Positions 1 through 64,000 of a stretch of DNA of 64,000 nucleotides are shown piece by piece. Made by a program: the position numbers and the translations under genes. Numbering within the stretch: position 1 is the stretch's first letter; each line of letters opens with the position of its first letter. The notes beneath the pieces were generated by a model. That model worked only from the letters and a program-made list of their open reading frames with translations. It searched no databases and had not been told where the DNA came from. The DNA is from Halotalea alkalilenta. Its GTDB lineage: Bacteria > Pseudomonadota > Gammaproteobacteria > Pseudomonadales > Halomonadaceae. The stretch is from contig NZ_CP015243.1 of the NCBI RefSeq assembly GCF_001648175.1, positions 1,736,001 through 1,800,000 of the forward strand, in the 5' to 3' direction.

Positions 1-678
1 GCCACTGCCGAGCTCGCCGCTCGCTTCGAGCACTGGTGTGAGCGGCGCCCTTCGGAGCAGTGGGATCTACTGGTGCTGAGCGCTGCGATCGCCCGAGTGC
101 TGACCGCGATCGAGAACCTCTCGCGCCGGCTCGCCGAGCTGCTGGCCGACATCGCCGAAGGGCGGATCCAGTCGATGGGGGTGATCGACTTCAGCGCACT
201 GGCCAAGCGCCTGCTGCTGGTGCCGCCCAGCGAACGGCTGAGCGAAGCCTGGCTTGGCAAGAGCATGCCGTTCGACTGCTCGGCGAGCTTTCCGAGACTC
301 GCGCCGATGCTGGCGATCACCCAGCGCGAGCGCGAGGCGCGCAGTACCACCACCCTGGTGTTCGACTCCGAGACCAGCAATGACGCGCAGGACCGCCTCT
401 TGGCCCGCTTTCTCGCTCGTCGTGCCGCGCCGCTTCGCGAGCGCATCCGCCGCGCGCCGCTCTCGCTGCCCGAGGCGATCGAGGAGGGCTGGCACTGGCT
501 CGACGACGAGGAGTGCCTGGCCCAGCTGGTCAACGCTTTCGTCGACACCGAGCTGCTCGGCGAGCCGCTCAGGGTCGGGTTGGATGCCGCCCCGTTCGTG
601 GTCGAACTCGCCGATGGTCGCCTGATCGAGGGCGACCTTACCCCGACACTGCGCTTCGCCGAGGAGAGCCCAGGATGA
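1..678 (+). CDS. Putative kleisin-like subunit of an SMC system (C-terminal part; 5' end outside window)
   Basis: The frame is open from base 1 and the start lies upstream, so only the last 225 residues are visible. I do not recognise a named domain. The visible part is helical and charged (a stretch rich in Leu, Arg and Glu near bases 73-170), followed by a mixed C-terminal region ending in PTLRFAEESPG. The stop codon overlaps the next start as ATGA (675-678), so the two genes are translationally coupled. Being the first of three coupled genes ending in a MukB-like ATPase, it occupies the place of mukF/mksF/jetA, a kleisin. That role is inferred from gene order only; I see no direct kleisin signature. 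Confidence 0.6.
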   Translation, partial: ATAELAARFEHWCERRPSEQWDLLVLSAAIARVLTAIENLSRRLAELLADIAEGRIQSMGVIDFSALAKRLLLVPPSERLSEAWLGKSMPFDCSASFPRLAPMLAITQREREARSTTTLVFDSETSNDAQDRLLARFLARRAAPLRERIRRAPLSLPEAIEEGWHWLDDEECLAQLVNAFVDTELLGEPLRVGLDAAPFVVELADGRLIEGDLTPTLRFAEESPG

Positions 679-1538
679 ACATGACCGAGATGGGCGAGGT
701 GGTTGCCTTCCTGCTGCGCTATCGCGCCGCCGAATCCCACCCGGCCGGTGGACGCAAACGCCGCGGCCTGCGCGCGGGGCAGCTTTCCGAGCGCGACGTC
801 TGCGCGCTGTTGAACGGCGCCGAGGAGCACGAGCGCACCGCACTCGCCGCACTGCTCGAGGGCTTCGGCCTGCGTCTCACCGAGCTTGGCGCTGGCGACT
901 ATCCCGGCATCCAGCCGGGCGCGCGGGTCTATCTGCTGCTGCCCGACCCCGAGGCGGAGCTGCCGCCGCTGTTTTCGCTCGACCCCAGCTTCGCCGCCCT
1001 GCGCCTGCGCCAGGAGAGCAAGGGCGAGCTGGCGCAGTGGTTCCTGCAGCTGTGGATGCTGACCATGACGTTGCTCTACACCCGCTGCAACCGCGCGCCC
1101 TCGGACGTCAGCCGCTACCAGGAGGCGACCTTCTGCGCCGAGGAGCTGGTGGAACTGGTGCGCGAGCAGCTCGAATACCTGCGCGGGCTCGGCGAGCGGG
1201 CGCCGCGCTCGAGCAGGGTGCTGCTCGAGGAGCGCGGCGAGGATCTCGCCCGCCGTGTGCGCGGCTTCATCGAGCTGCTCGCCCGCGCAGGCCACCTGGA
1301 GCATCCGCGTGAGAACGAAAGCGCGCAGGAGGTCTGGCAGCAGACCCTGCTCGGCGCCGTCGAGGTCGCCTCGATCAGCATCCACCACCTGCGTCATCTG
1401 ATCGAGGCCACCGCGGCCGCGGAAGAAGAGCATCCGCTCGGCGCCTGGCTCGGGGCGGGAAGCGGCGCAAGCGCTGAGTCCCCGGCCAGTGACACCGAAG
1501 CAGTCGACCAGCCATTGGACCAGGAGAACCCTCGATGA
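675..1538 (+). CDS. Putative MukE/MksE-like (KITE) subunit of an SMC system
   Basis: A 287-residue protein of a family I cannot name. The start at 675 (MNMTEMGEVV) is chosen because it overlaps the upstream stop as ATGA; the frame extends further upstream, but that part lies inside the preceding gene. The N-terminal 100 residues contain a helix-helix-strand pattern (LSERDVCALL, then GARVYLLLP) that could be a winged helix. The middle is helical and the last 30 residues are an acidic, low-complexity tail. It overlaps the ATPase start by ATGA (1535-1538). In MukFEB and MksFEB the middle gene encodes a tandem winged-helix KITE protein; size (MksE is usually somewhat shorter) and position agree. 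The function is inferred from context. Confidence 0.6.
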   Translation: MNMTEMGEVVAFLLRYRAAESHPAGGRKRRGLRAGQLSERDVCALLNGAEEHERTALAALLEGFGLRLTELGAGDYPGIQPGARVYLLLPDPEAELPPLFSLDPSFAALRLRQESKGELAQWFLQLWMLTMTLLYTRCNRAPSDVSRYQEATFCAEELVELVREQLEYLRGLGERAPRSSRVLLEERGEDLARRVRGFIELLARAGHLEHPRENESAQEVWQQTLLGAVEVASISIHHLRHLIEATAAAEEEHPLGAWLGAGSGASAESPASDTEAVDQPLDQENPR

Positions 1539-4500
1539 GCGTGATCAACCGGATCGAGGTCGCCAACCTGCTCAACAAGCACGGCGATATCGGTTCTCCC
1601 TGGGACGCCAAGATGCGCCACCTGCTGCTCGACCTGCGCGGTCAGTCGAGTGCGATCAGCATGGAGAACGGCTTCGGCAAGACCACCCTGGCCGAGGCGC
1701 TGATCGGCCTGCTGGCACGTGACCGTACCCTGCTTTCGCGCACTCGCACCAAGTGTTCGCCGTCCAACGTCGGCGGCCAGGCCAGGAGCTGGACCCATCT
1801 GCGGGTCGAATTCCGCGCAGGCTCGGGCGGCGCGCAGAGCGACCTGCTCGCCGAGAGCGGGCTGGAGAGCGGTGGCGAGACCTTCGTCTTCGGCTGCCAC
1901 GGCTACAGCGACTCGGGCAGCCTCGGCTTCTATCACTACGCGGGACGGCTCGAGCAGCTCCCGGTCCATTACCTGACCCGCGACGACAAGCTGGCGCTGT
2001 CGAGCAACGCCGACTTCCTCGCCGCGATGAAGGCCCTCGACGTCCAGCGCGGCGCCAGTCGCGAGGAGTGGCTCGACGCGGTGGGCGAGCATATCTCGCG
2101 TCGCGAGCTGGCCCAGATGGCGGCGTTCCAGAAGGAGGGCGGCGCCGACAAGAGCCAGATCTTCAATGCCATTCGTCCGCGCGCCGGGGAGAAGCCCGAC
2201 CAAGCGTTCTTCTTCGAGGTGCTGGCGCCGCAGATCCTGCTCGGCGCGATGCGCGGCGAGAGCGATGAGAACGAAGAGCTGATCGAGGAGGTGATCCTCA
2301 ATTCGGGCCACAAGGTCTCGACGCTTCGCCACAACCTCGATGAGGCCGAGCGTGACCAAGATCGCGCCGAGCACAAGGTCGCCAAGCTGTCCGCCCTCAA
2401 TGCCCAGGGGCTCGAGCTGATCGAGGCGCGGGTGGGCTTGAGCGCGCTCGATGACGAGATCGAGGGGGTCGAAAGGCTGCTCGGCGGTGGCGCCATCGGC
2501 GGGCTGCCGGGGCTGCCGGGGCTGCCGGCGAGCGACGATGAACCGGCGCGCTGGTGCGCCTGGGGGCTCGAGGAGGAGGGGCGCCCGCGCGTTGCGGTGG
2601 CGTTCATCGCCAGGCTCTGCGCGCAGTCGAGCGCCGATGTCGAGGCTGCGCTCACCGCGCGCGGCCAGGCGGTGGCGCGCCATCGCCGGCTGGTCGCGCT
2701 GCCCGAGGCAGGCTGGCTCGACGACGAGCGCGCGGCGCATCTCGACTACCGCCAGGCGCGCGACTACCTCAAGCAGCACGCAGGCTTCGCCGATGAACAG
2801 GCGCGCCGGCAGGCTGTGGAGAGGTTCGAAGAGGCGATCGAGGCGTTCGAGAGCGGCGGCGGCAATCCGTATCGGGTCGAAGTGATCGCCGACCGCGCCC
2901 ATCTGGCCAGTCTCGAGGAGGAGCGCGTGCGGGCCGAGCGCGAGGTCGAGCGGTTGGAAACCGAGCGCGAACGCCTCGATTCCCGCCACCAGGCCTTCGC
3001 CGACAACCAGAGCTTCTACCAGCAGGCCCTCTCCGACGGACTGTTCGAGGCCGCCGAGCTCGATGATCTCGCCGAGCTCGAAGCACTGGAGGCGCGCTGC
3101 CAGGCGCAGGCCCGCGAGGCGTTCGAGGCGCTCTCCAGCCACCAGCGCCAGCGCGGCGAATGGGCCAGGCCCTATGCCGACTATCTCGCCTTCATCGAGC
3201 GTCATCCTGGCGATACCCCCGAGACCCTGCTCGAGCTCAAGGAGGCCCGCAGCGTTGAGCTCGAGGAGCGCATCGCCCTGCTCGAAGGCGAGCTCGAGGC
3301 GCTCGAGCGCGATTTCACCGATGCCCAGGCTCGGCTCGATGCGCTGGCGCTCGAGCGCCAGCCGCTGCAGAGCGAGCTCGACCAGCTCGGTGGCGGGGTC
3401 GAAGCGTGGCGCGAGTTCCAGTCGCGCTGGCCCGATCAGCAGGCCGCCGGCCTCTGGCACGCGCGTCGAAGCGCGCTCGATGCGCTCGAAGCCGAGCTCG
3501 GCGAATGCCAGCGCCGGCGCGACGAGGCCGAGCGTGAGCGGCTCGAACTGGTACTGCTCGAACAGGACGCCGAGCGCTATCGCAAGCTCCACGGCGACGA
3601 GGAGCCGGTGCACCTGCGCCAGCGCTTGATCGACGAGCGCCAGCGGGTCGACCGCGAGAGGGAGAAGCTCGGCCGAGAGGCGCAGCGCTACGAAGGGCTG
3701 CTGCACGCACTCAAGGAGTTTCGCGAGGAGAGTGAACTCACCCCCGAGGGGTGGCTCAAGGATGCGCGCGGACGCTATCCGAAGCTCCTGCGCGAGCGCG
3801 AGGCGCTGCTCGAGGGGATCAAGGCCCGCGAGGCTTATCTCGAGCGCCTGAGCGAAGATCCGCTGGCGCGCCAGCAGGTCGAAGCCGAAGCGCACGCCTG
3901 CCTGAATCAAGCGGGGATCGATTTTCTCGCCCTGCATCAGCGCCTGAGTGCGGCGAGCGAGGACGTCGAGCGGCGCCGCGCCTGGCTCGCCCAGGCCGCC
4001 GGCTGCCTGTTCGCCCCGGTGGTCGACGGGGTCGAGCAGGCTGAACGAGCAGCCAGGCTCTTGCTCGAGCGCAACCTCGCCACGCTGGTGCTCGAGGGTG
4101 GGGCGCTGGCCGCGCGGATCGAAGCCGGGCAGCCGCCGCTCGGCGCGGTGGTCGGGCTCGAGACCCTGGCGGTCAAGGCCGCGCTCGACCCGCGCCATCT
4201 CGACGAGCTGCGCACCCAGACCGAGCAGCGCATGCAGGCCGAGCGCCTTCGCCTGGCGGCGCTGGAGGAGGAGATCGAGCGCCTCGACCCCGAGGGCTAC
4301 GCCTACGCCCTGGCGCAGGCCGCGGGCAAGGCGCTCGAACTCGAGGTCGAGACCGCGCTGCCCAAGCTCTCGATCGAGGCGGGCGCGCTGGCTGAGCGTG
4401 AGGCGCTGCTCGACCAGCGCTTGAGCCCCGAGGGGGTGAGCTGCATCCAAGGCCTGCTGCGCTTCATGGAACGCGGCGGCGCGGCCGCGCTCGAGCAGAC

Positions 4501-6385
4501 GCTGGCGCGGCTCACCGAGGCCGACGAACGGCTGCCCGAGCTGCGTGCCACGCGCGAGCGCCAGGCGCTCGAGATCGAGCGCTTCGGGGCGCTGTGGCTG
4601 ACCGTCGAGCGCTTCCACCAGCATGGCGGCGAGCAGGCCCTGACCCGGCTGGAAGCGCAGCTCGCGCTGCTCGACCAGCAGCGTGAAACGGGGAGCGATC
4701 AGCGCGCAGCGGCAAGCGAACGCCGCGAGCGGCTGCGCGGTGAGCTGCTCGACGCGCGTCGTGCGTATGAGGCGGTGTTCGCCGATGGCGAGCGCGCTGC
4801 GCTGAAGGGGCTGGTCGAGTTTCTCGATGCCGGCGGCGACGGCTTCATGGCCGCGGCCGACCAGCAGCAAGCGCTGCTCGATGAGCGGCTGCAAGCGGCC
4901 AACCGGCGTGCCGGCTTCGACTTCGAGCGCGTTCGCGGCTATCTCGAAGTGGTCCAGCAGGGCGCCGGCGGCAAGCGCTTCGAGCGCGAACTCGCCGAGC
5001 TCAAGCGAGCGATCAAGGAGGCTCGCGACGGGCTCAAGGCGGCAAGCCGCGAGCATGCCGAGACGCTCACCCGGATCACTCGCCATCGCCGGGCGCTGAG
5101 CGCGCTCGACCGTTTCGGCCACGCCTGGCTCGAGCGCCTGCGCCAGCTGCCCAAAGGCTGGCGTGAGCGCATCGCCCTCGCCCCGGCGCGCGAGCCAGAT
5201 GAATCCATGCGCGGGCTCGATGCCGCCCTCGATGAATGGCGTCGCAGTGCGGTCGAGCCGCTCGAAACCGATGCCGACGCCGATCGACTGCTCGGGCTCT
5301 CCCAGCGCCTGCTCGGCGGCCTCGAGGCGCTGCGGCTGGGCGAGCGCGGGCGCGAGCGCGACCGTCTGGGTCGAGAGATCCAGCGCCTCGAGCTCAAGCT
5401 CGGCAAGGCGCTGTTCGATGCGCTCGAAGGCGGGTTGTTCAATGCCCTCGAACGTGCCCGGCTCGAGGCCTTGTCGAGTCTCGACCCTACCGCGCTGGAT
5501 GGCCTCGAAGGGCTCCACGCCCAGCTCACCGAGCAGCTGGCCGAACACCGCCAGCGGGTCGAGCAGCTCAACGCCTCGCGCGGGCAGATCGAGGAGACCC
5601 TGGTCGAGCGTCTCGGCTCGATCACCGTCGACGCCGCCGCCAACCTCGACATCCTCAAGCGCGTCGCCAAGCGTAGTGCCAGCGGTGGCGCTTTCTTCGA
5701 GGTCCGCGCCGAGCTGATCGCGCTCGACCAGGTCCATCGCCTGATCGAGGCGCTGCTCGCCGAGATCGACGAGCACCTCGACCAGCGCCGCCGCCGCGAG
5801 ACCGACGATGCCAGCCAGCAAGCCAAGCGCGACGCGGAGCTGACCAAGCGCATCCGCCAGCGGATCTACCGCGGGCTTTTCACCCACGTCTCGATCCGGC
5901 TCAAGCACGACGCCATCCGCCCCCACGGCCGGCTGTTCTCGCTCAATGAAGGCATGTCCGAAGGCCAGCGCGAAGCCGTCTCATTGATGTGGCTGGTCAA
6001 GCTCTCCGAATTCGCCATCGAACGCGAACTGCGCGAACTCAACGCCAGCCAGCGCAGCCGCGGCCAGGTTCAGCGCGAAAGCGTGATCCTCCTCGATGGG
6101 CTGTTCTCCAAGCTCTCGCACCGCAAGATGATCCAGGACTCGCTCGAGTCGCTGCGCAACACCCGCGGGCGCTTCCAGATGATCGGCCTGATCCACAACC
6201 CCAACTACGAAAACGACCCCGGCATCTTCCCCACCTACCTGGTCGGCAGCGTGATCGGCGCCCGCCACGGCCAAGGCGGGCACGTGCTGGTGCGCAACGG
6301 CGAAGTGGTCGAGCCCGAAGCGGTGGGCCGCAGTGAAGGGGAGGCGAGCCTGTTCGGGATCAGGGTGAGGGAGAAAGAAGGGTAG
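1535..6385 (+). CDS. SMC/MukB-like coiled-coil ATPase, 1616 residues
   Basis: Large ABC-type ATPase of the SMC/Rad50/MukB class. The Walker A motif ENGFGKTT is at residues 44-51 of the N-terminal head. About 1000 residues of Glu/Arg/Leu-rich heptad sequence follow, interrupted by globular parts. The C-terminal head carries the signature motif MSEGQREAV (about residues 1474-1482) and the Walker B strand VILLDG (1517-1522), followed by IGLIHNP in the place of the switch strand. The usual glutamate after the Walker B aspartate (LDE) is glycine here (LDG, residue 1522). Length is close to MukB (about 1490 residues) and longer than most MksB/JetC. The three coupled genes suggest a DNA-loop-extruding or plasmid/phage-restricting complex. 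No JetD-like nuclease gene follows: the next gene is convergent. The family-level call is strong; the biological role is inferred. Confidence 0.85.
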   Translation: MSVINRIEVANLLNKHGDIGSPWDAKMRHLLLDLRGQSSAISMENGFGKTTLAEALIGLLARDRTLLSRTRTKCSPSNVGGQARSWTHLRVEFRAGSGGAQSDLLAESGLESGGETFVFGCHGYSDSGSLGFYHYAGRLEQLPVHYLTRDDKLALSSNADFLAAMKALDVQRGASREEWLDAVGEHISRRELAQMAAFQKEGGADKSQIFNAIRPRAGEKPDQAFFFEVLAPQILLGAMRGESDENEELIEEVILNSGHKVSTLRHNLDEAERDQDRAEHKVAKLSALNAQGLELIEARVGLSALDDEIEGVERLLGGGAIGGLPGLPGLPASDDEPARWCAWGLEEEGRPRVAVAFIARLCAQSSADVEAALTARGQAVARHRRLVALPEAGWLDDERAAHLDYRQARDYLKQHAGFADEQARRQAVERFEEAIEAFESGGGNPYRVEVIADRAHLASLEEERVRAEREVERLETERERLDSRHQAFADNQSFYQQALSDGLFEAAELDDLAELEALEARCQAQAREAFEALSSHQRQRGEWARPYADYLAFIERHPGDTPETLLELKEARSVELEERIALLEGELEALERDFTDAQARLDALALERQPLQSELDQLGGGVEAWREFQSRWPDQQAAGLWHARRSALDALEAELGECQRRRDEAERERLELVLLEQDAERYRKLHGDEEPVHLRQRLIDERQRVDREREKLGREAQRYEGLLHALKEFREESELTPEGWLKDARGRYPKLLREREALLEGIKAREAYLERLSEDPLARQQVEAEAHACLNQAGIDFLALHQRLSAASEDVERRRAWLAQAAGCLFAPVVDGVEQAERAARLLLERNLATLVLEGGALAARIEAGQPPLGAVVGLETLAVKAALDPRHLDELRTQTEQRMQAERLRLAALEEEIERLDPEGYAYALAQAAGKALELEVETALPKLSIEAGALAEREALLDQRLSPEGVSCIQGLLRFMERGGAAALEQTLARLTEADERLPELRATRERQALEIERFGALWLTVERFHQHGGEQALTRLEAQLALLDQQRETGSDQRAAASERRERLRGELLDARRAYEAVFADGERAALKGLVEFLDAGGDGFMAAADQQQALLDERLQAANRRAGFDFERVRGYLEVVQQGAGGKRFERELAELKRAIKEARDGLKAASREHAETLTRITRHRRALSALDRFGHAWLERLRQLPKGWRERIALAPAREPDESMRGLDAALDEWRRSAVEPLETDADADRLLGLSQRLLGGLEALRLGERGRERDRLGREIQRLELKLGKALFDALEGGLFNALERARLEALSSLDPTALDGLEGLHAQLTEQLAEHRQRVEQLNASRGQIEETLVERLGSITVDAAANLDILKRVAKRSASGGAFFEVRAELIALDQVHRLIEALLAEIDEHLDQRRRRETDDASQQAKRDAELTKRIRQRIYRGLFTHVSIRLKHDAIRPHGRLFSLNEGMSEGQREAVSLMWLVKLSEFAIERELRELNASQRSRGQVQRESVILLDGLFSKLSHRKMIQDSLESLRNTRGRFQMIGLIHNPNYENDPGIFPTYLVGSVIGARHGQGGHVLVRNGEVVEPEAVGRSEGEASLFGIRVREKEG
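2501..2527 (+). repeat. Tandem 9-bp repeat inside the SMC-like gene
   Basis: Three exact copies of gggctgccg encode a short Gly-Leu-Pro run in the SMC-like protein, just after the first coiled-coil stretch. The unit is in frame, so copy changes would alter only the length of a flexible linker. Confidence 0.8.
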
Positions 6386-6405
6386 AAGAAGCAACGGTAG
6401 GATCG

Positions 6406-6433
6406 AAAAAGCGCTCCAGGAGGAGCGCTTTTT
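6406..6433. terminator. Bidirectional Rho-independent terminator
   Basis: A perfect stem, gcgctcc/ggagcgc with a 4-base loop, is flanked by five A on the left and five T on the right, so it can terminate transcription on both strands. It lies 20 bases after the stop of the SMC-like gene and about 50 bases after the stop of the convergent methyltransferase gene, the expected place for a shared terminator. Confidence 0.85.
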
Positions 6434-6481
6434 CACCTTGGATTGGGCTTGCGTTGGCATCGAGGCCGGGATGGCAGGCTT

Positions 6482-7081
6482 TCATCTCCTGCGCGCGATG
6501 ATATCGAATCGATGCCAATGTTTAGGGCCTCTCATGCTGCTCCCATCTTCTTCGATCTCGGCAAACGAGAGCACTTCGAATTCGAGCAATGAAGCTTCCA
6601 CCTGGGCCAGGGAGTGAAAGGTCATCGACGGTATGCTCGACCACCCGTCCCTGTCTCCGAGCAAGTTGCCGACGAACACACCGCCCGGCGCCAGTGCGTG
6701 AGTGATCAATGCCCATAGCCGGGGAAAACCATCCGGGTGGCAGAAGGGCAAGCTCATTCCCGCGAATACCAACGACGATGAGGGCAGCGGGCCGAGATTT
6801 TCGAAATGGCTGGTGACGGTCGTCAAACGGCCTTGCGGTAATCGTTGCGCAATCGCCTCTACCCTATCGATCGCCGATCGTTGCTTGTCCACTGCATGGA
6901 CGCTCCAACCTCTCTCCAACAGCAGCCCGCTTTCGAGTCCCGCGCCGCAGCCCAGGTCCACAGCCGATTGGCCATGCTGGTCCGGCACGATCATAGCAAG
7001 AGCGCGTCGGAGCAAGGGTGAGCCTTGGCGTCTGTCATTGCGCTTGTAGTAACGCTCCCAGCCATCTGGGTCTTCCATCAT
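6482..7081 (-). CDS. Class I SAM-dependent methyltransferase
   Basis: A 199-residue protein with a Rossmann methyltransferase fold. Motif I is VDLGCGAGLESG (near residue 41), followed by an acidic residue at the end of the second strand (VHAVDK). The substrate is not evident; the general layout resembles small TehB/UbiE-type methyltransferases. The start is placed at the ATG at 7081 because GAGG lies 7 bases upstream; a TTG one codon earlier and an ATG one codon later are alternatives. The gene is convergent to the SMC-like gene and monocistronic as far as visible, so there is no operon evidence for its substrate. Confidence 0.75.
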   Translation of the reverse strand: MMEDPDGWERYYKRNDRRQGSPLLRRALAMIVPDQHGQSAVDLGCGAGLESGLLLERGWSVHAVDKQRSAIDRVEAIAQRLPQGRLTTVTSHFENLGPLPSSSLVFAGMSLPFCHPDGFPRLWALITHALAPGGVFVGNLLGDRDGWSSIPSMTFHSLAQVEASLLEFEVLSFAEIEEDGSSMRGPKHWHRFDIIARRR

Positions 7082-7227
7082 CAACCGGCCTCATGTCGGT
7101 ATGCCTGATTGCCATGAGCTGCATATGAGCACCATTTGTCCCGCGCTGGAATGCTCAGCCTGCAACGCAAGGTGCCGCGCTGCGGTGGCGAGGCCATTCG
7201 ACACGCCCGAATCGCGTGGAAGAGCGA

Positions 7228-7259
7228 AGAAGGAGGCCGGCGTGCTCTGGTCTCCTTCT
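7228..7259 (-). terminator. Possible terminator downstream of the HAD gene
   Basis: An inverted repeat with 8-base arms (agaaggag / ctccttct) and a 16-base loop begins 13 bases beyond the stop of the leftward dehalogenase-like gene. It lacks a long T tract, so this is a moderate call. The rest of the 190-base gap up to 7081 shows no gene. Confidence 0.4.
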
Positions 7260-7271
7260 CCTCACTGGACC

Positions 7272-7988
7272 TCAACGCCGCCCGTCGTACTCGGCCTCGA
7301 CGGCATCGGCCAGCGATTCGAGCCGGGCGTAGTGGTAGTCGGGTACGGTGAGGTCGGTGGGCGGTTCTCCTCCCGGCCCGGGCTTGCCCTGCCGGCGCTC
7401 GATCCAGCACACCTGGTAGCCCAGGCGGCGCGCGACGCCGATGTCGTGGTACTGGCTCTGGGCGACGTGGAGGATCTGTTCGAAGCGGATGCCCTTGGTG
7501 CCCGCCAGCAGACCGCGTGCGTAGGCGAAGAACTGCGGGTCGGGTTTCTCGAAGCGCACGTCATCGACCGTGACGGTGAGATCGAATGGGTGGCCGAGGG
7601 TGTTCGACATGATTTCGAGCGCCCAGCGTTCAGCATTGGTGGTCGCCACCAAGGTGTAGTGCCGGCGTAGGCGTTTCAGTGCGGCGACCGAGTCATCGAA
7701 GGCGGGCCACTCGAAGATCGAGCGCGGCAGCCCCTTGGCGATCAGTTCGGAGTCGGGCAGGCCGAACCGCTCGGCGAGCACGTGATAGCAGCGCTCCAGG
7801 TCGCTCGGCCATTTTCCTGCGCCGGGGGAGTTGTGCGCGGTGCTGTAGGCCTCGAGGATCTGCTCGTCGGAGAGCGCGGCGGCGGCATCGCCGCCCACCT
7901 TGCGTACGTAGTCCAATATGCCGCGTTCGTAATCGATCAGCGTGCCGACCACATCGAAGGTCAGCGCCTTGAATTGCTTGAGCTGCAT
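7272..7988 (-). CDS. HAD-superfamily hydrolase, type II haloacid dehalogenase-like
   Basis: A 238-residue HAD hydrolase. Motif I is FDVVGTLID, with the nucleophile aspartate near residue 11. Motif II is the threonine pair in VATTNAERW. The motif III lysine is in FEKPDPQFF. Motif IV is HVAQSQYHDIGVA, keeping a distal Asp but not the common GDS form. It resembles L-2-haloacid dehalogenase family members, many of which act on other substrates, so the reaction is open. The ATG at 7988 is preferred over 7997 because AAGGA lies 8 bases before it. The gene follows the binding-protein gene by 50 bases and is probably cotranscribed with it. Confidence 0.8.
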   Translation of the reverse strand: MQLKQFKALTFDVVGTLIDYERGILDYVRKVGGDAAAALSDEQILEAYSTAHNSPGAGKWPSDLERCYHVLAERFGLPDSELIAKGLPRSIFEWPAFDDSVAALKRLRRHYTLVATTNAERWALEIMSNTLGHPFDLTVTVDDVRFEKPDPQFFAYARGLLAGTKGIRFEQILHVAQSQYHDIGVARRLGYQVCWIERRQGKPGPGGEPPTDLTVPDYHYARLESLADAVEAEYDGRR

Positions 7989-8038
7989 CTGTTCCATCCT
8001 TTGCCGTGATGTCGGGGGTTGCAGGTAAACGGCCTGGT

Positions 8039-9658
8039 CTAGCCTTCGAGCCAAACGTGTTCGGCGAACATAAAGCCCATGAAGCCGCCGAGGGGGATCG
8101 AGCCATAGCCTTTGAGCGAGGGGTGGTGCGCATCGATGGTGCTGATGAAGGCGGGAATGCCGATGCCGCTCTGCTCGTGGATCAGCGTCTGCATGTCCGC
8201 GTACATCTGCTTGCGTCTGGCTTCGTCGCTCTCGGCGCGGGACAGGCTCAGCAGCTGGTCGAACTGGGGATTGCGCCAGCGCGATTCGTTCCACGGCGCA
8301 TCGGACTTGAAGAACTGGGTCAGCAGGATGTTGGCGGTAGGCCGGGCGATGATGTTGCCGAAGGCGAAGGGCGAGGTGAGCCAATGGTTGTCCCAGTAGC
8401 CGTCACCGGGTACCCGGTTGATGTTGATCTGGATGCCCGCGGAGAGCGCCGACTGCTGCAGCACCGCGGCGATGTCCAGCGAGCTCTCCGCCGCCGGCGA
8501 GGCGACCAGGCTCAGTCGGGCGCCGGCGACACCCGCCTCGGCCAGCAGGGACCTGGCCCGGTCGGGATCGAAGGTGCGCTGGGGCAGGTCGGCGAAGTAG
8601 TAGGGGGTGCCGGGCATGATCGGCTGGTCGTTGCCGATCACCGCATAGCCCTGGAACACCGAGCGGTTGATCGTCTCGCGATCGAACAGCAGTTTGATCG
8701 CCTCCCGCACCCTGGGGTCGCTGAAGGGTTGTGCATCGGTATGCATGATCAAGTCGGTATAGGTGCCGGCATTGGTGGCCAGCAGACTCACCCGCCGGTC
8801 CTGTTCCAGACGCTTGGCGGTGCGCGGATTGATCGAGCTGATCAGCTGCACGTCTCCGGCCAGCAGGGCGTTGACCCGTGCGGGCTCGTCGCTGATGCCC
8901 ACCAGCTCGACCTGGTCGAGGAACGGGTGTCCCGAGCGCCAGTAGTTCTCGTAGCGTACCGCCACGGTGCGCACGCCCGGAGTGAACTCCTGGCATTTGA
9001 ACGGGCCGGTACCGATGCCCAGGGAGAAGTCCTCCGTGCCGGCCGGTACGATCAGCATGTGCGGCACGCCGAGAATCGACGGCAGTTCGATATCGGGGGC
9101 GCTCAGGGTGATCATCACCTCGCGCTCGCCGGTCGCTTCGATCGCCTTGAACTGCTGGGCCAGGGTCATCGCCTTGGAGGCGGTGTTCGGGTCCTGGTGG
9201 CGGCTGAGGGAGAACACCACATCCTGCGCGTCCAGCGGTTTGCCGTTATGGAAGGAGACCCCGGCGCGGAGGATGAAGCGCCAGGTGGTGCCGTTGTCGA
9301 GGGTCTCGAAGCTTTCCGCCAGCGCTGGTTGGGGCTGCAGCTTGTCATCGAACGCGGTCAGGCCGTTGTAGAACATATTCATCCTGACGTAGTCGGTATT
9401 GTTCGACCCCTTGGCTGGGTCCATCTGGTCGAGGGTCGAAATGGTGTCGCTGGCGACGCGGATGCTGCCGCCCCGGCGTGGCGTGGCGGCCTCGGGGCTG
9501 GCCGCCTGTGCGCTCGGGACGATGAGCGAGCCGCCGGACATCGAGGCGCCGAGCACTCCCGCCATGCCGAGCAGCTTGAGGGTATCCCGGCGCGAAAGCC
9601 CGGCGCTGGCATCGGTGAGCAGTGGCGGGATCGAACCGTTCGGGTAGGTGTTGCGCAT
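8039..9658 (-). CDS. ABC transporter substrate-binding protein, family 5 (peptide/opine type), Tat-exported
   Basis: A 539-residue periplasmic binding protein of the SBP_bac_5 class (DppA/OppA/NikA relatives). The N-terminus carries a twin-arginine signal, SRRDTLKLLG, followed by a Gly/Ala/Ser-rich hydrophobic segment and an AQA cleavage-like site, so export by Tat is likely. The body shows family-typical stretches such as DTISTLDQMDP near the mature start and PALAESFETLDNGTTWRF. The ligand is unknown. No permease or ATPase gene of the Dpp/Opp type is adjacent. It lies between a truncated FAD oxidoreductase (upstream) and the HAD gene (downstream), suggesting it is left over from a larger catabolic transport locus. 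Confidence 0.9.
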   Translation of the reverse strand: MRNTYPNGSIPPLLTDASAGLSRRDTLKLLGMAGVLGASMSGGSLIVPSAQAASPEAATPRRGGSIRVASDTISTLDQMDPAKGSNNTDYVRMNMFYNGLTAFDDKLQPQPALAESFETLDNGTTWRFILRAGVSFHNGKPLDAQDVVFSLSRHQDPNTASKAMTLAQQFKAIEATGEREVMITLSAPDIELPSILGVPHMLIVPAGTEDFSLGIGTGPFKCQEFTPGVRTVAVRYENYWRSGHPFLDQVELVGISDEPARVNALLAGDVQLISSINPRTAKRLEQDRRVSLLATNAGTYTDLIMHTDAQPFSDPRVREAIKLLFDRETINRSVFQGYAVIGNDQPIMPGTPYYFADLPQRTFDPDRARSLLAEAGVAGARLSLVASPAAESSLDIAAVLQQSALSAGIQININRVPGDGYWDNHWLTSPFAFGNIIARPTANILLTQFFKSDAPWNESRWRNPQFDQLLSLSRAESDEARRKQMYADMQTLIHEQSGIGIPAFISTIDAHHPSLKGYGSIPLGGFMGFMFAEHVWLEG

Positions 9659-9726
9659 CTTCTTGCTCCATCGGTTGAAATTGTTATGGATGTGGAACCG
9701 GCGCGGGAGAGATCGTCGATGTCGGG

Positions 9727-10026
9727 CTATCGGCAGCGGCCTTTGAACCGCTGCCAGACACCGAACAGGGGGAGGAACCAGCTAAGGCCGAAGTAGCCGG
9801 GAATCGGCGGCCAGGGGGCATTCAGCCAGGGGATGTCCGGCCGGCCGCCCTTGATCAGCGTCGCCATCGCCATGCCCATGTGCACGGACATCTGCACGCC
9901 GTGGCCGCTGTAGCCCATCGCGTGGTAGAGGCCGAGGTGCTCGCCCGCATGGGGCAGGCGGTCTCTGGAAGAACGGGGGCGGGGTGGATGCCTTTCTCGA
10001 CGGGTCATCGTGACTGCGCTACTCAT
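9727..10026 (-). pseudogene. Truncated FAD-dependent amino-acid oxidase (DAO) family gene, C-terminal remnant
   Basis: The last 75 or so residues are the typical C-terminal end of a DadA/OrdL-like FAD oxidoreductase (DRLPHAGEH, then GYSGHGVQMSVHMG, then FLPLFGVWQRFKGR). The whole N-terminal FAD-binding part is missing. In relatives I know, a TR-DRLPHAGEH stretch is continuous; here VTMTR and DRLPHAGEH are separated by 12 extra residues (RERHPPRPRSSR), which suggests a 36-base insertion as well as the truncation. It ends 68 bases before the binding-protein gene. I take it as a non-functional remnant; the apparent start at 10026 is incidental. Confidence 0.75.
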
Positions 10027-10175
10027 GCCTTGTCCTCATTATTGGAGTTATCAGCGAAGCAAGACTGGCAAGTCGACGGAACCCATTACAGCAGCTCGAT
10101 TGGAGAATATGAGCGAAGATTAGCGGGCGGAAAAAGCACAACCATCCATATCATCGTGCCATTCAAGCAAAACCT

Positions 10176-10240
10176 GCCGGGCCTTCACCGACCCGGCTCA
10201 TCACGGCAAGGGCCGTGGAGGCCCGAGTCGAACCACTGCC
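10176..10240 (+). repeat. Dispersed repeat module A, copy 1
   Basis: Begins GCCGGGCCTTCACCGACCCGGC and contains GCCGTGGAGGCCCGAGTCGAACCAC. The same module occurs at 12092-12158 (plus) and at 36371-36443 and 38191-38263 (minus). The last two hold a hairpin with 7-base arms GCCGTGG/CCACGGC; in this copy the right arm is imperfect. Confidence 0.75.
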
Positions 10241-10324
10241 TCATCGCCGCCGCTCGATCCCTCGACTGGCGCCCTTCATTGCCGAGTCAGGACTCGATCT
10301 CGGCGCGTGCGGGCGCCGCTCGGG

Positions 10325-10350
10325 ACGAACGGATTTATCGATCCGTTCGT
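10325..10350. repeat. Inverted repeat (REP-like hairpin)
   Basis: Perfect 10-base arms ACGAACGGAT and ATCCGTTCGT around a 6-base loop (TTATCG). The arm shares CCGTTCGT with the left half of the IS110 target 70 bases away, so it is probably another member of the same REP-like family. Confidence 0.7.
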
Positions 10351-10434
10351 GCCCCTCGATGCGCTTCGCTTACTCGGGATGCTCGGATAGCCGGCGAGGA
10401 GCGAGGACGCTTCAATATCCGTTCGTGGTGAGCC

Positions 10435-10676
10435 TCCTGTGCCATCGCGATGGCACTGCGCATGGACCTTGAACCCGAGTAGCATGGCTGTGTTGCCGCA
10501 AGCAGCGTGGCCGCATGTCTTTTGGTGCCGGGTGCCCGGTGGTGAGAATGGCTCTGGTCGTGGGCTGCTGCGCATTATGGTGAGCCTGGCTTCCCGTTGG
10601 AAAGATTTGTCTTCCCAGAACACGACCGGGCTTGCGGTAACCCCTTCTCCATCGACCCGTTCCCAGGAGCTATGAG
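10435..10676 (+). ncRNA. Predicted bridge RNA region of IS110 copy 1
   Basis: The 242-base non-coding leader between the left end and the transposase start is where IS110-group elements encode their bridge (seek) RNA. It begins with an 18-base perfect palindrome (GTGCCATCGCGATGGCAC, 10439-10456). GTGGTGAG (10539-10546) is identical to the left target half. GCCTGGCTT (10584-10592) can pair, with two G-U wobbles, to GAGCCGGGC across the insertion point. TGGAAAG (10598-10604) is identical to the right end of the element. CAGGAG (10664-10669) is complementary to CTCCTG at the left end. The exact RNA ends cannot be read from sequence. Confidence 0.5.
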
Positions 10677-12005
10677 ATGGCCCACTTACCGGTATTGGAT
10701 CCATTGGCAGCCTTCGTGGATGTCGGCAGCGAGCAGATGTATGTGTCGATTGCCGGAGGGGAGCCGAAGGTATTCGGCACGTTCACGGCACAGCTGCATG
10801 AGCTACGCGACTGGCTGTTGTCGCAGAAGGTGAAGTCGGTGGCCATGGAGGCCACGGGGATCTACTGGCTGCCCCTGTACAGCGTGCTGGAAGCCGCGAA
10901 ACTACAGGTGCTGATGGTCAACGGTAAGCACACCCGCAATCTGCCGGGTCGCAAGACGGATATGAAGGATTGCCAGTGGGGAGCGACGTTGCACGCGCAC
11001 GGACTCTTGCGGGCAGGCTTCGTGCCCCCAGCCGAGATCCGGCGCTTGCAGGATTACCTGCGACTGCGCCAGGACCACATCACGCTGGCCGCAGGGCATG
11101 TGCAGCATCTGCAGAAGGCCTTGGAGCGGATGAACATCAAATTGCACGATGTCATCAGCAACCTGGTGGGCCGCAGCGGCATGGCGGTGATCCGGTCGAT
11201 GCTCGAGGGTGAACGCGATCCTGAGCGACTGCTGGCTTTGTGCGACGTGCAGATCCGCCAGCAGAAGGCCGAACGGATCAAAGCCTCTCTGCAAGGGACC
11301 TGGGCCGAGGAGCATCTGTTCGCGTTGCGCCAGGCGCTGGAAAGCTGGGAGCACTACCAGCGTTTGATCAGGGCTTGCGACCAACAGATCGAAGCGGTGC
11401 TCTGTTCGATCGACGTCGATCCTCCGACGTCGCCGCCGTCCAAGGCGCACAAGCGAGGCGGTGCCAATGCACCCCAGATCGATGACCTGCATCCGATGCT
11501 GGTGGCTCTGTGTGGAGGCAATGATCTCACCGTGCTTCCCGCCCATACGGACTACAGCGTCCTGCAACTCATAGGTGAAGTGGGAACCGACCTGACCCAG
11601 TGGCCGACCGAGAAACACTTCACCGCTTGGGCCGGGCTGGCCCCCGGGAGTCATCAGAGCGGTAAGCGCCAACGCTCGGCCAAGCGCAGGCGTAATCGTG
11701 CTGGGCGCCTGTTTTGCGTCATGGCCCGCAGCCTCGCTCGCAGCAAACACATTGCGCTGGGCGGTTTTTACCGTCGGATGGCGGGTCGCCGAGGTGGATT
11801 GATCGCCAATATCGCCCTGGCGCGCAAACTCGCGGCGCTGTTCTGGCGCGTCATGGTCAAAGGATTGGACTATGTCGAACACGGACTCCAGTACTACGAG
11901 GCACAGGCGCTGGAAACCAAACAACGTTCCATGCGTCGACTCGCCAAGCAGCTCGGGTTCTCCGTGACGCCTATCCAGACTGAAGCTCAAAATGCTTCTG
12001 CCTGA
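10677..12005 (+). CDS. IS110-family transposase (DEDD recombinase), copy 1
   Basis: A 442-residue transposase. The N-terminal RuvC-like DEDD domain shows the first Asp in AFVDVGS (residue 15), Glu in MEATG (about 58) and Asp residues in KTDMKD (about 95). The middle is helical. The C-terminal Tnp_IS110 domain has LIGEVGTDLTQW and AWAGLAPGSHQSGKR, which contains the catalytic serine region. The start ATG at 10677 has AGGAG 7 bases upstream, and this Shine-Dalgarno overlaps a candidate donor guide of the leader RNA. It differs from the second copy at one visible residue (Cys for Arg in VLCSID). The length is within the usual range of the family, so it appears intact. Confidence 0.95.
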   Translation: MAHLPVLDPLAAFVDVGSEQMYVSIAGGEPKVFGTFTAQLHELRDWLLSQKVKSVAMEATGIYWLPLYSVLEAAKLQVLMVNGKHTRNLPGRKTDMKDCQWGATLHAHGLLRAGFVPPAEIRRLQDYLRLRQDHITLAAGHVQHLQKALERMNIKLHDVISNLVGRSGMAVIRSMLEGERDPERLLALCDVQIRQQKAERIKASLQGTWAEEHLFALRQALESWEHYQRLIRACDQQIEAVLCSIDVDPPTSPPSKAHKRGGANAPQIDDLHPMLVALCGGNDLTVLPAHTDYSVLQLIGEVGTDLTQWPTEKHFTAWAGLAPGSHQSGKRQRSAKRRRNRAGRLFCVMARSLARSKHIALGGFYRRMAGRRGGLIANIALARKLAALFWRVMVKGLDYVEHGLQYYEAQALETKQRSMRRLAKQLGFSVTPIQTEAQNASA

Positions 12006-12091
12006 AAGTTGAGGAAGAACGATATGACGACCGCCCAATCTCCCCCTGATCATCCCCCTGTCGAGGAAAACTCGGAGGGGGTTCATGGAAA

Positions 12092-12158
12092 GCCGGGCCT
12101 TCGCCAACCGGGCCCATCACGCCAAAGGCCGTGGAGGCCCGGGTCGAACCACGGTCCG
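12092..12158 (+). repeat. Dispersed repeat module A, copy 2 (right flank of IS copy 1)
   Basis: Begins GCCGGGCCTTCGCC directly at the right IS junction and carries GGCCGTGGAGGCCCGGGTCG then AACCACGG. It is the right half of the element's target. It is more diverged from the other copies than copies 3 and 4 are from each other. Confidence 0.75.
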
Positions 12159-12419
12159 GCGCCGAGGCCGGCAGGAACGCGAGTTGCTGAATTGTTGTTG
12201 GCGTTTGTTTGTATTTGGTGACCTATTGTATCGGTGGGCCCGCGAACCACCCGCTCTTGCGGGTAGACTCTGATCCATCACCTCGCCTCACCTGGATCGC
12301 CCGATCTTCATCGCGCGATGGCAGGACGGGGTGGGTATGGCTTGGCCGGGACCGGGCCGTCTTTGCCGCTATTGCGCCAAGCTTTCGAGTGCGGATGCGC
12401 GTTTCAAGGAGAACACTGG
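12159..12419. other. Non-coding region upstream of the membrane-protein gene
   Basis: About 260 bases with no credible gene. The part at 12180-12235 is rich in T and G (runs such as TTGTTGTTGG) and could hold the promoter of the following gene. A small CCCGC/GCGGG hairpin lies at 12249-12262. No further structure was found. Confidence 0.5.
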
Positions 12420-13571
12420 ATGTCCAGAGCTGCTAAGCGGCGCGTATGGCCAATCGCATTGGCGCTGGCATTGGGCAGCGCGGCGGTGATCGCTGCCGCC
12501 TCGGATGGGCGCAGCTATGCGCAACGTTTGCTGCATTTGGAGCTGTCGCAGCGCTTGCCGTCGCTGTCGTCGGCGCTGGAGGGCGAGTCCGATGCGGTGA
12601 AGATCGTCTTCATCGCCTACGCCGAGGATGAGCAGCTATGGCTCAATGCCCGGTTGGCGCTGCTGAAGTATGGCGATGAGGCTCGCGAACTGCTCTCCGA
12701 ACAGGGACTCGAGCCTGAGTTCCAGCACGCACTGCGTGAATACGGGCCGGATATGCTGCTGCCGGTCATCTACTTCCGCCAGCATGGCTACTTCCTTTCC
12801 CGCTGGAAACGACAGGCCGAGTCGGGCTACCAGACCCTGGCTGAATGGTGGCGCGACGAAGTGCAGCCCGGGGAGGTGATGCCCGACGAGGCGGCGCTGC
12901 GGCGTGCGGACGGGGCCAGGGCGGTCGAGTTCGTCAATGACGAAGGCTACGACTTCATCCAGCAGTTCACCCGCAACCCATCCAGCGGAGAGGTCGATTG
13001 GCTCAACACCGAGCGCATCTCGCGAGGCATGACCAATCTGCTGCTGGGAGACACGAAGCGCTGGGAAGCGCTGCGTGCTCGTGGGGAGGAGGTACCGAGC
13101 GCGGTGATGTTCGGCTCGGTGCTGGAGATGGGATCGCTCGGCCTGCTCGCCGCGGGACCTGCGATCAAGGCGTTGAGCGGTGGTTCGCGTATGGCGCGCT
13201 GGGGGATCGCATCGCGCTCCCCGAGCGCCAGTGCGACCGCCGGTGCGCGAGCCTCCCGGGTCGCCCTCGCGGCACGCCGGGGCGTGACGGCGGTGACTTG
13301 GCTAGCGGGCAGCCGCTGGGCCAAGGTCGCCGGAGGCGCTGCGCTGGTTTACTTGGTCGTCCAGCATCCCACGCTGCTCAATGGGGTTGGCAACGCGCTG
13401 GCCTGGGCATTGGGGATCCCGATGTGGCTCGGGGTGGCGGCGGTATGGTTCTGCGTGCTCGCACCGCTTTACTGCTTGGCGCGTCCGTTCCTGCGCCTGC
13501 TGGGCGGGGTGATTCGCTCCTGCTTGAAGGTCTCCGGCTGGGTACGTAGGAGCGCGGTGTCCTCGGGCTGA
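12420..13571 (+). CDS. Hypothetical membrane-anchored protein
   Basis: A 383-residue protein I do not recognise. The start at 12420 is chosen because AAGGAG lies 8 bases upstream; the open frame extends about 100 bases further, without a ribosome binding site. Residues 9-27 form an N-terminal hydrophobic segment (WPIALALALGSAAVIAAA), either a signal peptide or an anchor. The middle part (30-215) is soluble and acidic, with many Glu, Arg and Trp. The C-terminal part has two or three hydrophobic segments (around AGGAALVYLVV and GIPMWLGVAAVWFCVLAPLYCLA). It stands alone between the IS and a convergent small gene. No function can be proposed. Confidence 0.75.
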   Translation: MSRAAKRRVWPIALALALGSAAVIAAASDGRSYAQRLLHLELSQRLPSLSSALEGESDAVKIVFIAYAEDEQLWLNARLALLKYGDEARELLSEQGLEPEFQHALREYGPDMLLPVIYFRQHGYFLSRWKRQAESGYQTLAEWWRDEVQPGEVMPDEAALRRADGARAVEFVNDEGYDFIQQFTRNPSSGEVDWLNTERISRGMTNLLLGDTKRWEALRARGEEVPSAVMFGSVLEMGSLGLLAAGPAIKALSGGSRMARWGIASRSPSASATAGARASRVALAARRGVTAVTWLAGSRWAKVAGGAALVYLVVQHPTLLNGVGNALAWALGIPMWLGVAAVWFCVLAPLYCLARPFLRLLGGVIRSCLKVSGWVRRSAVSSG

Positions 13572-13728
13572 ACATGCATTGCCGCTGCAATGCTTCAGAA
13601 AAGCGGCATCATCGGCTATGCCACCTTGTCCCTGAGCGCTACTCTACCGGCGCCGATCGTGCCGTAGAACTTCCCGGCGTGGCCGCTTGCCAGCATGGGG
13701 CTTCCGCACCGGCGTTGGTCCACCGTGA

Positions 13729-14058
13729 TCAGCTGCTCGGCGCGAACATGATGATCCCCATCCCCGCCATGGCCACCGAAGCGCCGAGCAGGTCCCAGCC
13801 GCTCGGCCTGATGCCGTCGACCGACCACAGCCAGAAGATCGCCACGAATACGTAGACGCCGCCGTAGGCCGCATAGACCCGTCCCGCTGCGGTGGGATGC
13901 AGGGTCAGGAGCCAGGCGAAGAGCATAAGGCTCAGCGCCGCCGGCACCAGGAGCCAGGCCGATCGGCCTTCCCTGAGCCAGAGATAGGGCAGATAGCAGC
14001 CGATGATCTCGGCCAGCGCGGTGACGAAGAACAAGGCGACGGTCTTGAGTATCAGCAT
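13729..14058 (-). CDS. YnfA-family small inner-membrane protein
   Basis: A 109-residue protein, the normal length of the YnfA/UPF0060 family. It has four hydrophobic segments ([22 protein letters not shown], then [17 protein letters not shown], then [10 protein letters not shown], then [16 protein letters not shown]) and the family-typical [13 protein letters not shown] and [12 protein letters not shown] stretches. The start ATG at 14058 is the last good one before the first membrane segment; the frame extends 28 codons further. The family is related to small multidrug resistance proteins, and its physiological role is uncertain. It is divergent from selU, so the 207 bases between 14059 and 14265 must hold both promoters. 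Confidence 0.9.
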
Positions 14059-14265
14059 GGCGAGAGGGCTCCTCGAAGTCGCTCGGAGTCTACCAGCATG
14101 GTCCGCTGGCCGGTGAGAAGGATGATGCGGCTGAGCGGGCACCCGCCCTCGCTGGGTGGCTTGGTGATCCGGACCAAAAGCCCACCGTCCATTCGCGCCG
14201 ATGCGGCACGGGCCCGCCGGACCCTGATATCGTCAGCGCTCTTCGCACACCGATGGAGAATCAGG

Positions 14266-15366
14266 ATGTCGCAGAGTAGGACCGATTTCGCCACGCTCTT
14301 CGTCGACGAGGTGGCGTTACTCGACGTGCGTGCGCCGGTGGAGTTCGCCAAGGGCGCTTTCCCCCAGGCGGTCAACCTGCCGCTGATGGACGATCTCGAG
14401 CGCCAACGGGTCGGTACCCGCTACAAGCGGCAGGGCCAGCAGGCCGCGCTCGAACTCGGCCATCGGCTGGTCAGTGGTGAACTCAAGCGCAGGCGGATCG
14501 AGTCTTGGGCGAGGTTCGCCCGTGCCCATCCCGAAGGCTGCCTCTATTGCTTTCGCGGCGGGCTGCGCTCTCAGATCGTCCAGCGTTGGCTGCGTGACGA
14601 GGCGGGCATCGACTACCCTCGCGTGGCGGGTGGCTACAAGGCGCTGCGTGGTTTTCTCAGTGAAGTGATCGAGCGTGCGGTGGTCGAGTGTGAATGGGTC
14701 CGGATCGGCGGGCTGACTGGCGTCGGCAAGACCGAGGTGCTGGCCGGGGTGGCGAACGCGGTCGATCTCGAAGGCTTGGCCTGCCACCGTGGTTCGAGCT
14801 TCGGCGGACGCGTCACGCCACAGCCGGCGCAGATCGACTTCGAGCATCGGCTGGCGATCGCGCTGCTCAAACTGCGTGAGGCGGGTACTGCTCGATTGAT
14901 AGTCGAGGACGAGGGAGGGCGGATTGGACGCTGCATGCTGCCGCTTGCGCTGCAGCGCAGGATGCAACGTGCGCCGCTGATATGGCTCGAGGCACCGTTG
15001 TCGCAGCGGATCGAGCGCGTGCTCAAGGACTATGTCATCGACCTGCGTGCCGAGTTCATCGCCGCCTTTGGCCTAAAGCCGGGCCTCGAGCATTTCGCCG
15101 AGCGTCTCGAGCAGAGTCTCGCGAGCTTGTCCAAGCGGCTCGGTGTAGAGCGCTACCGCCGGCTCGCCGCGCTGATGTCATGGGCGCTCGCCAGTAGCGC
15201 AGAGGAGTCTCTGGCGTTGCACCGCGGCTGGATCCATCTGCTGCTCGACGAGTATTACGACCCGATCTATCGCTATCAGCGTGACAGCCAGCAGCAACAG
15301 GTGTTGTTCAGCGGTGAACGCGAGGCGGTGCTCGACTATCTGCGCTCGATGGCCTGTGCCCGGTAG
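14266..15366 (+). CDS. selU: tRNA 2-selenouridine synthase (SelU/MnmH)
   Basis: A 366-residue enzyme that replaces sulfur by selenium in the wobble 2-thiouridine of Lys, Glu and Gln tRNAs, through a geranylated intermediate. The N-terminal rhodanese domain (about 1-125) begins with LLDVRAPVEFAKGAFP and has the active cysteine in CLYCFRGGLRS, the exact family form. The C-terminal P-loop domain starts with GGLTGVGKTEVL. The ATG at 14266 has GGAGA 6-10 bases upstream; the frame extends far upstream without need. Length matches E. coli YbbB (364). The gene is convergent to lhr with a 62-base gap. The selenophosphate synthase gene selD is not in the window. Confidence 0.95.
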   Translation: MSQSRTDFATLFVDEVALLDVRAPVEFAKGAFPQAVNLPLMDDLERQRVGTRYKRQGQQAALELGHRLVSGELKRRRIESWARFARAHPEGCLYCFRGGLRSQIVQRWLRDEAGIDYPRVAGGYKALRGFLSEVIERAVVECEWVRIGGLTGVGKTEVLAGVANAVDLEGLACHRGSSFGGRVTPQPAQIDFEHRLAIALLKLREAGTARLIVEDEGGRIGRCMLPLALQRRMQRAPLIWLEAPLSQRIERVLKDYVIDLRAEFIAAFGLKPGLEHFAERLEQSLASLSKRLGVERYRRLAALMSWALASSAEESLALHRGWIHLLLDEYYDPIYRYQRDSQQQQVLFSGEREAVLDYLRSMACAR

Positions 15367-15428
15367 GGCCGCGGTTAGATCGGCCAGGTAGGGGAGGGGG
15401 CGAAGCCGCTGAAAGCTGGCCGAGCGTC

Positions 15429-18400
15429 TCAGCCCTTGCCGTGCCTGGCGAGCAGTTCGCGCACCTGGGCCTGCTCCTGTGCATCCAGCGGAACCTGGTA
15501 TTCGAGCTTTGCGCCCAGGGCGCGCGCTATCGGCACGCCATCGCGATAGACGATCCGGTTGCCGGCGAGCGCAGGAACCCGTTCACCCGGCAGCAGGATA
15601 CCGACCAGATTGAGCGGGTCGGTGGCGCAGACCAGCTGCAGCGTACCCTCCTTGCCCCGATGCCGTGCCCGGCGCAGCGGTCCCACCGCTTCGGGCAGGG
15701 CGAACTGCTCACCGGACGTGCCATTGACGAAGCGCCCGCCGCGGATTTCGCCGCGCGCCTCCAATCGATGCAGCACGCGTAGCAGCTCCCGCCAGGGCGG
15801 CAGCCAATCGGCCTCGCGCTCGAGCAGCCGCCAGAACACTACGCCGTAGCGGCGCAGCAGCACGCGGACGAGATGCTCCAGGGCGTCGGCCGGATACGCC
15901 GGGTGCGCGGCGGGCGAGGCCGCCTCGCTCGGTGCTCGTCGCAGCAGCGCCCAGCGCCCGGCCTGCTCCATGGCGTGGGCCAGTGGGGAGCCTCGCGTGT
16001 GTCGGCCGTGGCGATGCGCCCGGGTGCGTCTCGGGGCGGGTGAGATCAGCACCCGCAGGCCGGCGAAGCCATCGGCATTGACCAGGCCCGCGCCGACCAG
16101 CTCCGCCAGTGCGTTTTCCAACTCGCTGCGCAGCAGCCGAGTCTGTGCCAAGAGCTCATCGAAGAACAGTGCGCCTTGGTGGCGCAGCACCTCGGCGACC
16201 CGTTCGGCGCGGGGCGAGGGCGCCACCTCCGGCACGCTTGCCGCCAGCGCGTCCCAGGTCGCAAGACGGCTTCGGGGCAGCAGCACGATCGGCGTCGCCC
16301 GCACTGGCCCACCGCCGGACCTGGGCCTGGCCGACTGACGCGCCGCTTGGCGTTTCCATACCACTCGTCCTGAGCGGCAGAGCTCATCGAGTCGATCCTC
16401 GCCATAGTCGATCAAGCGGGCCGGAAGAATGTCGCTCTCCCAGCTCGATGCCGCGGCCTGATATCCCTCGAGCTGCTCGACTATCGCGGCCAGCGCCTGG
16501 GTGCCCTGTCCTCGGGTGTCGGCGGAAAGACGCTGCCAGTCGAACAGGAAACGGATGAAATCAGCCGGCTCGACCGGTGCGATCTCGCGCCGCAGCCGTT
16601 TCAGTGTCAGGCGATGAATGCGCGCCAGCAGCTGGCGCTCGCACCACTGTTCATCGGTGGTGTGCGGATCGAAGCGCCCGCGCAGCGCGTAGCCCTGGGC
16701 TTCAAGCGTGGCCAGCGCCTGGGCTGCGCGGGCTGTCGACAGCGCCAGCGGGCGGGCCAGCTGGGCGAGGGTGACCGGGCCGCTGGCGCCGAGCCGCGCG
16801 CGGACCAGGGCGATCAGCGCCTGCTCGGCGCAGTGGCTCTGGTCGAACCCCGGCGGCGGCTCAAGACTCGGCTCGACCCTGGGGAGCCCGGCCGAGGTGG
16901 CATAGACCGCGCGCATTTCGTTCAGCCGTTCCACCGCGACCCACAGCCACTCACCTTCGGCGATGTTCACCCGGGCGGCGCGACCGCTGGCCGCCAGCGC
17001 GTCGAGCCAGGGCCGCCACTCGTCCGGCACCTCGCCGAGGTTGATCCCGGCGAGGCTGTTCAGCGCCTCGCTCATCTCATCGGCGTCGCGCACCCGCGGC
17101 CAGGCCTCCTCGCGCACCTCGGCGATCGCCGCTGGGTCGAGCGCGCCGAGATCGTCGGCGGACTCCGGATCGCTCCAGCGTCGCGCCAGCACCGCTTGGG
17201 TACGACGCTCCTCCAGCGGCGCGTCGTCGAGGAACGCATAGGGCTGCGCACCGAGCACCTCGGCGGCGAGCGGCGATGGCGCCGGCAGGTCGCGGGCGAT
17301 GAGCCGGATGTCGCCCGCCTCGATGCGCTCGAGCAGCTGGATCCAGCCGTGGCTGTCCATCGCCTCGTGCAGGCAGTCATCGAGGGTCTGCCTGACCAGC
17401 GGATGGTCGGGAATCTCCCGCTCGCCGACGATGTTCTCGACGCACGCCACCTGGTCGGGGAACACCGCCGCCAGCAGGTCGTCGCTTCTCATCCGCTGCA
17501 ATTGAGGCGCCACCTTGCGCCCGCCGGCCATGCGCGGCAGCGCCAGCGCGACGGTGGCGTTCCAGCGCCAGCGCACGCCGAACAGCGGTGCGTCGAGCAG
17601 CGCCTGAATGAGTAGCCCTTCGGCGCTCGCCGCGCGCAGGTAGTGCCATACGTCGTCCAACGCGAAGCTGTGGCTGGTGGAGAGCGACAGCACGATGGCG
17701 TCCTCGGTGGCTGCCGCCTGCAGCTCGAAGTCGAAGCCGCGGCAGAAGCGCTTGCGCAGCGCCAGCCCCCAGGCGCGGTTGATCCGGCTGCCGAAGGGCG
17801 AGTGGATGACCAACTGCATGCCGCCGGATTCGTCGAAGAAGCGTTCCATCACCAGGGTGCGCTGGGTCGGCAGCGCCCCCAGCGCCGCCTTGGCCACGGC
17901 GAGGTAGTCGACGATCTGCTGCGCTGCGGCCTGGTCGAGGCCCAGCTCGTCTTCGAGCCAGGCGATCGCCGGCGCGAGCCGGGAGGTGCCGTCGCAGCGC
18001 TGATCGCCCAGCCGCTGGTCGATCTCCTCGCGCAGCCGCGCCACGCCTGCCGAGAGTGCGTCGCTGCGCCCCGGAGCCTCGCCGATCCAGAACGGGATGT
18101 TCGGCGGCTGGCCGCGGGCGTCTTCGACCCTTACCCGGCCGGGTTCGATCTTGATGATCCGGTAGGAGGTGTTGCCGAGCTGGAAGATATCCCCGGGCAG
18201 GCTTTCCACCGCGAAGTCTTCGTTCACCGTGCCGATCGGGTGGCCGGTGGGTTCCAGCACTACGCTGTAGTCGCCGCTTTCGGGGATGGTGCCTCCGCTG
18301 GTCACCGCGACCAGCCTGCTCGCACGCCGGCCGCGCAGAGTGCGGGAGACACCGTCGCGGTGCAGATAGGCCGCGCGCGGGCCAAAGCGACCGCTGAAGC

Positions 18401-19817
18401 CCTGGGCGAGCATGCCGAGCAGCGCCTGGTAGCGCTCGGCGCTGAGTTCAGCATAGGGGCCGGCGCGGCGGATCAGCTCGAACAATTGATCCTCGTACCA
18501 CTCCTGGCAGGCGACCTCGGCGACGATCTGCTGCGCCAGCACGTCCAGCGGTGCCTGGGGAATCACCAGGGTGTCCAGCTCGCCGCGGCGCACGCAGTCG
18601 AGCAGCGCCGCGCATTCGATCAGGTCGTCACGCGAGGTCGGGAACAGCCGCCCGCGGGGGACCCCTGAGATCTGGTGGCCGGAGCGGCCGATGCGCTGGA
18701 GGAAGGCTGCGATCGAGCGCGGCGAGCCGAGCTGGCAGACCAGGTCGACCTCGCCGATGTCGATGCCGAGCTCGAGCGATGCGGTGGCGACCAAGAGGCG
18801 CAGCTCGCCGCGCTTGAGCCGCTGTTCGGCGTCGAGGCGCTGCTCGCGGGCGAGGCTGCCGTGGTGCGCGGCCACTGCGTCGTGGCCCAGGCGCTCGGAG
18901 AGGTGGCGCGCCGCGCGCTCGGCCATCCGTCGGGTATTGACGAAGACCAGGGTCGTGCGTTCGCCGCGCGCAAGCTCGGCGAGCCGGTCGTAGACCCGCT
19001 CCCACACATCGTTGGCCATTACCGCGGCCAGCGGTACCGGTGGCACCTCGATGGCGAGCTCGCGCCGGCGCGCATGGCCGATGTCGACGATCTCGCAGTC
19101 GCCATCTCCCGAGCGGCCGACCAAAAAGCGTGCTACCGCCTCGATCGGGTGCTGCGTCGCTGAGAGCCCGACGCGCGCGAGCGGTTGGCCGCACAGCGCC
19201 TGCAGCCGCTCGAGGCTCAGCGCAAGGTGGCTGCCACGCTTGGTGCCGGCGACGGCGTGGATCTCATCGACGATCACCGCCCGGGTGCTGGCGAGCATCC
19301 GCCGACCGGAGTCCGAACCAAGCAGCACATAGAGCGACTCAGGCGTGGTCACCAGGATATGCGGCGGGCGCTTGCGCATCGCTACGCGCTCGCGGCTCGG
19401 CGTGTCGCCGGTGCGCACCGCGGCGCGAATGGCGATCTCCGGCAGCCCGCGCGCGCGCAGCTCGTCGCGAATTCCGGCCAGCGGCGCTTCCAGGTTGAGC
19501 TGGATATCGTTGGACAGCGCCTTGAGCGGCGAGACGTAGACCACCGTGGTCTGGTCGGGCAGCTCGCCACCGGCGGCCAGGCCCTGGCGGACCAGCTCAT
19601 CGATCGCGGCGAGAAACGCAGTCAGCGTCTTGCCCGAGCCGGTGGGCGCCGCCACCAGCGTATGACGCCCAGCGCGGATCGAAGGCCAGGCCGCGACCTG
19701 CGCCGCGGTCGGGTGCTCGAAGGCACGCCTGAACCAGCCGGCCACCGCCGGGTGGAAGGCGTCGAGCACGGCATCCGACGCCACCGTGGGCGTGGAAGGG
19801 GAGGGAGAGCGGTCCAT
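15429..19817 (-). CDS. lhr: Large ATP-dependent helicase Lhr
   Basis: A 1462-residue superfamily 2 helicase. The N-terminal core has motif I APTGSGKTLTAFLAA (about residue 57), motif II DEIHAVAGTKRG (about 186), motif III GLSATQHP, and in the second RecA domain FVNTRRMAERAARHL and RIGRSGHQ (motif VI). The long C-terminal part is the Lhr-specific region, with a winged-helix/beta-sheet bundle and C-terminal DUF4145-independent extension. Lhr proteins of this length are widespread in proteobacteria and actinobacteria and act on branched DNA or RNA:DNA hybrids in repair. It is divergent from phnC with 208 bases between the starts. The frame is intact, with no sign of IS damage. Confidence 0.93.
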   Translation of the reverse strand: MDRSPSPSTPTVASDAVLDAFHPAVAGWFRRAFEHPTAAQVAAWPSIRAGRHTLVAAPTGSGKTLTAFLAAIDELVRQGLAAGGELPDQTTVVYVSPLKALSNDIQLNLEAPLAGIRDELRARGLPEIAIRAAVRTGDTPSRERVAMRKRPPHILVTTPESLYVLLGSDSGRRMLASTRAVIVDEIHAVAGTKRGSHLALSLERLQALCGQPLARVGLSATQHPIEAVARFLVGRSGDGDCEIVDIGHARRRELAIEVPPVPLAAVMANDVWERVYDRLAELARGERTTLVFVNTRRMAERAARHLSERLGHDAVAAHHGSLAREQRLDAEQRLKRGELRLLVATASLELGIDIGEVDLVCQLGSPRSIAAFLQRIGRSGHQISGVPRGRLFPTSRDDLIECAALLDCVRRGELDTLVIPQAPLDVLAQQIVAEVACQEWYEDQLFELIRRAGPYAELSAERYQALLGMLAQGFSGRFGPRAAYLHRDGVSRTLRGRRASRLVAVTSGGTIPESGDYSVVLEPTGHPIGTVNEDFAVESLPGDIFQLGNTSYRIIKIEPGRVRVEDARGQPPNIPFWIGEAPGRSDALSAGVARLREEIDQRLGDQRCDGTSRLAPAIAWLEDELGLDQAAAQQIVDYLAVAKAALGALPTQRTLVMERFFDESGGMQLVIHSPFGSRINRAWGLALRKRFCRGFDFELQAAATEDAIVLSLSTSHSFALDDVWHYLRAASAEGLLIQALLDAPLFGVRWRWNATVALALPRMAGGRKVAPQLQRMRSDDLLAAVFPDQVACVENIVGEREIPDHPLVRQTLDDCLHEAMDSHGWIQLLERIEAGDIRLIARDLPAPSPLAAEVLGAQPYAFLDDAPLEERRTQAVLARRWSDPESADDLGALDPAAIAEVREEAWPRVRDADEMSEALNSLAGINLGEVPDEWRPWLDALAASGRAARVNIAEGEWLWVAVERLNEMRAVYATSAGLPRVEPSLEPPPGFDQSHCAEQALIALVRARLGASGPVTLAQLARPLALSTARAAQALATLEAQGYALRGRFDPHTTDEQWCERQLLARIHRLTLKRLRREIAPVEPADFIRFLFDWQRLSADTRGQGTQALAAIVEQLEGYQAAASSWESDILPARLIDYGEDRLDELCRSGRVVWKRQAARQSARPRSGGGPVRATPIVLLPRSRLATWDALAASVPEVAPSPRAERVAEVLRHQGALFFDELLAQTRLLRSELENALAELVGAGLVNADGFAGLRVLISPAPRRTRAHRHGRHTRGSPLAHAMEQAGRWALLRRAPSEAASPAAHPAYPADALEHLVRVLLRRYGVVFWRLLEREADWLPPWRELLRVLHRLEARGEIRGGRFVNGTSGEQFALPEAVGPLRRARHRGKEGTLQLVCATDPLNLVGILLPGERVPALAGNRIVYRDGVPIARALGAKLEYQVPLDAQEQAQVRELLARHGKG

Positions 19818-20025
19818 CCAAGCAATATGGCGGCTCGGCGGCGGGAAACAAGCGCATCGTGTCGCCTTGCGCCGTCGGTTCGAAGCGAAACCGACATCGA
19901 ATGTTCACTTCCTCGCCATCGTCTAGACAAGTGGGGGTCACATCCGTCGCGCAGACTCTCGTCATCGAACGAGCCGTGGATCGATACCTCTCCACCGCTG
20001 GTTTCCATCGATGAGGACGCGAGTC

Positions 20026-20865
20026 ATGACACCGGTGATCAAAGTCTCAATGCTGAGCAAGACCTTCGGCGCACGCCGTGTACTCGACCAGATCGGCTTC
20101 GAGGTGGCGCCGGGCGAACGGGTGGCGTTGATCGGGCCCTCCGGCGCGGGTAAGTCGACGCTGCTGCGCCAGCTGGTTGGGCTGAGCCATCCCGATCGCG
20201 GCAGCCCGGCACGGGTCGAGGTGCTTGGCCGCGCGCTTTCGCGCGCGGGCCGGGTGCGGCGCGGCTCCCGGGCCGAGCGGCTGCGCACCGGCTACATCTT
20301 CCAGCAGTTCAATCTGGCCGGGCGGCTGAACGTACTGACCAACGTGCTGATTGGTCGGCTCGGGGCGATGCCGCGAATGCGTGCGCTGTGCGGGTGGTTC
20401 TGCGCCGATGAGCGGCGCATGGCGCTCGACGCACTGGCGCGGGTCGGCATCGATCACCTCGCCGGCCAGCGCGCCAACACCCTTTCCGGCGGACAGATGC
20501 AGCGTGTCGCGATCGCTCGCGCGCTGGTCCAGGACGCCGAGCTGATCCTCGCCGACGAGCCGATCGCCTCGCTCGATCCGAGAGCCGCGCGCGAGGTGAT
20601 GGAAATCCTCGAACGAGTCAGCCGCGAGGATGGACGCACGCTCCTGGTCTCGCTGCATCAGGTCGACTACGCCCGGCGTCACTGCGAGCGGGCGATCGCG
20701 CTCAAGGATGGGCGGCTCTACTTCGACGGGCCGATCGGGGAGCTCACCGACGACCGGCTCGAAAGCCTCTACGACAACCTCGCGCTCGATGCCATCGGTG
20801 TCGAGCGCGATGCGCGCCGTCGCGCGCTGGACGTGCCGGGCGGCATGCTCGGCGCCACCGGCTGA
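20026..20865 (+). CDS. phnC: Phosphonate ABC transporter ATP-binding protein PhnC
   Basis: A 279-residue ABC ATPase. Walker A is [11 protein letters not shown], the Q-loop region is YIFQQFNL, the signature is [17 protein letters not shown], Walker B is [12 protein letters not shown], and the switch is SLHQVD. This switch and the [17 protein letters not shown] stretch are typical for PhnC. It is the first gene of the C-P lyase operon, 40 bases before phnD. The start at 20026 is preferred because GAGGA lies 7 bases upstream; the ATG at 20011 has no ribosome binding site. It powers import of phosphonates with PhnD and PhnE. Confidence 0.95.
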
Positions 20866-20905
20866 CTTCCCATCGATCCTCGTCCGATCCAACGGAGAAC
20901 CGATC

Positions 20906-21937
20906 ATGAAACTTGCCGCCAGGCTTCGCACTCCACTGCTGCTGCTGGGAATGGGCATCTCCTCGGTCGCGTCGTTCCAGACCCAGGCCGCGGAGACGAT
21001 CAATTTCGGCATCATCTCCACCGAGTCGAGCCAGAACCTCGCCCAGGTCTGGCAGCCGTTCCTCGACGACATGTCGCGTGAGCTCGGCGTCGAGGTGAAG
21101 CCGTTCTTCGCCACCGACTACGCGGCGGTGATCCAGGCGATGCGTTTCAACCAGATCGATCTGGCCTGGTACGGCAACAAGTCGGCGATGGAGGCGGTCG
21201 ATCGCGCCGGTGGCGAGGTCTTCGTCCAGACCACCGCCGCCAACGGCGACCCGGGCTATTGGAGCCTGATGATCGTCAATCAGGATGCGCCCTACCAGGA
21301 TATCGACCAGGTGCTCGCCGACGCCGACAAGCTGACCTTCGGCAACGGCGACCCGAATTCGACCTCGGGCTACCTGGTACCGGGCTACTACGTCTTCGCC
21401 CAGCGCAACGTCGATCCGAGCACCGCATTCAGGCGCACCCTCAACACCAATCACGAGACCAACGCGCTGTCGGTGGCCAATGGCCAGGTCGACGTGGCGA
21501 CCTTCAACACCGAGGGCATGGAGCGGCTCAAGCAGGTCAACCCCACCGCCGCGGCCCGACTGCGCGAGGTGTGGCGTTCGCCGCTGATCCCCTCCGATCC
21601 GCTGGTCTGGCGCAAGAACCTCGACGACGAAGAGAAGGAGAAACTGCGCGCGTTCTTCCTCGATTACGGCACCACCGCCGAGCAGCAGCAGATACTCGCC
21701 GACCTGCAGTGGGGGCGCTTCCAGCCTTCCGATGACGACCAGCTGCTGCCGATCCGCCAGCTGGAGCTGTTCCGCGAGCGTACCCAGCTGGCCGCCCGCG
21801 ACGATGGCGACGGCGAGGCCAGGCGCGCTCGGCTGGCGGAGATCGACGCCCAGCTGGAGCAGATCGAGCAGCGTATCGAGACCCGCAGCGCGCAGGCCGG
21901 AAGCACGCAGGCACCGCCGCTCGCCGCTGCGCAGTGA
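20906..21937 (+). CDS. phnD: Phosphonate-binding periplasmic protein PhnD
   Basis: A 343-residue binding protein. The N-terminus is a Sec signal ([22 protein letters not shown], cleavage near TQAAE). The mature part begins [14 protein letters not shown] and has the PhnD-typical [27 protein letters not shown] and [15 protein letters not shown] segments. The ATG at 20906 has GGAG 9 bases upstream. The C-terminal 50 residues are Arg/Glu/Gln-rich and look like a short coiled coil, longer than in E. coli PhnD. It captures phosphonates for the PhnCE channel. Confidence 0.95.
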
Positions 21938-21993
21938 AGACTTCGCGCGCGGCCGCACCCGCGCGCTTCGACCGACGCATGGAAGGACCAAGC

Positions 21994-22791
21994 ATGACTC
22001 CGACCGCTTCCCCCGTGCCGGCCCTTGGCGGCAAGCGCAGCGTCAAGACCCTGTTGCTGTGGACCGTGATGCTGCTGGTGCTCGCCTGGGCTTGGCAAGG
22101 CGCCGAGATGGCGCCGCTGCTGCTGGTCGAAAACGCCGGCAACATGGCAATCCTCGCCAGCGAGTTCTTTCCACCGGCGACCGGTGGCCTGTGGCACTAC
22201 ATCGATCTGATGATCGTCACCGTGCAGATCGCGATCTGGGGCACGGCTCTGGCGATCATCTGTGCGGTGCCCTGCGGCCTGCTCTCCTCGGAAAACCTCA
22301 CCCCTTGGTGGATCCACCAGCCGGTGCGCCGGCTGATGGACGCCGCGCGTTCGATCAACGAACTGGTGTTCGCGATGCTCTTCGTCGTCGCCGTCGCCGT
22401 CGGCCTCGGGCCGTTCGCCGGCACGCTGGCGCTGTTCGTCCATACCACCGGGGTGCTGGCCAAGCTGTTCTCCGAAGCGGTCGAGGCCTCGGAGCCCGGA
22501 CCGATGGAGGGCGTGCGGGTCACCGGCGCGGGGCGGATCGAGGAGATCCTGTTCGGTTTGATTCCCCAGGTGCTGCCGCTTTGGATCTCGGTGAGCCTCT
22601 ATCGCTTCGAGTCGAACATCCGCTCGGCCACGGTGCTCGGCATGGTCGGCGGTGGCGGCATCGGCGTGGCGCTGTGGGAGACCCTGCGCGGTTTCCAGTA
22701 CGCCGAGACTGCGACCGTGATGCTGGTGATCATCGTCGCGGTGAGCCTGCTCGATATCGCCTCCCAACGGCTGCGCAAGCGCTTCGTCTGA
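21994..22791 (+). CDS. phnE: Phosphonate ABC transporter permease PhnE
   Basis: A 265-residue inner-membrane permease. The first membrane segment is [18 protein letters not shown], with about five more, and the ABC permease EAA-type loop is at [19 protein letters not shown]. The stretches [18 protein letters not shown] and [14 protein letters not shown] are typical of PhnE. The start at 21994 follows GGAAGGA by 6 bases; the ATG at 21979 is an alternative. Only one phnE gene is present, and it is intact. Confidence 0.95.
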
Positions 22792-22830
22792 AGCGCTTTT
22801 CATTCTCCCATCCTCTCCGATGGAGTGCGG

Positions 22831-23589
22831 ATGTCTAGACAACTCGCCGCCGCCCCGATGTATCGACGGCTCGCCGAGACCCTGGCCGACGAACTTCGCG
22901 CGGGCTGTCACGGGCGCGAATGGCTGCCCACCGAACAGGCCCTGGCCGCGCGCTTCGCGGTCAACCGCCATACCGTGCGACGGGCGCTCGACGAGCTGGC
23001 GCGAGCCGGCCTGGTCAGCCGCCACCAGGGGCTCGGCACCCGGATCGTCGATCGCCATATCGACTATGCGGTGACCCGCAGCAGCAAGGTCTCGCGCAAT
23101 CTCGCCGAGCTCGGGCTGGTCGCCGAGACCCTCTGCCTGGACCAGCGGCTGGTCGTTGCGCCCGAGGCCGTCGCGCGGCGCTTCAGCGTCGATGGCGTGA
23201 CGCCGGACGAACTGCTCCGCGTCGATACCCTGCGGCTCAGCGAGGGCGCGCCGCTCTTGCGCTTGCGCCACTGGTTCGATCCCGCCTGGGTGCCCGATTG
23301 GTGCGCGTACTATCGCGGCGGCTCGACCCGGGCGCTGCTCGCCCGGCGCTACGGCCTGCGTCTTGCCCGCCGCCGGGTGCGGATCGAGGCCTGTCTCGCC
23401 GATGGCGAAGACGCGCTGCTGCTGCGCTGCGCCAAGGGCGCGCCGCTGCTTTCGCTGGCAAGCGACAACCATGAGCCCGGCGGTCGGCTGGTCGAGCACT
23501 CGGTCTCCCGTGGCCGCGCCGACCGACTCGCCTATCGCTTCGATTTCTCCCCTTCGCAACACGGCGACGACGCCGAGGAGCTTCGATGA
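22831..23589 (+). CDS. phnF: GntR-family transcriptional regulator PhnF
   Basis: A 252-residue regulator. The N-terminal winged helix has MYRRLAETLADELRAG and the recognition region LAARFAVNRHTVRRALDELARAGLVSRHQGLGT. The C-terminal UTRA (ligand-binding) domain follows. The ATG at 22831 has GGAG 5 bases upstream. It lies between phnE and phnG, as in E. coli, and overlaps phnG by ATGA. PhnF proteins are repressors of phosphonate operons in several bacteria; here an autoregulatory role is likely but not shown. No operator could be read with confidence. Confidence 0.93.
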   Translation: MSRQLAAAPMYRRLAETLADELRAGCHGREWLPTEQALAARFAVNRHTVRRALDELARAGLVSRHQGLGTRIVDRHIDYAVTRSSKVSRNLAELGLVAETLCLDQRLVVAPEAVARRFSVDGVTPDELLRVDTLRLSEGAPLLRLRHWFDPAWVPDWCAYYRGGSTRALLARRYGLRLARRRVRIEACLADGEDALLLRCAKGAPLLSLASDNHEPGGRLVEHSVSRGRADRLAYRFDFSPSQHGDDAEELR

Positions 23590-24065
23590 GTGATGATCCC
23601 CAGGGCAGCGCGGCGCGCGCCCAGCGCCAGCGCCTGATGGCGCTGACCCCTTATCCCGCCTTGCGCGAGGCTTGGCGAGCGCTGGACATCGATCCGGTGC
23701 ATCGCCGCGTGCGTGGTCCCGAGAGCGGTATGGCAATGGTGCGCGGCCGCGTCGGCGGCGAGGGCCGTGCGTTCAATCTGGGCGAGATGACCATGTGCCG
23801 CGCCAGCGTCGCGCTGGATGACGAGGCTGGCGACGCCGCGCTTGGCCATGCCTGGCTCGCCGGGCGCGATCATCGCCAGGTCGAGCTGATGGCGCTGATC
23901 GATGCCTGCGCCCAGCGCCCCACCCTTGCCGCGCGGATCGAACGCGAGTTGATGGCACCGCTGGCCGCGGCCCTGGCACGCAGGCGTGAGCTCGAGTCCC
24001 GCAAGGTGGCGGCGACCCGGGTCGAATTCTTCACCTTGGCGAGAACTTCAACGAGAGGAGAGTGA
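23586..24065 (+). CDS. phnG: C-P lyase core subunit PhnG
   Basis: A 159-residue protein that forms the C-P lyase core with PhnH, PhnI and PhnJ. The stretches RQRLMALTPYPALREAW, GMAMVRGRVGGEGRAFNLGEMTMCRASVAL and DEAGDAALGHAWLAGRDHRQVEL are recognisable PhnG segments. It overlaps phnF by ATGA and meets phnH at GTGA/ATG. Together with PhnI it catalyses the transfer of phosphonate to ATP in place of adenine. No anomalies are seen. Confidence 0.94.
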   Translation: MSDDPQGSAARAQRQRLMALTPYPALREAWRALDIDPVHRRVRGPESGMAMVRGRVGGEGRAFNLGEMTMCRASVALDDEAGDAALGHAWLAGRDHRQVELMALIDACAQRPTLAARIERELMAPLAAALARRRELESRKVAATRVEFFTLARTSTRGE

Positions 24066-24067
24066 GC

Positions 24068-24688
24068 ATGCTCTGGCATCCATTCAGCGACCCGGTCCAC
24101 GACGCCCAGCGACACTTCCGCCAGCTGCTCGCGGCGATGGCCGAGCCCGGTCTGCCGCAGCAGACCGGGCCGGCCACGCCGCGACCCCAAGGGGCGATTG
24201 GCGCCGCCGCTTGGGCGACGCTTTTGACCCTTTGCGATCTCGACACTCCGGTATGGATCGATCCTCGCCTCGAAGGCGATGGCCTGCGTGAGTCGCTCTC
24301 CTTCCACACCGGCTGTGCATTGTGCGATACGCCTGCGTGCGCGGCATTCCTGCTGCTCGCGGCCGAGAGCCTCGAGGAGGCTGTCTTGGTCGAGCGCTTT
24401 TCTATCGGTACCGATCTCGAGCCGGAGCACAGTGCGACGCTGATCGTCGAGGTCGAGTCGCTGAATGGCGCGGAGAGTGGAAAAGGCGACTGGCGCTTGA
24501 GCGGTCCCGGCATCGCTGGACAGCGCGCGATCTCGGTCGGTGGCGGGGTCGCGCTGGCGCGGCTGCTGGCCGCCAACCGAGCCCACTTTCCTCGCGGGCT
24601 CGACGCGATCCTCTGTGCCGGTGGGGGATTCACCGCGATACCGCGCAGTACTCGCATCGAAAGCGCGAGCTTGCGGGAGGTGGCCTGA
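24068..24688 (+). CDS. phnH: C-P lyase core subunit PhnH
   Basis: A 206-residue protein beginning LWHPFSDPVHDAQRHFRQLLAAMAEPG, the conserved N-terminus of PhnH (a PLP-transferase-like fold without PLP). Other family stretches are LCDLDTPVWID, FHTGCALCDTPACA and GPGIAGQR. GAGAGGAG lies just upstream. The ATG at 24068 is chosen, but the GTG at 24062, which overlaps the phnG stop, is possible. The stop overlaps the phnI start by one base (TGATG). Confidence 0.94.
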   Translation: MLWHPFSDPVHDAQRHFRQLLAAMAEPGLPQQTGPATPRPQGAIGAAAWATLLTLCDLDTPVWIDPRLEGDGLRESLSFHTGCALCDTPACAAFLLLAAESLEEAVLVERFSIGTDLEPEHSATLIVEVESLNGAESGKGDWRLSGPGIAGQRAISVGGGVALARLLAANRAHFPRGLDAILCAGGGFTAIPRSTRIESASLREVA

Positions 24689-25854
24689 TGTACGTCGCGG
24701 TCAAGGGAGGAGAGTGTGCGATCGACAATGCCCATCGGCTGCTCGCCGATCGGCGCAGGGGCGATCGGGATCGCGCCGAACTGGAGGTCGGGCAGATCCG
24801 CGAGCAGCTGGGGCTTGCGGTCGACCGGGTGATGGCGGAAGCCTCGCTGTTCGACCCCGAGCTCGCCGCGCTGGCGCTCAAGCAGGCCAGCGGTGATCTC
24901 ACCGAGGCGGTGCTGCTGCTGCGGGCCTATCGCACCACGCTGCCGCGCTTCGCCGTCACCCGAGCGCTGGATAGCGGGGCGATGCGGATCGAGCGCCGGG
25001 TCAGCGCGACGTTCAAGGAGCTTCCCGGTGGCCAGGTACTCGGCCCGACCTACGACTATACCCACCGGTTGCTCGATTTCATCGCGCTGGCCGGCGGCCA
25101 GCCGCCGCCGGCGCCGGTGCTCGCCGAGGCCGCGCTCGAGCCCTGCCCGTCGCTGCTCGGTCTGCTCGACGAGGAGGGGCTGATCGAACGCGAGCATGAC
25201 GATGGCGCGGAGCCTTTCGATATCACTCGTGCACCGGTCGACTTCCCTCCCGAGCGCTCCGCCCGGCTGCAGATGCTGGCGCGTGCCGACGAGGGCTACC
25301 TGCTCGCGCTCAGCTACTCGACCCAGCGCGGCTATGGGCGCACCCATCCGTTCGCCGGCGAGATCCGCATCGGCGCGGTGGAGATCGAGATCGAGGTCGA
25401 TGAGTGGGGGGAGGAGGGCGGGGCGACCGCGGTGACGCTGGGCGAGATCGTGCTCAGCGAATGCCAGATGATCAATCAGTTCACCGGCGGAGAGGGCGAG
25501 CATGCTGGGCCTGCGCGCTTCACCCGTGGCTACGGGCTGAGCTTCGGGCGTGGCGAGCGCAAGGCGATGGCGATGGCGCTGGTCGATCGTGCACTGCGCG
25601 CCGAGGAGCTCGGCGAGCCGCTGAGCTCGCCGGCGCAGCAGGCCGAGTTCGTCCTTGCCCATGCCGACAGCGTCGACGCCGCCGGTTTCGTCTCGCACCT
25701 GAAGCTGCCGCACTACGTCGATTTCCAGTCCGAGCTCGAACTGCTGCGCCGCCTGCGCCAGCGATTCGAGCGGCGTCACGAGGGCGCGTTTGCGAACGAA
25801 GCCGATCAGCGCTGCGATGCACTGGCGCAACAGCACAACGGAGACCCGCGATGA
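24688..25854 (+). CDS. phnI: C-P lyase core subunit PhnI
   Basis: A 388-residue protein, the usual length. It starts MYVAVKGGECAIDNAHRLL, the diagnostic N-terminus of PhnI. Further conserved parts are GPTYDYTHRLLDF, YLLALSYSTQRGYGRTHPFAGEIR and HADSVDAAGFVSHLKLPHYVDFQ. PhnI is the nucleosidase/transferase that swaps adenine of ATP for phosphonate, helped by PhnG, PhnH and PhnL. The gene overlaps phnH by one base and phnJ by four (ATGA), so translation is coupled. Confidence 0.95.
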   Translation: MYVAVKGGECAIDNAHRLLADRRRGDRDRAELEVGQIREQLGLAVDRVMAEASLFDPELAALALKQASGDLTEAVLLLRAYRTTLPRFAVTRALDSGAMRIERRVSATFKELPGGQVLGPTYDYTHRLLDFIALAGGQPPPAPVLAEAALEPCPSLLGLLDEEGLIEREHDDGAEPFDITRAPVDFPPERSARLQMLARADEGYLLALSYSTQRGYGRTHPFAGEIRIGAVEIEIEVDEWGEEGGATAVTLGEIVLSECQMINQFTGGEGEHAGPARFTRGYGLSFGRGERKAMAMALVDRALRAEELGEPLSSPAQQAEFVLAHADSVDAAGFVSHLKLPHYVDFQSELELLRRLRQRFERRHEGAFANEADQRCDALAQQHNGDPR

Positions 25855-26750
25855 GTTCCATCGATGCCGATGCGCTCCAGAACACCGAGGAGCAGCCGGC
25901 GCCAGGCTACAACTTCGCCTATCTCGATGAGCAGACCAAGCGGATGATCCGCCGCGCGCTGCTCAAGGCGGTGGCGATTCCCGGCCACCAGGTACCGTTC
26001 GGCGGTCGCGAGATGCCGCTGCCCTACGGTTGGGGCACCGGGGGGATTCAGCTCACCGCCAGCCTGCTCGGCCGCGACGACGTGCTCAAGGTGATCGATC
26101 AGGGCGCCGACGACACCACCAACGCGGTCAGCATCCGCGCCTTCTTCGCTCGCGTCGCCGGCGTCGAGACCACCACCTCGACCCGTGCGGCGAGCCTGAT
26201 CCAGACTCGCCATCGGATTCCCGAGGCGCCGCTCGCGCCGGGCCAGCTGCTGGTGTTCCAGGTGCCGATTCCCGAGCCTTTGCGTTTCATCGAGCCCTCC
26301 GAGCGCGAGACCCGGCTGATGCATGCGCTCGAGGAGTACGGGGTGATGCACGTCAAGCTCTACGAGGACATCGCCCGTCATGGCCACATCGCCACCAGCT
26401 ACGCCTATCCGGTCAAGGTCGATGGACGTTACGTGATGGATCCTTCGCCCATTCCCAAGTTCGATAACCCCAAGCTCGACATGAGCCCAGCGCTGATGCT
26501 GTTCGGCGCCGGACGCGAGAAACGGCTCTATGCGCTGCCGCCCTACACTCGGGTCGAGAGCCTCGATTTCGAGGACCACCCCTTCGAGCGCCAGCGCTGG
26601 GAGGAGCCCTGCGCGCTGTGCGGCGCGCGCGACAGCTTCCTCGACGAACTGATCACCGACGATGCAGGTACGCGGATGTTCGTCTGCTCCGACACCGATC
26701 ACTGCGCCGAGCGGCTGAGCGCGGCGGCGAACGAAGGAGCGCGGCCATGA
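25851..26750 (+). CDS. phnJ: C-P lyase catalytic subunit PhnJ
   Basis: A 299-residue Fe-S enzyme that cleaves the C-P bond of ribosyl-phosphonate phosphate by radical SAM chemistry. The C-terminal cysteine pattern CALC, then 21 residues, then C, five residues and C (CSDTDHC) matches the C-x2-C-x21-C-x5-C cluster and active cysteine set of known PhnJ. The N-terminal stretch GYNFAYLDEQTKRMIRRALLKA and LPYGWGTGGIQLTASL are also typical. It is coupled by ATGA to both phnI and phnK. All key residues are present, so activity is expected. Confidence 0.96.
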   Translation: MSSIDADALQNTEEQPAPGYNFAYLDEQTKRMIRRALLKAVAIPGHQVPFGGREMPLPYGWGTGGIQLTASLLGRDDVLKVIDQGADDTTNAVSIRAFFARVAGVETTTSTRAASLIQTRHRIPEAPLAPGQLLVFQVPIPEPLRFIEPSERETRLMHALEEYGVMHVKLYEDIARHGHIATSYAYPVKVDGRYVMDPSPIPKFDNPKLDMSPALMLFGAGREKRLYALPPYTRVESLDFEDHPFERQRWEEPCALCGARDSFLDELITDDAGTRMFVCSDTDHCAERLSAAANEGARP

Positions 26751-27559
26751 GCCTGGATTCGATTCCTTTCTTGCGTCCTTCGCTGAGTGCGCATCCCTTG
26801 CTCGAGGCGACGGGGCTTTCGCGCGACTACGGCGGTGGCCAGGGCTGCCGAGGCGTCGACTTGCGCCTGCACCAAGGCGAGGTGCTCGGCATCGTCGGCG
26901 AGTCCGGCTCCGGCAAGTCTACCCTGCTGCGGATGCTCGCCGGGCGCGAAAGCCCTGACCGCGGCAGGGTGCTCTACCACCGCGAGGATGGCGGCACGCT
27001 CGATATCCATGCCGCACGGGAAGCCGAGCGTCGCCGGCTCGCCCGCGATGCCTTGGGTCTGGTTCACCAGCACCCGCGCGATGGGCTGCGCATGAATGTC
27101 TCCGCCGGTGCCAACATCGCCGAGCGGTTGATGAGCCGCGGCGAGCGCCACTACGGCCGGCTGCGTGCACAAGCGCTTGCCTGGATGGCCCAGGTCGAGC
27201 TCGACCCGGTGCGGATCGACGATCTGCCCGTGACCTTCTCCGGCGGTATGCAGCAGCGCCTGCAGATCGCCCGTGTACTGGTCACCCGTCCGCGCCTGGT
27301 GCTGATGGACGAGCCCACCGGTGGACTCGACGTTTCGGTCCAGGCGCGGCTGCTCGATCTGCTGCGCACCTTGGTGCGCGAGCTCGGTCTCTCGGTGGTG
27401 CTGGTCACCCACGATCTCGCCGTCGCTCGACTGCTCGCCCACCGGCTATTGGTGATGCAGCACGGCCGGGTGGTGGAGTCGGGCCTCACCGACCAGGTGC
27501 TGGACGATCCTCAGCACGCCTATTCGCAGCTGCTGGTCTCTTCGGTGCTCACCCCATGA
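26747..27559 (+). CDS. phnK: C-P lyase complex ABC ATPase PhnK
   Basis: A 270-residue ABC-type ATPase that docks onto the C-P lyase core rather than a membrane transporter. Walker A is [13 protein letters not shown], the Q-loop area is LGLVHQHPRDGLRM (typical PhnK), the signature is TFSGGMQQRLQIARVL, Walker B is RLVLMDEPTGGLD, and the switch is VTHDLAVAR. The N-terminus is somewhat extended (about 20 residues before the first strand). It overlaps phnJ and phnL by four bases each. Confidence 0.95.
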   Translation: MSLDSIPFLRPSLSAHPLLEATGLSRDYGGGQGCRGVDLRLHQGEVLGIVGESGSGKSTLLRMLAGRESPDRGRVLYHREDGGTLDIHAAREAERRRLARDALGLVHQHPRDGLRMNVSAGANIAERLMSRGERHYGRLRAQALAWMAQVELDPVRIDDLPVTFSGGMQQRLQIARVLVTRPRLVLMDEPTGGLDVSVQARLLDLLRTLVRELGLSVVLVTHDLAVARLLAHRLLVMQHGRVVESGLTDQVLDDPQHAYSQLLVSSVLTP

Positions 27560-28317
27560 ATGAGGAAGTCGTGATGTTCGCCACACCATCGATCGACGCT
27601 GAACCACCGCTGCTCGAGGTCGAGGCGCTGAGCAAGCGGTTCGTGCTCCACGCCCGCGACGGCCTGGCCCTCGAGGTGATGCGCGAGCTTTCATTCAGCC
27701 TGCGCCGTGCCGAGTGCCTGGTGCTCGACGGCCCCAGCGGGATCGGCAAGAGCACCCTGCTCAAGCTGATCCACGGCGACTATCTCGCCAGTGGGGGGCG
27801 GATCAGGCTCAATTTCGCCGACGGACCGCTCGAGCTCACCGAGCTGCCGGCCAGTGCCTGGCATCGGCTGCGGGCGCGCACGATCGGCTACGTCAGCCAG
27901 TTTCTGCGCGTGGTGCCGCGGGTGCCGGCGGAGGAGGTGGTCATCGAGCCGCTGCTCGCCCGCGGTGTCGACGAGCGCACCGCGCGCGACCGGGCACGTG
28001 AAATGCTCGCTCGGCTCAACCTGCCCGAAAGGTTGTGGCGGCTGCCTCCCGGTACCTTTTCCGGTGGCGAGCAGCAGCGGGTCAACCTCGCCCGCGCCTT
28101 CGTCGTCGACTATCCGATCCTGCTGCTCGACGAGCCGACCGCCTCGCTGGACGGCGCCAATCGCGAAGTGGTGATCGAGCTGATCGACCGTGCCCGCCGT
28201 CGCGGAGCCGGAATGATCGGGATCTTCCACGATCCCGATGTACGCGAGCGGGTGGCGGATCGCCGCCTGGCTCTGGAAGGGCACCTGCTCGGCGCCCGAG
28301 AGGGGATACGTCGATGA
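27556..28317 (+). CDS. phnL: C-P lyase complex ABC ATPase PhnL
   Basis: A 253-residue ABC-type ATPase. Walker A is GPSGIGKSTLLK, Q-loop IGYVSQFLRVVPRVPAEEVV (a PhnL hallmark), signature TFSGGEQQRVNLARAF, Walker B ILLLDEPTASLD and switch GIFHDPDVRE. It supports the PhnGHI reaction and, with PhnK, the double-ATPase assembly on the core complex. It overlaps phnK and phnM by ATGA junctions. No anomalies are seen. Confidence 0.95.
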   Translation: MNEEVVMFATPSIDAEPPLLEVEALSKRFVLHARDGLALEVMRELSFSLRRAECLVLDGPSGIGKSTLLKLIHGDYLASGGRIRLNFADGPLELTELPASAWHRLRARTIGYVSQFLRVVPRVPAEEVVIEPLLARGVDERTARDRAREMLARLNLPERLWRLPPGTFSGGEQQRVNLARAFVVDYPILLLDEPTASLDGANREVVIELIDRARRRGAGMIGIFHDPDVRERVADRRLALEGHLLGAREGIRR

Positions 28318-29456
28318 GCGAGACGATTTTAAGCAATGCCCGGCTGGTGCTCGACGACGAGGTGGTGCTCGGCAGCCTGCTGATCAGAGACGCCGCGATC
28401 GGGGGCATCAGCCTCGGTGCAAGCCGTGCGCCAGGGGCGATCGACTGCGACGGTGATCTACTGCTGCCCGGGCTGGTCGAGCTGCACACCGACAACATGG
28501 AGCGCTACTTCCAGCCCCGGCCCAAGGTCGCGTGGCCCGGGCGCCAGGCCGCCGTGGCCCATGACGCTCAGATTGCCGCCAGCGGCATCACTACGGTGTT
28601 CGATGCGGTAACGATCGGCGATCACGGCGTCGATGGCGTACGCGGTGACGGCGTCGGGGCGATGGTCGAGGCGCTCGAGGCGCTGGTCGAGCGCGGCCTC
28701 GCCCGGGTAGATCATCGCCTGCATCTGCGCTGCGAGGTGAGTGCGCCGAATGCGCTGGCACGCTTCGAAGCGCTCTCGGCGCGGTCGCGGGTAGGGCTGG
28801 TTTCGCTGATGGACCACGCCCCCGGCCAGCGCCAGTTCGTCTCGCTCGACGCCTATCGCACCTACTATCAGGGCAAGCTCGGCCTCACGCCGAAGGCGCT
28901 GGAGGCGCTGATCGAGACACAGCTGGGCAATAGCCAGCGCTATGCAGCGGCCCATCGTACGTTGATCGCCGAACATTGCCGCCGCGTGGGCCTGACGCTT
29001 GCGAGCCATGATGACGCCACCGTCGAGCACGTCGACGAGGGGCTTGCGCTGGGCGTTGGGATTTGCGAGTTCCCGACTACCCGGGAGGCCGCCGAGGCCG
29101 CGCACCGCGCCGGGCTGGCAGTGGTGATGGGGGCGCCCAACGTGGTGCGTGGGGGCTCCCACTCCGGCAACATCGGTGCCAGCGAGCTGGCCGCGGCTGG
29201 GCACCTCGATGTGCTCTCCTCGGACTACTATCCCGCCTCGCTGCTCGACGCGCTGTTCGGCATCGTCGACGCGGGGATCGGCTTCGATCTGCCCCGCGCG
29301 CTGGCGCTGGGCAGCGCCGCGCCGGCCCGGGCGGTCGGCCTCGACGATCGAGGGCGGCTCGCCGAGGGGCTGCGCGCCGACCTGCTGCGGGTACGCTTGA
29401 TCGATGGGCATCCGGCGATCCAGCGGGTCTGGTGCCAAGGGCGGCAGGTGCACTGA
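28314..29456 (+). CDS. phnM: RPnTP diphosphohydrolase PhnM
   Basis: A 380-residue amidohydrolase-fold enzyme that removes pyrophosphate from ribosyl-phosphonate triphosphate. The metal-site region LVELHTDNMERYFQPRPKV is diagnostic for PhnM. Other parts are ASGITTVFDAV, VGLTLASHDDATVEHV (with His and Asp ligands), MGAPNVVRGGSHSGN and LSSDYYPASLL. The start at 28314 overlaps the phnL stop by ATGA; the open frame reaches upstream only inside phnL. Normal length. Confidence 0.95.
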   Translation: MSETILSNARLVLDDEVVLGSLLIRDAAIGGISLGASRAPGAIDCDGDLLLPGLVELHTDNMERYFQPRPKVAWPGRQAAVAHDAQIAASGITTVFDAVTIGDHGVDGVRGDGVGAMVEALEALVERGLARVDHRLHLRCEVSAPNALARFEALSARSRVGLVSLMDHAPGQRQFVSLDAYRTYYQGKLGLTPKALEALIETQLGNSQRYAAAHRTLIAEHCRRVGLTLASHDDATVEHVDEGLALGVGICEFPTTREAAEAAHRAGLAVVMGAPNVVRGGSHSGNIGASELAAAGHLDVLSSDYYPASLLDALFGIVDAGIGFDLPRALALGSAAPARAVGLDDRGRLAEGLRADLLRVRLIDGHPAIQRVWCQGRQVH

Positions 29457-30055
29457 TGCCGCCCCTTTCCCCTTTGATCTATCTGGTCGGTCCCAGCGGC
29501 GCCGGCAAGGATCGGTTGCTCGACGGCGTGCGCCAGCGGCGCCCCGAACTGCTCGTAGCCCATCGCTACGTCACCCGGCAAAGCGGGCAGAGCGAACGCG
29601 CCATCGCGCTCGATGAGGCCGAGTTCGCGCACCGCGCGAGGCTTGGCCTGTTCTGCCTCGGCTGGTGCGCTCATGGGCTGCGCTACGCGCTTGGTGTCGA
29701 AGTCGAGCAGTGGCTGGCGCGCGATGCCCCGGTCGTGGTCAACGGCAGCCGCCGGGTTTTGACTGATGCGCGCGCGCGTTTCGGCACCCGGCTCAAGGTG
29801 ATCGTGGTCGAGGCATCCAGCGAGCACCGCCGCGCCCGGCTGCTCGCTCGTGGTCGTGAATCGGCGCAGGCGATCGAAGCCCGGCTCGCGGTGGCTCCGG
29901 CCTGGATCGACGATGCCATTCAGGTTGGCAACGATGGGAGTCTCGAACAGGGAGTCGACGCGCTCGAACGGGCGCTCGAGCGGCTCGGCGCGCTCGGGCC
30001 CGCGCACGGGTTCGAGCGTAGCGGAGGAGGGCCGGGCGATGCTTTTTCGCTGTAG
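29456..30055 (+). CDS. phnN: Ribose 1,5-bisphosphate phosphokinase PhnN
   Basis: A 199-residue kinase of the guanylate-kinase fold that makes PRPP from ribose 1,5-bisphosphate. The P-loop is LVGPSGAGKDRLLD (residue 10 onward), followed by the family-typical HRYVTRQSGQSERAIALDEAEF and GLRYALG. The C-terminus has about 20 extra Gly/Ser-rich residues that overlap the start of phnP by 17 bases. It overlaps the phnM stop by one base (TGATG). Confidence 0.94.
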   Translation: MPPLSPLIYLVGPSGAGKDRLLDGVRQRRPELLVAHRYVTRQSGQSERAIALDEAEFAHRARLGLFCLGWCAHGLRYALGVEVEQWLARDAPVVVNGSRRVLTDARARFGTRLKVIVVEASSEHRRARLLARGRESAQAIEARLAVAPAWIDDAIQVGNDGSLEQGVDALERALERLGALGPAHGFERSGGGPGDAFSL

Positions 30056-30794
30056 TGGCAGCGGTGACGTCGCCGGCGTGCCTGTATTCGGCTGCAACTG
30101 TCCCGCTTGCGCCCGCGCTCGTCGCGACCCGCGCCATTGCCGCGGTCCCGCCAGCGCCGAGATCGATAGCGACCATGGCCGCTATCTGATCGACGCCGGC
30201 CGTCACGACCTGATCCAATCCTGCGAGCAGCGTCGCCCCCGCGCGATCCTGCTCACCCACTACCACGCCGATCACGTCCAGGGCCTGCTAACGCTGCGCT
30301 GGGGCGTGGGCGAGTCTATCCCGGTATTCGGCCCGCGCGATGAGCGCGGTTTCGATGACCTTTACAAGCACCCCGGCATCCTCGATTTCCGCCCGCCGCT
30401 GCGCGCCTTCGAGCCCTGCGATATCGGCGGGCTCACCGTCATGCCGGTGCCCCTGGCGCACAGCCGTCCGACCTTCGGCTACTGTCTGCAAGGTGTCCGG
30501 CGGCGGGTCGCCTATCTCACCGATACCGTGGGCCTACCGGCGGAGACCGAGCGCTTCCTGCGTGCCTTCCGCCCCGACCTTGCGCTGATCGATGCCACCT
30601 ACCTCGATGGCCAGGACGCAGGCTCCAACCACAATCACCTCGGCCAGGCCCTGGCGCTGCTCGCTGCGATCGGCACCAGGCAAGGCGTATTGACCCACCT
30701 CGGCCATCGGCTCGATTGCGCCGCGCTCGAGGGCAGGCTCGAGCTGCCACAGGGGCGCTGGCTGGCGGAGGATGGCCAGACGTGGGAAATCTAG
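30039..30794 (+). CDS. phnP: Phosphoribosyl cyclic phosphodiesterase PhnP
   Basis: A 251-residue metallo-beta-lactamase-fold enzyme that opens 5-phosphoribosyl 1,2-cyclic phosphate, the product of PhnJ. The metal motif is LLTHYHADHVQG (HxHxDH). The N-terminal GCNCPACARAR holds the structural zinc cysteines typical of PhnP. AHSRPTFGY and YLTDTVGLP supply further site residues. The start ATG at 30039 has GGAGGAGG 7 bases upstream, inside phnN. It closes the operon; phnO is absent. There is no clear terminator in the 40 bases before the convergent aldolase-family gene. Confidence 0.94.
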   Translation: MLFRCSGSGDVAGVPVFGCNCPACARARRDPRHCRGPASAEIDSDHGRYLIDAGRHDLIQSCEQRRPRAILLTHYHADHVQGLLTLRWGVGESIPVFGPRDERGFDDLYKHPGILDFRPPLRAFEPCDIGGLTVMPVPLAHSRPTFGYCLQGVRRRVAYLTDTVGLPAETERFLRAFRPDLALIDATYLDGQDAGSNHNHLGQALALLAAIGTRQGVLTHLGHRLDCAALEGRLELPQGRWLAEDGQTWEI

Positions 30795-30834
30795 CCTGGG
30801 GCATATGGCGAAAGATATGTGGCGATGCTGGTAT

Positions 30835-31620
30835 CTACAGGGCGTAGTCCGGCGCCGATCTCGCCAGCCGACGCTTGATGCTCTCGAGATGCAGCCTCGC
30901 GCTCTCCGGGTCGCCTTCGCGCATCTGCTCGTAGCAGCGCTGGGCGATCTCGTCCGGCACCCTGATCAGCGCCCGGCCGCTGGTCATCGCCTTCAACTGC
31001 ACCTCCGCCGCGCGCTCCAGGTAGTAAAGATCGTCCCACGCCTCGGCGATGTTGGGCGCGGTCACCATCACCCCGTGGTTGCGCAGGAACAGCACGTCGG
31101 CGTCGCCGAGCGCCCGGGCGATGCGGTCCCCCTCGCTCGAATCCAGCGCCAGGCCGTTGAAGTGATCGTCGACCGCGGTGCGGCCGTAGAACTTCAGCGC
31201 GGTCTGGCCGGCCCATTGCAAAGGCTCCCCCTCGGTCATGCACAGCGCGGTCGCGTTCGGCATATGGGTGTGGAAGGCCACCTTGGCCCGCGGGTTGAGC
31301 GCATGCAGGCGGGCATGGATGAAGAACGCGGTGGCCTCCGGGCGGCCTTCGCCCGCCACCACCCGGCCATCGAAATCGCAGATCAGCAGGTCCGAGGCGC
31401 GAATCTCATCGAACGACATCCCATATGGATTGACCAGGAACAGATCATCGTGGCCCGGCACCACCGCGGAGAAGTGGTTGCAGATACCCTCTTCGAGGCC
31501 AAGGTGGGCGGCCATGCGGAAGCAGGCGGCGAGGTCGATGCGGGCCTTGAGGATCTCGGGCGCATCGAGCGCCTGCCTCGGGGAGTGATCGACGGTGGCT
31601 GGGGTGAAGGCGTGTGCCAT
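30835..31620 (-). CDS. Class II aldolase/adducin family protein
   Basis: A 261-residue protein of the zinc-dependent class II aldolase family (FucA/AraD relatives). The family metal histidines appear in KVAFHTHMPNAT (HTH) and in LFLRNHGVMVTAP (NHG), and the N-terminal GICNHFSAVVPG corresponds to the phosphate-binding turn. Proteins of this sub-type are often annotated as hypothetical class II aldolases and may not be sugar-phosphate aldolases; the substrate is unknown. It is convergent with the phn operon and divergent from the beta-lactamase-like gene, so the 253 bases between 31621 and 31873 hold its promoter. A link with C-P lyase is possible but unproven. Confidence 0.88.
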   Translation of the reverse strand: MAHAFTPATVDHSPRQALDAPEILKARIDLAACFRMAAHLGLEEGICNHFSAVVPGHDDLFLVNPYGMSFDEIRASDLLICDFDGRVVAGEGRPEATAFFIHARLHALNPRAKVAFHTHMPNATALCMTEGEPLQWAGQTALKFYGRTAVDDHFNGLALDSSEGDRIARALGDADVLFLRNHGVMVTAPNIAEAWDDLYYLERAAEVQLKAMTSGRALIRVPDEIAQRCYEQMREGDPESARLHLESIKRRLARSAPDYAL

Positions 31621-31873
31621 GGCGGTGGCTCCTTGTTATTGGCGGTGTGAGCGATCGGTCGTGCGTCGGGGCACGTGCAGGCCAGCATGCCTGCGTTCCG
31701 GCACGTTGTGTAGCGCCGCCGGCGCCTGCCGCGCCCCCAGGTTCGACCCGCGGACCGAGACCGGCGACAAGGGAAATTCAGCCAAGGCCGCTGAGCGCTG
31801 CGTTACTCTGGGCGCCCTCTCAATTCGTCCCGGTTCGATGCTGAACTCGGGCTACGGTATGGAAGCCACCTCG

Positions 31874-33064
31874 ATGCGCTCGATTCGCCTGCTCCCCATT
31901 CTGGCCTCGCTTTGCGCAGCCTGCCTGCTGGTGCCCGCCCATGCCGAGGTGGCGCCGACCCCCGCCGCCGCGATCGAGGCGCTGTTCAACGGGCGCGCCA
32001 GCGAGCCGCAGCGCTATGCCAGTGCCTTTCGCGAGCAGGTTTCACCGCAGCAGGTCGCCGAAATCGTCGCGGGGATGGAGCGCCGGCTTGGCGGACTCAA
32101 GAGCATCGATACCCGACGCAGCGGCGCGCTGCTGCACTTCGAGCGCGGCCGCGTACCCGCGCGTATCGCCCTCGACGCCGAAGGCAGGATCAGCCAGCTA
32201 TGGTTCGGCGTCGCTGAGCTCGATGACGATATCGATACCTTGGCCGGCCTGATCCAGGCGCTGCCCGGCGACACCGCGCTGCTGGTGGTTGCCGATGGCG
32301 AGCCTTTGGTGTCCCACAACGCGCAGGCACCGCTGGCGGTCGGCTCCGCCGCCAAGCTCTCGGTGCTGCGCGCCTTGGCGCTCGCGATCGAAGAGCAGCG
32401 CCTGGCCTGGGACCAGGTCGTCACCCTCGATCCAGGCTGGCGATCGCTGCCCAGCGGCCAGCTGCAGGAGTGGCCGGCTGGCACCCCGGTGACTGTGGCG
32501 ACGCTTGCCCATCTGATGATCGCGATCAGCGACAACACCGCCACCGACGCGCTGATCCATCTCGTCGGCCGCGACGCCGTCGAAGCGATCTCCCCGCGCA
32601 ACGTCCCTTTCCTCACCACCCGCGAGCTGTTCAGCCTCAAGGCCGATGACGCCGCGGGGCTGCGCGAACGGTGGCGCGAGGGCGACATCGACGCACGCCG
32701 CGAGATCCTGGCGAGTCTGCGCGATGCGCCGCTGCCCGCGGTCGATTCACTCAGCCCTGATGTCACTCACGAGATCGAGTGGTTCATCAGCGCCGAGGAG
32801 CTATGCGAACTGCTCGATGCCACGCACGGCTCGCCGAGCCTATCGATCAACCCCGGCCTCGCCGACCCCGCCCAATGGCAGCAGGTCGCCTACAAAGGCG
32901 GGTCGGAGCCGGGCGTGCTGAACCTCTCCACCCGCCTGGTCGCTGCCGATGGCCGAAGCCACTGCGTCATCGCCAGCTGGAACGATGACGCAGCGCTCGA
33001 TCAGCAGGCGCTGTTCGATCCCTACCGCGGCATCATCGAGCGGTTGAAAGGTGAGTTGAAGTGA
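31874..33064 (+). CDS. Class A beta-lactamase-fold serine hydrolase, periplasmic
   Basis: A 396-residue exported protein. The start at 31874 (MRSIRLLP) follows GGAAG; the ATG at 31859 has no ribosome binding site. A signal peptide (LLPILASLCAACLLVPAHA) is cleaved near HAEV. Residues about 30-125 form an extra N-terminal domain. The penicilloyl-serine transferase triad follows: SAAK (SxxK), SDN in AISDNTATD, and KGG in VAYKGGSEPG. This matches class A beta-lactamases, but the extra domain and the absence of an obvious omega-loop ExxLN make a housekeeping peptidase or esterase role equally likely. No resistance claim can be made from sequence. Confidence 0.85.
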   Translation: MRSIRLLPILASLCAACLLVPAHAEVAPTPAAAIEALFNGRASEPQRYASAFREQVSPQQVAEIVAGMERRLGGLKSIDTRRSGALLHFERGRVPARIALDAEGRISQLWFGVAELDDDIDTLAGLIQALPGDTALLVVADGEPLVSHNAQAPLAVGSAAKLSVLRALALAIEEQRLAWDQVVTLDPGWRSLPSGQLQEWPAGTPVTVATLAHLMIAISDNTATDALIHLVGRDAVEAISPRNVPFLTTRELFSLKADDAAGLRERWREGDIDARREILASLRDAPLPAVDSLSPDVTHEIEWFISAEELCELLDATHGSPSLSINPGLADPAQWQQVAYKGGSEPGVLNLSTRLVAADGRSHCVIASWNDDAALDQQALFDPYRGIIERLKGELK

Positions 33065-33191
33065 TCAAGGAGATGCCTGCGGGTGCGGCACACCCAGGCC
33101 GATCAGCTGAATGTCGTGCCACCGGCCGCTGTGCGCACGGGGTGATGCGATCGGCTCGTGAGGCTGCGATGAGTCGGCAGGCCGGCACGGG

Positions 33192-33875
33192 CTAGCTCGC
33201 ATGCTTGTCGATGGTGCCGATGGCGTGACGCAGGCATCCGGCGAATCCGTCGGCGATGCGCGACTTGAGCCTTGCGCTGGTCGCCACTCGGGGCTGCGCG
33301 CTCCAGGCGATCTTGAACTTCTTTGAAGACTGCAGCGCATCGACCAGCGCCTGGTCCTCGCTGCACGTCAGCGCGGAGAACCCGCCCACCGCTGCGTACG
33401 CTCGGGCATCGATACCGAAGTTGGCGCCATGGACGTGGCGGTGCCCTTCGCGATCCTGGTAGTTGTGCTCGAAGTCCGCGCGCAGGGCGTCGGCCCACTC
33501 GCCACAGATCGACCAATCCTCGATCGAGATGGTGCCGCACACCGCGTCGGCTTTGAGCGATAGCTGGTCGACCAGCCAGCGCTCGGAGACGCGGGTGTCC
33601 GCGTCGGTGAAGGCCAGCCAGCGGGCGCCGAGGGCGAGCAGGTGGTTGGCACCCGCGGCGCGCGCGGCGCCGACGTTGCAGGCGTCGATGCTCAGGCATT
33701 CGACGGGATGGCGCGCCGCGACCAACGGCGTGCGGTCGCGGCAATGATCGAGGACGACGACGATGGTCACGGGCTCACCTCCGAGCCCTGGGTGGCGCGC
33801 GGCGGCAAGCGCCGATAGCAGGCAAGCGTCGAGCCAGTCCTGCTCATCGTTGGCGGGAATGCAGATACCGATCAT
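33192..33875 (-). CDS. Glycosyltransferase family 2 (small, soluble)
   Basis: A 227-residue GT-A fold enzyme. The nucleotide-sugar site begins IGICIPANDEQDWLDACL, the DxD motif is FTDADTRVS, and the acceptor/catalytic part is GANFGIDARAYAAVGGFSALTCSEDQAL, with the usual ED pair. There are no membrane segments, so it is cytoplasmic or peripheral. It is the last gene of a leftward four-gene cassette, 28 bases after the NodS-like methyltransferase. The sugar donor and acceptor are unknown; the neighbours suggest an N-acetylated sugar that is later deacetylated and methylated. Confidence 0.88.
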   Translation of the reverse strand: MIGICIPANDEQDWLDACLLSALAAARHPGLGGEPVTIVVVLDHCRDRTPLVAARHPVECLSIDACNVGAARAAGANHLLALGARWLAFTDADTRVSERWLVDQLSLKADAVCGTISIEDWSICGEWADALRADFEHNYQDREGHRHVHGANFGIDARAYAAVGGFSALTCSEDQALVDALQSSKKFKIAWSAQPRVATSARLKSRIADGFAGCLRHAIGTIDKHAS

Positions 33876-33903
33876 CGCATACTCCTTATGCGTTTCCGGG
33901 CGA

Positions 33904-34488
33904 TCAGAGAGAGGCCGACCTCTGCCACACGCCCAGTTGGAAATCCGTTTCGATATGGTGGATCGTCGCCGACAGCGCCTTGGCTCGATCGAACCTGCGG
34001 TACATCGACTCGACGTCGTGACGTCGGTCGTCGAATGGATGGCGCCAATGGCAGAGCACCAGGTCGCCCGCGGGGTTCAGCGAGTCCACGCAGTGCGAGA
34101 TGAAGCACGCCAGATCGGCATCATCGAGGTAATAGGCCAGCTCGCTGACCAGGATCAGGTCGAACTGTGCCGCTCCCGGCGCCGGCCACTGCTCCGGTAG
34201 ATGCAGCCGTTCGACCTGGACATGGGGGGATGTCGCCAGGGTCTCGCGTGCGATCGCTACGGCCTCGGCGGAGAAATCGGCCGCGAGCAGGGTGTCGCAG
34301 CGCTGTGCCAGCTGCCGGGTCATTGCGCCGTTGCCGCAGCCGGGCTCGAAGGCGTGGCGATAGCGCTCACGGGGCAGCGCGGCGAGCACCAGCGCGCGCT
34401 TGCGCCGCTCGTACCAGGAGGCCTCGACCTGCCAGGGGTCGGCGTCATCGCGGTAGAGGCGATCGAAGTGCTCGATTCGCTCGCTCAT
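33904..34488 (-). CDS. NodS-like SAM-dependent methyltransferase
   Basis: A 194-residue methyltransferase with motif I AFEPGCGNGAMTRQLA, an acidic strand end LLAADFS, motif VSELAYYLDD and the C-terminal stretch LVLCHWRHPFDDRRHDVESM. This layout, including the N-terminal FDRLYRDDADPWQVEASWYERRK, is that of the NodS family, which N-methylates the deacetylated amino sugar of Nod factors. Here there are no nodulation genes, so only the reaction type is transferred by inference. It overlaps the PIG-L gene by four bases (ATGA). Confidence 0.85.
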   Translation of the reverse strand: MSERIEHFDRLYRDDADPWQVEASWYERRKRALVLAALPRERYRHAFEPGCGNGAMTRQLAQRCDTLLAADFSAEAVAIARETLATSPHVQVERLHLPEQWPAPGAAQFDLILVSELAYYLDDADLACFISHCVDSLNPAGDLVLCHWRHPFDDRRHDVESMYRRFDRAKALSATIHHIETDFQLGVWQRSASL

Positions 34489-35243
34489 CTGAACAGCACC
34501 TCGAAGTCGCGCAGCAGCCGAGCGAGTACGTTAGGCGGAAGGATCGGCGCTTGCCCGGTCGAGTCGTCGGGCTGCAGCTGGCTGGTAAAGAGGGCGACGG
34601 CCTGGCGCTTGCGCTCGAGCTGCTCCTCGCTCAGGTCGATCGCGCATGCCCGCGCCCAGGGCACGCGGGGGTCGTCGACGCTGGCCCAATGCCAGGTCCA
34701 GATCGGTACCTCGTAGAGCGTGCAGCCTTGCGCCTCGCAGACCGCCGCAACGGCATCGCCGGTGGCCTCGTGGTCGGGGTGCCCATCCTTGCGCCAGGTG
34801 GTGAACACCACGTCGCCAGGTTGCAGGTGAGCGCGCAATCGGTCGCGCAGTTCATCCGCCTGGGCGGTGACCTCGCCGTCGTCGAGCCCCAGGCGGTGCA
34901 CCTCGGCGTCGACGCCGAGCGCCAGCAGCGCCCGGCGGGTCTCCTCGCGTCGCGCCTCACGCAGCGCGGGCGGCGACCAGCGTGTCGAGCCCGGGTGGCT
35001 CGCCCCGCCATCGGTGACAGCGACCAGCGAGATGTCTCGCCCTAGCCGAGCCAGCTGGATCAGCATGCCGGCGAACCCGAGCACCTCGTCGTCCGGGTGT
35101 GGCGCGACCACGACCGCACGCTGCCCAGGAGCGACCAGCGAGGAGAGCCGTTCGCGCGGCAGTGCGGCCAGCGCCGGCCATGCCTGCCAGTCGCGCTCTG
35201 GCGTGCCGAGCCCGATGATTGCGCGATCGTTCACAGTGTCCAT
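34485..35243 (-). CDS. PIG-L (LmbE) family deacetylase
   Basis: A 252-residue zinc-dependent deacetylase. The metal site is VVVAPHPDDEVLG (AHPDD type) with the third ligand in KDGHPDHEATGDA. PIG-L enzymes remove the acetyl group from GlcNAc-containing conjugates (GlcNAc-PI, bacillithiol and mycothiol precursors, and others). The gene overlaps the upstream acyl-CoA dehydrogenase gene by 13 bases and the downstream methyltransferase by four, so the cassette is translationally coupled. An unusual N-terminal extension of about 40 residues precedes the catalytic domain. Confidence 0.9.
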   Translation of the reverse strand: MDTVNDRAIIGLGTPERDWQAWPALAALPRERLSSLVAPGQRAVVVAPHPDDEVLGFAGMLIQLARLGRDISLVAVTDGGASHPGSTRWSPPALREARREETRRALLALGVDAEVHRLGLDDGEVTAQADELRDRLRAHLQPGDVVFTTWRKDGHPDHEATGDAVAAVCEAQGCTLYEVPIWTWHWASVDDPRVPWARACAIDLSEEQLERKRQAVALFTSQLQPDDSTGQAPILPPNVLARLLRDFEVLFR

Positions 35244-36277
35244 TGTGGCTCCTCTAGCGTGGCGACTCGCTGGCCATGCGCGGCCTGGTCGCGTTCGGCG
35301 TGGCTCTGGCGGATGAATACCGGCAGGTCGGCCATCAGTCGGGCGAAACCTGCATCACGGCAAAGCGGCGCGGCGCCGAGCGCTCGTGATGCCCGAACCA
35401 GGATCTCCTCGGCAGCGCCCTCCACCGCGAGCCTGGCGCGAGCGACCTCGAGCGCGCAGCCATCGGCGGGCGAGGCGTCTATCGCCTTGGCCGCATCGAT
35501 GAGCATCGCGCGTGCCTGGCTCAGTGCGACGTCCATGGCGCCCAGGTGCGCAAGCCGGTGAGGGTCTGCCTTGCCTGCAAGCGCGCCGCGGGTGAAGTCG
35601 ACGATTCTCGCTGTCGCGCCGTACCAGCAGGCAGCGACGCCCGCCGCGCCGTGAAGGAAGCCCGAACGCTCGACGTAGCCGCCGGGGGCGCCGACCAACC
35701 GGCCCTCTGCGTGGGAGAAGAGCACGTCGACGCTGGCGGCGCTTTGCATCCCGACCGCCGCCCAGCCACGGTCGGTCACGGTGATGCCGGGCTGGTCGAG
35801 TGCTACTGCCACCAGCCAGGAGCGATTGTCCGCAGTGCGTGCACTGACCAGCGCATGAGTGAGGGTCGCGGCGCCGGAGCACCACGCCTTGCTGCCATCG
35901 AGCGATACGCAATCGGCGCTGGTACCGGTGGACACCATCAGGTCGTGCCCGGGTGCCTGTGCGCACCACACGCCCCAGCGTGAGTGGCGTGGCAGTTCGT
36001 TCGAGCCGAGCTCGGCGTGAATCGCCAGCGCATCCTCATGCGCCTCGAACAGCTTGACCAGCCCCAGATCGCAGGCCGCGACCTGGGCCAGCGCACGCCA
36101 GCGCGCCAGGGTCGCGCCGCCGCCGGGCAGCGGCAGGCGATCGAGTCCCTCGCTGACCAGTCGTTGCAGCCAGCGGTTTGGATCAGGCGCGGCCTGCGCT
36201 TCGCCGAGCAGTGTGGCGAGTCGCTGCTCGGACGGCGTCGGTATGGGTGGCGTCACTTCCTTGTCGCGGATGTCCAT
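35231..36277 (-). CDS. Acyl-CoA dehydrogenase-like flavoprotein
   Basis: A 348-residue protein, shorter than typical acyl-CoA dehydrogenases (380-400). Recognisable parts are the N-terminal helical bundle (RWRALAQVAACDLGLVKLFEAHEDAL), the beta domain with GSKAWCSGAATLTHALVSAR and GWAAVGMQSAASVDV, and the C-terminal helical domain with LGAAPLCRDAGFARLMADLPVFIRQ. I could not place the catalytic glutamate, so it may act as a desaturase of an unusual thioester or amine, or be non-catalytic. It is the first gene of the leftward cassette with the deacetylase, methyltransferase and glycosyltransferase. Confidence 0.8.
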   Translation of the reverse strand: MDIRDKEVTPPIPTPSEQRLATLLGEAQAAPDPNRWLQRLVSEGLDRLPLPGGGATLARWRALAQVAACDLGLVKLFEAHEDALAIHAELGSNELPRHSRWGVWCAQAPGHDLMVSTGTSADCVSLDGSKAWCSGAATLTHALVSARTADNRSWLVAVALDQPGITVTDRGWAAVGMQSAASVDVLFSHAEGRLVGAPGGYVERSGFLHGAAGVAACWYGATARIVDFTRGALAGKADPHRLAHLGAMDVALSQARAMLIDAAKAIDASPADGCALEVARARLAVEGAAEEILVRASRALGAAPLCRDAGFARLMADLPVFIRQSHAERDQAAHGQRVATLEEPQWTL

Positions 36278-36370
36278 CGATGCCCCTTCCGTAGGAGTGC
36301 TGTAAAGAGTCTAGGCGTGGTTTGCCGGGGCTGCGAGGGACATGCGCGGCGCAATCGTGGGGACGGGCCT

Positions 36371-36443
36371 CGGCGACGCGGCCGTGGTTCGACTCGGGCT
36401 TCCACGGCGTCTCGCGAGCTGGCCGGGTCGGCGAAGGCCCGGC
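36371..36443 (-). repeat. Dispersed repeat module A, copy 3 (flank of IS copy 2)
   Basis: On the minus strand it begins GCCGGGCCTTCGCCGACCCGGCC at the IS junction and ends with the GCCGTGG/CCACGGC hairpin and a GCGTCGCCG tail. It is almost identical to the module at 38191-38263, supporting their origin as one tandem array split by the IS. Confidence 0.85.
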
Positions 36444-36530
36444 TTTCCATGAACCCCCTCCGAGTTCTCCTCGACAGGGGGATGATCAGGGGGGAGATTG
36501 GGCGGTCGTCATATCGTTCTTCCTCAACTT

Positions 36531-37859
36531 TCAGGCAGAAGCATTTTGAGCTTCAGTCTGGATAGGCGTCACGGAGAACCCGAGCTGCTTGGCGAGTCGA
36601 CGCATGGAACGTTGTTTGGTTTCCAGCGCCTGTGCCTCGTAGTACTGGAGTCCGTGTTCGACATAGTCCAATCCTTTGACCATGACGCGCCAGAACAGCG
36701 CCGCGAGTTTGCGCGCCAGGGCGATATTGGCGATCAATCCACCTCGGCGACCCGCCATCCGACGGTAAAAACCGCCCAGCGCAATGTGTTTGCTGCGAGC
36801 GAGGCTGCGGGCCATGACGCAAAACAGGCGCCCAGCACGATTACGCCTGCGCTTGGCCGAGCGTTGGCGCTTACCGCTCTGATGACTCCCGGGGGCCAGC
36901 CCGGCCCAAGCGGTGAAGTGTTTCTCGGTCGGCCACTGGGTCAGGTCGGTTCCCACTTCACCTATGAGTTGCAGGACGCTGTAGTCCGTATGGGCGGGAA
37001 GCACGGTGAGATCATTGCCTCCACACAGAGCCACCAGCATCGGATGCAGGTCATCGATCTGGGGTGCATTGGCACCGCCTCGCTTGTGCGCCTTGGACGG
37101 CGGCGACGTCGGAGGATCGACGTCGATCGAACGGAGCACCGCTTCGATCTGTTGGTCGCAAGCCCTGATCAAACGCTGGTAGTGCTCCCAGCTTTCCAGC
37201 GCCTGGCGCAACGCGAACAGATGCTCCTCGGCCCAGGTCCCTTGCAGAGAGGCTTTGATCCGTTCGGCCTTCTGCTGGCGGATCTGCACGTCGCACAAAG
37301 CCAGCAGTCGCTCAGGATCGCGTTCACCCTCGAGCATCGACCGGATCACCGCCATGCCGCTGCGGCCCACCAGGTTGCTGATGACATCGTGCAATTTGAT
37401 GTTCATCCGCTCCAAGGCCTTCTGCAGATGCTGCACATGCCCTGCGGCCAGCGTGATGTGGTCCTGACGCAATCGCAGGTAATCCTGCAAGCGCCGGATC
37501 TCGGCTGGGGGCACGAAGCCTGCCCGCAAGAGTCCGTGCGCGTGCAACGTCGCTCCCCACTGGCAATCCTTCATATCCGTCTTGCGACCCGGCAGATTGC
37601 GGGTGTGCTTACCGTTGACCATCAGCACCTGTAGCTTCGCGGCTTCCAGCACGCTGTACAGAGGCAGCCAGTAGATCCCCGTGGCCTCCATGGCCACCGA
37701 CTTCACCTTCTGCGACAACAGCCAGTCACGTAGCTCATGCAGCTGTGCCGTGAACGTGCCGAAGACCTTCGGCTCCCCCCCGGCAATCGACACATACATC
37801 TGCTCGCTGCCGACATCCACGAAGGCTGCCAATGGATCCAATACCGGTAAGTGGGCCAT
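36531..37859 (-). CDS. IS110-family transposase (DEDD recombinase), copy 2
   Basis: A 442-residue transposase, identical to copy 1 except Arg for Cys in VLRSID among visible residues. It carries the same N-terminal DEDD residues (FVDVGS, MEATG, KTDMKD) and the C-terminal GLAPGSHQSGKR serine region. The frame is intact and the Shine-Dalgarno AGGAG is conserved, so both copies appear able to make transposase. The near identity indicates recent duplication or gene conversion. Confidence 0.95.
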   Translation of the reverse strand: MAHLPVLDPLAAFVDVGSEQMYVSIAGGEPKVFGTFTAQLHELRDWLLSQKVKSVAMEATGIYWLPLYSVLEAAKLQVLMVNGKHTRNLPGRKTDMKDCQWGATLHAHGLLRAGFVPPAEIRRLQDYLRLRQDHITLAAGHVQHLQKALERMNIKLHDVISNLVGRSGMAVIRSMLEGERDPERLLALCDVQIRQQKAERIKASLQGTWAEEHLFALRQALESWEHYQRLIRACDQQIEAVLRSIDVDPPTSPPSKAHKRGGANAPQIDDLHPMLVALCGGNDLTVLPAHTDYSVLQLIGEVGTDLTQWPTEKHFTAWAGLAPGSHQSGKRQRSAKRRRNRAGRLFCVMARSLARSKHIALGGFYRRMAGRRGGLIANIALARKLAALFWRVMVKGLDYVEHGLQYYEAQALETKQRSMRRLAKQLGFSVTPIQTEAQNASA

Positions 37860-38101
37860 CTCATAGCTCCTGGGAACGGGTCGATGGAGAAAGGGTTACC
37901 GCAAGCCCGGTCGTGTTCTGGGAAGACAAATCTTTCCAACGGGAAGCCAGGCTCACCATAATGCGCAGCAGCCCACGACCAGAGCCATTCTCACCACCGG
38001 GCACCCGGCACCAAAAGACATGCGGCCACGCTGCTTGCGGCAACACAGCCATGCTACTCGGGTTCAAGGTCCATGCGCAGTGCCATCGCGATGGCACAGG
38101 A
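37860..38101 (-). ncRNA. Predicted bridge RNA region of IS110 copy 2
   Basis: The 242-base leader of the second copy. Read on the minus strand it conserves every candidate guide seen in copy 1 (GTGGTGAG, GCCTGGCTT, TGGAAAG, CAGGAG) and the 18-base palindrome next to the left end. It differs from copy 1 by one base in a C/T run. Both copies occupy the same target sequence, which fits identical guides. Confidence 0.5.
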
Positions 38102-38347
38102 GGCTCACCACGAACGGCAGAGGGCGGGCTCGCCCGTATCTCCCAGCCGATCGTTCCGAGTGGATCGAGTGACGTCGAAGGATCGAGCGGCGGCGACGCG
38201 GCCGTGGTTCGACTCGGGCTTCCACGGCGTCTCGCGAGCTGGCCGGGTCGGCGAAGGCCCGGCTCACCACGAACGGCAGAGGTGGGCTCGCCCGTATCTC
38301 CCAGCCGATCGTTCCGAGTGGATCGAGTGACGTCGAAGGATCGAGCA
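38102..38347 (-). repeat. Tandem repeat, period about 159 bp (modules B and A)
   Basis: Read on the minus strand the order is B, A, B, then the IS, then A. Module B (38261-38347 and 38102-38190) contains GGAACGATCGGCTGGGAGATACGGGCGAGCCC and ends CCGTTCGTGGTGAGCC. Module A (38191-38263) begins GCCGGGCC. The two B copies are nearly identical. The array therefore had at least two units before the IS entered at the B/A border. Confidence 0.85.
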
Positions 38348-38376
38348 GTGGAGGCGGTGATCGACGTTCCCCGTGG

Positions 38377-39720
38377 TCAGGATTTCGATGAGGCGTAGGC
38401 CGGTGTCCGGCTGGGCTTGCGCTCACGCAGGCCTTCGCGCTCCGCTGCCAGCGCCGCCCTGGAGCTGCGCTTGAGTTCGCCCTCGTCGAGCTCGATGTAG
38501 CAGGTCAGCACCGCGGCGATCAGATAGAGCACGGTATAGGTCCAGATCACCCCGGCTGGGCCGCCGTACGGCAGGACCATTAGTGCGATCGCCGGGCCGA
38601 AGAAGTTGGAAAGCCCGGCGGCGAGGTTGTGCGCCGAGATCGCCGCGCCCTTGTGCTCGGGCGCAAGCGACGGGAACAGCGCCGACATCGGCACGAAGGC
38701 GGCGATCGAGGTGCCGAGCATGATCGCGGCGACCAGCGCGATGCCGAAGTTGTGGCCGAAGTAGAGCGGCAGGTAGTAGAACGCCAGGCACGAGATCGCG
38801 CAGCCGACCGCGCCGAACCAGCGTACCAGCCGCAGCCAGCCGATCTTGTCACCGACCACGCCCCAGAGCACGTTGGTGAAGATGGTGGTGATGAACACCG
38901 CGCCCCATATCCGCAGCCATTCGGACATCGAGAAGCCCAGCTGATGGGTGAAGAATACGGGCATGAAGACGACGAAGCCGAACAGCGCCAGTTGGTTGAT
39001 CGAGCGCACCACGCAGGCGATGGCGACATTGCGGTTCTCGGCGAGGATCGTCACCCCACGGGCGAGCTCGCGAATCTTCTCCTGGCGCGAGCTGACGGCG
39101 CGCTTGGTCGAGCTCGCCTTGTCCTTGATCAGGAACAGGCCCATGAAGCCCGCCACCGCGACCCAGGCGGTCGCCATCCACAGCGTACCGGCGAAGCCGA
39201 GCACCGGGATGGTGAAGCTCGGCAGGTAGGTGCCGATGAAGCCGACGCCGACCGAGTACATCGCCCAGAACCAGCCCATCGCCGAGGCCAGACGGTGGGA
39301 GGGCGCGACCTGGGCGATCCAGACGATGAACGAGTAGATGAACAGCGGATAGCCGATGCCCCTGATCCCGTAGAGCAGGGTGATCATCGCCAGGTTCTCC
39401 TGTTCGATGCCGAAAATCATGAACAGTACGTGGAAGGCGAGCCAGATCACCGCGCCCCATTTCATCGCGTTGCGGGGGCCGATCATCTCGGCGAAGACCC
39501 CTGAGAACCACGAGGCGATGGCGACGATCAGCCCGTAGACGGTAAAGACCATCGCTGCGTCGCCCTGGCTGAAACCGATTTCAATCAGATACGAAGAAAG
39601 AAACGCCTGCTCGATACCGTCGCCGGTCATGAAGATGGCGATGGCGAGGTAGCCCCACATCAGGATGATCGGCAGGCCGAGAAACTGCTTTCCTGACGAA
39701 GATGACTGCTTGGTCGTCAT
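38377..39720 (-). CDS. MFS polyol permease, RbtT/DalT family
   Basis: A 447-residue transporter with about 12 membrane segments. It closely follows the Klebsiella ribitol (RbtT) and arabitol (DalT) permeases: LPIILMWGYLAIAIFMTGDGIEQAFLS, GIRGIGYPLFIYSFIVWIA, ASAMGWFWAMYSVGVG, PSFTIP and SEWLRIWGAVFITTIFTNVLWGVVGDKIGW are all typical. The expected substrate is a sugar alcohol taken up with protons, but no polyol dehydrogenase or kinase is next to it. The C-terminal tail is Arg/Ser-rich and ends only 30 bases from the repeat array, so the downstream part of an operon may have been lost. Confidence 0.9.
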   Translation of the reverse strand: MTTKQSSSSGKQFLGLPIILMWGYLAIAIFMTGDGIEQAFLSSYLIEIGFSQGDAAMVFTVYGLIVAIASWFSGVFAEMIGPRNAMKWGAVIWLAFHVLFMIFGIEQENLAMITLLYGIRGIGYPLFIYSFIVWIAQVAPSHRLASAMGWFWAMYSVGVGFIGTYLPSFTIPVLGFAGTLWMATAWVAVAGFMGLFLIKDKASSTKRAVSSRQEKIRELARGVTILAENRNVAIACVVRSINQLALFGFVVFMPVFFTHQLGFSMSEWLRIWGAVFITTIFTNVLWGVVGDKIGWLRLVRWFGAVGCAISCLAFYYLPLYFGHNFGIALVAAIMLGTSIAAFVPMSALFPSLAPEHKGAAISAHNLAAGLSNFFGPAIALMVLPYGGPAGVIWTYTVLYLIAAVLTCYIELDEGELKRSSRAALAAEREGLRERKPSRTPAYASSKS

Positions 39721-39887
39721 GAAACGGATCCTTTTCTTAGGCGCGATTCACAGGCGCGAGAGCGTACGCGAGCGAGAGGGGGCGTCTCGCCCCGGATCTC
39801 CCTCGTCGGTGGTTCGCCCCTGGCAGGGCGCGCGCTGGTGAATCGAGAATCAATGGTTATCGTTTTTGTCTTAAATCAGAACTAAAA

Positions 39888-39916
39888 ATTATGGCATAGC
39901 GAAATTGAAGACACAA
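39888..39916 (-). promoter_or_regulatory. Putative sigma-70 promoter of the polyol permease gene
   Basis: On the minus strand TTGTGT, 17 bases, CATAAT lies in an AT-rich island (about 39840-39945) that stands out from the GC-rich surroundings. The distance to the start codon is about 165 bases. The 294-base gap (39721-40014) holds no gene. Confidence 0.45.
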
Positions 39917-40014
39917 ACTCGAACAATCCGCAATCAGGCCAAAGCGCGGGTGTCGATCGCGGGCACCGCGGGGGAGTCATGTTTCCCATCTCACCTTGGG
40001 TAGCGAGAATCCGG

Positions 40015-40746
40015 CTAGGGCGCCACGGTGACTTCGCTTCTGCCGCTGTCGATCAGCGCCTGGCGGACGAAGCCGGTGCGCTTCATCTCCTCGACGAAGG
40101 CGTGCACGTACTCGGCGGCCTCGGTGTTCGCCTTGGGGACGCCGACGGCCTGGCGGATCGCGGTGAAGCGGCCGTCGAGCACGCGTAGCCCAGGATGCTT
40201 CGAGGCGGCTTTTTCGAGCGGCTGGCGCACGCCCGCGGCTGCATCGCCAAGGCCTTTGACGAAGGCGTCGACCGCGGCCTGGGAGCTGGCCTCGCGCAGC
40301 AGTTCGGCATGCTCGAGGGTGCGGGAAAGGTAGAGGTCATAGGCGGCGCCTCGACCGACCACGATGCGGTTGCCGGGGCGATCGAGCTGCTCGACCGCGG
40401 TGAAGGGGCCATCGTCGCGGACGAGATAGGTCCCCTCGATCAGCGCGTAGGGTTCGCTGAAGGCGATCTTCTCCGCGCGCACCGGTTCGATGGCGAGGAA
40501 GGCGAGGGTCCACTGCTGCTGATCGGTCGCGCCGAATACCTGTCCGGCGGTATCGAACACCCGCGTCACCAGGGCGACGCCCAAGCGCTCGGCGAGCGCG
40601 CGGGCGAGGGCGACCGACACGCCCTGGGGAGTACCGTCGTCGGCATGGGGGAAGGCGAGTACCGGGTTGCCGAAGTTGATCGCGGCGACCAGCCTGCCCT
40701 CGGGCGCGAGCTGGTCGAGTACGGCGGTCGGGGCGGATGAGGTCAT
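40015..40746 (-). CDS. Family 3 solute-binding-like protein without signal peptide
   Basis: A 243-residue protein with the SBP family 3 fold: RLVAAINFGNPVLAF, GTPQGVSVALARALAERLGV, WTLAFLAIEPVRAEKIAFSEPYALIEGTYLV and GAAYDLYLSRTL are typical. The start at 40746 (MTSSAPTAVLDQ) gives no export signal, and the upstream extension of the frame (to 40887) is polar and overlaps rsgA, so it is not a signal either. It may be a cytoplasmic ligand-binding protein or a mis-sorted paralogue. No ABC partners are adjacent; it lies 107 bases after the rsgA start side on the same strand order. Confidence 0.75.
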   Translation of the reverse strand: MTSSAPTAVLDQLAPEGRLVAAINFGNPVLAFPHADDGTPQGVSVALARALAERLGVALVTRVFDTAGQVFGATDQQQWTLAFLAIEPVRAEKIAFSEPYALIEGTYLVRDDGPFTAVEQLDRPGNRIVVGRGAAYDLYLSRTLEHAELLREASSQAAVDAFVKGLGDAAAGVRQPLEKAASKHPGLRVLDGRFTAIRQAVGVPKANTEAAEYVHAFVEEMKRTGFVRQALIDSGRSEVTVAP

Positions 40747-40876
40747 GTCGAACTCCGGCTCGGGGATGAACCCCGATCCTAGGTCGCCGCGGGCATCGCC
40801 GACATCATCCGAAAGGCGAAAGAGGCACTTTGGTTGGCAAGTCTGGGTTGGCAGGTCGGGTTTGGCGGGCCCGCGC

Positions 40877-41884
40877 TCAGGTTTCAAGCTCGGCGACGAT
40901 ACGCCGGAAGCTGTCGAAGCGGCTGGCCTGGATCTCGTCGCGTTCGACCGCTTCGAGCAGCGCGCAGCCGGGTTCGGACAGATGGCGGCAGTTGCGGAAG
41001 CGGCAGCGGCCGAGAAAGGGGTGGAACTCGATGAAGCCTTCGGCGATCGCCTGTTCGTCGAGATGGCCGAGGCCGAACTCGCGGATGCCGGGGGAGTCGA
41101 TCAGTTCGCCACCGGCGGGAAAGTGATAGAGCCGCGCGGTGGTGGTGGTGTGGGTACCCTTGCGCGACTCCTCGGAGAGCGCTCCGACCTTGAGCGCTTC
41201 ATTGGGCAACAGGGTCTGGATCAGCGACGACTTGCCGACCCCGGACTGGCCGACGAACACCGAGGTGTGGTCGGTCAGCGCCGTGCGCAGCGCCTCGAGG
41301 CCGTGGTGATCATTCACCGAGGCTTCGACCACTTCGTAGCCGAGACGCTGGTAGCGGGTGAGCAACTCGCGCAGCGGCCCGCCCTCGCTGGGCAGCAGGT
41401 CGACCTTGTTGAGTACCAGCGCAGGGGTGATCCCGGTGGTCTCGGCGGCGACCAGGTAACGGTCGATCAGGTTGGGGTGCGGCTCGGGCTCGGCGGCGAA
41501 CACGATCATGATCCGGTCGAGGTTGGCCGCCACCGGCTTGAGCTGCCCCTGGGCGTTGGGTCGCTCGAGGGTCGAGTCGCGCGGCAGCCGCGCGACCACC
41601 ACACCGCTTGCATCGCTCGCCTCGCGCCAGCTGACCCGATCGCCGGTGACCAGGCTCTCGAGGTTGGCGCGCAGATGACAGCGATGGGAGACGCCGTCCT
41701 CGCCTTCGACCTCGAGGGTGCGCCCGAAGTGGGCGATCACCCGGCCCGGCTGCTCGGGGCCGTACTCGCCGGCCTCGAGCAGCTTGGCGTCGTGCACGTC
41801 GCGGGCACTGGCGCGCTGGTTGCGCTCCGCCTGGATCTTGTCGATGCGCCAGCGCTGCTGTCGTGAGAGTTTGCGTCCGCTCAT
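40877..41884 (-). CDS. rsgA: Ribosome small subunit-dependent GTPase RsgA
   Basis: A 335-residue circularly permuted GTPase for 30S maturation. After the N-terminal OB domain (residues about 35-120) come the G4 motif NKVDLLP, the G1 P-loop [15 protein letters not shown], the G2 region [12 protein letters not shown] and G3 [10 protein letters not shown], the permuted order. The C-terminal zinc finger is [16 protein letters not shown]. It is divergent from orn, the arrangement common in gammaproteobacteria. The start at 41884 ([14 protein letters not shown]) matches family proteins. Confidence 0.97.
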
Positions 41885-42025
41885 CGTTCCTCGAGGGCTT
41901 GATCAGTGCACCGGGAAAGCCGGCTTGACGTGCCATTCTACAGGTTTAGTCTTGATCGGTTGCCGCCCAGTCGGGCCTTTTACAATTCTTTTTCCAGTTC
42001 ATCATTTCAGTGGAGCAAACCGCTC

Positions 42026-42592
42026 ATGACCCAAACAGTGGGCAGTATCGACCCGGCCAGCGACCGGCTCGTATGGATCGATCTCGAGATGACCGGGCTC
42101 GATCCGAGCTACGAGCGCATCATCGAGGTGGCGACCATCGTCACCGATGGCAACCTCAATGTGATCGAGGAGGGGCCGGTGATCGCGGTCCACCAGGATG
42201 ATGCGGTGCTCGACGCTATGGACGAGTGGAACACCCGCACCCACGGCAAGTCCGGGCTGATCGCTCGGGTGCGCGAGAGCCGTATCGATACCTTGGAAGC
42301 CGAGCGGCTGACGCTCGAGTTTCTCTCCCGCCACGTCGCGCCGGGCGTTTCGCCGATGTGTGGCAACAGCGTCCACCAGGACCGCCGCTTCCTGGTCAGC
42401 GAGATGCCGGGCCTCGCCGGGTTCTTCCACTATCGCAACCTCGATGTCTCGACCCTCAAGGAACTCGCACGGCGCTGGAAGCCGTCGATCCTCGCCGGAC
42501 TGACCAAGCGCGGCAGCCACCAGGCGCTCGACGATATCCGTGAGTCGATCGAGGAAATGGCCTATTACCGCGAGCACCTGCTCGCGCTGTGA
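42026..42592 (+). CDS. orn: Oligoribonuclease
   Basis: A 188-residue DEDDh 3'-5' exonuclease that degrades short oligoribonucleotides, including pGpG. The motifs are [14 protein letters not shown] (Exo I, Asp and Glu), [12 protein letters not shown] (Exo II, Asp) and [14 protein letters not shown] (Exo III, His and Asp). The start at 42026 is preceded by TGGAG at 9 bases; the longer frame to 41906 runs into the promoter region. Its divergence from rsgA gives a 141-base shared promoter area with an AT-rich stretch near 41975-42005. Confidence 0.97.
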
Positions 42593-42601
42593 AGCGATCG
42601 C

Positions 42602-43009
42602 TCAGCGTCGGTAGTCGTCCAGCAGCGCGGGTTGATCGGGCGGGTAGGGGTAAGGCGGTGGGCGATAGGGCGAGATCACGGCGGGGCCGTCGCCGCGATA
42701 GCTGCCGACCCCGAGCGACAGCCTGCTGCTGCCGCGATCGACGTCCACTCGTGTGCTTCCGAACTGCCCGCTGCCGCCGCGCGATCCCGAACTGACACCG
42801 GCGGCCACGCTGCCGTGCACCCGCACACTCGAGCGTGGCGCGGAGCTTACCATCGGTGCATCGTCCGTCACCGCTGGCGAGGCGCCGGCGGAGCGCGCCT
42901 CGTCGGCGAAGTTCGGTCCGGGCACGCTGAGGTCGAGCGGGGCGGCGAGCACGCCGAGCGGCGTCAGCGAGAGCCAGGCCACCAGCGCGGCGCGAAGGGC
43001 CGGATTCAT
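42602..43009 (-). CDS. Small secreted Gly/Ser/Pro-rich hypothetical protein
   Basis: A 135-residue protein with an N-terminal signal (RAALVAWLSLTPLGVLAAP). The mature part is low complexity: Ser/Gly-rich (VAAGVSSGSRGGSGQ), then Val/Arg/Asp-rich, ending in a Pro/Tyr-rich tail (YRPPPYPYPPDQP). I do not recognise it. Its start overlaps the stop of the inositol-monophosphatase family gene by four bases, so the two are coupled, although the functional link is unclear. It ends 10 bases from the convergent orn gene. Confidence 0.7.
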   Translation of the reverse strand: MNPALRAALVAWLSLTPLGVLAAPLDLSVPGPNFADEARSAGASPAVTDDAPMVSSAPRSSVRVHGSVAAGVSSGSRGGSGQFGSTRVDVDRGSSRLSLGVGSYRGDGPAVISPYRPPPYPYPPDQPALLDDYRR

Positions 43010-43833
43010 GGCTCGAGCAGCGCTTCTCGCAGCGCGTTCCAGCTTGCCTCGTCCGGGGCGCAGATCAGCCCGCCGCCGGTCGCGCTGGGCAGGTAGGGCG
43101 TGCCATCGAACTGGGCGGAGTAGCCACCGGCCTCGCGGTGCAAGAGCCAGCCCGCCGCATGGTCCCAAGGCATCAGCTTGTTGTAGAACAGCGCGTGGCT
43201 ATGGCCTTCGGCGACCAGCCGGTAGTCGTGGGCCGCACAGCGCAGCATGCTGACCGCGCCGAGGCGCGAAAGGCGGGAATTGACCCGGCTGCGCAGCGGC
43301 TCCTCCAGGTACCCGCTGGAGACGTGCGCCTCCATCTCGCTGAGCCCTACCGGCGCCGCCACCCGCAGCGGATGGCGCTGGCCGTCGCCTCCCTCCCGCC
43401 AGGCGCCGCCGTCGCGCAGCGCGCAGTAGCGTTGCTCGGTGATCGGATCGAGGATCACCCCAGCGACCACCTCACCGCGCGCGATCACCGCCGCCATCAC
43501 CCCGAAAAGCGGTGTGCCAGAGGCATAGTTGCGGGTGCCGTCGATCGGGTCGAGAACGATGGCAAGCTCGGCGCTCCCGAGCGCCTCCAGCCCGGTATGG
43601 CCTTGCGCCACCGCCTCCTCGCCGATCACCTTCGCACTGGGGAAGGCCTGCGCCAGCGCGCTGGTGATCCAGCGCTCGGCGGCCTCGTCCGCCTCGGTGA
43701 CCAGGTCGAAAGGCCCGCTCTTTTGCTGGACCTGCGCCGCCGACAGGCGGCCGAAGCGAGGCAAGATCTCCAAACGCGCGGCCTGGAGGAGAATTTCGCC
43801 CAGGTGTCCAAGCTTTTGATCGTCGAACGACAT
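43006..43833 (-). CDS. Inositol monophosphatase family phosphatase
   Basis: A 275-residue lithium-sensitive phosphatase family member (SuhB/CysQ/HisN relatives). The metal sites are KVIGEEAVA (Glu), IVLDPIDGTRNYASG (DPIDGT) and MPWDHAAGWLLHREAGG (WDHAAG). It is not close enough to SuhB or CysQ for a firm name; it could act on inositol phosphate, histidinol phosphate or 3',5'-bisphosphonucleotides. The start at 43833 has GGAGG 5 bases upstream; the open frame continues to 44079 without support. Confidence 0.88.
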   Translation of the reverse strand: MSFDDQKLGHLGEILLQAARLEILPRFGRLSAAQVQQKSGPFDLVTEADEAAERWITSALAQAFPSAKVIGEEAVAQGHTGLEALGSAELAIVLDPIDGTRNYASGTPLFGVMAAVIARGEVVAGVILDPITEQRYCALRDGGAWREGGDGQRHPLRVAAPVGLSEMEAHVSSGYLEEPLRSRVNSRLSRLGAVSMLRCAAHDYRLVAEGHSHALFYNKLMPWDHAAGWLLHREAGGYSAQFDGTPYLPSATGGGLICAPDEASWNALREALLEP

Positions 43834-43975
43834 GACGGCCTCCATCGAGAGTGTCAGCGCCAGCATAGCACTCTCGCTGACATGCTCTTGAGCGATGGAC
43901 CGGGCCGATTCGTTTTCGCTCGCCTTACCACATTGAGATGAGCCGGCTAATGCACAAAGTTGATGCATGAAGCGG

Positions 43976-43999
43976 AAAAAAAAGCCCGTTTCGGGCTTT
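43976..43999 (-). terminator. Rho-independent terminator-like hairpin on the minus strand
   Basis: A perfect AAAGCCCG/CGGGCTTT stem with a 3-base loop, followed on the minus strand by a run of eight T. It points leftward but lies 143 bases upstream of the start of the leftward phosphatase gene, so it is either a leader attenuator or the end of a short or lost leftward transcript. The rest of the 288-base gap (43834-44121) holds no gene; it is AT-rich near 44010-44100. Confidence 0.75.
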
Positions 44000-44121
44000 C
44001 CGTGCGCTGACTTGGTGCTAGGAATTTTTTTCCTGGTAATCGTCGAATTTATATCGTTTTGAGCGAATCGGAGCTGCATCTCTAATAGCGATTATTCCAC
44101 TTCAACAAAAGACCGCCTCCT

Positions 44122-44805
44122 ATGGGAAAAATCGGTTTCCGCATTCAACAGCATCCTGGCCGATCCATCGATGCCGAGACGCTGGTGCAGTACAGCACTG
44201 TGGGCAGTGCGCAGATCAGTGACTGCATGGGGCGCCTCTATGGTGCGGTCGGTCTCAAGCCGTTCCACCGCCCCGGCAGTGCGCGTCTGGTGGGAACAGC
44301 CGTCACCGTCAAAGTGCGTCCTGGAGACAACTTGATGATTCACAAAGCGATCGCTCTGGCAGGGGCGGGCGACGTCATCGTGGTGGACGGTGGGGGGGAG
44401 CAGACCAACGCATTGGTCGGGGAGCTGATGTACATGCAGGCGCTCGGTCGCGGCATTGCCGGTTTCGTGATCGATGGCGCCATCCGCGACGCCGACACCT
44501 TCTTCCAGAACGACTTTCCTTGCTTTGGCCGCGGTATCTCGCATCGTGGGCCCTACAAGGAGGGGCCTGGAGAAATAAATGTGCCCGTGTGCATAGGCGG
44601 TCAGGTCGTCAACGCTGGCGATGTCGTCGTGGGCGATGCCGATGGCGTCGTGTTCATCGCTGCCGCCGATGCGCAGCATGTGCTAGCGCAGGCTCTGAAG
44701 AAAGAGTCCGTCGAAGTCGAGACCAAGAAGAAGATCCTCAGCGGTGGCAGCAACGACAAACCCTGGATCGACGCGGTCATCGCGCAAAAAGGGGAAGCGC
44801 TCTAA
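44122..44805 (+). CDS. RraA-like/HMG aldolase family protein
   Basis: A 227-residue protein of the RraA fold, which includes RNase E inhibitors and divalent-metal aldolases and oxaloacetate decarboxylases. The active-site style stretches AQISDCMGRLYG, VKVRPGDNLMIHKAI and FVIDGAIRDADTF (Arg-Asp metal motif) favour a metal-dependent lyase rather than the RNase E regulator. Its stop overlaps the aminotransferase start by one base (TAATG), so it belongs to the transport and aminotransferase operon, where a 2-oxo acid made by transamination could be its substrate. Confidence 0.85.
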   Translation: MGKIGFRIQQHPGRSIDAETLVQYSTVGSAQISDCMGRLYGAVGLKPFHRPGSARLVGTAVTVKVRPGDNLMIHKAIALAGAGDVIVVDGGGEQTNALVGELMYMQALGRGIAGFVIDGAIRDADTFFQNDFPCFGRGISHRGPYKEGPGEINVPVCIGGQVVNAGDVVVGDADGVVFIAAADAQHVLAQALKKESVEVETKKKILSGGSNDKPWIDAVIAQKGEAL

Positions 44806-46010
44806 TGGATGTCATCGCTGACCGGATCAAACGCATCAAACCCTCGCCCAGCGGCGCTGCTCGCACGATCATTGCGAAATTGCGCGAGGAGGGGCGCGTC
44901 GTCATCGACCTGACCGTGGGTGAGCCCGATTTCCCTACGCCATCCCACATTCTCCAGGCGGCAGCGGCCGCTGCGAATCGCGGCGAGACTCGTTATACCC
45001 ACGTGCAGGGTATGCCCACCTTGCGGGAGGCCATCCGCGAGCAGTTCCTCAACGACTTCGGCCTGGACTATCCGGTGGCCGATATCATCGTTTCCACCGG
45101 TGCCAAGCAGGTGATCTTCAATGGCTTGGCCGCCACTGTGAACGATGGCGATGAGGTCATCATCCCAGCCCCCTATTGGGTGTCGTATCCGGACATGGTG
45201 TTGCTCAACGGAGGCAAACCGGTACCCGTGTCAGCCTATCCGGAAACGCACTACAAGTTGACGCCTGGAGCGCTCGAACGGGCCATTACATCGCGCACGA
45301 AATGGCTCTTGCTCAATTCGCCGTGCAACCCGACCGGTGCCTTGTATAGCCGGGCCGAACTGGCTGCATTGATGAATGTGCTCAGACGCCATCCCCATGT
45401 ATGGCTGATGACAGATGATATCTATGCCCATCTGAATTTCACCGCTGAGCGCACCGTTCATCCATTGGAAGTTGCGCCGGATTTGAAAACGCGCACGTTG
45501 ATCGTCAATGGCGTATCCAAGGCGTATGCCATGACCGGCTGGCGTATTGGCTATGGGGCGGGGCCTGTTGCGCTCATCAAGGCGATGGCGACACTTCAGT
45601 CCCAATCCACCTCGGGCACCTCCTCGGTCAGCCAGGCTGCTGCGCTCGAAGCCTTGTCTGGCCCGCAGGAATGCGTGGCGGCGTTTCGCGATATTTTCAA
45701 AGCGCGACGCGATGCCGCGGTAGCAGGCTTGTCGAGGGTGCCAGGGCTGGAAGTCGTCCAGCCCGAAGGGGCGTTCTACGTGTATCCCAGCTGTACGCAG
45801 TTGTTGGGCAGGAGAACACCGGAAGGAAAACTCATTGATACCGACGCTGATTTGGTCGCGTACTTCTTACGTCATGCCGGTGTGGCGTTGATCGATGGTA
45901 CTGCCTATGGCGTACCCGGGACCTTTCGAGTGTCGTACGCAAATTCGTTGGACAATATCGAACGGGCTTGCGTCAACATGCAGCTGGCGGCAAAACGGCT
46001 GCTTGCTTAA
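44805..46010 (+). CDS. Pyridoxal-phosphate aminotransferase, class I/II
   Basis: A 401-residue fold-type I aminotransferase of the aspartate aminotransferase group. Key parts are LTVGEPDFPTPSHI, YTHVQGMPTLREAI, the PLP phosphate region STGAKQVIFNGLAA, NSPCNPTGALYS, the PLP-ring Asp region WLMTDDIYAHLNF and the Schiff-base lysine in VNGVSKAYAMTGWRIGYG. The amino donor cannot be told from sequence. It is coupled to the RraA-like gene and followed 28 bases later by the binding-protein gene. Confidence 0.93.
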   Translation: MDVIADRIKRIKPSPSGAARTIIAKLREEGRVVIDLTVGEPDFPTPSHILQAAAAAANRGETRYTHVQGMPTLREAIREQFLNDFGLDYPVADIIVSTGAKQVIFNGLAATVNDGDEVIIPAPYWVSYPDMVLLNGGKPVPVSAYPETHYKLTPGALERAITSRTKWLLLNSPCNPTGALYSRAELAALMNVLRRHPHVWLMTDDIYAHLNFTAERTVHPLEVAPDLKTRTLIVNGVSKAYAMTGWRIGYGAGPVALIKAMATLQSQSTSGTSSVSQAAALEALSGPQECVAAFRDIFKARRDAAVAGLSRVPGLEVVQPEGAFYVYPSCTQLLGRRTPEGKLIDTDADLVAYFLRHAGVALIDGTAYGVPGTFRVSYANSLDNIERACVNMQLAAKRLLA

Positions 46011-46038
46011 TCTTTCCTACTCAGAGGTGAAAATAATA

Positions 46039-46863
46039 ATGTCATATACCTTCGTATGCCGCTTCTCGATGGCGCTGTTCCTGCTTGGATCGATTCCGGC
46101 CGTCCATGCCGACCAGCTCGATGATGTGAAGTCTTCTGGTATGCTGAACTGCGGCACGTTGGGTACGTCTCAGCCTTTCAGCTTCCAGGATAACGATACT
46201 CGTCAGCTCGTCGGCTTCGATGTCGATATATGCAAGCTGGTGGCCGATAAGCTGGGTGTCGACGTTCGATTCAAGATGATGTCGGTGGCGGCCCGCGTGC
46301 CTGAATTGAACGAAAAGCGAGTCGATATCATCGCCGCTAATTTGGGCTATACCCCGGCGCGGGCCGAGCAAATCGCGTTCAGTCACCAATACTTTGCCAG
46401 TCGGCAGATGCTGATGGTCCGCCAGGAATCGAACATCGAGTCGATCGAGCAGCTCGATGGGCGGCGCGTTGGCGCGGTGAAAGGCTCCAGTTCCGAGCGT
46501 GACATCAAAAATCGCCTGCCCAATTCCACCGTCACCGGCTATGCCGATGGTTCGGCCACTTATCTTGCTCTGCAGCAGAAGAAGATCGATGCCCAATATG
46601 GATCGGAAGCTGGTCTGATGCGGTTCGTTCAACAGGCGCCTGCCAATAGTCCGCTGATGCTGATCGAGACCGCGGTCTTCGTCGAACCTTGGGGCCTGGG
46701 CATTCGCAAGAATGAACCTGAATTTCTGGCGGCGGTGAATCAGATTCTGGTCGAGGCCGATGCGTCCGGAGAGATGACCGAGATTTTCAACAAGTGGTTT
46801 GGGGCAGACACTCCCTACGCTATGCAGCGTGCCTACGAGGTCGAACCGATTACCAGCCTGTAA
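46039..46863 (+). CDS. Amino-acid ABC transporter substrate-binding protein, family 3
   Basis: A 274-residue periplasmic protein with a signal peptide (RFSMALFLLGSIPAVHA, cleaved near HADQ). Family 3 segments are MLNCGTLGTSQPFSFQD, LVGFDVDICKLVADKLGVDVRF, RVDIIAANLGYTPARAEQIAFSHQY and RVGAVKGSSSERDI. The ligand is probably an amino acid or similar small acid. AGAGGTG stands 9 bases before the ATG. A 97-base gap separates it from the first permease, the longest gap inside the operon. Confidence 0.93.
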   Translation: MSYTFVCRFSMALFLLGSIPAVHADQLDDVKSSGMLNCGTLGTSQPFSFQDNDTRQLVGFDVDICKLVADKLGVDVRFKMMSVAARVPELNEKRVDIIAANLGYTPARAEQIAFSHQYFASRQMLMVRQESNIESIEQLDGRRVGAVKGSSSERDIKNRLPNSTVTGYADGSATYLALQQKKIDAQYGSEAGLMRFVQQAPANSPLMLIETAVFVEPWGLGIRKNEPEFLAAVNQILVEADASGEMTEIFNKWFGADTPYAMQRAYEVEPITSL

Positions 46864-46960
46864 GTGCCAGCGTTTCGTCTGCGAGAGCGAGCAAGTCAAG
46901 GCCTCGCAGACGCGCTGGAAGGTAGAGGGTATTTCAGTCGACCAAGGGAATCGAAGGCAT

Positions 46961-47647
46961 ATGTACTTACTGGAAGCGCAATACCTGTACCAGATGCTGG
47001 GCGGTATGGTGACTACCATCCAGCTTTTTATCGTGTCATGGGTGCTGGCCTTTTCGGTCGCATTGACATTGGTGGTTATCCGCGCAACCGAGTTATCGGT
47101 CGCGCGCTGGATAGTTGACGCCTATGTGGAATATCACCGTAACGTGCCTCTTTTGGTGCATGTCTTGTTCTGGTACTTCGGAATGCCAGAGCTGCTACCT
47201 GAAAGTGTTCGTAGTTGGCTCTATCAGCACAATGCGGAGATGTCTTTGGCGGCGATCGCGCTGGGTTTGGGGGCTGCTGCTTACATTGCCGAAGATATTC
47301 GCAGTGGGCTGCGTGCCATTCCTGAAACGCAGTTCGAAGCGGCCCGGGCGATGGGCGCGAACTACTTGCAGGGTATGCGCTATGTCATCATTCCACAGGC
47401 GCTACGCCATGCTGTGCCAGCGTTGATCGGTCGTGCGCTACTGTTGTTCAAGAACACCAGTGTGACGATGGCCATCGGCGTAGCCGAGCTCACTTACCAG
47501 GCGCGTGAAATCGAGAACGATACCTACCGTACCTTTGCCACTTATGGTGCTGCAACGGCGATGTATCTAGCCGGCGCCTTCCTGATCATGTTCATTGGTG
47601 CGCGCATCCACGCGTATTATGCGATAAGCGGAGGGCGCAATGCTTGA
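46961..47647 (+). CDS. Amino-acid ABC transporter permease (HisM/HisQ family)
   Basis: A 228-residue permease with about five membrane segments. The start YLLEAQYLYQMLGGMVTTIQLF is typical for this family, and the EAA loop is ETQFEAARAMGANYLQGMRYVIIPQALRHAVPAL. GAAGG lies 4 bases before the ATG at 46961. It overlaps the second permease by eight bases. It forms the heterodimeric channel with the next product. Confidence 0.94.
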   Translation: MYLLEAQYLYQMLGGMVTTIQLFIVSWVLAFSVALTLVVIRATELSVARWIVDAYVEYHRNVPLLVHVLFWYFGMPELLPESVRSWLYQHNAEMSLAAIALGLGAAAYIAEDIRSGLRAIPETQFEAARAMGANYLQGMRYVIIPQALRHAVPALIGRALLLFKNTSVTMAIGVAELTYQAREIENDTYRTFATYGAATAMYLAGAFLIMFIGARIHAYYAISGGRNA

Positions 47648-48329
47648 GATCGTCCGTGAGTACTGGCCAATGCTCTTGGTTGGGCAATACCCGAATGGCC
47701 CGCTGGGCGGGCTGGCGCTGACATTGATCGTCGCTGTCCTGGGGCTGGCATTTTCTCTTCCGCTTTCGCTTCTGATTGCACTGGCTCGAATCAGTCCGGT
47801 GAAATGGTTGTCGTTCGTGACCGCTCAGTTCGTGAGGGTCATACGCGGCATCCCGCTTCTGATGCTGATCTTCTGGGCGTATTTCGTGGTGCCCAAGTTG
47901 ATTGGCAGCTCGGTCAGCGGGTTCACTACGTTGGTGTGCGCATTAGTGGTCTATCAGGCCGCCTATCTGGCTGAGGTCATCCGCGCTGGCATTGAGGCCA
48001 TTCCATCCGGGCAGATCGAAGCATCACGCTCGATGGGGTCGAGCTATATATTGACGATGCGAAAGGTCATTCTTCCCCAGGCCTTGCTCAACGTGCTGCC
48101 GAGTATGACCAACCAGTTCGTTTCGACCATCAAGGAAACCTCGCTGGGGTATGTCATCAGTGTCAATGAGCTCACTTTTTCCGCCAATCAGGTGAATAAT
48201 TTGGTGCTCACGCAACCTCTGCAGGTCTTCGGTGTGTTGGCGGTGGTGTATTTCATTGTGTGCTTTAGCCTCAGTCGTAGCTTGAGGTGGCTGGATATAC
48301 GCATACGCCGCTCTCGTGCCATGGCCTGA
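47640..48329 (+). CDS. Amino-acid ABC transporter permease (HisM/HisQ family), second subunit
   Basis: A 229-residue permease. The membrane segments begin [26 protein letters not shown]. The EAA loop is [34 protein letters not shown]. The [11 protein letters not shown] stretch is characteristic of the family. It is followed 19 bases later by the ATPase gene. Confidence 0.94.
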
Positions 48330-48348
48330 ATGGAAAAGGGAAACGATA

Positions 48349-49077
48349 ATGATAAAGATGAAAAAAGTGAGTAAATGGTTCGGCCAACACCAGGTGCTGA
48401 ATGATATCGACCTGTCCTTGAGCAAGGGAGAGGTGGTGGTGATATGTGGGCCATCAGGCTCGGGTAAATCGACGCTGATACGTACGATAAATCGTTTGGA
48501 AAGTATCCAGGGTGGAAGGATAGAAGTTGATGGAGACGATATCTATGCCAGCCATCTGAATGTGAATTCGTTACGCCAAAAGATAGGCTTCGTTTTTCAG
48601 CAGTTCAATTTGTTTCCACACATGACCGTGTTGGACAATGTAATGTTTGGGTTGGTAAACATACAAAAACGTTCGAAAAAAGAGTCTATGGAAAGAGCTA
48701 GGTCATTGTTGGATAGGGTGGGGTTGCTTGAAAAAATAAATGCATACCCTGGCGCACTTTCTGGTGGTCAACAACAGCGTGTGGCGATTGCGCGTGCACT
48801 GGCACAGCAGCCACCGGTCATGCTCTTCGATGAGCCCACCAGTGCGCTGGACCCTGAAATGGTGGGCGAAGTACTTCAAGTCATGAAAGGTTTGGCGAAG
48901 GAAGGGATGACGATGGTATGCGTGACCCACGAGATGGGATTTGCCCGTGAGGTGGCCGATCGGGTGGTGTTCATGGATGCCGGGCAGATTCAGGAAATCG
49001 CCGATCCTGAAACTTTCTTCACCTCGCCGCAGCACCCGCGCGCGCAGCGCTTCCTGAGCGACGTGCACATACGGTGA
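48349..49077 (+). CDS. Amino-acid ABC transporter ATP-binding protein (GlnQ/HisP type)
   Basis: A 242-residue ABC ATPase. Walker A is [20 protein letters not shown]-loop [16 protein letters not shown], signature [17 protein letters not shown], Walker [15 protein letters not shown] and switch [17 protein letters not shown]. The start at 48349 follows an AAAAGGG run. The first 420 bases are clearly more AT-rich than neighbouring genes (codons such as AAA, ATA and TTG), unusual for this chromosome and a sign of recent transfer. Confidence 0.95.
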
Positions 49078-49168
49078 CTCTACTGGGCCGGAGGCTGGCT
49101 CACTGGCGAGCCCGACAGTGGATGCGGTATCGTCATGCTTTGGGCGAAATCCCGCGCCGACCCGGAAG

Positions 49169-50092
49169 ATGATGTATACGCTCAAGCAAATCGAGGCTTT
49201 CTACTGGAGCTGCCTGCTGGGCAGTTTCAGTGCATCTTCCAAGAAGTTGCATGCTACCCAATCCGCGGTCGCCAAGCGTGTGGCCGAGTTGGAGTCCTTT
49301 GTCGGCAGACCACTTCTTGAGCGCTCGACTCCCTTCACGTTGACGCCTGCTGGGCAGCAACTGTTTTCCTTCGCCCAGGAAATGCTGGAACTGAATAGTC
49401 GAATCATAGACCGCATGGCCGACCCGAGCGGTCTCGAGGGGATAGTGCAGCTTGGGGCGACCGAGTTGATTGGTCTGACCTGGTTGGCGACATTGATTCA
49501 TGAGGTGCGCAGCCGCTATCCCAAGCTGCAACTGCTGCCTGAGTTGGATGGTGGCATTACGCTTTACGAGCGGCTGCGGCGCAATGAGATCGATGTTGCC
49601 ATTCTTCCTGGCCCGTTCTGGAGCTATGAGTTCGACTCGATCTACCTCGGGGCGGTGCAGAAGGCCTGGATGGTAAGTCCTTCACTGGGGATCGATGCTG
49701 CCGCGACGTTGTCGCCGAGTGATCTCACCCACTATCCGATCATCTCTCAACCCGCCTCATCCGCTGCGGCACACATGTATGACGCCTGGTATGCCAAGGC
49801 TGGCTTGGCTTTCGAGCGGGTGATCACTTGCAATAATCTGGGCATGATCGCCAAGTTGACCATGATGGGGCTGGGTATCAGCCATCTTCAACAGACGTAC
49901 TTCCAACCATTGGTGGAGGCCGGACTGCTGCAGCAGCTCGACGTGCGACCACCCCTGCCAGAAGTCTGCTATTACGCGGTGTTCCGAAAGCGTTCGATCA
50001 ACCCGGTCACTACCAAGTTGATCGAACTGATGCAGGAGGTCTGCGACTTCGAGGTTGCCGGCTCATTTCTGCCGCAGGTAGTCACGCGCTAG
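49169..50092 (+). CDS. LysR-type transcriptional regulator
   Basis: A 307-residue regulator. The N-terminal winged helix is TLKQIEAFYWSCLLGSFSASSKKLHATQSAVAKRVAELESFVGRPLLER. The effector domain starts IVQLGATELIGLTWLATLIHEVRSRYP. The start is one of two adjacent ATGs (49169/49172) with GGAAG just upstream. It follows the importer operon on the same strand with a 91-base gap and is its probable regulator. LysR genes are more often divergent from their target, so it may belong to the operon itself. Confidence 0.92.
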   Translation: MMYTLKQIEAFYWSCLLGSFSASSKKLHATQSAVAKRVAELESFVGRPLLERSTPFTLTPAGQQLFSFAQEMLELNSRIIDRMADPSGLEGIVQLGATELIGLTWLATLIHEVRSRYPKLQLLPELDGGITLYERLRRNEIDVAILPGPFWSYEFDSIYLGAVQKAWMVSPSLGIDAAATLSPSDLTHYPIISQPASSAAAHMYDAWYAKAGLAFERVITCNNLGMIAKLTMMGLGISHLQQTYFQPLVEAGLLQQLDVRPPLPEVCYYAVFRKRSINPVTTKLIELMQEVCDFEVAGSFLPQVVTR

Positions 50093-50192
50093 CATTGAGC
50101 ATCTTCAACGGCAATTCGTGCACTGCCCGCTGACGAGCTGACCGGGCCCTTCCGAGCGCCGGTGGAGGAAAGCCGCCTAGCCGTATGCTGGG

Positions 50193-50537
50193 CTAGGCCT
50201 CTGCCGTGGCTACCAGCTCGAGCAGCGTGCCTTCGCCGAGATCGCTCACGCCCAGGGTGGCGCGCGCCGGGAGGAACTCGGCGCCGAACCACTGGGTCCA
50301 GACTTCGTTCATCGCCTTCTTCTGGCCAAGATCAGTGACGTAGAGCGTGGCCGCTACCACCTTGCTCTTGTCGCTGCCGAGCTCGGCGAGGTAGCGCTCG
50401 AGCTTGGCGAGCACCTGCTGGGTTTGGCCGGCCATGTCGGCGCTCGAGTCGTCGGCGGTGATGCCGCCGAAGAAGATCAGCCCGTTGGCGCGTACCGCGC
50501 GATGCATGATGGGGGTGGGAATGTGACGTTCGATCAT
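50193..50537 (-). CDS. RidA/YjgF family protein
   Basis: A 114-residue member of the RidA family, which hydrolyses reactive enamine or imine intermediates, releasing ammonia. Conserved parts are RANGLIFFGGITADD, the helix QTQQVLAKLERYLAELGSDKSKVV, and FLPARATLGVSDLGEGTLLEL, which includes the RATL arginine needed for imine deaminase activity. It lies 142 bases downstream of the dehydrogenase subunit gene and is probably the last gene of the operon, where it would remove the imine product of amine oxidation. Confidence 0.92.
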   Translation of the reverse strand: MIERHIPTPIMHRAVRANGLIFFGGITADDSSADMAGQTQQVLAKLERYLAELGSDKSKVVAATLYVTDLGQKKAMNEVWTQWFGAEFLPARATLGVSDLGEGTLLELVATAEA

Positions 50538-50679
50538 CGTACTTCCTTGGTTTGGTGGGTGGCGTGGTCAGGCGGCGGCCCGGACGTCGAGATCGGCGCC
50601 GGGTGCCGCGGTTGCTCGGTGACGCGGGTGATCGCGAGAGGTGCGATCGGCAGTCGTGGCTGGGGTTCGCCGAGCCACT

Positions 50680-52113
50680 TCAATCGACTTCGGTCTTCGA
50701 TGCGCGGGGCTCGGGGATTTCGAGCTCCGCCAGCTGGCCGAGGGTGATCGGCTTGATCGGCGAGCGCAGCCGGTAGTAGCCCACCTCGGCGGTCGGTCGG
50801 CCCTGGGTTTCGCCGATCAGCTCGGCAACGGTGAGCCCGCACATCCGCCCCTGGCAGGGCCCCATGCCGCAGCGCAGGAATGCCTTGAGCTGGTTGGGGC
50901 CGCTGCAGCCCGCGCGGACCGCGGCGCGTACCTGGCCTGCGTCGATCTCTTCGCAGCGGCACACCACGGTCTCGTCGCTGGGCCGGCGCCAGGCTTCATT
51001 GGGGCGGTAGAGGGCGTCGAGGAATGGTCGTATACGCAGCTCGCGAGCGAGCGCGCGGCGCAGCGGGCGGGCGATCTCGTCTCGCCGGGCTGCGGTGATC
51101 GCGCCGAGTCGGGCCGCGACCTGGAGCGCGCTGAGCCTGCCCTGCAGCTTCGACGCCTCGGCGCCGACGATGCCGCCGCCGTCGCCGGCGAAGAAGATGT
51201 CCTGCGCATCGCTTTCGCCCCAAGGGTCGAGCTCCGGCACCCAGCAGAGCTGGTCTTCGCGCCAGCGGTGGCGGCAGCTCAGCGCGCGGCTGAGCTGCAC
51301 GTTGGGTACCACCCCCTGATGCAGCAGCAGGGTCTTGGCGATGATCTCTTGCCATTGGCCCTGGCGCTTGAAACCGACCCGCTCGAGCTGGCCGTCGCCC
51401 TCGGCGCGCAGCGCCTCGACCCCGCGCACGATGTTCACCCCGTGGCGTCGCAGCTCACGGATCAGCTTGATCCCCTTGAGCAGGTAGTCCGGTGCGCCAA
51501 GCGCCGTAGCCAAATACGGCGCGGCGCGGCGCAAGGCGTCTTTCGGCGAGGTGTCGAGCAGCGCGGCCACGGGTACGCCGGCGCGCAGGTACTGGGCCGC
51601 CACCAGCAGCAGCAGCGGCCCGCAGCCCGCCAGTACCAGCGGTTGATCCAGCGCCACCCCTGAGCTCTTCAGCAGCACCTGGGCGGCGCCCGCGCCCATT
51701 ACGCCCGGCAGGGTCCAGCCGGGAACCGGGAACGGCCGCTCCTGGGCGCCGCTGGCGACGATCACCTGGCTTGCCTGGGCCAAGGCGGCCCGGCCGCGGG
51801 CGAGGGTGCCCAGCTCCCGCTCGCGGTTGAGCTGCCAAAGCGTATGTTCGGGACGATAGTCGATCAGCCCCGCCTCGATGCCGTGGCGCAGTGATTCGAT
51901 CAGCTCGCCGCCGCGCCAATAGTCCGCACCGAGCAGGCTACGCTCGCGCAGCGGCGTGGATTCTAGCGCGCGATAGATCTGCCCGCCGGGAGCGCCCTGC
52001 TCATCGAACAGCCGGCATGGCACTCCGTGGCTTGCCGCCTCGACCGCGGCCGAGAGCCCGGCCGGCCCGGCGCCGATGATCGCAAGTCCGGGGGGTTGAT
52101 GGTCGGCGCTCAT
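50680..52113 (-). CDS. FAD/NAD(P)-binding subunit of an opine/amino-acid-type dehydrogenase, with Cys-rich C-terminus
   Basis: A 477-residue flavoprotein. The FAD site is LAIIGAGPAGLSAAVEAASHG, a second dinucleotide region is around LVLAGCGPLLLLVAAQYLRAG, and DIFFAGDGGGIVGA is the second FAD contact. The C-terminal domain has VCRCEEID and CGMGPCQGRMCG, a BFD-like [2Fe-2S] site. This architecture is found in HcnB, OoxA and the alpha subunit of D-hydroxyproline dehydrogenases. The start at 52113 overlaps the ferredoxin-like gene stop (ATGA). The substrate is unknown. Confidence 0.9.
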   Translation of the reverse strand: MSADHQPPGLAIIGAGPAGLSAAVEAASHGVPCRLFDEQGAPGGQIYRALESTPLRERSLLGADYWRGGELIESLRHGIEAGLIDYRPEHTLWQLNRERELGTLARGRAALAQASQVIVASGAQERPFPVPGWTLPGVMGAGAAQVLLKSSGVALDQPLVLAGCGPLLLLVAAQYLRAGVPVAALLDTSPKDALRRAAPYLATALGAPDYLLKGIKLIRELRRHGVNIVRGVEALRAEGDGQLERVGFKRQGQWQEIIAKTLLLHQGVVPNVQLSRALSCRHRWREDQLCWVPELDPWGESDAQDIFFAGDGGGIVGAEASKLQGRLSALQVAARLGAITAARRDEIARPLRRALARELRIRPFLDALYRPNEAWRRPSDETVVCRCEEIDAGQVRAAVRAGCSGPNQLKAFLRCGMGPCQGRMCGLTVAELIGETQGRPTAEVGYYRLRSPIKPITLGQLAELEIPEPRASKTEVD

Positions 52114-52409
52114 GGGGTGATCTCCGCCGCGCCGAGCTGACGCTCGATGCGCATGCCGTCGCGGACCTGCACCTGGCAGCCCTGCTGGTTGGGCACGCCG
52201 TCCACCACCAGCAGGCAGTCGAAGCATACCCCCATCATGCAGTAGGGCCCCCGCGGCGTAGCGCTGACCGGGGTGGTCCTGAAGCGCTTGATTCCCGCCG
52301 CGAGCAGTGCGCTGGCGACGCTGTCGCCCTGGCGTGCACTGATCTCGCGCTGCTCGAAGTGCAGGGTGAGGGTGGGTCGTGAATCAGGCGACGACAGTCG
52401 TGTGGGCAT
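52110..52409 (-). CDS. [2Fe-2S]-binding small subunit of the dehydrogenase
   Basis: A 99-residue ferredoxin-like protein. The cluster motif is GPYCMMGVCFDCLLVVDG plus a distal Cys in QQGCQV (C-x4-C-x2-C-x11-C), typical of the small HcnA/opine-oxidase gamma subunits. The start at 52409 has GGAGA 7-11 bases upstream and lies 26 bases inside the end of the DAO subunit gene. It passes electrons between the two flavoprotein subunits or to an acceptor, as known for the family. Confidence 0.9.
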   Translation of the reverse strand: MPTRLSSPDSRPTLTLHFEQREISARQGDSVASALLAAGIKRFRTTPVSATPRGPYCMMGVCFDCLLVVDGVPNQQGCQVQVRDGMRIERQLGAAEITP

Positions 52410-53505
52410 CGAATCTCTCCGCGGACATTGAGGCGATCTGGTCGGGAACGGGGCCACCTGCGATCCAGTCGGCCAACGGGCCTGCGTGCATCGCGGCCAG
52501 CGTCACGCCGCTGTGGCAGCAGGCGATGAAGGCCCCGGGATGGGAGCGCGAGGCTTGGTAGATCGGCAGCCCATCGGGCGGCATCACCCGAAGCGCCCCC
52601 CAGGCACGCACCATGCGTACGCTCGCCAGGCGTGGAAACAGGCGCAGGTTGCGCCGCACGATGGCCTTCAGCACGTCGACCCGGGTGCCATCGTCGAAGC
52701 CGACGTCCTCATGGGAGTCACCGAGCTGCAGGGTGCCGTCCCCGGTCTGGCGCAGGTTGTGGGTCGGTATGTCGAGCAGCGGCGCCACCCGCTCGGTGAT
52801 GATCACCTCGCCGCGATTGGGCTTGAGCGGCGCATGCAGCCCAAGCTGGGGCGCAAGCTGGACGTTACCGAGGCCGGCGGCGAGGACGATGCGCGCCGCG
52901 AGGTGGATTTCACCGTCGGCGCGCTCGATCCGGTAGCCGTCGCCGTTGCGACCCACCCGTACCACCTTGGCGCCGGGCAGGTAGCGTCCCCCTTGGCGTT
53001 TCAGGCCGAGATGCAGCGCCCTGAGCAGATAGAGCGGATTGGCATGGCCATCGTGGTCGCTCCAGGAGGCGCCCGCGACCTCCGGGCCGATCGCCGGGAC
53101 CCGTTCGGCCAGCGCCTGGTGATCGAGCATCTTGAACTCGAAGTGGCCGCCGCTCTGTGTCCGCAGTCGCTCGAGCAGCGCGCGGCGCTGCTCGAACTCC
53201 TGCTGGTCGGCGCAGATGTACACGCCACCGGGCTGGCGCAGCTCGACGTCGATGTCGGTCAGCGCGTGGAGCTCCGCGGCGAGGGACGACCAGCGCTCGG
53301 AGGAGCGCAGGCTCCATTCGATGTAGTTGGGATGGTTCAGGCCCTTGCCCTGCACCCAGACCAGCCCGAAGTTGCCGCGCGAGGCGCGATAGGCGATGTC
53401 GCCTTCATCGAGCACGGCGACGTCGAGGCCTTGATTCGTGAGACCGAAAGCGATCGCGGCGCCTACCAGGCCGCCACCGATCACGGCGATATCGTGAGTT
53501 GCCAT
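52384..53505 (-). CDS. DAO-family FAD oxidoreductase, catalytic subunit of the dehydrogenase
   Basis: A 373-residue glycine/D-amino-acid oxidase family protein. The FAD site is IAVIGGGLVGAAIAFGLTNQG, followed by RGNFGLVWVQGKGL, and the C-terminal GAFIACCHSGVTLAAMHAGPLADWI. It is the HcnC/OoxB-type subunit that removes hydride from an amine or imino acid. A clear paralogue lies at 59589-60722 with the same GNFGLVW-QGKGL stretch. It follows the permease gene by three bases. Confidence 0.9.
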   Translation of the reverse strand: MATHDIAVIGGGLVGAAIAFGLTNQGLDVAVLDEGDIAYRASRGNFGLVWVQGKGLNHPNYIEWSLRSSERWSSLAAELHALTDIDVELRQPGGVYICADQQEFEQRRALLERLRTQSGGHFEFKMLDHQALAERVPAIGPEVAGASWSDHDGHANPLYLLRALHLGLKRQGGRYLPGAKVVRVGRNGDGYRIERADGEIHLAARIVLAAGLGNVQLAPQLGLHAPLKPNRGEVIITERVAPLLDIPTHNLRQTGDGTLQLGDSHEDVGFDDGTRVDVLKAIVRRNLRLFPRLASVRMVRAWGALRVMPPDGLPIYQASRSHPGAFIACCHSGVTLAAMHAGPLADWIAGGPVPDQIASMSAERFDAHTTVVA

Positions 53506-53508
53506 TCT

Positions 53509-54315
53509 TCAGCCTTTACCGGTAAGCACCTTGTCGAGCCCGAACAGCCGGTCGATGAGGAGCATGAAAGCGATGGTGATCAGGATGATCACAGCCGATA
53601 CCGATGCGATCAGCGGATCCACCGACTGGTCGATGTAGTTGTACATCTGCACCGGCAGGGTGGTGTTGCCGGGCGAGGCGACGAACACGGTCATGGTCAG
53701 TTCGTCGAAGCTCATGATCAGCGCGAGCATCCATCCGCCGGTGACGCCGGGCAGGATCATCGGCAGGGTGACGCGGCGAAAGCTGGTCCACGGAGAGGCG
53801 CCGAGCGAAATCGCCGCGCGTTCGGCCTCACGGTCGAGCCCTACCACCGACGCCAGCACCAGGCGCAGGGTGTAGGGCACCACCACCACCACGTGCGCGG
53901 CGACCAGCGAGGCGAAGGTGCCGGAGACGCCGAGCTGGGTGAAAAAGCGCAGGAAAGCCACCCCGAGCACGATCTGGGGAATCATCAGCGGCGACAGGAA
54001 CAGGGTGGTCAGCGCATCGCGCCCTTTGAAGCGATAGCGAGCGACGGCCAGGGCGGCGGGTACCGCGATCAGCGTCGCCAGGCTCGCCGAGAGCACCGCG
54101 AGCACCGCGCTGTTGTAGAAGGCGTCGATGAACTGGGGATTGTCGAGGATCGCCCGGAACCAGCGCAGCGAAACGCCGTTGGTGGGGTAGGAGAGATATC
54201 CCTCCGGGGTCAGCGAGACCAGGATCACCACCACCAGCGGGGCGAGCAGGAAGAGCAGGAACAGGGCGTTGAAGACCAGCGCCAGCGGACCGTTGCGGTC
54301 GAGGTTGCGATACAT
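53509..54315 (-). CDS. ABC transporter permease, PotC type
   Basis: A 268-residue permease with about six membrane segments (ALVFNALFLLFLLAPLVVVILVSL first). The EAA loop is LDREAERAAISLGASPWTSFRRVTLPMILPGV. It belongs to the spermidine/putrescine-type subfamily, which also carries opines, gamma-aminobutyrate and other amines. It starts one base after the stop of the upstream permease. Confidence 0.93.
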   Translation of the reverse strand: MYRNLDRNGPLALVFNALFLLFLLAPLVVVILVSLTPEGYLSYPTNGVSLRWFRAILDNPQFIDAFYNSAVLAVLSASLATLIAVPAALAVARYRFKGRDALTTLFLSPLMIPQIVLGVAFLRFFTQLGVSGTFASLVAAHVVVVVPYTLRLVLASVVGLDREAERAAISLGASPWTSFRRVTLPMILPGVTGGWMLALIMSFDELTMTVFVASPGNTTLPVQMYNYIDQSVDPLIASVSAVIILITIAFMLLIDRLFGLDKVLTGKG

Positions 54316-54316
54316 C

Positions 54317-55222
54317 TCAGGCCTCCCCCAGCGTCTTGCGGTAGCGGCGTTCCACCAGCCGGTTGTAGGCGAAGATCACCAGGGCGTTGAGCACCAGCAG
54401 GATCATCGCCAGGGCTGCGCCGAGCGGCCAGTTCGAGGTGCTCAGGTACTCGTCGTAGATCGCTGTGGCGGCCACTTTCAGCCGTCGTTCGCCGATGATC
54501 GCGGGGGTGGCGAAGGCGCTGGCGGTGAGCGCGAAGACGATCAGGCTGCCGGAGAGAATCCCGGGCAGCACCTGGGGCAGCACCACCCGGCGCAGCATGG
54601 TGAACTTCGACGCACCGAGCGACAGCGCCGCCTGCTCGGTGGCGGGGTCGACCTTTTTCAGCGCCGCCCAGACCGAGATCACCATGAAGGGAACGAAGAC
54701 GTGGACCAGCGCGATCACCATCCCGGTATGGGTGTACATCAGGCTGCGATCGGTCAATCCGACGAACCGCAGCGCCTCGGTGACCAGGCCGTGGTTGCCG
54801 AGCAGCAGCACCCAGCCGAGCGTGCGCACGATCACCGAGACCAGCAGAGGCCCGAGCGCGGCGAGCAGGCAGATCGTCCGCCAGGGTGGGCGCAGCTTGG
54901 AGATCACATAGGCCTCCGGCGCGCCGAGCACTACGCAGATCAGCGTGACCCCGACGCCCAGGGCATAGGTACGCAGGAAGATCTCGTGAAAGTAGGGATC
55001 GACCAGCGCCTCACGGTAGCTGGCCAGCGTCCGGGTCTCGATCAGCCCCTCGGTGTAGCTGAAACCGTAGAGGCTGAGCACCACGGTCATCACCAGCGGA
55101 ACGCCCAGCATCACCAGGAAGAACACCCCACCAGGGCCGCAGAGCAGCCACGGACGAGCGTCCCAGCGCAGCCGTGGAGCGTGGTTCACCGAGGGCTTGT
55201 GGAGCGAGCTCACTTCAGCCAT
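54317..55222 (-). CDS. ABC transporter permease, PotB type
   Basis: A 301-residue permease. The first membrane segment is PGGVFFLVMLGVPLVMTVVLSLYGF. The EAA loop is DPATEQAALSLGASKFTMLRRVVLPQVLPGI. The start at 55222 (MAEVSSLHKPS) overlaps the ATPase gene by eight bases; the frame continues upstream only inside that gene. It pairs with the PotC-type subunit. Confidence 0.93.
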   Translation of the reverse strand: MAEVSSLHKPSVNHAPRLRWDARPWLLCGPGGVFFLVMLGVPLVMTVVLSLYGFSYTEGLIETRTLASYREALVDPYFHEIFLRTYALGVGVTLICVVLGAPEAYVISKLRPPWRTICLLAALGPLLVSVIVRTLGWVLLLGNHGLVTEALRFVGLTDRSLMYTHTGMVIALVHVFVPFMVISVWAALKKVDPATEQAALSLGASKFTMLRRVVLPQVLPGILSGSLIVFALTASAFATPAIIGERRLKVAATAIYDEYLSTSNWPLGAALAMILLVLNALVIFAYNRLVERRYRKTLGEA

Positions 55223-56312
55223 GGTCGGGCGCCCCCACTGCGTTCGCTGGACCGAGCGGGCGTGGTTCGGTGTCGAGCAGATGCATCGCCGCAAGCGGCC
55301 AGTCGACGTCGACCCGCTCACCGCTGGCGTGGCTGGGCGTACCGAGGTTGGGTGCGTTCACCATCAGCTCGCCCAGCCCGGTTTCGACCCGATAGTGCCA
55401 AGTGGCGCCGGCGAACTGGCGGCCCACCACGCGCGCCGACAGGCGCCCTTGGCCGGTCGGCACCAGGCGCAGCTTCTCCGGGCGCAGCGAGACCGAGACC
55501 GGCTCGGTGCGCGAAGCCGCATCGATCTCGAGCCGCAGCTCGCCGAGGTGAAGCATCGTCCGGCCCTCTTGGTCCGCGACCAGCCGGCCTTCGAGCAGGT
55601 TGGTCTTGCCGACGAAGCCCGAGACGAAAGCGTCGGCCGGGGACTCGTAGGTTTTTAGTGGATCGGCGACCTGGACCATCCGCCCATCGCGCATCACCAC
55701 CACGCGGTCGCTCATCGACAGGGCCTCGCTCTGGTCGTGGGTGACCATGATCGTGGTGGTGCCGACCCGCTGCTGGATCTGGCGCAGCTCCGACTGCATC
55801 TCCTCGCGCAGCTTGGCATCGAGGTTGGAAAGCGGTTCGTCGAGCAGCAGCAGCGGTGGCCGGATCACCAGCGCCCTGGCCAGCGCCACACGCTGGCGCT
55901 GGCCACCGGAGAGCTCGCGTGGATAGCGCTTGGCGAAGCCGCCCATGCGCACCAGTTCAAGCGCATCGACCACGCGCTGGGTGCATTCGGCGCCCTTGAC
56001 CCGGCGCATATCGAGACCGAAGCGGACGTTCTCGCTCACGGTCATGTGGGGAAACAGCGCATAGCTCTGGAACACGATGCCGATGCCGCGCTTGTTCGCG
56101 GGGACCCGGCTGAGCTCGGTTCCCGCCATCTCGATCCGACCGCTGGTCGGGGTGGTGAAGCCCGCGATCATCGAAAGCGTGGTGGTCTTGCCGCAGCCCG
56201 AGGGGCCGAGCAGCGAGACGAACTCGCCCTGTTCGATGTCGAGGGTGAAATCCTCCACTGCGGTGAAATCACCGTAGCGCTTGCTCAGGCCGGCCAGTCT
56301 CAGGTAACTCAT
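55215..56312 (-). CDS. ABC transporter ATP-binding protein, PotA type
   Basis: A 365-residue ATPase. Walker A is LGPSGCGKTTTLSM, Q-loop IGIVFQSYALFPHMTV, signature ELSGGQRQRVALARAL, Walker B LLLLDEPLSNLDAK and switch MVTHDQSEALSMSDR. The C-terminal TOBE domain (SVSLRPEKLRLV onward) is typical of PotA/UgpC. GAGGAG lies 7 bases before the ATG at 56312. It is the energy unit of the importer. Confidence 0.95.
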   Translation of the reverse strand: MSYLRLAGLSKRYGDFTAVEDFTLDIEQGEFVSLLGPSGCGKTTTLSMIAGFTTPTSGRIEMAGTELSRVPANKRGIGIVFQSYALFPHMTVSENVRFGLDMRRVKGAECTQRVVDALELVRMGGFAKRYPRELSGGQRQRVALARALVIRPPLLLLDEPLSNLDAKLREEMQSELRQIQQRVGTTTIMVTHDQSEALSMSDRVVVMRDGRMVQVADPLKTYESPADAFVSGFVGKTNLLEGRLVADQEGRTMLHLGELRLEIDAASRTEPVSVSLRPEKLRLVPTGQGRLSARVVGRQFAGATWHYRVETGLGELMVNAPNLGTPSHASGERVDVDWPLAAMHLLDTEPRPLGPANAVGAPDHG

Positions 56313-56383
56313 GGCGCTCTCCTCTCGTTCACCGGTCGTTGACGCTGGATCGGAGCCGAAGATCGGCTCCGTGCGGCTGAAAA

Positions 56384-57421
56384 CTAGCGTTCCACTTGCC
56401 GGTTCCAGCGCTGGGTCCACTCCATGCGCTGCTGGTTGACCTGGTTCCAGTCGAGGGTGACGAGATGGTCGACCTTGTCGCCGTAGGGCACTTCTTCGGC
56501 CGTCTCGGCGTCGAGCTCGACATTCTTGTTGGCCGGGCCCTGAGCGCGCTCCTGGGCCATCAGTACCTGGATCTCGGGGCGCAGCATCCAGTCGATGAAG
56601 GCGCGTGCGAGCTCGGCGCGGGGGGAGCCTTCACTCACGCAGGTTCCTTGCACCAGCGCGACCGCGCCTTCCTTGGGATAGGCGAAGGCGATCGGGAAGC
56701 CCGAGTCGGCGAGCGCCTTCACGCGTCCGCTGCCCCATACCGACATCACGATCTCTCTGCTCTGGTAGAGCTCGGAGGCCTGCCCCGGAGAAGGGGTGAA
56801 GGAGAGCACGCTGTCGCTGATCCCACCGGTCATTGCGTCGAAGCCTGGCTCGATGTCGCTCTCGTCGCCGCCGTTCGCTCGCGCCAGCATCACCAGTGCA
56901 TAGACGCCGTAGCTGTTGCTGATCGAGGGGATGTTGAGCAGGCCCTTGTAGCGGGGGTCGGCGAGGTCGGTCCAAGATTCCGGTGGCGCCCAGCCCTGCT
57001 CCTCGAAGTAGGCCTGGTTATAGGCAAGGCCTCCGGCGACGATCGAGGTGCCGATCGCCTTGTCATCGGGGAAGCGGGCGAAATCGTAGACCTGGTCGAG
57101 CGCTGGCATGCCCTCCAGCGACTGGCACAGCCCATAGTTGATCGCTTGGTAGGTCGGGCCGTCGTCCATGATCGAGACATCGATCTGGGGGCTATTGCGG
57201 CTCGCCAGCAGCTTGGCCAGGGTGTCGGTCGAGTTGCCGGCGACGTAGACCACGTCGGCGCCGGTCTCCTCACTGAATCCAGGAATCACCTTCTGCTGCA
57301 TGATGTCCTGGAAGTCGCCGCCGTAGCCCGCGACGTAGAGCGTTTCCGCCCGTGCTTCGAGGTGGTAGGCGAAGAGCAATGGGCATAACGATAGCGCAAG
57401 GGTTCGCTGCGTGATTCTCAT
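56384..57421 (-). CDS. ABC transporter substrate-binding protein, PotD-like (family 1)
   Basis: A 345-residue periplasmic protein with a signal peptide (TLALSLCPLLFAYHLEARA, cleaved near RAET). The mature part begins LYVAGYGGDFQDIMQQKVIPGFSEETG and includes SPQIDVSIMDDGPTYQAI and AYPKEGAVALVQGTCV, typical of PotD-type proteins for amines and opines. The ATG at 57421 is used; a GTG at 57430 is possible. It is the first gene of the leftward operon. The ligand is not predictable from sequence. Confidence 0.92.
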   Translation of the reverse strand: MRITQRTLALSLCPLLFAYHLEARAETLYVAGYGGDFQDIMQQKVIPGFSEETGADVVYVAGNSTDTLAKLLASRNSPQIDVSIMDDGPTYQAINYGLCQSLEGMPALDQVYDFARFPDDKAIGTSIVAGGLAYNQAYFEEQGWAPPESWTDLADPRYKGLLNIPSISNSYGVYALVMLARANGGDESDIEPGFDAMTGGISDSVLSFTPSPGQASELYQSREIVMSVWGSGRVKALADSGFPIAFAYPKEGAVALVQGTCVSEGSPRAELARAFIDWMLRPEIQVLMAQERAQGPANKNVELDAETAEEVPYGDKVDHLVTLDWNQVNQQRMEWTQRWNRQVER

Positions 57422-57545
57422 GGCATTCACCGTTGTTCGTTATTGTAGGAATGATTCAGGCAATCGAGATGCGGATGGGGCCGCTCGCGCCTTGCCAGTC
57501 AGCGCAGCGTTGGCCCCAGGGCCGTGTTAGACGCTAAACGAAATG

Positions 57546-57571
57546 AAAAAGCGCGCCCAATGCCGCTTTTT
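57546..57571 (-). terminator. Possible terminator after the first OccR-like LysR gene
   Basis: Inverted repeat AAAAAGCG/CGCTTTTT with a 10-base loop, ending in five T on the minus strand, 35 bases after the stop of the LysR gene. The stem has few G-C pairs, so strength is uncertain. The promoter of the importer operon must lie between it and 57422. Confidence 0.5.
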
Positions 57572-57605
57572 GGCAATGTCATCCGCAAATGTTATGGCCT
57601 GGGTC

Positions 57606-58529
57606 TCAAGGCTTGGGCAGAGCCTGAGTCGGTGACTGTTCGATCAGCGCGGTGAGGGTCTGGCGCAGATCGTCGATCAGCTCCAGGGCGAGCCGCGAGG
57701 TGGGGCGCAGGCTCGGCAGCAGCAGGTGGTAGGTGTAGGGGAAGCCCGGTGACAGCGGTCGAATGACCAGCCCGCGATGCTGGTAGAACCTCGCGCTGGC
57801 CGGATCGATCAAGGTGATCCCGGCGCCGCACAGCACCAGTTCGCAAGCCGCCGAAGAGAGCTGGGTCTCGATCCGTGTCTGGCAGTCGATGCCGTGCTCG
57901 CGCAGGTAGCGGTCGATCCCCGGTCGCGCGCCGCCGAGCTGGCCGACCGAGATCAGCTGCTGGCCCGCGAGCTCTTCGATCGCCACTCGGGGACGGGCGG
58001 CGAAAGGATGATCCGGCGGCATCACCAGCATCATGTCGGCGCTTGCCAGTACGCTGCTCTCGGTGCCCGGCTCGTCGAGCGCAATCCCGGTCAGCCCTAT
58101 GTCGCACTGCTGGGTGGCGACCCATCTACTGATCCGCTGGGAGCTGTGCACCTGGAGCGAGATGCTGATGCCCGGGTGCTTGTCGAGGAACCGGCGCAGT
58201 ACCGGGGGCAGCACCGAGAGCGCCATCGCCGGCATCGCTGAGATCAGCAGCTTGCCGGTGCGGAACTGGCGGATCTCCTTGGCCGCTTCGGCCATGTTCT
58301 CGAGCCCGACGTAGGAACGCTCGACCTCTTCGAAGAAGGCCTGGGCCTCGGGGGTCGGCACCAGCCTGCCGCGGCCGCGGACGAACAGCTGGAAGCCGAC
58401 CTGGTCCTCGAGGTCACTGATCAGCCGGCTCACCGCGGGTTGGGAGACGAACATCATCTCCGCCGCCCGGGTGACGGTCTTGTACATCATCACATGGCGA
58501 AAGGCGTTGATCTGTCTCAGGTTGAGCAC
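57606..58529 (-). CDS. LysR-type regulator, OccR/NocR-like
   Basis: A 307-residue regulator. The helix-turn-helix region is NLRQINAFRHVMMYKTVTRAAEMMFVSQPAVSRLISDLEDQVGF. The RGRGRLVPTPEAQAFFEEVERSYVGLENMAEAA stretch and effector start LLISAMPAMALSVLPPVL resemble OccR and NocR, which control opine uptake and oxidation. The GTG at 58529 is preferred because GGAG lies 8 bases upstream; a GTG at 58559 lengthens it by ten residues. It lies just upstream of the importer operon on the same strand and is its likely regulator. Confidence 0.9.
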   Translation of the reverse strand: MLNLRQINAFRHVMMYKTVTRAAEMMFVSQPAVSRLISDLEDQVGFQLFVRGRGRLVPTPEAQAFFEEVERSYVGLENMAEAAKEIRQFRTGKLLISAMPAMALSVLPPVLRRFLDKHPGISISLQVHSSQRISRWVATQQCDIGLTGIALDEPGTESSVLASADMMLVMPPDHPFAARPRVAIEELAGQQLISVGQLGGARPGIDRYLREHGIDCQTRIETQLSSAACELVLCGAGITLIDPASARFYQHRGLVIRPLSPGFPYTYHLLLPSLRPTSRLALELIDDLRQTLTALIEQSPTQALPKP

Positions 58530-58567
58530 GGGGAAACTCCGTTGGAAGTGTCGCGACACCGCAGGTC

Positions 58568-59494
58568 TCAGCCGGCGTGGCCGATCACGGTGGCGTAGCG
58601 TTGCTCGAACATCGCCACGAAATCCCGGGCGAGCCGGGACATCGGTTGGTCACGGGAGCTGAGCAGGGCGAATTCCAAGCCTAGATCCTCGGCCAATGGG
58701 CGTGTGATCACTTCGGGATGGGGGGAGAGCGCTGCGTTGATCGGATCGACCAGGGCGATGCCGTGGCCTTGGCTCACCAGGCGGATCGCCTGCAGCGTCA
58801 GCGACACCTCCAGCCGCGCTGGGGGGCTGGGTTCGGCCGCGTCCCGCAGGCGATCGAGGCGCCTTTGCAGGGGATCGTTGCGCTCGAAGGTGATCAGGTT
58901 CTCCTCCGCCAGCGCCGCGAGCGGCACTTCGGCCAGCGCCGCCAGGCGGTGTCCGGCGGGCATCATGCACAGGCAGGGCAGCGTGAAGCGACGCAGCTCG
59001 CAGCGTTCCTCCCGCTGCTCGAGGATCGCGAAGCCGAGATCGCAGCGCTGGGTGAGCACTTCCTCGATGACCTGGGCGGAGCGGTAGTTGCCGAGCTGCA
59101 GGCTGGCGCGCGGATGGAGATCGAGAAACGCGCCGGCCAGATCGGGCAGGAAGGTCAGGCCGAGCATCGGCATGGCGCAGATCCTCAGTGCGCCCAGCTC
59201 GCGGTCGCGGATCCTGGTCGCGGTGGTGCGCAGCTGCTCGAGCCCGATCCAGGCACGCTCCACCTCCCGGTGGAAGATGCGCGCCTCCGGCGTAGGGTGC
59301 AGCCTCCCGCGCACTCGTTCGAACAGCTCGAAGCCTAGATCCTCCTCGAGCTGGCGCAGCAACCGGGTCACCCCGGGCTGCACCGTATTCATGCGCTGCG
59401 CCGCCTTGGAGACGGTGCCGCACTCCATCACATGCTTGAAGGCGAGGATCTGCCGATCGCTCAGCCTGGGGGAACGTGTCGTCACGGTTATCAC
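58568..59494 (-). CDS. LysR-type regulator, OccR/NocR-like, second copy
   Basis: A 308-residue regulator and a diverged paralogue of the neighbouring one: DRQILAFKHVMECGTVSKAAQRMNTVQPGVTRLLRQLEEDLGF, then RVRGRLHPTPEARIFHREVERAWIGLEQL, and effector start LRICAMPMLGLTFLPDLA. No ATG is near; the GTG at 59494 is used. It is divergent from the second DAO gene (94 bases between starts), the classical LysR/target layout, so it probably controls 59589-61612. Confidence 0.9.
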   Translation of the reverse strand: MITVTTRSPRLSDRQILAFKHVMECGTVSKAAQRMNTVQPGVTRLLRQLEEDLGFELFERVRGRLHPTPEARIFHREVERAWIGLEQLRTTATRIRDRELGALRICAMPMLGLTFLPDLAGAFLDLHPRASLQLGNYRSAQVIEEVLTQRCDLGFAILEQREERCELRRFTLPCLCMMPAGHRLAALAEVPLAALAEENLITFERNDPLQRRLDRLRDAAEPSPPARLEVSLTLQAIRLVSQGHGIALVDPINAALSPHPEVITRPLAEDLGLEFALLSSRDQPMSRLARDFVAMFEQRYATVIGHAG

Positions 59495-59588
59495 TTGTTG
59501 TTATCGATTAGGCGACAACCATTATTCGTTTCGCTGATCGGTCGATGCAATCCTGGCTTTCGAATCACCATACGGCGCTTCTCTCACC

Positions 59589-60722
59589 ATGAGTCACTCA
59601 AGCCCCTGCCCATGGCTGATCGTCGGCGCCGGACTGGTCGGGCTTTCGCTCGCCTACGGCCTCGCCCGGCGAGGCGCTCGCGTCACCCTGCTCGACGCAG
59701 GCGAAGGCGAGCCGCGCGCCGCCCAGGGCAACTTCGGGCTGGTTTGGGGGCAGGGCAAGGGGCTTGGGATGTCGGCCTATGCCGATCTGAGCCTCGATGC
59801 CTGCGCCGACTGGCGCCCGTTCGCCGAGGAGCTTTGCGCGCGCAGCGGCGTCGACGTGGGCTATCGGGGCGGGGGAGGGGTCGATCTCTGCCTCGATCAC
59901 GCCGAGGCCGAGACCCGGCGCGAGGAGTATGCAGTCGCCACGCGGGCCAGGCCCGACTATGCCGCCCGGCTCGGGGTCGAGTTTCTCGATAACCGCCAGC
60001 TGGCCGAGTGCCTGCCCGGCATCGGCGGCGAGATCCCGCTGGGCAGCTGGTCGCCCCATGATGGCGCTTGCGATCCGCTGGCGCTGGTCCAGGCGCTGCA
60101 TCTCGCCTGCCTGTCGCTCGGCGTCGAGTACCGCCCGGGGTGGCGTGCCTCGCGGATCGATGCGCTGGCGAGCGGTTTCGAGGCACGCAGTGTGGAGGGG
60201 TGGCGCGCCCGCGGCGAGCGGCTGCTGCTCGCCGCCGGACTCGACACCGCGAGGCTCGGCGCGCCGCTGGGGCTAGGTGCACCGCTGAGCGCGGTCCGCG
60301 GTCAGCTGATGGTCACCGAGCGGATCGCGCTCGCTCCGCGCTTGCCCACGCCCCAGGTCCGGCAGACCCGGCACGGCGGGTTCCTGTGCGGTGAAACCCA
60401 CGAGCGGGTCGGGCGCAATCTCGACACCACGCCGTCGATGCTCACCGCGATCGCTCGCGACAGCCTCAGGATCTATCCGTTCCTGAGCGCGGCGAGGGTG
60501 GTGCGCGCCTGGGCGGCTTTGAGGGTGATGACCCCGGACGGTTGCCCGGTCTATCACGCCTCGGCTCGGTATCCCGGCGCCTACGCGGTCAGCTGCCACA
60601 GCGGGGTGACGCTCGCCTCGGTACATGCCGGGCGCCTCGCTGGGGCGCTGCTGGATGACCGCCTGGAGACCGACTTCGCTGCCTTTTCCGCTACGCGCTT
60701 CGCGCTTGCGGTGACGGCCTGA
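59589..60722 (+). CDS. DAO-family FAD oxidoreductase, paralogue of the operon enzyme
   Basis: A 377-residue oxidase or dehydrogenase. FAD site LIVGAGLVGLSLAYGLARRG, then AQGNFGLVWGQGKGLG, and C-terminal YAVSCHSGVTLASVHAGRLAG. It is similar along its length to the catalytic subunit at 52384-53505 but has no small subunits beside it. It may act alone or exchange into the complex. It is divergent from a LysR gene and followed by a binding-protein gene, so it is probably inducible. Confidence 0.9.
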   Translation: MSHSSPCPWLIVGAGLVGLSLAYGLARRGARVTLLDAGEGEPRAAQGNFGLVWGQGKGLGMSAYADLSLDACADWRPFAEELCARSGVDVGYRGGGGVDLCLDHAEAETRREEYAVATRARPDYAARLGVEFLDNRQLAECLPGIGGEIPLGSWSPHDGACDPLALVQALHLACLSLGVEYRPGWRASRIDALASGFEARSVEGWRARGERLLLAAGLDTARLGAPLGLGAPLSAVRGQLMVTERIALAPRLPTPQVRQTRHGGFLCGETHERVGRNLDTTPSMLTAIARDSLRIYPFLSAARVVRAWAALRVMTPDGCPVYHASARYPGAYAVSCHSGVTLASVHAGRLAGALLDDRLETDFAAFSATRFALAVTA

Positions 60723-60841
60723 TTGACCCGCTGCCGGCCTGGCCTGCCGGTGAGGCGAGTTCCACGGCCCGGCTCGCGATCGCGAGCCGTCGATGACGAC
60801 ATGCAATCGATGACAACGTACAACCCATGGAGATGTCGATC

Positions 60842-61612
60842 GTGAAACGCCCGCTTTGCCTCATCACCTTCTCATTGGCCGCGCTGCTTTCCGCTCGGGC
60901 CCTTGCCGAACCACCGCTCAAGATCGCCGTCGACGTGCCCTACGCGCCGTTCCAGCTGCAGCATGCCGATGGCAGCTTCGATGGTTTCGAGGTCGAGCTG
61001 GTGAATGCCATCTGTACCGAGATGCAGCGCCGCTGCGAATGGGTCAAGCAGCCGTGGGACGGGATCATCCCAGGTCTGCTCTCGCGCAAGTACGACATCA
61101 TCGCCTCGGCGCTCAGCGTGACCGAGGAGCGCGCCCGGCAGGTACGCTTCGCCGAAGCCTACTACGTGGTGCCGTCGAGCTGGGTCGCGCCCGCCGACCG
61201 CATGCTCGATCCCAACGACGACCTGAGCGGGCGGACCATCGGCGTGCAGCGTTCGACGATTCAGGACGACTACGTCACTCGCACCCATCCGCAGGCCGAC
61301 ATCCGCCGCTACCCGGACGCCAGCGCCCTGGCCGCGGACATGAGCGCGGGGCGGTTGGATCTCGCTTTCATCACCACGCCGCTGGCCCAGGAGGTGTTCG
61401 TCGACCAGGGCGGCTACCGGCTGGTCGGGGAGCCGATCCGTGAGCCCCGCGAGATATTCGGCGATGGCATCGCCGCGGCCTTCCGGCCCCGTGATGAAGC
61501 GCTGGTCGAGCGCTTCGACCGCGCGCTTCACCAGGTCGTCGCCAATGGCACCTACGAGGAGCTGATGGAGCGCTATTTCGACTACGACGTGCGTCCCGAC
61601 GGGCTGCGCTGA
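60842..61612 (+). CDS. Family 3 substrate-binding protein (amino-acid type)
   Basis: A 256-residue exported protein. The signal peptide is PLCLITFSLAALLSARALA, cleaved near LAEP. Family 3 segments are LKIAVDVPYAPFQLQHADGSFDGFEVELVNAI, GIIPGLLSRKYDIIASALSVTEERARQVRFAEAYY and RTIGVQRSTIQDDYV. The GTG at 60842 with GGAG 9 bases upstream is preferred over the ATGs at 60827 and 60833. No HisMQP-type partners follow, so it must use another importer or act as a receptor. Confidence 0.88.
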   Translation: MKRPLCLITFSLAALLSARALAEPPLKIAVDVPYAPFQLQHADGSFDGFEVELVNAICTEMQRRCEWVKQPWDGIIPGLLSRKYDIIASALSVTEERARQVRFAEAYYVVPSSWVAPADRMLDPNDDLSGRTIGVQRSTIQDDYVTRTHPQADIRRYPDASALAADMSAGRLDLAFITTPLAQEVFVDQGGYRLVGEPIREPREIFGDGIAAAFRPRDEALVERFDRALHQVVANGTYEELMERYFDYDVRPDGLR

Positions 61613-61791
61613 GCCGGCTTCACCGCCCAAACCACGCGCTCGTACGGCGCGGCGAAGGTATCGGGGTCGCCCGGGTTGGTCGTCGGCGCTGTGCGGATAT
61701 CCGAACGGGCTGTCCGGTGTGGGCGGATTATCGCTCGCATCCAGCTCCTCCATACTGAGGAAGTTTCTCTGTCCCTCATGGAGCCTTCGCG

Positions 61792-62787
61792 ATGGAACTT
61801 CATCAGTTGGGCGCGGGCGGTCCGCGTGTCTTTGCGCTTGGGCTCGGCTGCATGGGCATGTCGGGGATGTATGGAGCGTCCGATCGCGCGCAGTGCATCG
61901 CGACCATCCGCGCCGCACTCGACGCCGGCGTCGATCTGCTCGACACCGGCGATTTCTACGGTATGGGCCACAACGAGCTGCTGATCCAGGAAGCGCTGCG
62001 CGAGCGACCGCGCGACGAGGTGTCGATCAGCGTCAAGTTCGGCGCGCTGCGTGACCCGGCCGGCGGCTGGGGGGGATACGATGCCCGTCCCGAGGCGATC
62101 AAGAACTTCGTCGCCTATTCGCTGACCCGGCTCGGGGTCGACTACATCGACATCTACCGCCCGGCGCGCCTCGACCCGCAGGTGCCGATCGAGGAGACCG
62201 TGGGCGCGATCGCACGGCTGGTCGAGGAGGGCTACGTGCGCCACATCGGGCTTTCCGAAGTCGGCGTCGAGACCCTGCGCCGCGCCGCCTCGGTGCATCC
62301 GATCAGCGACCTGCAGATCGAGTACTCGCTGATCTCGCGCGGCATCGAGACCCGGATCCTGCCCGCCTGCCGCGCGCTGGGTATCGGCATCAGTGCCTAT
62401 GGGGTGCTCTCGCGTGGACTGATCAGCGGCCACTGGCGCGCCGGTGCGGCCGATGGCGGAGACTTCCGCGCCCATAGCCCGCGCTTCCAGGGCGAGGCGC
62501 TCGAACACAATCTTGCCCTGGTCGAGACGCTGCGCCAGCTGGCCGAGGGCTGTGGGCTGACACCGGCCCAGCTGGCGATCGCTTGGGTCGCGGCCCAGGG
62601 CTCGGACATCGTTGCGCTGGTCGGCGCGCGCAGGCTCGACCGGTTGAGCGAAGCGCTCGGCGCGCTCGATGCCCGACTCGATCACGCCACGCTCGAGGCC
62701 CTGGATAACGCTTTTCCTCCCGGCATCGCGGTGGGCGATCGATATGCGCCGGCGCAAATGGCAATGCTGGACAGCGAACGAGGCTGA
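61792..62787 (+). CDS. Aldo/keto reductase
   Basis: A 331-residue NADPH-dependent reductase of the YakC/AKR13-like group. Asp and Tyr of the active site are in LLDTGDFYGMG, Lys is in SISVKFG, and the family stretch is IDIYRPARLDPQVPIEETVGAIARLVEEGYVRHIGLSEVG. The usual catalytic histidine position reads YRPAR, as in other AKR13 members. GGAG lies 8 bases before the ATG. It is convergent with the quinone oxidoreductase, with no base between the two stop codons. Confidence 0.92.
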   Translation: MELHQLGAGGPRVFALGLGCMGMSGMYGASDRAQCIATIRAALDAGVDLLDTGDFYGMGHNELLIQEALRERPRDEVSISVKFGALRDPAGGWGGYDARPEAIKNFVAYSLTRLGVDYIDIYRPARLDPQVPIEETVGAIARLVEEGYVRHIGLSEVGVETLRRAASVHPISDLQIEYSLISRGIETRILPACRALGIGISAYGVLSRGLISGHWRAGAADGGDFRAHSPRFQGEALEHNLALVETLRQLAEGCGLTPAQLAIAWVAAQGSDIVALVGARRLDRLSEALGALDARLDHATLEALDNAFPPGIAVGDRYAPAQMAMLDSERG

Positions 62788-63801
62788 TCAGCCCTCACCG
62801 ACCACCAGTACGATCTTGCCGATGTGGTGGCCCGCATCCATCAGCGCATGGGCATCCGCGGCGCGGGCGAGGGGGAAGGTGGCGTCGATCAGCGGCTTGA
62901 TCTCGCCGCGTTCGATCAGCGGCCAGACCTCGCGCTCGAGCTCGCGGGCGACCTCGGCTTTCTCCGCTACGCTGCGCGCGCGCAGGGTTGAGCCAGTATG
63001 GGTGAGGCGCTTCTTCATCAGCTCGAAAAGCTCGACGTCGTGGCCATGGCCGCGCTGGGTGGCGATCTGGATGATCCGCCCGAACTTGGCCGCGGCGCGG
63101 TAGTTCCTGGTCACGTAGTCGCCGCCGATCATATCGAGGATCAAGTCGACCCCATGGCCGTCGGTGAGCCGTGAGACCTCCTCGACGAAGTCCTGTTCGC
63201 GATAGTTGATCGCGGCGCTGGCGCCGAGTTTCAGGCACGCCTCGGCCTTGGCTTGCGAGCCGACGGTGACGATCACCTGCTCGGCGGCGAAGGCGCGGGC
63301 GAGCATGATCGCGGTAGTGCCTATGCCGGACGAGCCGCCGTGGATCAAGACCCGGTCGCCGGCCTTCAGCCGGCCGTCCTGGAACAGGTTGGTCCACACC
63401 GTCATGAAGGTTTCCGGCAGCGCCGCCGCCTCGACCATGCCAATGCCGGTCGGTATGTGCAGCGCATTGTCCTCGTGGATCACGCAGTATTCGGCGTAGC
63501 CGCCGCCGGCGACCAGGCCGCAGACCCGTTCGCCCTCATCGAAGCGGGTGGCTCCCGCGCCCAGCCCGATGACTCGGCCGGCGATCTCGAGGCCAGGGAT
63601 GTGTGACGCGCCGGGCGGCGGTGGGTACTTGCCCTGGCGCTGCATCACGTCCGGCCGGTTGACCCCGGCCGCGGCGACCTTGACCAGTATCTCCCCCGGC
63701 CCTGGCGTGGGCAGCGCGTGCTCGCGGATGACGACTACCTCGGGGCCACCGGCGCCGTCGAACTCGATCACGTTCATGTGGCTCGGTAGTGACTGATTCA
63801 T
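62788..63801 (-). CDS. NAD(P)H:quinone oxidoreductase, PIG3-like medium-chain reductase
   Basis: A 337-residue zinc-free member of the medium-chain dehydrogenase family. The N-terminal domain has GVNRPDVMQRQGKYPPPPGASHIPGLEIAG, typical of the TP53I3/PIG3 type. The NADPH site is VLIHGGSSGIGTTAIMLARAF with VTVGSQAKAEACLKLGA, and the domain end is DMIGGDYVTRNYRAA. There are no zinc-ligand cysteines. The product is expected to reduce quinones in the cytoplasm. Confidence 0.93.
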   Translation of the reverse strand: MNQSLPSHMNVIEFDGAGGPEVVVIREHALPTPGPGEILVKVAAAGVNRPDVMQRQGKYPPPPGASHIPGLEIAGRVIGLGAGATRFDEGERVCGLVAGGGYAEYCVIHEDNALHIPTGIGMVEAAALPETFMTVWTNLFQDGRLKAGDRVLIHGGSSGIGTTAIMLARAFAAEQVIVTVGSQAKAEACLKLGASAAINYREQDFVEEVSRLTDGHGVDLILDMIGGDYVTRNYRAAAKFGRIIQIATQRGHGHDVELFELMKKRLTHTGSTLRARSVAEKAEVARELEREVWPLIERGEIKPLIDATFPLARAADAHALMDAGHHIGKIVLVVGEG

Positions 63802-63923
63802 GCAGCTCTCCTTGAAGCGGTTCGCTCGCCCCTGTTCGCTGATCCTCGGTAAAGACGAGGATAGAGGGCGGGTGGGGCGAGCAATGACGAGTGGTTCTAG
63901 CGTAGGTCAGTGCGTCCTCGGCG

Positions 63924-64000
63924 TCACCCGATCTGGCGGCGGGTCCCGACGCGCCGCAGCGCCAGCCGTAGTCCGTCGATCGCCAGCAGTAGGGCGAGGC
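63924..64000 (-). CDS. C-terminal end of an unidentified leftward gene (partial)
   Basis: The minus-strand frame is open from the window edge to a TGA at 63924-63926, giving 24 residues (LALLLAIDGLRLALRRVGTRRQIG). A hydrophobic helix followed by a basic tail suggests the end of a membrane protein such as a permease, but this is too short for a call. The 122 bases between this stop and 63801 show no gene. Confidence 0.35.
   Translation of the reverse strand, partial: LALLLAIDGLRLALRRVGTRRQIG

Follow-up and report, generated by a model that had tools for sequence, protein, structure and literature searches.

The leader of an IS110-family element of Halotalea alkalilenta very probably makes a bridge-type RNA that reads the DNA on only one side of each crossover point. 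This reading of the sequence rests on the computed element borders, on covariation of one guide with the target and of another with the donor, on the RNA structure, and on the absence of a detectable right-target guide. We propose that the RNA encoded at 10496-10637 would be used by the element's DEDD recombinase, that the 3' arm of its donor loop would pair with the element's right end in a circular intermediate, that exchange would take place at the common dinucleotide AG, and that the right half of the target would not be read by the RNA. The making and binding of the RNA, the circle, the role of pairing in driving recombination and the strand polarity are supposed by analogy with IS621 and ISEc21.

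Element, borders and copies

The element (Table 1) lies in the window, as we call the whole 64,000-nucleotide stretch of DNA that was analysed. Its gene product (i) matches the Pfam domains DEDD_Tnp_IS110 (PF01548) and Transposase_20 (PF02371), both above cut-off, (ii) scores 203 bits against the NCBIfam model NF033542, 'IS110 family RNA-guided transposase' (cut-off 140), (iii) matches the IS621 structure weakly (E 0.00028), and (iv) contains a stretch that fits, by inspection, the G..P....SG motif of the IS110 family. The two marks of that family, a DEDD RuvC-like domain with this motif and insertion at a specific site via a short common core, are thus both present. By their coordinates the non-coding ends measure 244 nt on the left, upstream of the gene, and 87 nt on the right, the longer upstream end being that of the IS110 group; an earlier note on this DNA had recognised the leader and given it 242 bases, but the 20 junctions put the start of the element at 10433, hence 244 nt.

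Taken together, the 20 copies in the host genome differ at 25 alignment positions. The left flank reads RTGGTGAG and then CCTCCTGTGCC in 19 of them, and the left neighbour of the twentieth, L020, is another copy, L016, a tandem of the kind expected from re-insertion at the older copy's intact left target. All 20 end in GTTCATGGAAAG, beyond which the sequence diverges. Counted together with the occupied ones, GTTCRTGGTGAG sites number 88 in the host genome, where the reversed pattern does not occur; 54 of the 57 sites retrieved are empty, and the bases that follow are CCGG (44), CGCC (5), GAGC (2) or one of three others. Junctions and empty sites together therefore place the left border between AG and CCTCC and the right border after AAAG, with AG as common core.

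A second copy is found in the window on the minus strand (36426-38115, RNA at 37899-38040). Copy L011 (G000:C1:2985492-2987164) sits at the site GTTCATGGTGAG, 6 bases upstream of the start codon (ATG) of a reading frame that starts MNITLVGAGNMGAGF and that we read as being of the NAD(P)-binding type. Pairs of copies with equal orientation and partly similar flanks, at a distance of 1810 or 1910 bases, occur at G000 593161-596644, 1495171-1498753 and 3593626-3597208, as if the element and a repeat unit had been duplicated. Target words also form arrays of 5-10 sites each, spaced ~100-230 bases apart, at G000:C1:894700-896700, 1664900-1665900 and 3142500-3144200, where 1 of 24 sites is occupied.

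Table 1. Features of the element and its RNA, in positions of the window
Feature	Position	Strand	Basis or remark
Complete IS110-family element	10433-12092	+	20 genome copies, 99-100% identical; ends set by 20 junctions
DEDD transposase/recombinase, 442 aa	10677-12005	+	Contains GLAPGSHQSG; Pfam, NCBIfam, IS621 structure comparison
Left target GTTCGTGGTGAG	10421-10432	+	Final AG is the core, also at the right end; 20 junctions and 54 empty sites
Left member of subterminal inverted repeat, CCTTGAAC	10467-10474	+	Pairs with GTTCATGG at 12081-12088, one mismatch
Predicted bridge-type RNA domain	10496-10637	+	Closing helix 10496-10503 / 10630-10637; covariation; model R1
Putative target-binding loop	10509-10553	+	Outer helix 10509-10513 / 10549-10553, inner helix 10523-10528 / 10534-10538
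Putative target guide GTGGTGAG	10539-10546	+	Covaries with the left flank
Helix enclosing the donor half	10554-10562 / 10621-10629	+	Covariation
Inner donor hairpin	10578-10585 / 10589-10596	+	Contains most of the earlier note's extra match and its right-target candidate
Putative donor guide TTGGAAAG, 3' arm of the donor loop	10597-10604	+	Final 7 nt equal the element's right end
Right end GTTCATGGAAAG (left donor and core AG)	12081-12092	+	Constant in 20 copies

Relatives and alignments

A protein search in which 8000 candidates were scored gave 5847 relatives, those among the 120 listed being 73-100% and mostly about 75% identical; phage and viral collections held few. One scan of genome contigs yielded 79 loci from Verrucomicrobia, Chlorobi, beta-, alpha- and gammaproteobacteria and others, of which 30, together with the window and L156, gave 32 leaders that were aligned with MAFFT without use of structure and re-aligned as A2. 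Kept out of the alignment were near-identical copies (L054-L057, L077, L082 and L083 of L053; L087 of L086; likewise L062, L069, L070, L113 and L131), truncated or frameshifted loci, and more distant relatives. Searches by class and phylum added matches from six more genomes, which were used solely in model searches and in the flank tests on distant relatives.

Three loci whose left end is missing, displaced or tandem (L059, L100, L156) were omitted from the flank tests. The main left-target test comprised 29 rows including the window, with left junctions taken from the MAFFT column alone; the position scan, the guide-by-guide means and the k = 5 scan of the right flank comprised 28 rows, without L111, with junctions set by hand in knowledge of the guide.

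Structure of the RNA

The earlier note had proposed an IS110 bridge-type RNA encoded in the leader, and both compensatory structure and the guide covariation described below support this. The structure was obtained with RNAalifold on A2 and completed by hand to 34 pairs, and was tested on the alignment from which it was derived: 92.1% of cells are paired, and double-changed cells number 114, against 33 in shuffled alignments, 0 of 500 shuffles being as high by any of five measures. The outer helix of the target loop covaries, as is seen at pair 10510-10552 (GC 13, AU 10 and GU 9 of 32). Both modules contain an inner hairpin with the pattern UGGUG..C / G..CCCG, and in both the guide begins straight after the hairpin's last G; for the donor module a search for a close outer helix gave solely the enclosing helix.

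Model R1 scores the window RNA at 139 bits, the window row having been part of its training alignment, and finds the RNA in 32 of 43 loci outside A2 (E <= 0.01). These are not 32 independent loci. They include a close member (L101), two sets of copies, each from a single genome (L160, L164 and L166; L159 and L163), and two loci with a common flank (L092 and L122); at L108 the matched gene lies upstream of the match. Across 58 genomes R1 found matches only in the host genome and in one genome of the same genus, and a search for extra guide RNAs in the host genome, with 150 of 1467 candidates scored, returned 20 matches that are the 20 copies. Rfam gave no match above gathering score in the window. 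Folded singly, the leader was not clearly more stable than its shuffles (z 0.42 and -0.67), and part of the guide is paired in the fold of minimum energy.

Target and donor guides

The seven bases ending at 10546 equal positions -7 to -1 of the left flank at 7/7 in 20 of the 29 rows and at 6/7 in 4, a match that 0 of 20,000 permutations equalled; swapped controls (LT against LDG, LD against LTG) were flat. The remaining five rows score 5/7 (L061, L097), 4/7 (L111) and 2/7 (L079, L080); with hand-set junctions the last two reach 7/7 and 6/7, and we judge that the aligner had misplaced their junctions. For the full segment GTGGTGAG at 10539-10546, which the earlier note had equated with the left target half and which is expected about 0.004 times by chance as an 8-mer in the leader, the mean is 6.93/8 in the 28 hand-set rows, against 3.82 when permuted (0/20,000). 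A scan of the leader from 10463 to 10676, made on the same rows and blind to the choices of the earlier note, put 10540-10543 at the top for the left flank (z 13.1), and 10599-10604 for the right end (z 6.4).

Covariation is also evident between close relatives. Among 19 element pairs whose leaders are otherwise at least 75% alike, 41 of 53 changed positions were co-changed in guide and flank (the pairs overlap), with 2/2 for L089/L126 (95% alike), 4/4 for L074/L126 and 2/2 for L063/L067; poorer are four comparisons with L061, co-changed at 3 of 5 positions, and L065/L067 (0/1). Three copies in the genome of the same genus are likewise preceded by TCRTGGTGAG.

Among the distant relatives, the 29 of 32 model-matched loci with enough upstream DNA gave a fit of guide to upstream flank of 6.21/7 against 5.19 (0/20,000), and a stricter set lacking copies, L101, L122 and L108 gave 6.35 against 5.24 (n = 23, 11 at 7/7). 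The test had first been run on 23 of the 32 matches, L096 and L115 being omitted without reason, and the repeats with 29 and 23 rows agree. The fit is at most 5/7, near chance, for L124, L099, L108 and the copies L160, L164 and L166.

The second match to bear out the earlier note is that of TGGAAAG (10598-10604) with the right end, or left donor, at 6.87/7 over 23 rows against 6.02 when permuted (0/20,000). The right end reads GTTCATGGNNAG in all 23 rows used, and guide and end agree exactly in 22 of 23 rows and in 45 of 46 variable-base cells. These counts were 21/23 and 43/46 before the right end of L086 was reassigned upon recognition of a nested element there. The two differ in L063 (one mismatch) and in L087, the second copy of L086 that had been dropped, and GTTCATGGNNAG was not seen after the gene fragment of L097.

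The right half of the target

The first 12 bases to the right of the 20 copies are of 13 kinds, one of them being a neighbouring copy, with all four bases occurring at +1; similarly, the right flanks of seven copies of the L053 element are of six kinds, TTCCAGG being common to L057 and L077. A search for a right-target guide gave none with k = 4 at offsets 0-5 on both strands, no segment with a mean of at least 3/5 with k = 5 at right-flank offsets 0-44 on both strands, and a best z of 3.6 to 4.0 with k = 2, 3 and 4 at offsets 0-4 on both strands in 22 relatives; the best z over all scans was 4.1. An implanted 2-nt guide of 85% fidelity was recovered at z >7 in 95% of simulations (5th percentile 7.4), against a best observed value of 3.6. 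Conserved pairing with the core only, and reading by the protein, do not show as covariation, and the scan is blind to both. A search for a right-donor guide as complement of the left end surfaced only the left end's own terminal hairpin (~10437-10443 / 10452-10458), close to the border, in which the sequence varies and the pairing is kept in relatives (z up to 9.4).

The foremost alternative to a one-sided RNA is a two-sided one as in IS621, whose right-side guides lie in the 5' arms of the loops and are short or degenerate. We consider it unlikely. Inspection reveals that the 5' arm of the target loop often has a pyrimidine-U able to pair with core AG, yet no right-target signal emerged with k = 2, 3 or 4 (best z 4.0). 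On the donor side, CTGCGCAT at 10568-10575, in the 5' arm of the loop, recurs as left-end bases 10456-10463, and this likeness is kept in relatives (5.59/8 against 4.18 in 29 rows, 0/50,000). It is, however, an identity and not a complement, 24-31 nt inside the border, which does not fit the scheme of IS621, and it may reflect shared ancestry, its z of 6.8 comparing with values up to 6.6 for other segment pairs.

Far less probable is the layout put forward in the earlier note, an IS621-like RNA with four guides (LTG 10539-10546, RTG 10584-10592, LDG 10598-10604, RDG 10664-10669) whose last guide would coincide with the ribosome-binding site of the transposase and link RNA use to translation. 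All five strings noted, including an additional left-target match, do occur at the positions given, and the four guides pair in the window copy. In the relatives without the window, however, the right-target string GCCTGGCTT matches GAGCCGGGC at 4.95/9 with G-U allowed, against 5.07 when permuted, and it overlaps both arms of the conserved inner donor hairpin. CAGGAG matches CTCCTG at 3.21/6, the permuted value also being 3.21; it tracks nothing in relatives and begins 26 nt past the closed RNA domain, and the proposed link to translation falls with it. The additional match, TGGTGAGCC at 10578-10586, gives 3.93/7 against 3.98, and that site is occupied by TTTGGTGA or TTTGGCGA in 26 of 29 rows regardless of target. 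Right flanks, moreover, differ among copies with nearly the same RNA. Two of the four guides thus hold, and for these two, though not for the others, the expectation that guides lie in loops and change with their target is borne out: both follow inner hairpins and are unpaired in the tested structure, and the segment at 10539-10546 differs among relatives along with the target, whereas the rejected strings lie in a stem or outside the structured RNA, and the hairpin at 10578-10596 is common to the relatives.

Finally, that the protein or the structure of REP sequences chooses the sites, the likeness of the guide being a by-product of shared descent, is scarcely credible: the tested targets are indeed repeated words in the window's genome and in 5 of 6 other genomes, but very similar leaders have different targets with matching guides, L011 lies just before a gene start at the same 12-mer with a right flank unlike the repeats, and pairing the left target with the donor guide, or the donor with the target guide, left no signal.

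Comparison with known systems

The one-sided RNA that we favour resembles the IS621 bridge RNA (PMC11208160, PMC11208158) in that an upstream non-coding end encodes an RNA with target and donor loops, and in its 3'-arm guides pairing with the core, REP targets, DEDD recombinase and two-base core. It differs in the core on the gene strand (AG here, CT in IS621), in that the varying guides are those of the 3' arm, in that no 5'-arm target guide was detected, and in the presence of an 8 bp subterminal inverted repeat; the recombinase comprises 442 aa, whereas the structure entry for IS621 has 328. Whereas IS621 carries a left and a right guide in each loop, one guide per loop was detected here. 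In IS621 the partner of RTG G77-G80 is target bases 11-8, and that of RDG C162-G165 is donor bases 11-8 (PMC11208158). Since each of these guides belongs to the 3' side of its loop (PMC11208160), it is with the 3' end that each pairs with the CT core, and this end would read AG. Both guides of the window element lie on the 3' side and read N6-AG-3'. They would accordingly correspond to RTG and RDG of IS621 with the gene on the opposite strand, and the simplest mapping would make the clade an IS621 viewed from its opposite strand, in which both the gene and the RNA follow the AG strand.

Compared with the seekRNAs (PMC11187229), the element shares with ISEc21 a non-coding region upstream of the transposase gene. 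In the upstream RNA of ISEc21 the bottom-strand match lies 5' of the top-strand match, an order that the downstream RNAs of the IS1111 group reverse; here only a bottom-strand match was found, in the 3' arm. With the IS1111-group seekRNAs (ISEc11, ISKpn4, ISPa11) it has in common the 3'-side bottom-strand match and a subterminal inverted repeat, but in that group the RNA comes from the downstream side of the gene and includes a top-strand match (PMC11187229), whereas here the RNA domain is upstream. The IS1111 repeat, of 7-17 bp and set some 7 and 3 bp in from the ends, is also the longer, against 8 bp here at ~34 and 4; the IS110 group has none, or one of 2-3 bp. The left member of our repeat starts at +29 to +37, where CC[N][TG]GA[AG]C is found in 28 of 28 left ends, and CCNTGAAC / GTTCATGG forms a perfect 8 bp repeat in the left ends of 15 of 28 relatives, with one mismatch in the window.

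To judge from these texts, the layout, one-sided and apparently strand-flipped, differs from those described. The clade would thereby separate the position of the RNA from the polarity of its guides, which are linked in the five elements tested for seekRNA (PMC11187229). The diverse bridge RNAs of ISPpu10, ISAar29, ISHne5 and three others (PMC11208160, Fig. 6d) are represented here by text and legends, and one of them may share the layout; within the literature in reach, to which most subscription papers do not belong, neither a one-sided or AG-core clade nor targeting of sibling ends is described, though the Fig. 6d RNAs could include one.

A free right half would mean a target shorter than that of IS621 and simpler to rewrite, with one contiguous guide per DNA, and the clade would then offer a useful test of which parts of a bridge RNA are essential. 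Natural redirection by guide changes has been described for ISMch6 (PMC11187229).

Sibling elements and repeat targets

In the Verrucomicrobia genome JAOSKK, the guide of L053-type elements (TGGAGAG) equals the right end of L064-type elements, and the guide of the latter (TGGGAAG) equals the right end of the former. The two sibling types are found inserted at each other's right ends in L055 and L077, and L055 (1-4311) contains an L064-type, an L053-type and an L064-type element in this order, each abutting the next. In L086 the right end of the host element reads TGGGTAG, and precisely there lies a nested element with guide TGGGTAG; a neighbour of L073, cut by the contig end, exhibits the same guide-to-end insertion. 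In each of the 32 aligned elements the 7-mers of target guide and donor guide differ.

The targets of other relatives include repeats that we label 'REP-like'. Enrichment is strong for TCAYCCTGAG, which with its reverse numbers 116 and 6 in the genome of L068, 153 and 1 in that of L072, and 721 and 4 in that of L085, and TCATTGCGAG and its reverse 128 and 2 in that of L066 and 22 and 3 in that of L059, whose own left flank is missing. In the L060 genome CTGTAGGAG is not enriched (24 against 74 reversed), and there the REP reading is unproven.

It is tempting to speculate, with rather more doubt than confidence, that a large IS110 clade spanning several phyla uses such one-sided, strand-flipped RNAs, in which ~6 nt and AG would fix one half of the target and leave the other free, and the guide would be rewritten to match either a host REP or the right end GTTCATGGNNAG of a sibling. 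The two NN bases of that end might then act as a code for self and non-self, by which siblings insert into each other and not into themselves, a speculative reading of the sibling guides, and GTTCRTGGTGAG may itself descend from, or mimic, a sibling end. This natural set of similar RNAs with different sites, and of siblings targeting one another's ends, would constitute a record of guide rewriting and of parasitism of element on element.

Two short stretches were also seen. At L021 (G000:C1:4268653-4268696), a stretch resembling a left end stands by itself, with a perfect CCTTGAACCGG / CCGGTTCAAGG repeat followed by AAAG; neither a copy of the transposase gene nor an RNA match was found at this locus, which looks like a miniature relic. 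In L082, at about 1152-1244, a 93-base piece between two elements contains CCATGAACC and ends in GGTTCATGGAGAG, like a miniature non-autonomous relative.
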